This document shows, piece by piece, positions 1 to 29,683 of a stretch of 29,683 nt of DNA (position 1 is the first letter of the stretch; each line of letters opens with the position of its first letter). This DNA comes from a virus. The translations under genes were made by a program, and so were the position numbers. The notes under the pieces were generated by a model that searched no databases, was not told where the DNA came from, and saw only the letters and a program-made list of their open reading frames with translations. The stretch is from IMG/VR virus record IMGVR_UViG_3300010233_000188, positions 1 through 29,683 of that record; one strand, written 5' to 3'.

Positions 1-644
1 TGATAACTTTCACAAACATCACTACAAACAATGTGAGTTCCTCTCTACACGGATATGCTCCTAAAGGAACAGGGGCATCAACAGATTTCTTGAACGGCAC
101 AGGTGGGTATAGTGTCCCCGCAGGATCATTTACTCTAGCAGGGGCCAACATCGTACCCGTCCCCTTTGGAGTAAATTTTGCAGGAAACTTCAAAGGCAAG
201 TCCGTATACTTAGTGCTGTATGCTTCCAGCATTATTGCACAGGGTAGTTCTTTCAAAGTTAGGTTTGATACATCATCGGGAGCAGGAAATACAATCATCG
301 CCGCCAGCGTTGTACGTCGGACTCTACCTAACTCCACCGTCTGGTTGGACAGCACACCCATCACCTGGGGATCCTCAGCCACGCCAACTTTTGGTCCATC
401 CACGCAAAATTTAAGTGATGCAATAAATGTAACAATTGATACAAATCACGACTACTACATCATCACCTATATCGATCCTGCCTCGGATGCAGCAGCGACT
501 CAGCCACAAAACACAAATGGCACAGCTCCGGCCGGTCAAGGATTTTGTGGAGACAATAACGGAGACAACACAGCAACAGCTGATGCCACATCTTTGGGCA
601 TTAGTCAAACCTGCGTAGCCTATGGCCAGGTGAGGATAGCATAA
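1..644 (+). CDS. Tail-fibre-like structural protein, 5' partial
   Basis: The reading frame is open back to the window edge (first full codon at base 3), so the GTG at 33 is probably internal and the gene starts upstream. The segment around bases 36-110 reads SLHGYAPKGTGASTDFLNG followed by a GxY-VPAG stretch. This is a pattern common in phage tail fibres and receptor-binding proteins, where repeated HGxxPK-(x)-FLxGxGxW-VPAG units precede a C-terminal domain. The remaining ~170 residues are rich in Ser, Thr, Gly and Asn and look beta-structured, with a hydrophobic YYIITYI strand and two Cys near the end. It ends in TAATG overlapping the next gene. I infer a C-terminal distal fibre domain; the exact function is not recognisable. 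Confidence 0.7.
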   Translation, partial: ITFTNITTNNVSSSLHGYAPKGTGASTDFLNGTGGYSVPAGSFTLAGANIVPVPFGVNFAGNFKGKSVYLVLYASSIIAQGSSFKVRFDTSSGAGNTIIAASVVRRTLPNSTVWLDSTPITWGSSATPTFGPSTQNLSDAINVTIDTNHDYYIITYIDPASDAAATQPQNTNGTAPAGQGFCGDNNGDNTATADATSLGISQTCVAYGQVRIA

Positions 645-1189
645 TGCCTTTGAAATTCTACACCTATCTCTGGCTTCGCGTTGATGGAACACCCTACTCT
701 GTGGGAAAGGGTTCGGGGTGCCGAGCATTTACAAGCCATGCTCACGCAGTTAACTGTCCTGATGTATCACGTATAAAACTTCAATATTGGCCGGACGAAG
801 CGACTGCCCTCGCTTATGAGATGTACTACATAGATTTTTATGGACGCAAGGATCTGGGAACAGGCTGCTTGAGAAATCATACTGATGGTGGTGAAAAACA
901 ATTTGGCCGCATTTATGGTCCCGTGTCGCAGGATACTAGAAGGAAATTGAGTGAGGCTGGCAAGGGGAACAAATATAGTTTAGGTCACGTCCACACTTTG
1001 CAAACTAAGATGAAAATGAGTGAATCACATAAAGGAACCAAATGCCCGAAAGTCAGTGAAATCAATAAAAAGAGAAAAGGCAACTATACTGAGGAGCATC
1101 GAAGAAAAATCAAATTCTTCACTTTGATGAGAAAAAGAAACTCCTCCGGAATATTCCTAAAAAAGGAGGCAGCTTATGCCAATTCGTAG
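644..1189 (+). CDS. GIY-YIG homing endonuclease with NUMOD3-like repeats
   Basis: This 181-residue protein opens with the GIY-YIG core: FYTYLWL (residues 5-11), then GTPYSVGKG (15-23), the conserved Arg (R27) and the catalytic-type Glu (E59, in AYEMYYIDFYG). LRNHTDGGE (76-84) matches the L-N-T-DGG segment common in phage GIY-YIG enzymes. Residues ~98-155 hold NUMOD3-like basic units (RRKLSEAGKGN, KMKMSESHKGT, EEHRRKIK), which in this class help bind DNA. Such free-standing Seg-type enzymes are mobile elements that cut phage DNA lacking the gene. The ATG shares a base with the upstream stop (TAATG). The last ~20 residues look non-conserved and overlap the ribosome binding site and start of the next small gene. 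Confidence 0.85.
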   Translation: MPLKFYTYLWLRVDGTPYSVGKGSGCRAFTSHAHAVNCPDVSRIKLQYWPDEATALAYEMYYIDFYGRKDLGTGCLRNHTDGGEKQFGRIYGPVSQDTRRKLSEAGKGNKYSLGHVHTLQTKMKMSESHKGTKCPKVSEINKKRKGNYTEEHRRKIKFFTLMRKRNSSGIFLKKEAAYANS

Positions 1190-1337
1190 CCGCGCGCAGC
1201 TAAGATGGTTAGCAGCTAATAAATCTAAGATAGGCGGAGAACAAGGATTCGAAGAGTGGGCCGCCGCAACACCGAGTATCAAGAGTCTACCCGAAAAAGT
1301 TAAACCAAAAGGAAAAAAGAAAAATGGCAAACGATAG
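1176..1337 (+). CDS. Small conserved phage protein (53 aa)
   Basis: An ideal AAGGAGG at about 1163-1169 precedes the ATG at 1176 by six bases. The product starts MPIRSRAQLRWLAAN, then has a GFEEWAAATPS segment and a LPEKVKPKGKKK tail. Short phage proteins with the layout 'MPI-S-AQ-R ... F--ATP---LPE-V-K' are frequent next to structural and terminase genes, but I know of no assigned function. It overlaps the end of the homing endonuclease gene by 14 bases and the next gene by 14 bases, so the three are probably translationally coupled. The strong ribosome binding site and family-like pattern support it as real despite its length. Confidence 0.75.
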   Translation: MPIRSRAQLRWLAANKSKIGGEQGFEEWAAATPSIKSLPEKVKPKGKKKNGKR

Positions 1338-1491
1338 CTTGGCCCGCGGAGCAGCATCAGCAAATTTTGCAGTGAGCAATAACAAATTGACTGATCTGGA
1401 ATATGATCTCCGGGTTGGTAAGATTTCTCAAGCAGAACATGATTTTCTCCTGGCAAAATCCAGTAAAATTAAATCTAAAACCTCTGACTAG
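1324..1491 (+). CDS. Small hypothetical protein (55 aa)
   Basis: The ATG at 1324 lies inside the last codons of the preceding small gene, and the A-rich AAAGGAAAAAAG just upstream can serve as ribosome binding site. The product is mostly helical and charged, with NNKLTDLEYDLRVGKISQAEH in the middle and a lysine/serine-rich tail. I do not recognise it. The LTDLEYDLRVGKIS segment resembles the short linear helices of small phage accessory proteins, but that is not evidence of function. The stop (TAG) overlaps the AGAGG used by the following gene at 1506. Confidence 0.6.
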   Translation: MANDSLARGAASANFAVSNNKLTDLEYDLRVGKISQAEHDFLLAKSSKIKSKTSD

Positions 1492-1505
1492 AGGTTACAT
1501 TTCAC

Positions 1506-2135
1506 ATGTCTAAGATTGTTGATGCGTTACAAACATACACACCCGCCCCAGTTGGCGGAGCAGGAACAAATCCTGATATTTTCCAATACAACCAGCTCCC
1601 CTTTGCACCCTCCGGCATAGCCGCACCCGGTGCAGTTTCCCTGAAAATCCCCGGCACAGCCCGTCTGGATGGTAAGATCTTCAAGGTTACAGCCTCTGGC
1701 AATGTAACTGTTGCGGGTCAATCCCCCACCGTTCAGGTCACTCTCTATGCCGCACTCCCTGGTGGAAGCAACGTTGCTCTGGCAACTTCTTCTGTTCGCG
1801 CAGTAACTACGGGCACCTCTGCTCCTTGGACAATTGAAGCCGATTTGCAAGGCGACCAGCTTTCTGGTATCCTGCAGGGTTGGTTTTCTGATGCTATTGC
1901 ATCTCTTGTTGACACGCAGGCCGCTCTAACGAATGGTCTGACTGGTGTCAATTTTGGAACCAATAGTGCCAGCGGTCAGTCGAACGGTGCATCATATCCT
2001 ACTTCAGGATATCTGCCAACTAACGCTGGCGATGAACCGGTGATCACTTTGCAAGTTGCTATCACGTTTGGTGTGTCTAACACGGCCAACACAGCAACTT
2101 TGAAAGAGTTCTACGCTTCTTCACCTAGCTGCTAA
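1506..2135 (+). CDS. Beta-rich virion structural protein, putative
   Basis: The 209-residue product is low in charge and high in Ala, Gly, Ser, Thr and Val, with alternating hydrophobic strands (FKVTASGNVTVAG, VQVTLYAALPGG, ITLQVAITFGVSNTANTATL), as in phage decoration, fibre-base or head-fibre proteins. The last ~30 residues have the same strand pattern as the end of the product at 15820-16515 (ILKFTFNVANPDQLTPVQW), and both contain a GK-x-FKVTA strand, so the two may be distant paralogues. The leader (TAGAGG, then TACATTT, then ATG) resembles that of the portal gene. A strong terminator follows directly. Exact role unknown. Confidence 0.65.
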   Translation: MSKIVDALQTYTPAPVGGAGTNPDIFQYNQLPFAPSGIAAPGAVSLKIPGTARLDGKIFKVTASGNVTVAGQSPTVQVTLYAALPGGSNVALATSSVRAVTTGTSAPWTIEADLQGDQLSGILQGWFSDAIASLVDTQAALTNGLTGVNFGTNSASGQSNGASYPTSGYLPTNAGDEPVITLQVAITFGVSNTANTATLKEFYASSPSC

Positions 2136-2153
2136 TTTCCAAGCCGATAGCCG

Positions 2154-2189
2154 TCCCGTAGTCCCAAAAGGACTACGGGATCTTCTTTG
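2154..2189 (+). terminator. Intrinsic terminator after the structural gene
   Basis: A perfect 11-bp stem (2154-2164 TCCCGTAGTCC pairing with 2170-2180) encloses a 5-base loop CAAAA. It is followed by TCTTCTTT. It sits 18 bases past the stop of the gene ending at 2135 and just before the gene at 2202. It should end or attenuate transcription coming from the fibre region. Confidence 0.85.
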
Positions 2190-2201
2190 TAGAGGAACAA
2201 T

Positions 2202-2465
2202 ATGCACAACGAATCTCTCGCAGCTCATGCCCTATCGGGCAAAGATAAGCCAAAAGGCAAAGCAAAGAAAGAACTCCACAAGATGCACATCACCAAAATG
2301 AAATCCGGAGGGTATCATGTCATGCACGAGCATGTAGCCCATCCTCCTGAGGAACATGCTGTCCCCGATACTGATGCTCTTCATGAGCATATTGAGGAAC
2401 ACATGGGTGAGCCCAATACAGGGGAAGCTTCGGCAGCACCGACAGGACCAGAAGCCGGGGAATAA
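2202..2465 (+). CDS. His-rich small phage protein (87 aa)
   Basis: GTAGAGGAAC gives a good ribosome binding site seven bases or so before the ATG. The protein has a basic N-terminal part (GKDKPKGKAKKELHK), then a MHITKMKSGGYHVMHEH segment and several spaced His/Glu pairs (EEHA, LHEHIEEH), ending in an acidic Ala/Pro-rich tail. Small phage proteins of the type 'MH--K--NGGY-V-HEH-----P-EEH----D---LH-H-E-H' are common just before terminase genes in podovirus-like genomes. Their function is not known to me. The spaced histidines suggest metal binding, which is only an inference. The stop overlaps the next start as TAATG. Confidence 0.75.
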   Translation: MHNESLAAHALSGKDKPKGKAKKELHKMHITKMKSGGYHVMHEHVAHPPEEHAVPDTDALHEHIEEHMGEPNTGEASAAPTGPEAGE

Positions 2466-2672
2466 TGGCTGATAGAGTTAAAAATCCTTCCTTGTACCGA
2501 GCAATCCATCACATGAACAAAGGTGGATTGCATCGTGCCTTAAGGCGTTCCTGAAAATGAAACAATCCCTCAGGAAAAGATTGAAAAAGCCAAACACAGT
2601 AAGAATGCCCACTTGGCTCACATGGCCAATTTTGCAAGCACACTAGAGGGATTACACCACGGGAAGAAGTAA
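2465..2672 (+). pseudogene. Small phage protein gene with a +1 frameshift at ~2543
   Basis: From the ATG at 2465 the frame reads MADRVKNPSLYRAIHHMNKG and then GLHRAL before running into RRS and a stop at 2552-2554. Skipping one base (A2543) after the TTA leucine codon moves into the +1 frame, which continues GVPENETIPQEK, then AKHSKN, then MANFASTLEGLHHGKK to a TAA at 2670-2672. The joined ~68-residue product has the layout 'RAIH-LNKGGLHRALGVPE---IP--K---A--S-N----MA-FA--L-G-HH' that I associate with a common small phage protein. This strongly suggests that both halves are one gene. The break is a sequencing error, a real mutation, or programmed +1 frameshifting at TTA-AGG-C. I see no independent start for the second half. 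Confidence 0.65.
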
Positions 2673-2701
2673 ACCTATCCAACGATTATTGGAGAAGACA
2701 A

Positions 2702-4492
2702 TTGGCCGCTGTTTTAGACGAATTTAAACCCACAATTCTAGCAACATGGAAGACCTACAACATCTCTCCTGACAAGGGATGGGCACTCCGTCGTAAATGC
2801 CAGAAAGATGGGTTCTTTCTTTCCACCATTCTGCAATATCCTGATTTTGTTAAGACCACACATCAGGAAGTTTTTGATTTCTTTGTCCAAAAAGATCCCG
2901 ATGCAAAAGATTTTAAGACTTTTGCTGAATCAGTCCCGGGTAACCATGATGATTTGCTGATGCTTTGTCGTGGTGGGTTCAAATCTACTGCCGACATAGT
3001 GGACACCATCCAATGGATTATATGTTTCCCCGACGTTCGGATCAATATCATGACCGGGACTCAACCTCTGGCCATAGAATTCATTGATTTGATCAAAGAT
3101 CACTTCAAAACCAACAAAGATGGATCCCCGCAATTAGGGTTTGATGGAAAACCTCGTCTCTTCCAGGTGTTATTCCCTGAATTTTGCGAAAAAGATCCTG
3201 GTAGAGGCACAGATTGGACCACTCCGGCACGTCGAAAGGCAGTTGCGGGACCGACTATTGTCGCCACAGCTGTGGATATGAATACCACGGGAACTCACTG
3301 CGATATCCTGAAAATAGATGATGGAACCACGAATGCCAACACTCACACACCGGATCGCATTGTAACCGTTAACAAAAACATCACTGCAGCTCGACGCTTG
3401 GTGGAACCCTTTGGATTCAAGCTGCGCATTGGCACTCCCTACGCTGAAAAAGACAATCTGTATGCCACGGTTCTCGACGAAGAAAAGAGAGCAAAGCAGG
3501 GGAAGGCTTCCTTGGTTAAGTGTTTAATCCGTCCAGCGTATTCTCTAGCACCAGGTTATGAAGACAAGATGCCAGATGAAATTACACCAGAGATGGTGAA
3601 CGCCGGGATCTGTAAATTGTGGTTTCCTGAGCGCATTACGTTGGATTATCTTCAACGCGAATATGCAGACAGTTTGAAATCCGATCCCAAGAGTTTCTTT
3701 TCACAATATCTTTTGGACTTGAAGAAGGCTAACATAGCAAAATTCAATCGTGAGAAGATGGTTCTCGCTACAGTTCCATGGGATCAAATCCCTAAATTGA
3801 TTCGGAGAGGGACAGGTCAAGGTGAGATATTCCAAGCCTGGGATCTAGCCTATGGCAGCGCGGAAAGCAATTCTGATTTTTCAGTGGGCATCACTGGTCT
3901 TTTTATTCTTGGCCGAGTGTTTATCCTCGACCGTGTCAGAGATAGATTTAACGAAGATGAGATCGCTCCGGCCATAGCTTCCTTTGCCCATAAATGGCGC
4001 CCAGCTCGCATAGCGGTTGAAGACACACATGGCACCCGTTGGCTAAAAAATCCCATCAACATATCAATGAATAGTTTGGGTTTCAACACATTTGTTGAAT
4101 TTGTCAGTGTGTCCCGTGGTGTAAAATCTAACGGGAAAGTGGAACGAGCCAAGCCAGTGGTCTATCTTCTCAACGTTGGAAGGTTGCTTTTCAGCCTGGA
4201 AATTCCTGACATCAATCAGTTGTACGACGAGATGGAAGAGTTCCCGCCAAAATCTAGTGGCAAGGACGACACGGTTGATGCTCTTAGTATGCTGATCAAC
4301 CACTTCGCCTCATCTGAGTTGTACGAAACCACAGAAGTCCCCAGAATTTCATCCAGTCCGAAGGAACCTCAATTTGAGGATGATTATAATCCCGGTCTTT
4401 ACAGTCACTTTTTTGATAAACCAGTTGAGGTAGTCCCACAAGGACCCGTCATCCTGCGTGACACAGATTTGGAAGATTTGATGGGGAATTAG
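2702..4492 (+). CDS. terL: Terminase large subunit
   Basis: This is the DNA-packaging motor: an N-terminal ATPase that translocates DNA into the procapsid and a C-terminal RNase H-fold nuclease that cuts the concatemer. Visible motifs are a Walker A-like CRGGFKST (residues 89-96, with Phe where most P-loops have Gly), a Walker B-like DILKIDD (201-207), and nuclease acidic residues D381 (AWDLAYGS), E440 (AVEDTHG) and D522/D523/D526 (KDDTVDA). At 596 residues it is full length. The start is TTG at 2702, six bases after GGAGA (2691-2695); no ATG lies nearby in frame. The portal gene follows 17 bases downstream. No small terminase subunit was recognised in the window. Confidence 0.93.
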   Translation: MAAVLDEFKPTILATWKTYNISPDKGWALRRKCQKDGFFLSTILQYPDFVKTTHQEVFDFFVQKDPDAKDFKTFAESVPGNHDDLLMLCRGGFKSTADIVDTIQWIICFPDVRINIMTGTQPLAIEFIDLIKDHFKTNKDGSPQLGFDGKPRLFQVLFPEFCEKDPGRGTDWTTPARRKAVAGPTIVATAVDMNTTGTHCDILKIDDGTTNANTHTPDRIVTVNKNITAARRLVEPFGFKLRIGTPYAEKDNLYATVLDEEKRAKQGKASLVKCLIRPAYSLAPGYEDKMPDEITPEMVNAGICKLWFPERITLDYLQREYADSLKSDPKSFFSQYLLDLKKANIAKFNREKMVLATVPWDQIPKLIRRGTGQGEIFQAWDLAYGSAESNSDFSVGITGLFILGRVFILDRVRDRFNEDEIAPAIASFAHKWRPARIAVEDTHGTRWLKNPINISMNSLGFNTFVEFVSVSRGVKSNGKVERAKPVVYLLNVGRLLFSLEIPDINQLYDEMEEFPPKSSGKDDTVDALSMLINHFASSELYETTEVPRISSSPKEPQFEDDYNPGLYSHFFDKPVEVVPQGPVILRDTDLEDLMGN

Positions 4493-4509
4493 TTAGAGGA
4501 TACATTTAT

Positions 4510-6576
4510 ATGGCAATACTTACACCTGATGGATTAACATCCCGAACTCTTTCCCGAGAAGATTACAACGCTGATGGTACACTAAGAGATAAGGCCTCCG
4601 AGCTGAGTTTGGTGGTCCAATCCGCCGAGATTGCAGCTAACTGGATTGGCTCCAATGATTGGGCGCTGATGTGGCGAGACGCGGACATACTTTATCAAGC
4701 TCCCCGTCCCATGGAAATCTATGAAAACACCTACATCCCTGCTCCTAATGCTCAGAGATTTACCGTTGGCAAGGTGGTCAACAGCATTACACCTACTCTA
4801 GCAAAGGGATTGTTTTTTAGTGATCCGCCGTTCCTGATGCGACCGCGTCCGGGTACAAGCGAAGATATTGTCCTCGCTAAAACTGGATTGTTTCGTTTTT
4901 GCTTAGAGCAGATGTGTTTCAAAAAAGAAATTGTATTGGGTTTGGATCAATTTGCTCTCCTCGGTACTTCCATATTTAAATGGGGAGTGGATGTTTGCGA
5001 AGAGACCACTTATACACGTTCATCTTCATCCACTCAAGCCCCCGTGGGTGAAATGGCCAAGCCGGTGGAGATTCCAGTTGATGAGAAACCAAAGATTACT
5101 CCCCACAAAAAAATAGTCACCCGGCCCTGGCTGATGAACAAAGATATCCGCAATGTTTTTGTTGCTCCAAATCTTAAAGTTCCCGACATCATGCAGGCTG
5201 ATTACGTTATTGATCAATCCTACATGGATTTCTATCAATTATCAGCTTTGAAGGATGATCCTCGCTACACACTTCCAGAAAATTTGATAGATCTATTCTT
5301 CACGCCAGCGGAAACGAACACAACTCCTGGTCCGAGTTCAGCTGAGCAAAACTCTTCTCCTCGTGGTGTGATACATCACGGCGCTGATGACACTCAGTAC
5401 AACAGTGGTGATCCGCTGATGAAGAAACTGGAAGTGCTGGAGTACCAAGACAACAAACGCGTAATCACTGTACTGAATCGCAAGCATAGGATCCGCAGTG
5501 AGGAAAATGAATTTGGTTGCATAACCTATTTTTCAGGCAACTGGTGGAATCGTCCAAAAGCTTTTTGGGGAGTAGGATTGGGACAGTTGCTTGCCGGTAA
5601 CCAGCGCATTGATCAGGCCACAATTAATAGCATCCTAAAAATGCTCGCTTTTGGTGTGAGTCCTGCCTATCTGAAATCCACGGATAGTGGCGCTGTTACT
5701 CAGATGATCCGTACAGGACTGGGCAAAATCATCATGGTCAATGGCGATGTAAATAAAGCCTATAAGCTGATGGAAACCCCCAAAGTTCCAGCTGAAGTGT
5801 GGGGAGCACTCCGTGAATCCCAGGAGGCATCAGAAACAGTTTCAGGTGCCGATGGAACGCTGATTGGTGGTAGTGCTAAAGGTCCGACCAGCGGCATGGG
5901 AAGATCAGCAGGAGGAGCAAACATATTAGCCACAGCATCCTCTTCTCGTCTAGAGGGACCTCTGGACCACTTTATTGATGGTATATTTGTTCCCTTCCTC
6001 TACAAATTGGATGAATTGATCTTCCGCTACATGCCTGACCATGAAATCAAAGAGATTATTGGTAAGGAGCTGGGTGATGAATTTATTAAGTTGCTGGATA
6101 TGGAAGATTTTCACAGCAGCAAAGTCACAGTTAATGTCTTGGCTGGAACTTATGCTTCCGTTCGTCAGAACATGGTTCAATCTCTAACTTTGCTGGGACA
6201 GGTGCTAGAAAATCCCCAGTTGCAGCAATTCATGGGTGAAATCCACGGAGAGTACTTTGACCTCCGGACCTATGCTAAAATGTGGTTGGAAGCAAGTCAA
6301 TGGGGAGACACTCAAGATCTGATTAAGAAGCTGACTCCTGATATGAAGCAAGCTATGCAAAAGAAACTGCAGGCAGCACAATCCGGTCCGGCACAAGCTC
6401 AGGCCGCTTTGCAGCAACAAAAGTTTGAACAAAATCAACAGTTAGAAGATCAAAAAACTGACAACAGAATCAAACGAGACATCACGCTGGAAGCTGCTCG
6501 CAGCTCAGCGGGTAAGGAAGCGTTGACTGGTTCTCCCGGAGAAGGAGAAGGATTCGGAGGAAGTACACTAGAATAA
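4510..6576 (+). CDS. Portal protein
   Basis: The portal is the dodecameric ring at the capsid vertex through which DNA enters and leaves. The evidence is position (directly after terL, before scaffold and capsid), length (688 residues, in the long podovirus-type range) and segments typical of large portals: NWWNRPKAFWGVGLGQLL, then NQRIDQATINSILKM (about residues 343-376), a Gly-rich GGSAKGPTSGMGRSAGG loop, and a long helical C-terminal stretch. The last ~75 residues are Gln/Ala-rich coiled coil, plausibly the barrel or crown. AGAGGA lies 10-15 bases before the ATG. The leader closely resembles that of the gene at 1506. Confidence 0.88.
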   Translation: MAILTPDGLTSRTLSREDYNADGTLRDKASELSLVVQSAEIAANWIGSNDWALMWRDADILYQAPRPMEIYENTYIPAPNAQRFTVGKVVNSITPTLAKGLFFSDPPFLMRPRPGTSEDIVLAKTGLFRFCLEQMCFKKEIVLGLDQFALLGTSIFKWGVDVCEETTYTRSSSSTQAPVGEMAKPVEIPVDEKPKITPHKKIVTRPWLMNKDIRNVFVAPNLKVPDIMQADYVIDQSYMDFYQLSALKDDPRYTLPENLIDLFFTPAETNTTPGPSSAEQNSSPRGVIHHGADDTQYNSGDPLMKKLEVLEYQDNKRVITVLNRKHRIRSEENEFGCITYFSGNWWNRPKAFWGVGLGQLLAGNQRIDQATINSILKMLAFGVSPAYLKSTDSGAVTQMIRTGLGKIIMVNGDVNKAYKLMETPKVPAEVWGALRESQEASETVSGADGTLIGGSAKGPTSGMGRSAGGANILATASSSRLEGPLDHFIDGIFVPFLYKLDELIFRYMPDHEIKEIIGKELGDEFIKLLDMEDFHSSKVTVNVLAGTYASVRQNMVQSLTLLGQVLENPQLQQFMGEIHGEYFDLRTYAKMWLEASQWGDTQDLIKKLTPDMKQAMQKKLQAAQSGPAQAQAALQQQKFEQNQQLEDQKTDNRIKRDITLEAARSSAGKEALTGSPGEGEGFGGSTLE

Positions 6577-6577
6577 T

Positions 6578-6895
6578 ATGCCCATTGACCCTGAGCTACA
6601 ATTAAACCAATCTGAGAGAGCATCTCTGGTAGCGTACCTTCGTACTGAAGGATTCGCTGCTCTTCAAAAACTTTGTGTGTTACAGATCGCTGAGTTCGAT
6701 TTGGCACTAAAAAATACCGATCCAAGTGAAGAGAAGAAAGTTCTGGCCGCTCATGTAATATCAAAAGCAGCCTCTCAATTCTACGCTGGATTGATTAACA
6801 GAATCAACGAGGAAGATGCATATTTCCGCGCTGAACAGCCACAAAAAACGACCGTAGAAAAACATGCAATTACAGACATTTTAACCGAGGAATAA
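6578..6895 (+). CDS. Small hypothetical protein between portal and scaffold (105 aa)
   Basis: The ATG lies one base after the portal stop, and the stop (TAATATG junction) is directly before the next start, so it is co-translated with portal and scaffold. The product is mostly alpha-helical (SERASLVAYLRTEGFAALQK, HVISKAASQFYAGLINRIN) with no Cys motif, signal or membrane segment. Small helical proteins in this position occur in many podovirus-like genomes. I do not recognise a family. A head-assembly role is inferred only from position. Confidence 0.7.
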   Translation: MPIDPELQLNQSERASLVAYLRTEGFAALQKLCVLQIAEFDLALKNTDPSEEKKVLAAHVISKAASQFYAGLINRINEEDAYFRAEQPQKTTVEKHAITDILTEE

Positions 6896-6896
6896 T

Positions 6897-7760
6897 ATGA
6901 CCACGACCCCAGAAGCAGTAGCAAACGAAGAACAGAAAGAGAAAACATACGAGTACAAATTGACTGACGACAAAGGCAATACCTTTGGCACACCACAGGT
7001 CATAAAGTACAAAACTGAGCAGGAACTGGTGGACAAATTGGCCAACGCTCACATCCAGGCATCCCGCTTCATCAAGACGCTTAAAGAGGAACGCGGTCTG
7101 GATCTTAAGGATATGCCCTTGGATCTCCCCAAGCAGCGGCAAGTACGAAAACTTGAGCCTCGTGAACTCACAGCAGATGAGAGATTTGTCATACAGCACG
7201 ATCCCTCTTCTGCTGAAGCATTGCGCCTCGCGGCTGAGGCAACCTTTGGCAAACCTGAGGATGTTAGAGCCAACATCGAAATCCAGGCTGAGAACTCCCA
7301 GGCCATCAGATGGGGATTGGAAGCACGAGCTTTTGTCGACGAAACACCGGATTTTCATTCCACGGAGGAAAACGGCCAGATCCTTTTGAAATTACTGACT
7401 AAACATGGTCTTGCAATCACAAAAGAAAATCTAAAATACATATTCAAGAAGGCGAAAGAGGCTGATTTGCTTCAATCTCCTCCCACTGCTACCTCGGACG
7501 TGCCGGTAGAAACGCAACCGGCAGAAGATGCGGATCCAGCGATTCCTGCGGTTCCAGCTTCGGCAGCAAAGCGGCCTGTTACTTCATCTGGCCTCAACAG
7601 AAGGAACTCTACCAGCAGTGGTGCTGGACCAGTTGCTCCTCCTGTAGGGAAACCAAAGCAGTACACCAAGGCTGAGATTGCTAAGATGACGTCTGAGGAA
7701 TACAAACGATTAGTTCAAATTCCTACAAACCTCTACGAAGCTTCTCAACGCGGGAGATAA
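6897..7760 (+). CDS. Capsid scaffolding protein, putative
   Basis: The gene lies between portal and major capsid, where scaffolds are usual. The 287-residue product fits: a charged N-terminus, long helices (TEQELVDKLANAHIQASRFIK, SSAEALRLAAEATFG), a flexible Pro/Ala/Thr/Ser-rich linker at about residues 195-255, and a short basic helical C-terminus (YTKAEIAKMTSEEYKRLVQIP) that could be the coat-binding segment. No protease motif is visible. The ATG follows the preceding stop immediately. The identification is from context and composition rather than from a conserved motif. Confidence 0.65.
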   Translation: MTTTPEAVANEEQKEKTYEYKLTDDKGNTFGTPQVIKYKTEQELVDKLANAHIQASRFIKTLKEERGLDLKDMPLDLPKQRQVRKLEPRELTADERFVIQHDPSSAEALRLAAEATFGKPEDVRANIEIQAENSQAIRWGLEARAFVDETPDFHSTEENGQILLKLLTKHGLAITKENLKYIFKKAKEADLLQSPPTATSDVPVETQPAEDADPAIPAVPASAAKRPVTSSGLNRRNSTSSGAGPVAPPVGKPKQYTKAEIAKMTSEEYKRLVQIPTNLYEASQRGR

Positions 7761-7780
7761 TTCTCCACGAGGAAACTTAA

Positions 7781-8830
7781 ATGTTTGCTGCATCACAAAA
7801 TACAAGCAATCTACCCCAGGCTACAATCACGTACTGGGATAAGTTGTTCAGGGAAAACCTGAAACAACAGACGCCATTCGTCGCTATCGCAGAAAGGCTG
7901 GATCAGCCAATGCACAGCGGCATCAACAGGGAACTGTTCCAATATGTTCCATTTCCAGGCAATCAGAACTTCACATCTGAAGGCGTTGTGTCAGCTCCTA
8001 TTGCTGCTCAGGTCATCTCGAAAGGTATGACTCTCGGCACTTTGGCTGATAACGTAACGTTCTCCAGCCTCTCGTTGGCTGCTGCTCTTGACGAGCCAGT
8101 TGTTAACGTTGGCCGTGAATTGGCTTATCGCCTCGGCGAATCCCTTTCTGGATTCACTCGCGCCATCTTCGATGCTGGCGTGTCCGTGGATCCTAGTGTC
8201 AGCGTAAAGCTGGCTGCAACTTCTCTAACCGTGTTCCAGACTATGGCACTGCAGAATCTTCGTAATGCCGTGCAGTCTCTAGCCGGTCGCGCAGTGAAAC
8301 CCTTCGATATGAAGAGCGGCACCTATGCGGGCGTAATTTCTCCCTTTGTGATTGGTGATGTCACCGCTCAGACGGGATCTAACTCGGTCAACGCTTCCCC
8401 TATCGACCTGTTGAAATATCAACCGGATGGTATCGCGAGGATGGATGAACTTGTCTCTGCTGATGTGACGGAAGTTATCGAATTTCCTTCCACCAGAATT
8501 AGATTCTTCCAGACCAATCTGGTAACCAACACACCCAACTACAATCCGGGTACTGGTGCAGTCACGGGCTTAACGGCTCTGCGCACTTACATCACGGGTC
8601 GCGATGGTGTATTCGCTCTGCGCCTTGGTGCACCGAATGACACTGAGTATGGTGATGGTAACTACCAGAACATCGATGTGCACATCCAGCAAAACGTTGG
8701 ACCGTCTAGTTACGATCCTTCTGGTTTGATCCCTGGTTTCTGCTCGTACAAAGTCAACTACACAGCATCGTTGGGTCCTGACCCGACGCTGCGTTACAGA
8801 TTGATCGATTCAGCATCCGCTGTGTCCTAA
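7781..8830 (+). CDS. Major capsid protein
   Basis: The gene follows the scaffold candidate, has one of the better ribosome binding sites in the window (CGAGGAAAC) and is followed by two terminators, as expected for a highly expressed late gene. At 349 residues it fits an HK97-fold coat. The N-terminal part (TITYWDKLFRENLKQQTPF, then RELFQYVPFPG) and the central helix (FQTMALQNLRNAVQSL) followed by the beta-rich YAGVISPFVIGDV segment resemble the N4 gp56-like coat family (hairpin arm, long spine helix, P-domain strand). I recall that pattern only loosely. Major capsid is well supported; the subfamily is tentative. Confidence 0.82.
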   Translation: MFAASQNTSNLPQATITYWDKLFRENLKQQTPFVAIAERLDQPMHSGINRELFQYVPFPGNQNFTSEGVVSAPIAAQVISKGMTLGTLADNVTFSSLSLAAALDEPVVNVGRELAYRLGESLSGFTRAIFDAGVSVDPSVSVKLAATSLTVFQTMALQNLRNAVQSLAGRAVKPFDMKSGTYAGVISPFVIGDVTAQTGSNSVNASPIDLLKYQPDGIARMDELVSADVTEVIEFPSTRIRFFQTNLVTNTPNYNPGTGAVTGLTALRTYITGRDGVFALRLGAPNDTEYGDGNYQNIDVHIQQNVGPSSYDPSGLIPGFCSYKVNYTASLGPDPTLRYRLIDSASAVS

Positions 8831-8852
8831 TCTTTCCTTGGGTGGCAACCTA

Positions 8853-8889
8853 GAAAAGTCTCCTATGAAAATGGGGGACTTTTCTTTTT
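8853..8889 (+). terminator. Intrinsic terminator after the capsid gene
   Basis: GAAAAGTCTCC (8853-8863) pairs with GGGGACTTTTC (8874-8884) with one G-U pair, around a 10-base loop, and runs into TTTTT. It starts 22 bases after the capsid stop and should define the 3' end of the head-gene transcript. Confidence 0.88.
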
Positions 8890-8934
8890 GTAGTATTAAT
8901 CAGAGTTGGTGTATTCGTTCATTTCATTCATGCA

Positions 8935-8967
8935 GGGATCGGCGCCATCGCCGATCCCCCTCCTTTT
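8935..8967 (+). terminator. Second GC-rich hairpin, probable terminator
   Basis: A perfect 10-bp stem GGGATCGGCG (8935-8944) and CGCCGATCCC (8949-8958) encloses the 4-base loop CCAT and is followed by CCTCCTTTT. The short, C-interrupted T run makes it a weaker terminator than the one 80 bases upstream. It could alternatively protect the 3' end of the capsid message or be a leader structure for the gene at 8994. Confidence 0.6.
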
Positions 8968-8993
8968 AGCTAGGGGATCTATTTGTAGACCCT

Positions 8994-9677
8994 ATGCTTC
9001 CTAAAATTCAACACAATCCCTACAATGACAATTGTGCATGCCGTCGATGCACGAGCGATCCCACAGCAGATTACGCAAAAGAGGTCATGGGACTACGACC
9101 AGAAGAACGCGATCCTATGCTCCTTGCAGCAATGCAAGATCTGGAACAGGCCACCCGTCACCGCAAATCCTCCTCTGAAACTGAAGAAGCTTTGTGCCAA
9201 CAGAAGGAATTGTCCTTCTCTCAGACCAGGGAGTACCGCTGGCTACAAATGGATGATTACCGGGATCAAAAATCCAGATTGATATTTCCCCAGCATTCTT
9301 CAAAGTTCCTCAACACGCTGAGAGAGGTGGCTCCTAACCTCCAGGCTGAGTATCGCGGTGGAGTTTACCGTGGGTTGCTCGCTCTTTATGTGCTACCGAG
9401 ATTCCCTGCTTTGCAGGATGATGGAACATACCAGAAGATTCCTGTATTTGCTACCGGGGTGCAAGCCGGGATGATGCCAGCATATTCAGTTGTCCGTTTT
9501 GATCACCATGCTCTCCCTACAAATGAAGCCTATCGAGGATATTGGACTGTCCTCATACGTCTTATTCTAGATGGGCACATTACCGAAGAACAAGCATACC
9601 AGGGGTGGGGACGGCCACCTGGCCCTGCTGGTGAAAAGACACGAGCTTTGCTCTACAATTTCCGCAATACAAAATAA
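8994..9677 (+). CDS. Hypothetical phage protein with N-terminal Cys cluster
   Basis: The 227-residue product is not assigned to a function. It begins MLPKIQHNPYNDNCACRRCT with three Cys (C14, C16, C19), which could bind a metal although a fourth ligand is not obvious. A charged helical stretch follows (residues ~40-90), then a more globular region with YRGGVYRGLLALYVLPRFPA and, near the end, AYRGYWTVLIRLILDGHIT. It is the first gene after the capsid terminators, so it needs its own promoter or read-through; I could not find a convincing -35/-10. The ribosome binding site is weak. A late structural or assembly role is inferred from position only. Confidence 0.7.
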   Translation: MLPKIQHNPYNDNCACRRCTSDPTADYAKEVMGLRPEERDPMLLAAMQDLEQATRHRKSSSETEEALCQQKELSFSQTREYRWLQMDDYRDQKSRLIFPQHSSKFLNTLREVAPNLQAEYRGGVYRGLLALYVLPRFPALQDDGTYQKIPVFATGVQAGMMPAYSVVRFDHHALPTNEAYRGYWTVLIRLILDGHITEEQAYQGWGRPPGPAGEKTRALLYNFRNTK

Positions 9678-9704
9678 CAAATCCATTTACAAGGAACAAC
9701 AAAC

Positions 9705-10271
9705 ATGTCAACAGAACCAAAGAAAAAGACCTCAGAAGAAATTGATTTAGAGATGAAGCTTCTGCTTTTGGAAGAAGCGCAACTCAAAGTCCAGACCCTC
9801 AAAATCGACAACGAAACCAAGAAGATGAATGAAGCCAGTCGTTTAGATGTAGCTCGTGGAAACGGAGTCATCCTAGAAGATGCTGCCCGTGTGAATAAAG
9901 GCAAATCATCCATTTGCACACATCGCAAGGGTGGCACAGATTTAAACGGGCTGGATGGTAATGGCGACTCATCGGAGTACGCTGTGTGGAAAGTCCAGTG
10001 GTTTGACAACACCACATGGATCCGCTGCCTTCGCTGCGGGAAGACTTGGAAGCCTGTACGTTTGGAGCAATTCACTAATGCTGTGGATTTCCGGGGCAAC
10101 AAAGTGTACGCTGCTGCTGCTGAAGCGAAAGAAGCATTTGAAGAGGCTCGTCGGGAATACCGCGAGGCTTGCGCTTTCTCTACAAAGAATCAAACTGGTG
10201 GAACGGCGTCAGTAACTGTTATCAACAAAGAGAAGTGGAATACTATCATGGATGGTATTGATCTCCGCTAA
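9705..10271 (+). CDS. Zinc-ribbon-like hypothetical protein
   Basis: The ATG follows AAGGAAC. The protein (188 residues) has an N-terminal coiled-coil-like helix (about residues 8-48, Glu/Lys/Leu-rich), then a probable zinc-binding core made of C71 and H73 (ICTHRKGG) and C108/C111 (RCLRCGKTW). The CxH...CxxC arrangement with the following Trp is typical of small zinc ribbons. A second helical stretch (YAAAAEAKEAFEEARREYRE) follows. I recall similar 'C-H--GG ... W-RC--CG--W' proteins among phage structural clusters without a defined role. It could bind nucleic acid or be a small structural or assembly factor. Confidence 0.7.
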   Translation: MSTEPKKKTSEEIDLEMKLLLLEEAQLKVQTLKIDNETKKMNEASRLDVARGNGVILEDAARVNKGKSSICTHRKGGTDLNGLDGNGDSSEYAVWKVQWFDNTTWIRCLRCGKTWKPVRLEQFTNAVDFRGNKVYAAAAEAKEAFEEARREYREACAFSTKNQTGGTASVTVINKEKWNTIMDGIDLR

Positions 10272-10348
10272 AGACGAGAGCTCAGCAGGGTAGCAATACC
10301 TGGGTCTCCTCTCTTACTGTGGTAGAGCTGGGATCCACAGGATAATTT

Positions 10349-11428
10349 ATGGCTAATTCGACATACAAATTGCAAGATATCCTAAGAGATGCTCAGAGAA
10401 ATGCTGATTGCGCTCCCTCCCTGAGCACAGGTGGATCTAGCGATCAGCCAATCCTTAGTATTGCGGACGATGTGATGACGGCCTTGATTCAGGGTGGTCC
10501 CAATGGCGAGAGCATGAATTGGAAGTGGAATCGTCTTCTAGTCGCTCCCTTCCCAACCATAACCTATCAGCAAGACTATGCCACAAACACATTCAATTGT
10601 GCTTGGTTGGAATATTGCTGGATGGTTGATGTCAATTCCACAATGACTCCCAAACGTCAGATAAGATTGGAAGTTCGCACGGATCTGGAAGAGAGCTACA
10701 TCCCCGGATCTTGGCAAGCAAAAATCTGTTGGCTTCCTAACAGCCAACTTAAGTATGGAGTGTGGGGAGAAGCATCTCTGCTCAACACCGACGGTCAGGT
10801 CAACCCCGGCCCTGGTGTTGTGTACACCAATCCTGTTGGCACAGCCGGATTGACTCCTGTGAATCCTATCACACAAGTTTTTGATGCTGCCACAGGAACC
10901 TACTGGGTGGTCACGACCTATGGAACATGCGGCAATACTGCTCCCGTGTGGAATCCCACTCCTACATATCCCAGTGTAGCTAATCCAGCAGCTGTCGCAT
11001 CAACTGTAACGGATGGCACCACAGTTTGGACTGCTATTAACCCTGATGGGCAGGGTTGGCGCTTGTCCCCCGTTCCCAGTCAGACATCGGTTGTCTGGTT
11101 GATACATCCTGTTGCTCAAAAATACCCTGTACGTTTCATGTCTTTATCACAATCTCTGGACCCTGTCCCGGACAATTTTGTTTCTTATTTCAAAGCTGGA
11201 GTCTTTGCTATGTGTCACGGTAGAAACCCTGACATGAAGATCCGAAAGAAATACGAAATGGAATACCAGATGTGGCTCAAGAGTTTGGATCTTGCTGCTA
11301 AAGCAGGACAGCGGGAGACACAAGATTATGGATTCATCCCTGGTGGTGCTTGCATGGATGTCAGTGGCGGATCTTGGGTGACTTCGGCAGCTTGGCCGTA
11401 CCCTGGTAGCCCATTTGGTGGTTTCTAA
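10349..11428 (+). CDS. Head-tail adaptor-like structural protein with inserted repeat domain
   Basis: The 359-residue product aligns by eye with the product at 11592-12308: WKWNRLLVAPFPTITYQQDY versus WPWNRQVITFNTVIGQQDY, GWRLSPVP versus TFRLMPVP, and PVPDNFVSYFKAGVFAMCH versus PIPDRLSQIYTWGFLSLMY. Between these blocks it carries an extra ~90-residue segment (about residues 145-235) ending in APVWNPTPTYPS and TVTDGTTVWTAINPDG, the same repeat type found in the large tail protein downstream. Position after the head genes and before a nozzle-like gene suggests an adaptor or connector role, as for podovirus gp4/gp11-type proteins; that is inference. The stop overlaps the next start as TAATG. Confidence 0.7.
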   Translation: MANSTYKLQDILRDAQRNADCAPSLSTGGSSDQPILSIADDVMTALIQGGPNGESMNWKWNRLLVAPFPTITYQQDYATNTFNCAWLEYCWMVDVNSTMTPKRQIRLEVRTDLEESYIPGSWQAKICWLPNSQLKYGVWGEASLLNTDGQVNPGPGVVYTNPVGTAGLTPVNPITQVFDAATGTYWVVTTYGTCGNTAPVWNPTPTYPSVANPAAVASTVTDGTTVWTAINPDGQGWRLSPVPSQTSVVWLIHPVAQKYPVRFMSLSQSLDPVPDNFVSYFKAGVFAMCHGRNPDMKIRKKYEMEYQMWLKSLDLAAKAGQRETQDYGFIPGGACMDVSGGSWVTSAAWPYPGSPFGGF

Positions 11429-11592
11429 TGTGGGGCGTATACAAAATGCCTGATCTTACATTTCACGTGGTTCCAACAGTGGGAAAGACTGACACCGTTG
11501 CTCCTCCTCATATTTTATCAAAGAGTTGTGTTTGTAACCCTCGTTTAGAGGAAACGCTGAGAAACACTTTTGTGCATGAGGAAATTAATTAA
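11428..11592 (+). CDS. Small conserved phage protein with CxCxP motif (54 aa)
   Basis: The ATG overlaps the upstream stop (TAATG) and the stop overlaps the next ATG (TAATG), so it is embedded between the two adaptor-like genes. The product starts MWGVYKMPDLTFHVVP, has CVCNP at residues 34-38 and ends in VHEEIN. The layout 'W-V----D---HVVP------H-----C-C-P-----------VH----' matches a very common short phage protein found in tail-gene clusters. No function is known to me. Paired Cys and spaced His suggest metal binding, which is inferred. Confidence 0.75.
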   Translation: MWGVYKMPDLTFHVVPTVGKTDTVAPPHILSKSCVCNPRLEETLRNTFVHEEIN

Positions 11593-12308
11593 TGCCTAGC
11601 ATCATCCAACTCGGGAAGACAATGACGTTTGCCTCCGCTAACTGCTGGGGACGATCCTTTACTACATATCCCGGTGATGAGCCGGCATTGACAGCTGCTA
11701 ATCTGGTTAAGCAGACCATGCTGTCAGCTCCATTTGTTTGGCCCTGGAATCGTCAAGTCATCACTTTTAACACAGTGATAGGACAACAAGATTATGTTGA
11801 AGCTGTTTCTACGTTTGGTTGGATTGAAAGTGCATCATTCCAGGACACTGGTGTAACTCCTCACAAATGGAGACAGATGGGGAATCGCATCTCTTTAGAG
11901 TTGGATAGCACAGCCGGACAACCGGACAAAATTGCTGCCCAGTTGGATGACAACACCGGAAACATCACATTCCGTTTAATGCCCGTCCCCGATGCTGTGT
12001 ATCCAATCAGCGTCACGATACAGAAGAATCCCGTGTTATTTACAGCCACAACTGATACGTGGACACCAATTCCAGATCGTCTATCTCAAATTTACACCTG
12101 GGGATTCCTCTCGCTTATGTACCTGTTTTCTGATGATCCACGATTCGCCTCTGCGAACCAGAAGTTCATTGCTAATCTCTTGGCTGTTGCCCAAGGATTG
12201 ACTGACACACAGGTAAATATTTTCCTAAACGACTGGGCCAGCATCACTGGTGATCCGCAAGTTCGAGAGGCGCGACTCCAGCAAGCTCATGGCGCTAGAG
12301 GAGTCTAA
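11592..12308 (+). CDS. Head-tail adaptor-like structural protein
   Basis: The 238-residue product shares its core with the protein encoded at 10349-11428 but lacks the inserted repeat segment, so it looks like the basic form of the fold. Conserved blocks are the WPWNRQ...GQQDY segment, the TPHKWRQMGNRISLELD strand pair, the RLMPVPDAVYPI strand, and the C-terminal helices (PDRLSQIYTWGFLSLMYLF, KFIANLLAVAQGL). Proteins of this size and pattern usually lie between capsid and nozzle/tail-tube genes in podovirus-like genomes. I call it adaptor-like on that ground. GAGGAG near its end serves as the ribosome binding site for the next gene. Confidence 0.72.
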   Translation: MPSIIQLGKTMTFASANCWGRSFTTYPGDEPALTAANLVKQTMLSAPFVWPWNRQVITFNTVIGQQDYVEAVSTFGWIESASFQDTGVTPHKWRQMGNRISLELDSTAGQPDKIAAQLDDNTGNITFRLMPVPDAVYPISVTIQKNPVLFTATTDTWTPIPDRLSQIYTWGFLSLMYLFSDDPRFASANQKFIANLLAVAQGLTDTQVNIFLNDWASITGDPQVREARLQQAHGARGV

Positions 12309-12310
12309 GA

Positions 12311-15300
12311 ATGTCTAATCCGCTGCAACCCAGTGGCGCCCAGGCCCAGAAACCCACAAGATTTGCTCCTCTTTGGTCCAATGAGTTCTTCTCCGGTTTA
12401 TGGACACAAAGATCTCCTTTGCGAGATGCTGCTACTCCATTTCTATATGGAAAATTCTACGGTGCCACTCGTTATGAGTCATTAATAGATGGTCTGAATG
12501 TAGAGATCAGTCCTCGGCTCACTTTGATTCGACGTCCAGGAAATTCTGTTTACAATTCCCAAACATTCACGGATGTCACTCGCTTCTATGACTTTCGTGC
12601 GTTCAGTGATGATGAGGAGATTATCCACACCATTGTGGATACAGCAGCAGCTGTGTATGATGGCACTGGACCAGCCACTCAACTTCTACTCAAGAACAAG
12701 CAGCCTTCTGCCGGGAAGACTTCTTTCGTGGGCGTGGGCGAGAACCTCTACATGGGTGATGGAACTGCTACTGCTCAGTGGCAGCAATCTGTAAGCACAT
12801 GGCAACCCTACACTGTGTTTGATACATCAAACTTCATTGTTGACACAAACAATTCCATTCAAAAGTCTCTGGGATTAACTGCAGCCATTGTTGATCTACA
12901 ATTAAATGACAACATCCTCACAGTTGATTACAATTCCTCCCTGCAGTTATTCAACGTTGGCGACACCATAAATCTTATAGATTTGACGGTGGCACCACAG
13001 TTCAATGATTTGTCCTTCACTGTTGTAACAGCTGCAGCTGGGACTTTGACTGCCGCCGTTGGACACCCAGGTTTGGGGATTGCCTTTTTGGAGACAGGTT
13101 ATGTGTTCAACACGGCTGTCCCCGGAACCACAGGAGGAACTCAACCCACTTGGAACAGCATCCTTAACGATGTGACTTTGGACGGGACACAAGGATGGCG
13201 CTGCAGAGGGAGCAGCGTTATGAATTGGGGATTGAAAGCTCCTCTGGTTGCTCCTGTTGTGGCTAACGCAGTAAACACAACTTATCCTGTTTGGGCCGCG
13301 AACACTTATTACAATCCCGGATTGACAATTGTTGATAGCAATGGAAATATTCAGACTCTTACTCATGATGGCACTGCGGGAGGTATGCAGCCTAGTTGGA
13401 ATGCTACTCCTGGTGGCACCACCACGGATGGAGGAGCAACCTGGACTAATGGCGGTACCGCGACGCGGCAAACAAATCATGCTTATGCCGTTGGGGATCT
13501 CATCTCTGTCAGTTGGAGTCAAACCATAACAGTTGATTTGGGAGGAGCAGGTGCTCAGAACAGCGATATTCTTCTGCTTCCCAATGCTCAGCCAGGCAAT
13601 GATACGGGACTGACCAAGGCGGTCAGCTACTCTTATGTCGTGACTTTTACTGACATTTTCAAATGCATTATTGAAGGCCGTAGTAGCGCAAGCGCCACCG
13701 GTGTCATCCCCTGGGTTAGTGGCACTGGCAGTACCGTTAGTGATGGCACAGTTATGTGGCAAAATGCTGGTGTGTCCTCAACTTGGCTAACGGCCAACGG
13801 AGGAGCATCTTTAGCGAGTACACCATTGGTGCTGGAGACACAAATCGTCGACAGTAATGGAAATCTTCAGACAATCACGGTCCCCGGCGTCACCGGAGCC
13901 ACGGCTCCTGCTTGGAGCAACGTGCTTGGCGGCACGACAGTGGATAACACCGCGACATGGTCTACAGGGACAGCTGTTGAGGCTGGGAATTCTTTTCCCT
14001 GGGTTTATGGATACACATTTGCAAGTACAGTTACTGAGGATGAAAGCAGCATGTCTCCTATCAGTTCTCCTATTGTGCTGCAGGCAGGGAACTTCATTCA
14101 AATTTCAGGATCCGTCAGCACAGAAATCCCGGCTGATGTTGTTAGGATTTACCGCAGCGTGCAAAATACCACAGCTCCCTTGTTCCGGCTAGCGGAGATC
14201 CCTCTCCCACTTAGAGTAGGGAGCAATATTATCCCAGACAGTGACGGTACAGCACTCACCTGGACTTTTGAAGGGCAGGGTATGACCTTTGTTGCCAACG
14301 ATGGAGCTAACACTGGAGGAGCATGGGAAGTAACGGGTGTGGGGTTGCCCTTGATCGCTTCAGCATTCTCTACCCCGTTTGTAGTTGTTCCAGGGAACAC
14401 ATACACATTTTCAGCTTATTCTCAACACACAGGAGCTTCCGGTGGGACTCCCGTCTGGTCTGTGCTCAGTGCGGATAGACTGACTTCTTATGCAAGTTTT
14501 TCGGGATATGTTGCCACTCCATTCCGTCAAAGCGTGACTTTCACAGTTCCTGGTGGTGTAACGCAAGTTGTTATTGGTGTTGCTGTTGCTGGGACTACTC
14601 CCTCAGCCGGGGCAGTGCTGACTTTCTCAAATCCCCAGTTCGAATCCGGAGGTAGCGCGACAGTATATCGTGCCACGTCTCCTTTGGCTGGTGGAGGCAA
14701 CTGGAACTATGCCGATACATCCACCGATTTGGATTTGAACCAATTTATTGAAGGACCCATTGCAGGAGCTAATAATCCTCCCCTACAAAAACTCAACCAT
14801 CTGACCTTTCACCTTGATCGCGTATTTGGTGCGGTTGGACGCACAGTTTATTACAGCGGAGGTCCGGATACACTAACGGGCAACGGTAACTCTGCCTTTC
14901 CACCCCTCAGCAAATTTACTTATCCCAGTGCTGTCACTAAACTGTGGCCCAGCACCTTTGGATTGCTTGTGTTCACCACTGCGGATATATACGTGATCAG
15001 TGGACAGGGCACCCAGTCCTCTATCCTTTTCAGTGCTCCCTATTTACCTGGATCAGGTCTTCTTAGTGAAGATTGCTTTGCTATGAGTGGGTCATTGGCA
15101 TACATATTCACCAGCGATAGACAGCTCTTGACGTTGGATCCTGCCTCTGGACTGGCTGAACCGGGATTCCCCATCGGAGATCAACTTAAGAATTTTGATC
15201 CGAAAAATGCATACTTAGCATGGCTTATCAATGGTGATGACAAGGGTCTATTCATTGCTGATGGAAGCACTGGATGGTTCCGGTTAAATCCCACCCCAGC

Positions 15301-15820
15301 GCCCGAAGTCGGCTACACGTGGTCTCCAAAGGCAACCATCGTTGCTGCGGGAGGTTGTGGAGCAATCGGTGTGTCAGAGATCACTCCCGGAAATCGTCGT
15401 TTGCTTGTTGGTCCTATAAATTCTGGACCAATCCTCGAAAGAGATTTGTCTGTTAACAGCGATGATGGAGTCGCATATGGAGCGACAGCAACAGCAGGTA
15501 GCATTGTGCAGGCTGTCCCGGGGCAAATCGCAGTACCCGTGTTTGTTGCGGCAGATGAAATTGCTGTGGGAACAAAAGTTGGAATTGGTGTGCTCCTGGA
15601 TGAAATTAATGGAACATTCCTTAATTTGTCTCGGGCGGTGAATGATCCCCCAGGATTTGCGCCTTCATCCAGTTTGTACAGCAACCGCTATTATTTGAGC
15701 GAGACTGGTGAACCTCAAGAATGCCGCCATATGCAGGTAAAATTTACCTGGATAGCGGAAGATCATCCAAATGAGCTGCTTTCCTTTACCTTATTTGCGG
15801 GATTTTATCAAGAGGCTTAA
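12311..15820 (+). CDS. Large tail nozzle/hub-like protein with inserted repeats and CBM-like domain
   Basis: At 1169 residues this is the largest gene here. The N-terminus (LWSNEFFSGLWTQRSPLRD, then RYESLIDGLNVEIS and YDFRAFSDDEE) and the C-terminal block (LDRVFGAVGRTVYYSGGPD, LLVFTTADIYVISG) resemble tail nozzle/tubular-B-type proteins of podoviruses. Between them lie at least four units of a W-G-T-DG-W repeat (about residues 267-301, 338-385, 460-488, 510-557), a Fn3-like segment (VRIYRSVQNTT) and a ~160-residue jelly-roll-like, CBM-type region (about 633-795) that interrupts it. Repeat and CBM modules may touch the cell surface. SD GAGGAG lies upstream; the gene starts two bases after the previous stop. 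Confidence 0.75.
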   Translation: MSNPLQPSGAQAQKPTRFAPLWSNEFFSGLWTQRSPLRDAATPFLYGKFYGATRYESLIDGLNVEISPRLTLIRRPGNSVYNSQTFTDVTRFYDFRAFSDDEEIIHTIVDTAAAVYDGTGPATQLLLKNKQPSAGKTSFVGVGENLYMGDGTATAQWQQSVSTWQPYTVFDTSNFIVDTNNSIQKSLGLTAAIVDLQLNDNILTVDYNSSLQLFNVGDTINLIDLTVAPQFNDLSFTVVTAAAGTLTAAVGHPGLGIAFLETGYVFNTAVPGTTGGTQPTWNSILNDVTLDGTQGWRCRGSSVMNWGLKAPLVAPVVANAVNTTYPVWAANTYYNPGLTIVDSNGNIQTLTHDGTAGGMQPSWNATPGGTTTDGGATWTNGGTATRQTNHAYAVGDLISVSWSQTITVDLGGAGAQNSDILLLPNAQPGNDTGLTKAVSYSYVVTFTDIFKCIIEGRSSASATGVIPWVSGTGSTVSDGTVMWQNAGVSSTWLTANGGASLASTPLVLETQIVDSNGNLQTITVPGVTGATAPAWSNVLGGTTVDNTATWSTGTAVEAGNSFPWVYGYTFASTVTEDESSMSPISSPIVLQAGNFIQISGSVSTEIPADVVRIYRSVQNTTAPLFRLAEIPLPLRVGSNIIPDSDGTALTWTFEGQGMTFVANDGANTGGAWEVTGVGLPLIASAFSTPFVVVPGNTYTFSAYSQHTGASGGTPVWSVLSADRLTSYASFSGYVATPFRQSVTFTVPGGVTQVVIGVAVAGTTPSAGAVLTFSNPQFESGGSATVYRATSPLAGGGNWNYADTSTDLDLNQFIEGPIAGANNPPLQKLNHLTFHLDRVFGAVGRTVYYSGGPDTLTGNGNSAFPPLSKFTYPSAVTKLWPSTFGLLVFTTADIYVISGQGTQSSILFSAPYLPGSGLLSEDCFAMSGSLAYIFTSDRQLLTLDPASGLAEPGFPIGDQLKNFDPKNAYLAWLINGDDKGLFIADGSTGWFRLNPTPAPEVGYTWSPKATIVAAGGCGAIGVSEITPGNRRLLVGPINSGPILERDLSVNSDDGVAYGATATAGSIVQAVPGQIAVPVFVAADEIAVGTKVGIGVLLDEINGTFLNLSRAVNDPPGFAPSSSLYSNRYYLSETGEPQECRHMQVKFTWIAEDHPNELLSFTLFAGFYQEA
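13110..13980 (+). repeat. Diverged protein-level repeats inside the tail gene
   Basis: Two copies are close enough to see at DNA level: about 13325-13460 and 13841-13975, each encoding IVDSNGN-x-QT-x-T followed by P-x-W, GGTT-x-D and ATW. Two more diverged units lie at about 13113-13215 (GGTQPTWN ... TLDGTQGW) and 13690-13775 (VIPWVSG ... VSDGTVMW). A fifth unit occurs in the gene at 10349 (about 10922-11047). Such units are common in phage tail and fibre proteins and mark duplication and exchange between genes. Confidence 0.75.
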
Positions 15821-16515
15821 TGAATAATCCCAAAGATATTCCAGTTAAGGATCCGGGGATTAGCCCCAACACCCCTGCTCCAATTTCTACAAAGAGTCCT
15901 TTTTATCGGGGTCCTCTTCCTAGTGCTCCCGACAACTCTTTACAGCAAGCACAAGCTACACGGGGAAACGTTCCTCAGACAGCTGTTGCTCCTTTGACTC
16001 CTCTTTTTCAGCAACCACCAAATGCTGTTCCGCCTGCCGCAGCCCCCGCCGCAAGTACAAGCAGTACATCATCAGTCATTGATTTTCAGGGACCAGGAGC
16101 TCCTCTTACAGGGGACAGTACAGATCAAACAGTTTACTCCTCAGTGATCGATGCCGGTAAAATTGCTGCTGGTAAGGGGTTTAAAGTTACTGCATTCTTT
16201 TCCCGCTCCTCTGGTAGCACAGCCACAATCTACAATCTGTTCCTAGGCTCTGCTTTGATTGAGACCTTCACGCTAACACCACAATTAACAGTCAACCAGA
16301 CTATGCAATGGACGATTTTCAACAATGCTGGAAGCACATCTTCGCAGAGTTGGGCACGTTGGGCAATATTTGTGGATCACACTGCAACTGTCCCGGGATG
16401 CCAGGCTGGAACATTTACTGCGGATCTATCCGTATCCCAAATTTTGAAATTCACATTTAATGTAGCTAACCCGGATCAACTAACTCCGGTGCAATGGCTC
16501 ATAGAGGCACTATAA
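15820..16515 (+). CDS. Beta-rich virion structural protein with Pro-rich N-terminus
   Basis: The start overlaps the tail gene stop (TAATG). Residues 1-~85 are disordered and rich in Pro, Ala, Ser and Gln (a tether-like segment). The remaining ~145 residues are beta-rich (GKGFKVTAFFSRSSGS, TIYNLFLGSALIETFTL, ILKFTFNVANPDQLTPVQW). The C-terminal half shares its strand pattern with the product at 1506-2135. A flexible anchor plus a beta domain is usual for head fibres, decoration proteins or small tail appendages. The function is otherwise unrecognised. The stop overlaps the next start as TAATG. Confidence 0.65.
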   Translation: MNNPKDIPVKDPGISPNTPAPISTKSPFYRGPLPSAPDNSLQQAQATRGNVPQTAVAPLTPLFQQPPNAVPPAAAPAASTSSTSSVIDFQGPGAPLTGDSTDQTVYSSVIDAGKIAAGKGFKVTAFFSRSSGSTATIYNLFLGSALIETFTLTPQLTVNQTMQWTIFNNAGSTSSQSWARWAIFVDHTATVPGCQAGTFTADLSVSQILKFTFNVANPDQLTPVQWLIEAL

Positions 16516-16895
16516 TGCAAGTTAGAGACATAACAGACAACGATCATCAAACTCTGCAGGATTGGATTGAAAACGACCCCGATCATCGGGACACAAACTT
16601 GGAGTTCTTCACGCAAGCTCGTGGATTGACACATGTTTGGGAAGATCAAGAGGGGACTGTGATGTTCGTGAAGTTGAGCAAGAGTCTTCGAATTGACATC
16701 CAATTTGATGAGAACAATGAGCAACGCAACGCTCAAACCATTGTTGCGGGATTACCAGTCTTAGCTGCCCAGGCCCGGGATGCTGGATTTGAGGAGATTA
16801 TTTTTTGCTCAAAATCTCCAAAATTAGTTGCATTTTTGAGAAAGATATTCAAATTTCAGGCCGAGCCGGATGAATTTCGACTCTCGCTCATATAA
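16515..16895 (+). CDS. GNAT-fold-like protein in the internal virion gene cluster
   Basis: I start this gene at ATG 16515 (MQVRDITDNDHQTLQDWIEN) rather than at the in-frame ATG 16494, because 16515 forms the TAATG overlap used repeatedly here. The 126-residue product has the strand-helix start and the central antiparallel strands (THVWEDQEGTVMFVKL) of a small GNAT-like fold, then a helix (GLPVLAAQARDAGFEEIIFC) and SKSPKLVAFLRKIFKF. The acetyl-CoA loop (Q/R-x-x-G-x-G/A) is not evident, so enzyme activity is doubtful. GNAT-like proteins without clear activity occur beside podovirus ejection proteins (T7 gp13 is one case I recall). The assignment is tentative. Confidence 0.6.
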   Translation: MQVRDITDNDHQTLQDWIENDPDHRDTNLEFFTQARGLTHVWEDQEGTVMFVKLSKSLRIDIQFDENNEQRNAQTIVAGLPVLAAQARDAGFEEIIFCSKSPKLVAFLRKIFKFQAEPDEFRLSLI

Positions 16896-16907
16896 GTAGG
16901 TGAAGAC

Positions 16908-17546
16908 ATGTGTGGTGGAGCCAGCAAAGAACAAAAACAAATAAGCAGTGAGCAGAACGCTTACTACGCTGTCATGACCCAACAGGCCCAGGCCGAATTT
17001 GGGATGGCCAGCGGCATATTCAACATGCTGAAGGGAACCTTCGGTCCAATTTTACAAGCTGGACCGAATCAGCAAGGATTCAGCAAACCCGAGCTGGATA
17101 CTTTAAATGCTCAGGCTATCAACCAAACTGGCGCCAATTATGCCAAAGCTGCTCGTGCTGTTAATGAGTCTCTAGCCGCTCAAGGCGGGGGAAACGTCAA
17201 AATTGATTCCGGTGTAAACGAAGAAATCAAAGCACAAGTTGCTGAATCAGCTGCTGAAACTTCTTCTAAAGAAGAATTAGGGATCCAGCAAGCAAATTTT
17301 GATACGGGAAGACAAAATTTCCTGACTGCTGCACAAGTACTGTCAGGAGCACCCAACGTGTTCAATCCGGCAAATAGCGGATCGGTTGCTGCCACGGATG
17401 CGGGAAGTGCAGCAAGTAAAACGGCTGCTGATATTACTGCTGCTAACAACTCATGGATGCAAATGGTAACCGGGGCTGTGGGCGGGGTGGCTGGCGGCTG
17501 GGCTGCAGGAGGATTCAAGACACCGGGATCTTCGGGGTCAGCATAA
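16908..17546 (+). CDS. Internal virion/ejection protein, T7 gp14-like by position
   Basis: The 212-residue product begins MCGGASKEQKQIS; short 'MC-GA' starts followed by long Ala/Gln-rich helices are typical of small podovirus ejection proteins. Residues ~15-135 are helical and Ala/Gln/Glu-rich. The C-terminus has a Gly-zipper-like segment MVTGAVGGVAGGWAAGG that could insert in a membrane. It is the first of three consecutive genes of increasing size, matching the small/medium/large ejection-protein order in T7-like phages. Upstream GTAGGTGAAG gives a modest ribosome binding site. Confidence 0.65.
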   Translation: MCGGASKEQKQISSEQNAYYAVMTQQAQAEFGMASGIFNMLKGTFGPILQAGPNQQGFSKPELDTLNAQAINQTGANYAKAARAVNESLAAQGGGNVKIDSGVNEEIKAQVAESAAETSSKEELGIQQANFDTGRQNFLTAAQVLSGAPNVFNPANSGSVAATDAGSAASKTAADITAANNSWMQMVTGAVGGVAGGWAAGGFKTPGSSGSA

Positions 17547-17554
17547 GAGGAATT

Positions 17555-19780
17555 ATGGCAGAAGAAATTCAAGACACATCTAAAAACACATCTGAGGGAT
17601 CACCTGAGGCAAATCAAGCCACACCAACCCCTGCTGAAACCGGAGCGGCAGCGCCTCCTCCTGCAGCTGCCCCGCAGGCCGCCATTCCTAATGCTACCAT
17701 AACCGCAAGTGACAAACCATATGAAGCACACGGTATGGGAAAGGTGCTGGAGATTCTAGGCGGCGGAAGACAATACAAATACGAAGTTAATCCCGAGACT
17801 GGAGCAATGTCGAAGACAGATGTCACTGACAAAGCGGGTCTGGTCAAGGGTCTGCTTGCTCATGCTATCGTGGGAGCATTTGCTGGGTCGCAAGAACGTG
17901 GCCCGGGAGCCACGATGCGCGCATTTGGTGCCGGTGGCAATGCAGCGATGACCGCAACAAGTGAAGCTGAGGCAAGACAGAAATCTGAAGCAATTCAGAA
18001 TGCTAAGAATCAGCAAGAAACTCAGCTAAACAAAGCGCACATAATGAACATGAACAGTGAAACTGCACATAATCTCCGTAACGCCGAAAAACTTCAAGGA
18101 GAGATCTTAGATGATGCTGTAGATCGCGACTCAGCCCAATTGGCCCAGATCAAGGAACTGGGAGACAGTAGCAGCATTGTGGCAGAGAATGTTCCACAGC
18201 ATGAAGCACTGGCTGGCATGCAGAAGGGCACCTACAAGGCAACCAACCAGCTCTTCCTAATGAGCGGTAAAACAGAGATGAAGGATGAGCAGGGCAATAC
18301 AGTTACTGATCCTAAGACCGGTGAACCAAAGATGGAACCACTGGTGACCGTCGTTAACAATGTTCAAGTTCCCTTGAGTGCTGAGGATGTTTCTCGCTAT
18401 GCTGCGAGCGGTATCCCGGGATTTGCTCAAGGACAAAATCCCCCTGCCGGTCATCAAGTAGCGTTGGTGGATAAGAGAGCCTGGGACAACTTGGTACACA
18501 ATGTGGAAATTTCCCGTGGGATAGCAAAAGATGTTGGAGTCACGGACGAGGAATTCAATGCTGCTGTGAAAGAGCCGGGGGCAATCAATGCCTTCAAAGC
18601 GTTCAGCAAGTACGCTGCTAATCACGATCCTTATGCTGCTCTAAAGCAAATGGAAACCGCAAAGGGAGCGGACGGGAAAACTCCACTGTATAGTGGTCGC
18701 ACTCTATCAATATTGCAAGATGCCTTCGGTGGCAAGAAGGCTCTGGAATATCACAACAAGTTAGAAGGGGAAGCTGCTGCGACGAAGGAGCAAACTGTTG
18801 AAGCCGGAAAGAAACCTCAAACTTTAGATCAAGCGGTGAGCAAATCAACAACCGCAACGATTGCATATCGCGACAACCCCAATGCTGCAACGCTGAAAGC
18901 AGCGAAGGACGCCCAGCTCTATGCGGATAACCTCAAAAGAAGCGAAGTCAGCAAGGCATACAGCGAGGCCTTTGCTCGAATTGATGCTCAGAAGAAAGCT
19001 GACACAGACGATCTGAAACTCGTCGCTGCAGAATTGGTGAAACCTGACAACCTGACCTCATTGAAGGATGTGGCCAGCATGCGCGGAGATCAACGTCTTC
19101 GTTTGTTTGCAGAAGCAAAGAAATTGGATCCAAACTTTGATCAGGGACAAGTCATGAACAAAGTGAGGTTCGTGGGACAATTTACTAACCCCAATGGCAA
19201 AACAATGCAGAATATTGCATCGTTCAACACTTTTATTGAACACGCTGCTGACTTGCAGGACATCAACCAAGAGCATCGGGGGACGCAGACTGGAACCAAG
19301 GTATTGAACACCCCCCTTAACAAGTTAGAGAATGCTTTTGGATCCGCGACATACACTCGTTATGTTGCCGCGTTGGAACCGGTGCAAACAGAATACACAA
19401 ATGCTTTGAAGGCGGGTTTCGCTCCGCAAGCAAGCGACATAGAAGCCGGGAAAGTCATATTGAGTCCAAGCAGCACACCAGCTCAAATTGAAGCGGCAGT
19501 AAAGCAGATGTCCCACACAGTTGTTCGCAGAGCCGACAGCGTAAACCAGGAATTCCGTGCCATAATGGGTCGGGATTATCCTGATTTGATCACACCTGAT
19601 GCTCGCACTGCGGCTAACAAGCTGGGATTAGATGTAAGCAAGTACCACACTGGTGGTCAGGTAAATCAACCGGGCAGCGGCGTCGCCATTCCAAATGGAG
19701 CAACGGGCAAGGCTCCGGGTTCTGATGGGAGACTGCACTATCATGATGCTCAGGGTAAGGACCTTGGAGTTGCTCCCTAA
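17555..19780 (+). CDS. Large internal virion protein, putative ejection protein
   Basis: I choose ATG 17555, which follows AAGAGGAATT; the open frame continues upstream to 17453 but only by reading through the end of the previous gene. The product is 741 residues. Residues 1-~55 are Pro/Ala/Thr/Glu-rich and disordered. The rest is largely alpha-helical with high Ala, Lys, Gln and Asp and no membrane helix except a weak GLLAHAIVGAFAG segment. The C-terminus (HTGGQVNQPGSG ... GRLHYHDAQGKDLG) is a short Gly-rich domain also seen in other phage virion proteins. Position suggests the gp15-like member of an ejection-protein set. No enzyme motif is visible. The stop overlaps the next start (TAATG). 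Confidence 0.65.
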   Translation: MAEEIQDTSKNTSEGSPEANQATPTPAETGAAAPPPAAAPQAAIPNATITASDKPYEAHGMGKVLEILGGGRQYKYEVNPETGAMSKTDVTDKAGLVKGLLAHAIVGAFAGSQERGPGATMRAFGAGGNAAMTATSEAEARQKSEAIQNAKNQQETQLNKAHIMNMNSETAHNLRNAEKLQGEILDDAVDRDSAQLAQIKELGDSSSIVAENVPQHEALAGMQKGTYKATNQLFLMSGKTEMKDEQGNTVTDPKTGEPKMEPLVTVVNNVQVPLSAEDVSRYAASGIPGFAQGQNPPAGHQVALVDKRAWDNLVHNVEISRGIAKDVGVTDEEFNAAVKEPGAINAFKAFSKYAANHDPYAALKQMETAKGADGKTPLYSGRTLSILQDAFGGKKALEYHNKLEGEAAATKEQTVEAGKKPQTLDQAVSKSTTATIAYRDNPNAATLKAAKDAQLYADNLKRSEVSKAYSEAFARIDAQKKADTDDLKLVAAELVKPDNLTSLKDVASMRGDQRLRLFAEAKKLDPNFDQGQVMNKVRFVGQFTNPNGKTMQNIASFNTFIEHAADLQDINQEHRGTQTGTKVLNTPLNKLENAFGSATYTRYVAALEPVQTEYTNALKAGFAPQASDIEAGKVILSPSSTPAQIEAAVKQMSHTVVRRADSVNQEFRAIMGRDYPDLITPDARTAANKLGLDVSKYHTGGQVNQPGSGVAIPNGATGKAPGSDGRLHYHDAQGKDLGVAP

Positions 19781-21882
19781 TGGAAGACCAAAATTCAGCT
19801 CCTGTAACATTGGACATGACTAAATCGATTCCCCTGGACCAGGCTCCAGCTCCGGTAACTTTAGACATGTCTAAATCAGTGCCTCTCAATCCTGCCAATG
19901 ACGAGGCTCCTCATGTACAGGCAGTTGCTCCTCAGACTTTCATGCAGCAAATCACACGTGGCCCTCGTGTATCCGATATCCCTCAAGCGGATCGCGATGC
20001 TCATCCCACGTTAACAAAGATAGCACAGTGGTCTGAGGACTTGATGGATCGGACCCATTTACAAGACATTATTCCTTCCCCGAGGCAAAGCGTGGGAGCA
20101 GTAAAATCTGTTGCCCGTGACGCTATAAATATTCATAACATGGCAGTGCAGGGGTACCATGCTCTGCCTCACATTGTGCAAAAAGCCATATTGCCGGCTG
20201 TGAATCCGGATGAAGTCAAGAAATTTTCTACTCCGCAAGCATTGAAATCAGCGAACCTGGGTGAAACTGTTGGCGGTGTTTCTGCCGACACAATTGAATG
20301 GATTTTAGGTGGTGAGGTTCTGAAGGGTCTTCCTATTGTGGGCAAGTTGCTTCAGGCCGGAAAAGGAACAAAAGGATTAGTTGCTCTGGGAAAACGTGCC
20401 TTGACAAGTGGCGCTGAAAATGCCCTGCTGGGAGGAACCCAAGCAGCAGTTAAATCTGAGGGTGAGCCCACAACCACAGGGCAAGGTGCTCTACTTGGTG
20501 CTGCGTTTGGTGCTGGGGGCGAAATTGGTGGAACCACCATAGATGGCGTGCTTAACAAAGCCAAGCAACTTTTAGATAAATCAAAACTTTCAGCTGAAAC
20601 CAAGATTGCTGGAAATGCTCAATTACAAGCGTCTAGACTCAAGGCTAAAATGCATATTGTGTCCCCTGAATCTAACCCGGAGATGTATAAAGCACCCGAG
20701 GAAGCCCAATCTGCGGGCACTCATGATCAAGTCATATCGCAGGAACCTCTCCCGGGCGAACAGGGAATGGTGTACAACGCCACTGAAGGCCGCATGGTTG
20801 CGAAAGCAAATCCTCCTTCCAATATTTTGTCAGAAGAAGACAAAGCAGTAGCCAAAAAATTTAATGCTGGACTAGAAGCACAAGGATCCACCAGTGCCGT
20901 TCTTCCTGCCGAGAAGCCTGCTCCGGCCTTATCGCCATCAGAAGCTCAACAAGAGGCAAAGGGATACTTAGAGAGGCTGAAAGCGGACAAAGAAGCTGGG
21001 TGGGAAACGCACCATGAGCCAGATATGTCCGTCATTACCAAAGAGGGAAAACCTGCCGGTTTTATCAGCACCCAGGATGCCACTTATATCACAGGCAAAC
21101 CAGCAAAGTCAATAGCTTCTTCCCAAATTTTCCAATCAGCAGGCGGTCCGGGACAAGGCATGGGATCTCGTTTGGCTGAAGATCTTGCTGCTCACAACCG
21201 AGGTCAAGGAGATGCCTATCTGTTTTCCGATGCTGCCAACAAGATGTCAGATGAAGCAAGGGGTATGTGGCAGAAACTCCAGAGGATGCACCCTGATGAG
21301 ATTTCGGTGGAACCCGGAGGGCGCTATCAGTGGGATTTACAAAAACCCCCGAAGGAATTGGAGGTTGCTGCCAGCGATATGGATGCTCATTTTGCCAAAA
21401 TTCAGGCCGAAGATGCAGCTCAGGCTGCAAAAGGACCTGTGCTTACAGCTGAGCAATTAACTCAAAGATTCAGCCAATTACATGGACGGGACATTGCTGA
21501 AAAGCAAGCAAAAGCATGGAGCCCAACTGCGAAATTCGCTGCAAAGGTTGTCGCCTATGGAGCAGCAGATTATGGGGCTGATAAAATTTTGGAGTCTTGG
21601 GGCGTGCCAGCATCAGTAAGAATGGCTGCAATGGGTGCAGCTGGTGTTGGGGAATACGGATCAGTTAAGAAAGAATTTGTGGGAATGATTGCGCAGCACC
21701 CAAAAATACTTCCTGTGCTCTACAAGATTGTCAAAGGATTTGCTGGTGCTGGGCAAGCCGCTCGTCAGGCACCCTTAACAGCTCCTGCTGTGCAGGAGAG
21801 CAATCGGCCCGAGGTCCAGTCACCAATTACTCTTGATTTATCGAAGTCTGTTCCTTTGAATCAGAATTCGCCCAACAAATAA
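19780..21882 (+). CDS. Large internal virion protein with terminal TLDxSKSxPL motifs and GNAT-like domain
   Basis: The 700-residue product has two copies of a short motif at the N-terminus (APVTLDMTKSIPL, residues 7-19; APVTLDMSKSVPL, 24-36) and one at the C-terminus (SPITLDLSKSVPL, 681-693). Residues ~160-250 contain Gly/Ala-rich hydrophobic helices (GALLGAAFGAGGEIGG) suited to membrane insertion. Residues ~385-520 look GNAT-like: GKPAGFIS strand, GGPGQGMGSRLAEDL in the place of the acetyl-CoA loop and helix, then KMSDEARGMWQKLQ and a final YQWDL strand. Order in the operon suggests the largest ejection protein. No lytic transglycosylase motif was found. A 190-base gap without a recognisable gene follows. 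Confidence 0.62.
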   Translation: MEDQNSAPVTLDMTKSIPLDQAPAPVTLDMSKSVPLNPANDEAPHVQAVAPQTFMQQITRGPRVSDIPQADRDAHPTLTKIAQWSEDLMDRTHLQDIIPSPRQSVGAVKSVARDAINIHNMAVQGYHALPHIVQKAILPAVNPDEVKKFSTPQALKSANLGETVGGVSADTIEWILGGEVLKGLPIVGKLLQAGKGTKGLVALGKRALTSGAENALLGGTQAAVKSEGEPTTTGQGALLGAAFGAGGEIGGTTIDGVLNKAKQLLDKSKLSAETKIAGNAQLQASRLKAKMHIVSPESNPEMYKAPEEAQSAGTHDQVISQEPLPGEQGMVYNATEGRMVAKANPPSNILSEEDKAVAKKFNAGLEAQGSTSAVLPAEKPAPALSPSEAQQEAKGYLERLKADKEAGWETHHEPDMSVITKEGKPAGFISTQDATYITGKPAKSIASSQIFQSAGGPGQGMGSRLAEDLAAHNRGQGDAYLFSDAANKMSDEARGMWQKLQRMHPDEISVEPGGRYQWDLQKPPKELEVAASDMDAHFAKIQAEDAAQAAKGPVLTAEQLTQRFSQLHGRDIAEKQAKAWSPTAKFAAKVVAYGAADYGADKILESWGVPASVRMAAMGAAGVGEYGSVKKEFVGMIAQHPKILPVLYKIVKGFAGAGQAARQAPLTAPAVQESNRPEVQSPITLDLSKSVPLNQNSPNK

Positions 21883-22072
21883 ATACTAGGATAGCCAAGG
21901 TGATCCCTATCGGTGGGCATATCCAGGGCAGTAGAAACAGAAACGCGCCCCAAATTGGGGAAGTAAGGTTGACTAGAACGTGAAATTTGTCCTTCATTTT
22001 CATTTTGTTCTCTCCTGATTCATACTACGCAATCCATTTACATAATAGTTATTGTCATGTAAAAGGATCCTC

Positions 22073-22357
22073 ATGCTCATTGAAACTTCACCATTTGAAT
22101 GGTTTTCTCAGCATTTACATCTTGCGGGATGGGGCACCGTCATTGCCATTGTCTGGAAAGCATCGCGTTTCCTTACTCGCGCTGAATCTCGCCTCAAGAA
22201 TGCCGAAACCAAGGGTGAAGTGGTGTACAGCATGACAACAAATCACATCCCCACATCGTTGAACGAGATCTCCACCAAGACAGATAAATCAATTGAGATT
22301 CTCCAGTCTATTGACAGCAACATAGCAATCCTTGTGGATCGAGGCACTCGTGTTTAA
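22073..22357 (+). CDS. Small membrane protein, holin/lysis candidate (94 aa)
   Basis: I start at ATG 22073, six bases after AAAGGA; the frame extends upstream to TTG 22052 without a better ribosome binding site. The product starts MLIETSPFEWFSQHLHLAGW and has one membrane segment (about residues 16-33, LAGWGTVIAIVW), then a polar, helical tail with SIEILQSIDSNIAILVDRG. A single N-terminal membrane helix plus a coiled tail fits phage lysis-associated proteins of this size. It overlaps the next membrane protein by 8 bases. The 190 bases upstream contain only a short CCCCAAATTGGGG palindrome and no clear promoter. Confidence 0.6.
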   Translation: MLIETSPFEWFSQHLHLAGWGTVIAIVWKASRFLTRAESRLKNAETKGEVVYSMTTNHIPTSLNEISTKTDKSIEILQSIDSNIAILVDRGTRV

Positions 22358-22562
22358 GATCAATTACGACAAAATCCTAAGCCAGGTTGCGGATTACCAC
22401 TTGCCTATCACCGTGTTTGTGTTTTTATCAGGAGCATTCCTTCAATGGTTCCACCACCTAGATTCCACGTTTGTCGCGTTCACAGCCACAGTATTAACTG
22501 CAGTGACGGGACATGCCTTTTCCAAAGCCGGAAATAAGACGGATGATCCTGACAAAGGATAG
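22350..22562 (+). CDS. Small two-helix membrane protein, holin candidate (70 aa)
   Basis: The likely start is GTG 22350, five bases after GAGG (22341-22344) and overlapping the preceding stop; an upstream TTG at 22332 is in frame but lacks a ribosome binding site. The product begins with KINYDKILSQVADYH and has two hydrophobic segments (LPITVFVFLSGAFLQWF and FVAFTATVLTAVTGHAF) followed by a short charged tail KAGNKTDDPDKG. Two membrane helices, small size and a charged C-terminus fit a class II holin. Its place next to another small membrane gene and upstream of a SleB-like gene supports a lysis cluster. No sequence-specific holin motif can be claimed. Confidence 0.6.
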   Translation: MFKINYDKILSQVADYHLPITVFVFLSGAFLQWFHHLDSTFVAFTATVLTAVTGHAFSKAGNKTDDPDKG

Positions 22563-22565
22563 CGC

Positions 22566-23099
22566 ATGGCTCGTGTTCGTCGCAGCCCGGAAGAAAAGGA
22601 TCATATCTTGCGTCTAGTCATCGATAATCCTGACAAGAGCTATGCTGAGATCGGCAAAATGGTCGGCATAACGGGCAACTACGTTTCTCAGATAGTGTTT
22701 CACAGCGATCATCGTGGCCTCCGCACCCAAGTGCGTGTTAGAAGAGTTCCCGCAAATCGAGACACAGTTGTGCAATACGTGGCTGCCCACCCCGAGAAAA
22801 CCTACGAGATGTGTGCCCAGGAATTGGACGTTTCCCGCTACATGGTTATGAAGATTATGCGAAACAGTAGTCTAAACGGGAAACGTAGACAGCAGTCTGG
22901 TGGTCATGCGCTGGCGAGACGGACGCGGAAACATCATCGGCAGTCGGATCTACAGTTTCAGTGGGAGCAGCGCCTAGCGAGTGAGAACTTAAGCATGGGG
23001 CGGGGCACTCGTAATTGGCTATCTTACGGGCAGGACTATACTGACAGGCAATTGAGACACCGCACACCAACATTAGACGACTATGAAGGGGAAACATGA
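22566..23099 (+). CDS. DNA-binding protein with two duplicated helix-turn-helix units
   Basis: The 177-residue product contains two HTH-type units that look like an internal duplication: ILRLVIDNPDKSYAEIGKMV followed by GITGNYVSQIV (residues 14-44), and TVVQYVAAHPEKTYEMCAQE followed by LDVSRYMVMKIM (67-98). A basic linker GKRRQQSGGHALARRTRKHHR and a C-terminal segment with NWLSYGQDY follow. Tandem HTHs of this type occur in transposase N-termini, terminase small subunits and regulators. With no small terminase elsewhere in the window, that role cannot be excluded, but the position after the holin candidates and before the transcription-related genes suggests a regulator. It starts three bases after the previous stop. 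Confidence 0.7.
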   Translation: MARVRRSPEEKDHILRLVIDNPDKSYAEIGKMVGITGNYVSQIVFHSDHRGLRTQVRVRRVPANRDTVVQYVAAHPEKTYEMCAQELDVSRYMVMKIMRNSSLNGKRRQQSGGHALARRTRKHHRQSDLQFQWEQRLASENLSMGRGTRNWLSYGQDYTDRQLRHRTPTLDDYEGET

Positions 23100-23236
23100 A
23101 CCATATGTACACAGTGGAAGAAATCATAGTGCTGCTACAACAAGTGCAAAAAATGGGTATCGACGTTGATGAGCTCCCTGGTAGCATGACTATTGAGGAA
23201 CTCCAGAAATTGGTAGATGGAGAAGATTACAATTGA
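23096..23236 (+). CDS. Small acidic protein (46 aa)
   Basis: The ATG at 23096 overlaps the previous stop (ATGA) and follows AAGGGGAA. The product (MNHMYTVEEIIVLLQQVQKM, then a LPGSMTIEELQKLVDG segment) is predicted as two amphipathic helices. It resembles short phage proteins ending in '-LP--MT-EE-----DG' but has no function I can assign. The next gene starts with TTG overlapping its stop, so the run 22566-23834 is one coupled set. Confidence 0.6.
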   Translation: MNHMYTVEEIIVLLQQVQKMGIDVDELPGSMTIEELQKLVDGEDYN

Positions 23237-23427
23237 ACTCAATTGAAAAATGCGGCTTTGGTTCTTGCAACCTAACTGCGAGTCACACTATCCCCTGGGA
23301 TGCTCGTCAAAGGTTGGGATTGGAAATAGGACCTATCCATGTGTGTTATCGTCATGCCCTGATTGTCTTGGAGTTTGTTGATCATTTGGAAAATCCCGCC
23401 AGTTATCTGGTTGGTTGGTTACAATGA
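23233..23427 (+). CDS. Small Cys/His protein, putative zinc finger (64 aa)
   Basis: Start is TTG 23233, with GGAGA nine bases upstream; no ATG is available in frame near this point. The product has CGFGSC near residues 7-12, SHTIPW, then IHVCYRH around residues 36-42. The CxxxxC...CxxH spacing could form a small zinc finger, as in many tiny phage proteins. The C-terminus is a hydrophobic helix (HALIVLEFVDHL). It overlaps the next gene by ATGA. Function unknown; the non-ATG start lowers confidence somewhat. Confidence 0.55.
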   Translation: MNSIEKCGFGSCNLTASHTIPWDARQRLGLEIGPIHVCYRHALIVLEFVDHLENPASYLVGWLQ

Positions 23428-23834
23428 GCAGCCAAAGTGAATTCCTAAAATCTTGCATAGCACTTGTAGCCTGGCGCTGGGGGGCGCAGTTTGGTCCACG
23501 TGGTCCAGTGATGATAGCTCAATGTCTTTCTAATCGCGTCAAGAGAGGATGGGGAAGCTGGTCGCAAGTGCTGAATGACATGAATAATTTCTCCTTTTTG
23601 CCGGTGGGAGAAGAACCGCAGGGATTTCCCGATCCCTGGGATCCCTCTTTTACTCGTCTTTTAGTTGAGATTGAGAAGATCTACAACGGCATTGATGAGG
23701 ACCTGACTTGCGGATCATTGTTTTGGTGCGATTTGAGCAATGTCAAACGGGAGTGGTTCCTCAGTAATATTGTAAGAAATCCTGCCGAACATGGATCGGG
23801 TGCAAGTTATGGTCTCCTAACCTTTTACGTGTAG
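23424..23834 (+). CDS. SleB-like (cell wall hydrolase fold) protein without the usual catalytic Glu
   Basis: ATG 23424 gives an ATGA overlap and is preferred over the in-frame start at 23415. The 136-residue product has the SleB/Hydrolase_2 layout as I know it: an opening helix, GPVMIAQCLSNRVKRGW (the 'G-v-VA-V-lNRv--G' block), a Trp/Asn segment, then GSLFWCDLSNVKREWF and a final GLLTFYV strand. In SleB the first helix carries the catalytic Glu in Y-EA-GE; the corresponding stretch here is AWRWGAQFGPRG with no Glu. It lies just after holin candidates, so a lysis role is attractive, but activity is uncertain; it may be an inactive homologue. Confidence 0.6.
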   Translation: MSSQSEFLKSCIALVAWRWGAQFGPRGPVMIAQCLSNRVKRGWGSWSQVLNDMNNFSFLPVGEEPQGFPDPWDPSFTRLLVEIEKIYNGIDEDLTCGSLFWCDLSNVKREWFLSNIVRNPAEHGSGASYGLLTFYV

Positions 23835-23859
23835 AAGGTTTTCCCCGTATCTAGGTAGA

Positions 23860-24447
23860 ATGATATTCACTTTCGGATCTCCCAAATTATTACAATCTAT
23901 CCAAGGTTCTCCTTGGTACATGCTGGAATATCTTCCCGAAAGTGATCCAGTGGCAATCATAAAACGTCTTCTTAGACAAATTCCAAAATCCTTCCGTGGT
24001 CAGGGGGTTGAACTGTTTTGCGCATTCAAGGAACGAGACCTGGATGTGTGTGAGATGCTCACTGGACCCTTCCTTTACATGCGAAGCACACACATGATTG
24101 ATGTAGCAAGAATCAGCCTGAAAGTCAGGGGATTACAGGGAACACTAAACGCTGGTGATGAGATGGGAAGTCAAAATGCTCTTCCAGTGGATGACACATT
24201 TGTGCAGTCGCTAATCTTGCAAAGCAAGAAATTCCATGAAGACCGATCCCGTGGTATTGGGGGGGGGAGCTTTGTCCGGATTATGTCGGGAGATTATGCC
24301 TATTTTTGTGGGACTGTTTTATCGCTAGATCCCCCGGTAGTGGAATTAAAATTGCGGAGCAAGAGAGTTACTGTCACAACACAGATAGACAACCTGCTGT
24401 GCTTGGATCATGTCGCCAGAAGAGAATATTTTTATGATAGAAACTGA
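23860..24447 (+). CDS. NusG-like transcription factor (NGN plus KOW)
   Basis: The 195-residue protein has the size and domain order of bacterial NusG. An N-terminal NGN-like part (residues ~18-95) runs from SPWYMLEYLPESDP to TGPFLYMRS and VRGLQG, matching the NusG W-v ... GY-fv ... v-gv-g pattern. A C-terminal KOW-like part (137-179) reads SFVRIMSGDYAYFCGTVLSL, then VVELKLRSKRVTV. NusG binds RNA polymerase through NGN and recruits partners through KOW. A nine-G run (24259-24267) encodes the Gly linker between the two. It overlaps the sigma-region-4-like gene. Role inferred: elongation or antitermination on phage genes using host RNA polymerase. Confidence 0.65.
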   Translation: MIFTFGSPKLLQSIQGSPWYMLEYLPESDPVAIIKRLLRQIPKSFRGQGVELFCAFKERDLDVCEMLTGPFLYMRSTHMIDVARISLKVRGLQGTLNAGDEMGSQNALPVDDTFVQSLILQSKKFHEDRSRGIGGGSFVRIMSGDYAYFCGTVLSLDPPVVELKLRSKRVTVTTQIDNLLCLDHVARREYFYDRN

Positions 24448-25129
24448 TTGGATGGATCGCGTTTCCTACGGACAGGATCCAGACAAAGCAACGTTGGGAG
24501 ATATCCTTGTCTCAGTTGAGACGCAGGATCCCGGGACTACGGAGAACGGGTTCTTGGCATACATCAAGGAAAACCCTGGCCGAGTGCTAGAGTGTCTTAA
24601 ATCCCTGCCACCCTTGGATCAAGATCTGATCTTGTCATATTACTGGCTGCATCGGAGTCAATATGCATGTGCTGCTATGTTTGGCGAAGCTCAATCAAAA
24701 TGCAGCAAGCGGTTGAAATCTGGTGTGGAAGTTGTGTGCCACCGCATACTGTTTGGGCCACCAACAAGAAAGAAATTGGAAGAGATTTTGAAGATTACAC
24801 AAAAAACAAAGATCAGCGGCTACCCGGCTGCGGAAATCCTGATCGAATTTGCCCAATGTGGATCTTATCGGAAGATGGAAAAGTATCATATCACCCGGCC
24901 CCAGATCAAAAGATTCATATGGCAAGTGGCGGAACGGATAGAGAAGAGATGCAACAGCACTGAAAATCGTGCTCTAATAGCGTGGCTGTTGGGGTTGTTG
25001 CAACGCGCTGCCAAGCAGAAGCATTGGGGAACACGCGTGGTCGAGCATCCCGATTATTTGGGAGACTTTACACTGCGTATTGAAGATATAGATGCCGAGC
25101 AAGTGTTCCCAGTTGAAGCAAGTTACTGA
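24434..25129 (+). CDS. Sigma-70 region 3.2/4-like protein
   Basis: I start at ATG 24434 (AGAAGAGA eight bases upstream); ATG 24410 in frame is the alternative. The 231-residue product opens with SYGQDPDKATLGDILVSVET, similar to the 'tLgdll-d' linker between sigma regions 3 and 4, then VLECLKSLPPLDQDLILSYY and an HTH-like stretch to KRLKSGVEVV (residues ~50-101), which follows the region 4 pattern 'l--Lp---r-vl-l-y------iA---g-s---v------'. The C-terminal ~125 residues are helical and basic, without a recognised domain. It has no region 2, but a region-2-like protein is encoded 175 bases downstream. It may bind a -35-like element or the RNA polymerase flap. Confidence 0.6.
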   Translation: MIETDWMDRVSYGQDPDKATLGDILVSVETQDPGTTENGFLAYIKENPGRVLECLKSLPPLDQDLILSYYWLHRSQYACAAMFGEAQSKCSKRLKSGVEVVCHRILFGPPTRKKLEEILKITQKTKISGYPAAEILIEFAQCGSYRKMEKYHITRPQIKRFIWQVAERIEKRCNSTENRALIAWLLGLLQRAAKQKHWGTRVVEHPDYLGDFTLRIEDIDAEQVFPVEASY

Positions 25130-25191
25130 GGACACCCACCGGGACTGGTCGGTGTTGCTGGCAACCCGTAGCAAATGGTTGGGGGAACACG

Positions 25192-25317
25192 ATGAGAGTG
25201 CTGGGGCACATGATGCTGTGCCAGGAACAAAGCAAGATTGATAAGGAAAAAGAACATTTTGATCTCCTGAAAGATATTACGGTGACCGGAGAAGGAACGG
25301 CTAATGTACACATGTGA
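25192..25317 (+). CDS. Possible small protein between the two sigma-like genes (41 aa)
   Basis: ATG 25192 follows a GGGGG run by about seven bases and the frame runs to a stop that overlaps the start of the next gene by 14 bases. The product starts MRVLGHMMLCQEQSK and is helical and charged (KEKEHFDLLKDITV). The overlap suggests translational coupling, but the length is near the noise level. The 60 bases upstream contain two small adjacent inverted repeats (25137-25154 and 25154-25165) without a T run. No family recognised. Confidence 0.45.
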   Translation: MRVLGHMMLCQEQSKIDKEKEHFDLLKDITVTGEGTANVHM

Positions 25318-26119
25318 ACAATTCGTGGATAAATTTTTAGCCGTTGCTCGTAACGTGGCATGGAACAACACTCGTGTTTACACATTAACTGATCACGACC
25401 ATGAAGACCTACTTTCCGAGTTGCGCTATCGTGTTGTCCGTTGGTATTACCGTTATCCGAATCATGTAGGAAAAGAATCGGATGCCTGCCTTGGTTCAAT
25501 GATCAAAATACATTTGAACCACAAAGCACAAGAGTACTGCAGAACTCGTTTAAAACATCATTTTATTCCCTGTATTCGGCTGGATCATGCTAGTAATACG
25601 AATCAGAATGACCATGAGTTACCTGAGATAGAAGATCCTCGTCAATTAAAAGAGTTGTTGTCTGCTGAGAACAACTGGATTTGGAGCATCATAAAGCATC
25701 TGGATAAAGAGGATCAGGATCAGCTTGTGGAATACATGCAAGGTGGATTTAAGACCGAATACATTCATGTCGTGCTGCGAAGATTCAAACGAGTTATGCG
25801 ATGCATAAAAGAGGGAAGACCAATTCCTGCCGTTTGGAAGAGGCACAAGAATGATCCTCCGCGACCTCCAAGGAAACCCAGGGTGCACCACAAACTGAGC
25901 AAGCCGATTGATTGGGAAGTGAAGAAATGGGACAACAGCACATTGACTCCTGTTGTGCTTGATGCTCTAAAGAGGCACAACAACCAATGGGACATAGCAA
26001 AAGAAATTGGAGCGAGACCAAACTCTGTAGGGCCAACTCTCCAAAGACTTCGGGATCAGGGACGAGTTGAGCACCTGGGGATTGATAATTGGGTGCTTGT
26101 TAAAGACCAGCAGGGATAG
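25304..26119 (+). CDS. Sigma-70 region 2-like protein with C-terminal winged helix
   Basis: GGAGAAGGA lies eight bases before ATG 25304. In the 271-residue product, residues ~5-95 follow the sigma region 2 pattern: FVDKFLAVARNVAW, then DHEDLLSELRYRVVRWYYRY ('DL-qe--l-v----y'), then an ACLGSMIKIHLNHKAQEYCR stretch ('f--yl---i-n---d--r'). A second helical block (about 125-170) could stand for a degenerate region 3/4. After a Pro/Arg-rich basic linker (~178-195), residues ~213-265 form a winged-helix-like unit (LDALKRHNNQWDIAKEIGAR, then LQRLRDQGRVEHLG). It is separate from the region-4-like gene just upstream, so the two could form a two-part sigma factor. It converges with the minus-strand operon. 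Confidence 0.6.
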   Translation: MYTCEQFVDKFLAVARNVAWNNTRVYTLTDHDHEDLLSELRYRVVRWYYRYPNHVGKESDACLGSMIKIHLNHKAQEYCRTRLKHHFIPCIRLDHASNTNQNDHELPEIEDPRQLKELLSAENNWIWSIIKHLDKEDQDQLVEYMQGGFKTEYIHVVLRRFKRVMRCIKEGRPIPAVWKRHKNDPPRPPRKPRVHHKLSKPIDWEVKKWDNSTLTPVVLDALKRHNNQWDIAKEIGARPNSVGPTLQRLRDQGRVEHLGIDNWVLVKDQQG

Positions 26120-26229
26120 GATGCGGATAGCATCTTGTGAATGTATAGGCGCTCTTCAGAGATCACCTGGGATTTCATATCGTCTAATTTGTTGCAAATC
26201 ATATCGACTTGTTCATCAGTCATGTTCAT
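26056..26229 (-). CDS. Second gene of the minus-strand pair (57 aa)
   Basis: On the minus strand a GGAGGAG (26236-26242) sits six bases before the ATG whose first base is 26229. The start overlaps the stop of the upstream minus-strand gene as ATGA. The N-terminal two thirds (MNMTDEQVDMICNKLDDMKS ... SEERLYIHKM) is a charged helical pair. The C-terminal part crosses the 3' end of the sigma-like gene (64-base tail-to-tail overlap) and looks less natural. The excellent ribosome binding site and coupling support it as real. Function unknown. Confidence 0.55.
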   Translation of the reverse strand: MNMTDEQVDMICNKLDDMKSQVISEERLYIHKMLSASYPCWSLTSTQLSIPRCSTRP

Positions 26230-26579
26230 GCTGCTCTCCTCCAATGATAATCAGAAACATGTTCGTTGTTAACGGTCCAAGAGTATTCTTCGGAGTTTCC
26301 TTCCAAAATAAGTTTCTCCACAAAACCCAGAAATTTTACTTCCGCTGACCAGTCATCTTCATCTACCCCCTCTTTAGAAACAACATCTGTGACGAGGGTC
26401 TCGAAAATAGTTACAGTTGGCAACTGGGTGGCATGTAGTGGATGAAAAGACTCAACAGTGCGTTTTGTTAAACATCCTAATTTGTTCAACTCCAAGCATC
26501 TTTCGAAAACATCGCCAGCGGGGTCTCCATAGAAGTTATCAAAGCGGATTTCGATCTTTGCTGCGGGTTCTTGTGTCAT
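26226..26579 (-). CDS. First gene of the minus-strand pair, unknown protein (117 aa)
   Basis: Read on the minus strand, AGGAGA (26585-26590) lies five bases before the ATG (first base 26579). The product is 117 residues, acidic, and starts MTQEPAAKIEIRFDNFYGDP, with a mid segment LPTVTIFETLVTDVVSKEG and a C-terminal VKFLGFVEKLILEGNSEEYS. It has no HTH, membrane segment or recognised motif. It and the 57-residue gene after it are the only minus-strand genes supported in the window, and they stand opposite the end of the sigma-like gene. Such lone reversed pairs often hold early, regulatory or accessory (moron) genes; no specific function is claimed. Confidence 0.7.
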   Translation of the reverse strand: MTQEPAAKIEIRFDNFYGDPAGDVFERCLELNKLGCLTKRTVESFHPLHATQLPTVTIFETLVTDVVSKEGVDEDDWSAEVKFLGFVEKLILEGNSEEYSWTVNNEHVSDYHWRRAA

Positions 26580-26633
26580 GATGTTCTCCTACTACAGTCT
26601 ACTGCACGGGGAAGGAAAAGAATTAAAACGCAA

Positions 26634-26678
26634 ACCACCTCCTGTTGTGGGAATCTCACCCGCAGTCCAGGAGGTGGT
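26634..26678. promoter_or_regulatory. Long hairpin in the divergent intergenic region
   Basis: ACCACCTCCTG (26634-26644) is perfectly complementary to CAGGAGGTGGT (26668-26678). Inside, TGTGGG (26646-26651) pairs with CCCGCA (26659-26664) with one G-U pair, leaving a 7-base loop, so about 17 bp can form with a small internal bulge. On the + strand no T run follows. On the minus strand the sequence after it is TTTGCGTTTTAATTCTTTT, so it could terminate leftward transcription or act as leader or operator for the minus-strand operon. The right arm contains AGGAGG without a nearby start. Confidence 0.6.
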
Positions 26679-26736
26679 GTTCTACAAGAAGTAATTGTGG
26701 AATACTGGCGAGGATCAGGATCGGCAATTAGTTTAA

Positions 26737-26765
26737 TTAGGAACTTTTGCGTGTCATCATATAAG
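26737..26765 (+). promoter_or_regulatory. Weak sigma-70-type promoter candidate for the replication operon
   Basis: TATAAG (26760-26765, 5 of 6 to the -10 consensus) lies 17 bases after TTAGGA (26737-26742, about 3 of 6 to the -35 consensus). The surrounding 26725-26790 stretch is AT-rich. It is 43 bases upstream of the HTH gene start at 26808, where a promoter is expected because the upstream genes point the other way. The match is weak and unproven. Confidence 0.35.
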
Positions 26766-26807
26766 ACAAAATTAGAAAACAAGTATCAGATAGGAGGAGG
26801 CTGTAAA

Positions 26808-27215
26808 ATGAGGACTTTTAACCAGTACCGTAAAAAATTGATGGGATTGATAATTGCCGATGTAATATCTCAACGGCACTTAACTCTTAAGCAGATTGCT
26901 GCAATCCATGAGGTCAGCATCTCAACTGTAAACGCTTACATGAAAAGCTGTAAGATTAGTCGAGGCAAGGGCAAACGCCCAATTAAATTGGCTGAACGAA
27001 AGAAATCAGTAATTGAACAATACGTGGACATGTCGCCGGAGGAACGGCGGATAGAGATGGAGACGCGTTGTCCACTACCTGGTGACCTGAGACCAGCAGC
27101 ACGAGTGGAGATGACGACCGAAGAGCGCGTCGCTGCGTTTAAAGCGGGCAATCCAAAGCGGGATGATAGCAAGACAATCAAACCCGGTCAATTTCCTGTG
27201 GATGGTGGGGAATGA
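26808..27215 (+). CDS. Helix-turn-helix protein at the head of the replication operon (135 aa)
   Basis: AGGAGGAGG (26792-26800) lies seven bases before ATG 26808, the strongest ribosome binding site in the region; the open frame upstream to 26571 crosses the regulatory region and is not credible. Residues ~25-46 form an HTH (LTLKQIAAIHEVSISTVNAY) of the MarR/resolvase-like 'k-iA--~-vs-stV--y' type. The rest is basic then acidic, with MSPEERRIEMETRCP and MTTEERVAAFKAGNP segments. It is probably a small DNA-binding regulator or replication accessory protein. ATGA overlap with the next gene. Confidence 0.72.
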   Translation: MRTFNQYRKKLMGLIIADVISQRHLTLKQIAAIHEVSISTVNAYMKSCKISRGKGKRPIKLAERKKSVIEQYVDMSPEERRIEMETRCPLPGDLRPAARVEMTTEERVAAFKAGNPKRDDSKTIKPGQFPVDGGE

Positions 27216-27415
27216 ACTTCGAAGGCTGGACATGGGAAAATGGGGATCGTTTTCTAATTAAAGATGATTATGCAATTCCTTTACACAAGTTTAGGACTCT
27301 CGCTCATTTAGCATTTTGGGTAGAGCATATGGCACATAAACCTTGGATTAAAAAGAAAGACATTGTTGTGCTTGTCCAACTTTATATGCATTTGGAGAAA
27401 TCCAATGTCCAATAA
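27212..27415 (+). CDS. Small hypothetical protein (67 aa)
   Basis: The start overlaps the previous stop (ATGA) and the 3' end overlaps the helicase-like gene by 11 bases. The product is rich in Trp, His and Lys (MNFEGWTWENGDRFLIKDDY, then a HKPWIKKKDIVVLVQLYMHL helix). No motif is recognised. Coupling on both sides makes it a credible member of the replication operon. Confidence 0.65.
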   Translation: MNFEGWTWENGDRFLIKDDYAIPLHKFRTLAHLAFWVEHMAHKPWIKKKDIVVLVQLYMHLEKSNVQ

Positions 27416-29291
27416 TCCTATTCACATTAGACTATTGAACCGTCGTCTTCTAAGCAATCAACGAGGAGAATACCACTCCGTTTTCCATAAACAGAAACAT
27501 CTTCATTGGATTGCCACCTGCCCTAAGAATGGGGATCCGGATTATCAGTGGGATATCCTGCGCAACATTGTGCTTTATGAAAGAGAGCATAAATGCCTTC
27601 CGGGATTGGCTGCTTTAGAAGAATTTTGCGTAGGGCATGCGTTGCCGGAAGTTTGCAACGGCTGGATCACATTGAAGGAAGCTATTGAAGAGCTGAAGGG
27701 AACAACTTCCGAAGAGCTGGAAATGTTTTCGGATTTGCCTCTTCTCTTTTCTCAAGTCAAGAATGATGCTCTAAATTTGTATTATCTTTTTGCGTATGCG
27801 CAGGCGGCTCGCAAACTTTTCACTGCAAAAGTTCCTGGCCCTGCAGCAAGCGAGGAAACTCTAAATGAGTTTATCGCTGGCGATCCCTTCCGGAAGGATG
27901 ATGATGATGAGGACGACGAACCTACTGGGTTGGAATTGCTAGAAGAGCAAGTTAAAAGCACATCACTAAAGCATCCTGAGCTGCTGTTCCCTTATGAGGC
28001 TATACCTACAGGTCGCTTAAAGAAAATTGTAGACAAAGCTTGTGAAGGAGGAGTGCCCGCAGGGTTGGTTGTCCCGGCTTTGCTTGCAATAGCGAGCGCA
28101 ATACCGGTCAAAGACCGCATGGATGGCAACCGCATCAATTTCTTTGTAGTGCTGCTCGGTCGTGTGGGTTGTGGTAAGGACACGGCTATTGATCGTGTCT
28201 TGCGTGTACTCGGAGTATCCGATGATGAATCCTTTGTGGAGAAGTTCTCGCCAACGGGTGGCCGCAACATCCTCGCTCCTATGATAGGAATGCCCGCGAC
28301 AAAAGACAATCCTTTCCCTGAGCCCGGTAAGTCTCGTTTGGTCTATATTTGCCCAGAATTGGATGAGATATTCAAACCAGGCAAGATGGATGGAAGCAAC
28401 GTGCTCGAAGTGTTCCAAAAGCTGTATGACCACAACGTAGGCAAGTTTGTGGACAAACGGGGAACTATGCAGCGGACAGATTGCCGCTTGTCTTTTCTTA
28501 GTGCAAAGGCCGTGGGAGATGATGAAGTGGATGCGGAGAAGTTCCGTGATTCCTTTGGTGACGCAACAAGCGGAGGAACATTGTCCCGTCTTGTGTTTGG
28601 ATTCTACGAGGGTAAGATCATGCCCAGTAAGATCCGTAATTGGGAAGTTGAGCCACAGTTCCATACACAGCGAAATTCATATATTGTAGAGACCGATTAC
28701 ACGGGACCAATTCCCGTGGAAGAAGTGCATCATCTGGTAGATGAATTGCGTAAATTTGAAGTGTTGGGATTTGCTCCCGGTCTGGAAGAGGAATACCAAG
28801 CAAGGGAAGAGGAGATATTCCGCACAAAGGACTGGTCCGGTCGTGACAGCCAACATCTGCAAAAAATGGCGGTACTGCTGAGCTTGTTGCAAGGGGATGC
28901 ATATATCCAAAAGCCAATCTGGGAACTGGCATGCCGGATGTCTGAATGGCAGGGGAGAATTCGTGAGTTTTTCCAGGCCAGCAAAGCACGAAAGATTAGC
29001 ATGGGCGAGTTCAACGAGAAGATTGCGTTGGCTGTAAAGGATAACATCCTTCGTTATGATTCATGGCCAGCAATAGTCAAGAAAAAGAATTTCAAGCTCA
29101 AGGGCAGCAAGATCTATGTGAGGTGGAATTATCTGTACAACAAGCTCAACTGGCACAGCGTTGGTTGGGATGCGGACAAGGCGATTGACAGCATGGTGCG
29201 AGGCGGAAAGCTTTCCTACATTGATGAGCCGCGCTATGATGATAACGGCAAGGAGATACCCGGATGCGACAAGAAATGGATCACAGGGTAA
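27405..29291 (+). CDS. P-loop ATPase, replicative helicase-like (DUF3987/DnaB-type candidate)
   Basis: ATG 27405 follows TGGAGA by seven bases; an upstream TTG at 27363 is less likely. The 628-residue product has a Walker A GRVGCGKDT (residues 252-260; Asp at the usual Ser/Thr, with Thr next, as in adenylate-kinase-type loops) and a Walker B-like RLVYICPELDE about 60 residues later. The N-terminal 140 residues are helical with two FAYAQAARKLF-type segments, then an acidic DDDDEDDE linker. After the ATPase core comes SGGTLSRLVFGFYEG, as in the DUF3987/phage primase-helicase group. The C-terminus looks like a winged helix (KLNWHSVGWDADKAIDSMVR). I infer a role in phage DNA replication. Confidence 0.72.
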   Translation: MSNNPIHIRLLNRRLLSNQRGEYHSVFHKQKHLHWIATCPKNGDPDYQWDILRNIVLYEREHKCLPGLAALEEFCVGHALPEVCNGWITLKEAIEELKGTTSEELEMFSDLPLLFSQVKNDALNLYYLFAYAQAARKLFTAKVPGPAASEETLNEFIAGDPFRKDDDDEDDEPTGLELLEEQVKSTSLKHPELLFPYEAIPTGRLKKIVDKACEGGVPAGLVVPALLAIASAIPVKDRMDGNRINFFVVLLGRVGCGKDTAIDRVLRVLGVSDDESFVEKFSPTGGRNILAPMIGMPATKDNPFPEPGKSRLVYICPELDEIFKPGKMDGSNVLEVFQKLYDHNVGKFVDKRGTMQRTDCRLSFLSAKAVGDDEVDAEKFRDSFGDATSGGTLSRLVFGFYEGKIMPSKIRNWEVEPQFHTQRNSYIVETDYTGPIPVEEVHHLVDELRKFEVLGFAPGLEEEYQAREEEIFRTKDWSGRDSQHLQKMAVLLSLLQGDAYIQKPIWELACRMSEWQGRIREFFQASKARKISMGEFNEKIALAVKDNILRYDSWPAIVKKKNFKLKGSKIYVRWNYLYNKLNWHSVGWDADKAIDSMVRGGKLSYIDEPRYDDNGKEIPGCDKKWITG

Positions 29292-29294
29292 TGT

Positions 29295-29531
29295 GTGTTG
29301 ATTACGGTATTTGATGCGTTACTGAGAAAATGGGTCAAAAAACAGTGGACTCAGAAACCACTAGTCGTAACGGATAATGTCTCATGGAGAGATAGCCTTA
29401 AAAAGAAGAAGAATAAGTTCAATAGAATGAATATGTATTATTTTATGATTAAGAATAACCCATCAAGTAACTATCAAAATAACGTGGGAGTAACGCAAGG
29501 TTCTGTTGACTCAAAAATCACCAAATTCTAA
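29295..29531 (+). CDS. Possible small Lys/Asn-rich protein (78 aa)
   Basis: The frame starts with GTG 29295, six bases after AGGG near the helicase stop. The product is rich in Lys, Asn and Met (a KKKKNKFNRMNMYYFMIKNN stretch), and the DNA is visibly more AT-rich than the neighbouring genes. No family, motif or membrane segment is recognised. It may be a real small gene of different origin, or chance coding in an intergenic stretch. Confidence 0.3.
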   Translation: MLITVFDALLRKWVKKQWTQKPLVVTDNVSWRDSLKKKKNKFNRMNMYYFMIKNNPSSNYQNNVGVTQGSVDSKITKF

Positions 29532-29557
29532 TCCGGGGCTACGTGTCCACATGTCAG

Positions 29558-29683
29558 ATGGGTTTTTCCTGCTTAGGATATTGTACTGAAATGAGTCAAC
29601 TGTATTGTCGGGCTTGGTTGCCTGATCATGTCCTGTCACACCACAACAATCAACACATCCTCTGTGCCACCGATACCCCTAAT
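29558..29683 (+). CDS. Possible start of a gene running off the window end
   Basis: A frame with ATG at 29558 and a second ATG at 29591 stays open to the last base (at most 42 residues: MGFSCLGYCTEMSQLYCRAW, then LPDHVLSHHNN and onward). AGGA near 29575 is a poor distance from 29591, and 29558 has no good ribosome binding site. The peptide is Cys/His-rich. It is too short to judge. Confidence 0.3.
   Translation, partial: MGFSCLGYCTEMSQLYCRAWLPDHVLSHHNNQHILCATDTPN

Follow-up and report, generated by a model that had tools for sequence, protein, structure and literature searches.

A candidate phage gene set for redirecting host RNA polymerase, encoding NusG-like, sigma-region-4/Q21-like and sigma-like proteins

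The stretch of DNA analysed here (the window) is a complete IMG/VR virus record of 29,683 bases and codes for a terminase, a portal and an HK97-type capsid protein. The nearest phage to these structural genes was Tunturiibacter phage Tunturi_3 (capsid 56%, portal 46% and terminase 32% identity), a 97.6 kb podovirus of Acidobacteriota (PMC11924767), from which we infer that the window is probably part of a larger phage genome (~90–100 kb) with an acidobacterial host. Three + strand open reading frames were found where the original prediction had placed them, in the order NusG-like, region-4-like and sigma-like, with the second gene overlapping the first and with a small reading frame preceding the third:

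23860..24447, + strand, NusG/Spt5-like protein of 195 aa, with an NGN-like N-terminal domain (~15–110) and a KOW domain (~130–180)
24410..25129, + strand, free-standing sigma-region-4/Q21-like protein of 239 aa (Sigma70_r4_2, TIGR02937, AF2 model)
25192..25317, + strand, small open reading frame of 41 aa (open reading frame list, sequence), its last 14 bases shared with the start of the sigma-like gene
25304..26119, + strand, sigma-like protein of 271 aa (TIGR02937, NF009170, phrog_1740, winged HTH in the AF2 model)

Translation of the second gene more probably begins at the ATG at 24434, which is accompanied by an AGAAGAG ribosome site and gives a product of 231 aa; the profile match begins there too. 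Judging by the overlap, the region-4-like gene is likely to be translationally coupled to the NusG-like gene, and the 41-aa reading frame, a putative gene, may be coupled in the same manner to the sigma-like gene. Directly after the + strand cassette lies a 117-aa open reading frame on the − strand (26226–26579), so the sigma-like gene may be the last of its transcription unit. Searches for a shared promoter motif in intergenic DNA, and for consensus promoters near the cassette, returned nothing exceeding chance. The stretch of genome around the cassette is rich in HTH genes. One of these, ~0.8 kb upstream of the three genes (22566–23099), encodes a 177-aa tandem HTH protein that matches Pfam Sigma70_r4 in two stretches and, at 29.1 bits, exceeds the cut-off of 24.1; another (26658–27215) encodes an HTH protein that weakly matches families of sigma region 4 and of the terminase small subunit.

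Domain matches of the window's own three proteins were all under curated cut-offs. As a lone query, the 195-aa protein matched nothing in Pfam or PHROGs. Its homologs in jumbo phages shared 29–37% identity with it and included gp25 of Tunturi_5 (32%, 4e-20), the others being located in IMG/VR jumbo phage contigs; a scan of genome contigs with this family gave no match. Searched against PDB, the family profile retrieved nearly exclusively NusG, Spt5 and L24 KOW chains, the best match being 1m1g (E = 0.0022), collinear over the end of the NGN and the KOW domain, and the KOW domain expected of a NusG family member was thereby located. One homolog (L013) matched TIGR00922 nusG at 1.7e-4 (under cut-off) across the second half of the NGN and the KOW domain (positions 60–152), the first part of the NGN being without a match, and also matched UpxY at 6e-4. 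The NusG-like identity put forward in the original prediction is upheld by the nusG match of this homolog and by the NusG structures found with the family profile, and there is a strong sequence-based case that the 195-aa protein is a divergent member of the NusG family. A C-terminal extension of ~150–250 aa, carried by the jumbo-phage homologs, is missing from the window protein.

In the 239-aa protein, the region-4 fold occupies residues 49–117, more helices follow up to ~201, and a C-terminal LG-F motif is conserved. Matches to sigma models were confined to residues 56–106 and comprised Pfam Sigma70_r4_2 (E = 0.0049, residues 58–103) and NCBIfam TIGR02937 sigma70-ECF (0.0074, aligned to the region-4 part of the model), under curated cut-offs in both libraries (PF08281, 16.9 vs 25.7 bits; TIGR02937, 15.9 vs 42.9 bits). 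An AlphaFold model built from six natural sequences was confident over ~46–201, with a pLDDT of ~80 in the core, and its residues 49–117 aligned with sigma region 4 chains at Z 6–9.8 and an rmsd of 1.2–2.9 Å over 59–70 residues. Sigma region 4 chains accounted for nearly all of the best 35 matches listed in the fold search, with non-sigma HTH proteins placed lower (KorA 6, DeoR 5), and region 4 proteins of the phage sigma-70 type were numerous in a search of BFVD, albeit with weak E-values. The model thus displays the helical HTH fold of region 4, and its similarity to solved sigma domains bears out the sigma region 4 assignment made earlier; on this modelled structure, we regard a sigma-4-type domain as firmly predicted. 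The segment LGDILVSVET, proposed as a region 3.2 linker, falls in a stretch of the model with pLDDT <50.

The family of the 239-aa protein displays a second affinity. PF06530, the Q21 antiterminator family, matched 17/19 members (E ≤ 1, best 1e-5), and Sigma70_r4_2 matched 11/19 (best 2.6e-5); the window member matched the latter and not the former. Lambda Q and Q21 possess an HTH similar to sigma region 4, and their site of action is the flap or its vicinity (PMC7171158). No Q21-type structure appeared among the listed fold matches of the 239-aa model, which leaves room for a Q21 fold. With this Q21 affinity, a role of the family in elongation is suggested as much as one in initiation.

In one IMG/VR contig of the jumbo-phage clade (3300044801_000168; L156:235-2007), the region-4-like homolog is split inside its HTH, between LLSK and TQNT, by an intein of 340-odd residues with a LAGLIDADG-type motif, the closest solved relatives of which are inteins of DnaB, the replicative helicase (match 7.8e-17). 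Inteins typically occupy conserved sites of important proteins, and the position of this one exactly within the region-4 HTH is therefore a sign of a highly conserved site.

The 271-aa protein consists of a region-2-like part (~4–95), a helical, apparently shortened region-4-like part (~104–172), a basic proline-rich linker and a winged HTH (210–268). Its sigma E-values are to be read as suggestive only, because, although sigma models matched 0/6 shuffles in a control, an unrelated family matched one of the shuffles at 9.5e-4: the single NCBIfam match was sigma70-ECF TIGR02937 (4e-4 with the whole protein, under cut-off; 0.0073 with residues 1–200, that is, minus the winged helix, where residues 4–151 aligned to profile positions 3–136), phrog_1740 (sigma factor) matched residues 21–144 at 0.013, and the fragment 95–185 matched the sigma model NF009170 at 0.054. 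The TIGR02937 alignment either ran through residue 151 or fell on the C-terminal HTH. Examined by eye, EDLLSELRYRVVRWYYRYP and ACLGSMIKIHLNHKAQEYCRTRLKHH fit the ECF region 2 pattern, and residues 124–172 look like a shortened region 4. A single-sequence AF2 model left the N-terminal 200 residues without confidence (pLDDT <50 over most of 1–110) and rendered the region-4-like segment as three, not four, helices at low confidence; the winged helix was confidently modelled, and a fold search with this model was informative for the winged helix only. Of the earlier description of this protein as sigma region 2 with an extra winged helix, the region-2-like match and the winged helix both hold, but the protein appears not to be region-2-only, as sigma models extend through residues 104–159 as a region-4-like segment. 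We hold the region 2 assignment with moderate confidence.

Relatives of the 271-aa protein were absent from the phages, viral contigs, genome contigs and 50 capsid relatives searched, as well as from Tunturi_5, Tunturi_3 and the jumbo records found by then; matches on plasmids were to winged-helix domains only. Tunturi_5 (PP885688) encodes a homolog of the 239-aa protein, gp346 (26% identity), and a further protein, gp3, the family of which resembles region 2 with an HTH added at the C-terminus. Only sigma models matched several members of the gp3 family (NCBIfam TIGR02937, 5/20), and because a search of PDB with the family profile gave no sigma match, the sigma identity of gp3 is drawn from weak NCBIfam matches only. 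Homology between the 271-aa protein and gp3 was not significant by hhalign (2/100 shuffles scored higher). The same blocks of the two proteins were aligned in 2/3 MAFFT modes, and the link between them is one of architecture only, given that the 271-aa protein is without found relatives.

The NusG-like, region-4-like and gp3 families were all present in 8/8 examined records of at least 200 kb (Tunturi_5 at 309 kb, with IMG/VR records of 456, 211, 332, 463, 317, 238 and 221 kb), a co-occurrence that is conditional, since two of the records are very close to each other and every record came from a search with one of these families. Genes for the region-4-like and gp3 proteins were 10–20 kb apart in 7/8 of these genomes, and the NusG-like gene was usually far from both. 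Because the pair recurs across a clade of large phages, the association of NusG-like and region-4-like genes is not an accident of the contig. The three genes of the window were carried by 0/50 capsid-related contigs, many of them nearly full length, in searches with three queries and no positive control; a repeat on 19 larger capsid-related records included the window for two queries, and both of these profiles contain the window sequence. Of the three genes, for which the original prediction proposed a check of co-occurrence in related phages, the NusG-like and region-4-like genes were found together in the large genomes, no relative of the 271-aa protein was found in the jumbo records available by then, and none of the three was found in the capsid relatives. 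With its NusG-like and region-4-like families in every large genome examined and in 0/50 capsid relatives, the cassette appears to be a module that this phage has in common with jumbo phages, here joined into one block on a Tunturi_3-like structural backbone.

Two further genes of Tunturi_5 deserve comment. The gene for gp346 (PP885688.1:301753-302487; L001:5944-6678), a member of the region-4/Q21-like family, is annotated as 'exonuclease', which is likely a misannotation; family membership suggests a transcription factor instead. On the − strand, gp211 (L008:1918-2616) is a canonical sigma (Sigma70_r2 2.3e-11, region 4 1.5e-5), and Tunturi_5 therefore has a second, ordinary sigma beside gp3.

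The sigma-like gene, the sigma-4/Q21-like gene and the NusG paralog each belong to known kinds. We infer both a joint action and a host target, and do so with somewhat more confidence than doubt: the three genes would form a set redirecting host RNA polymerase at initiation and in early elongation. In this scheme, the 271-aa protein would serve as a very divergent ECF-like sigma, with region 2 binding core polymerase and opening phage promoters, and either its own C-terminal HTH or the partner protein would read upstream DNA. The 239-aa protein would be a separate DNA-binding and flap-binding factor of sigma-4/Q21 type, placed where region 4 would sit, and could either aid promoter recognition or join the polymerase just after initiation and render it termination-resistant. 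The NusG-like protein would displace host NusG on the elongating enzyme, and would keep the polymerase processive and prevent phage operons from being silenced by way of Rho or NusG. In agreement with the original prediction, no RNA polymerase gene is visible in the window, which probably covers only part of the phage genome, and none is annotated in Tunturi_5; this fits dependence on the host polymerase.

A tentative alternative, which we consider possible and clearly less probable, treats the 239-aa protein as a late antiterminator of Q21 type whose HTH is sigma-4-like, paired with the NusG-like protein, and the 271-aa protein as a separate sigma or regulator. The PF06530 matches throughout most of the family, the resemblance of the lambda Q and Q21 HTH to sigma region 4 and the presence of homologous NusG-like and region-4-like genes in all eight large genomes speak for such a pair, whereas the window member itself matches Sigma70_r4_2 and not PF06530, with no match above cut-off, Q21-type structures are absent from the listed fold matches, and the 239-aa protein is longer than Q21. 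An antiterminator paired with a NusG-like protein would suit the family data slightly better than a split sigma.

Sigma activity split over two proteins, the core of the original prediction, lacks support in the form proposed. Under that proposal, the 271-aa protein supplies region 2 and the 239-aa protein region 4, neither working alone, as in SigO/RsoA, with a dedicated NusG-like partner. The genes are adjacent, a region-4 fold is modelled in one product and a region-2-like match lies in its neighbour, and the shortened appearance of the region-4-like segment in the 271-aa protein (three helices rather than four, in a low-confidence model) would also agree with a division of labour. However, a region 2 subunit of the SigO/RsoA kind would be without a downstream DNA-reading domain of its own, and in the 271-aa protein a region-4-like stretch is followed by a distinct winged HTH that may read promoter DNA; the 239-aa protein has ~120 extra residues, and its family resembles Q21 antiterminators. 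In jumbo phages, moreover, the region-4-like homolog coexists with gp3, a candidate sigma that itself ends in an HTH, so it is not evident that the free-standing region-4-like protein makes up for a lost half. Because the 271-aa protein appears not to be region-2-only and the jumbo candidate sigma has its own HTH, we do not class the pair as a two-subunit sigma and consider that reading unlikely. Its fuller version is unlikelier still: a two-subunit sigma (region 2 plus winged helix in one protein, region 4 in the other) would be joined genetically and physically to a NusG-type factor, polymerase would be handed from phage promoters into phage-specific elongation, and the ancestral counterpart would lie in jumbo phages of Acidobacteriota. 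Least likely of all is that unrelated HTH regulators and a NusG paralog are chance neighbours in an HTH-rich stretch, as the HTH genes nearby (22566–23099, over the Pfam Sigma70_r4 cut-off, and 26658–27215) and the non-adjacent NusG-like gene of jumbo phages might suggest, but sigma-type matches are consistent across several libraries, and NusG-like and region-4-like genes occur jointly in every large genome examined and in 0/50 capsid relatives.

Phages usually alter host transcription at initiation, by means of sigma factors, or at elongation, by means of antiterminators. If the preferred reading of a host polymerase takeover set is true, a conserved set that combines both and includes a phage NusG paralog would serve as a compact model of the handover of polymerase from initiation to elongation, and since Tunturi_5 and its host are in culture, the question is open to experiment. 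A full-text literature search found no paper describing a phage set of NusG-like, region-4-like and sigma-like genes, and the main text of the Tunturi paper (PMC11924767) makes no mention of sigma, transcription or NusG.

Among known systems, SigO/RsoA of B. subtilis is alike in having adjacent genes and sigma-4-like and sigma-2-like proteins as separate polypeptides. Unlike that pair, the window has a sigma-2-like protein that continues into a region-4-like segment and a winged HTH, a sigma-4-like protein with extra residues and Q21 affinity, and an attached NusG-like gene. The late sigma pair gp55/gp33 of T4 likewise involves more than one sigma-related phage protein in redirecting host polymerase, but no sequence relation to the window proteins was found; gp33 is not known to have the sequence of a region 4, and T4 late transcription uses a sliding clamp instead of a partner of NusG type. 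Q21-family antiterminators (PF06530; PMC7171158) share the sigma-region-4-like HTH, and their profile matches most members of the region-4-like family, whereas the 239-aa protein, unmatched by PF06530, is longer and has extra C-terminal helices and the LG-F motif. Tunturi_5 possesses homologs of the first two genes (gp25 and gp346) and a protein annotated as a sigma factor in an equivalent role (gp3), although the three are not adjacent and gp3 is without detectable sequence similarity to the 271-aa protein. The NusG/Spt5 family, with its specialised paralogs RfaH, UpxY and LoaP, has the same NGN-like and KOW layout, consistent with the TIGR00922 and UpxY matches of the one homolog; in contrast to it, the window protein is phage-encoded and very divergent, and its jumbo-phage homologs bear a long extra C-terminal domain.
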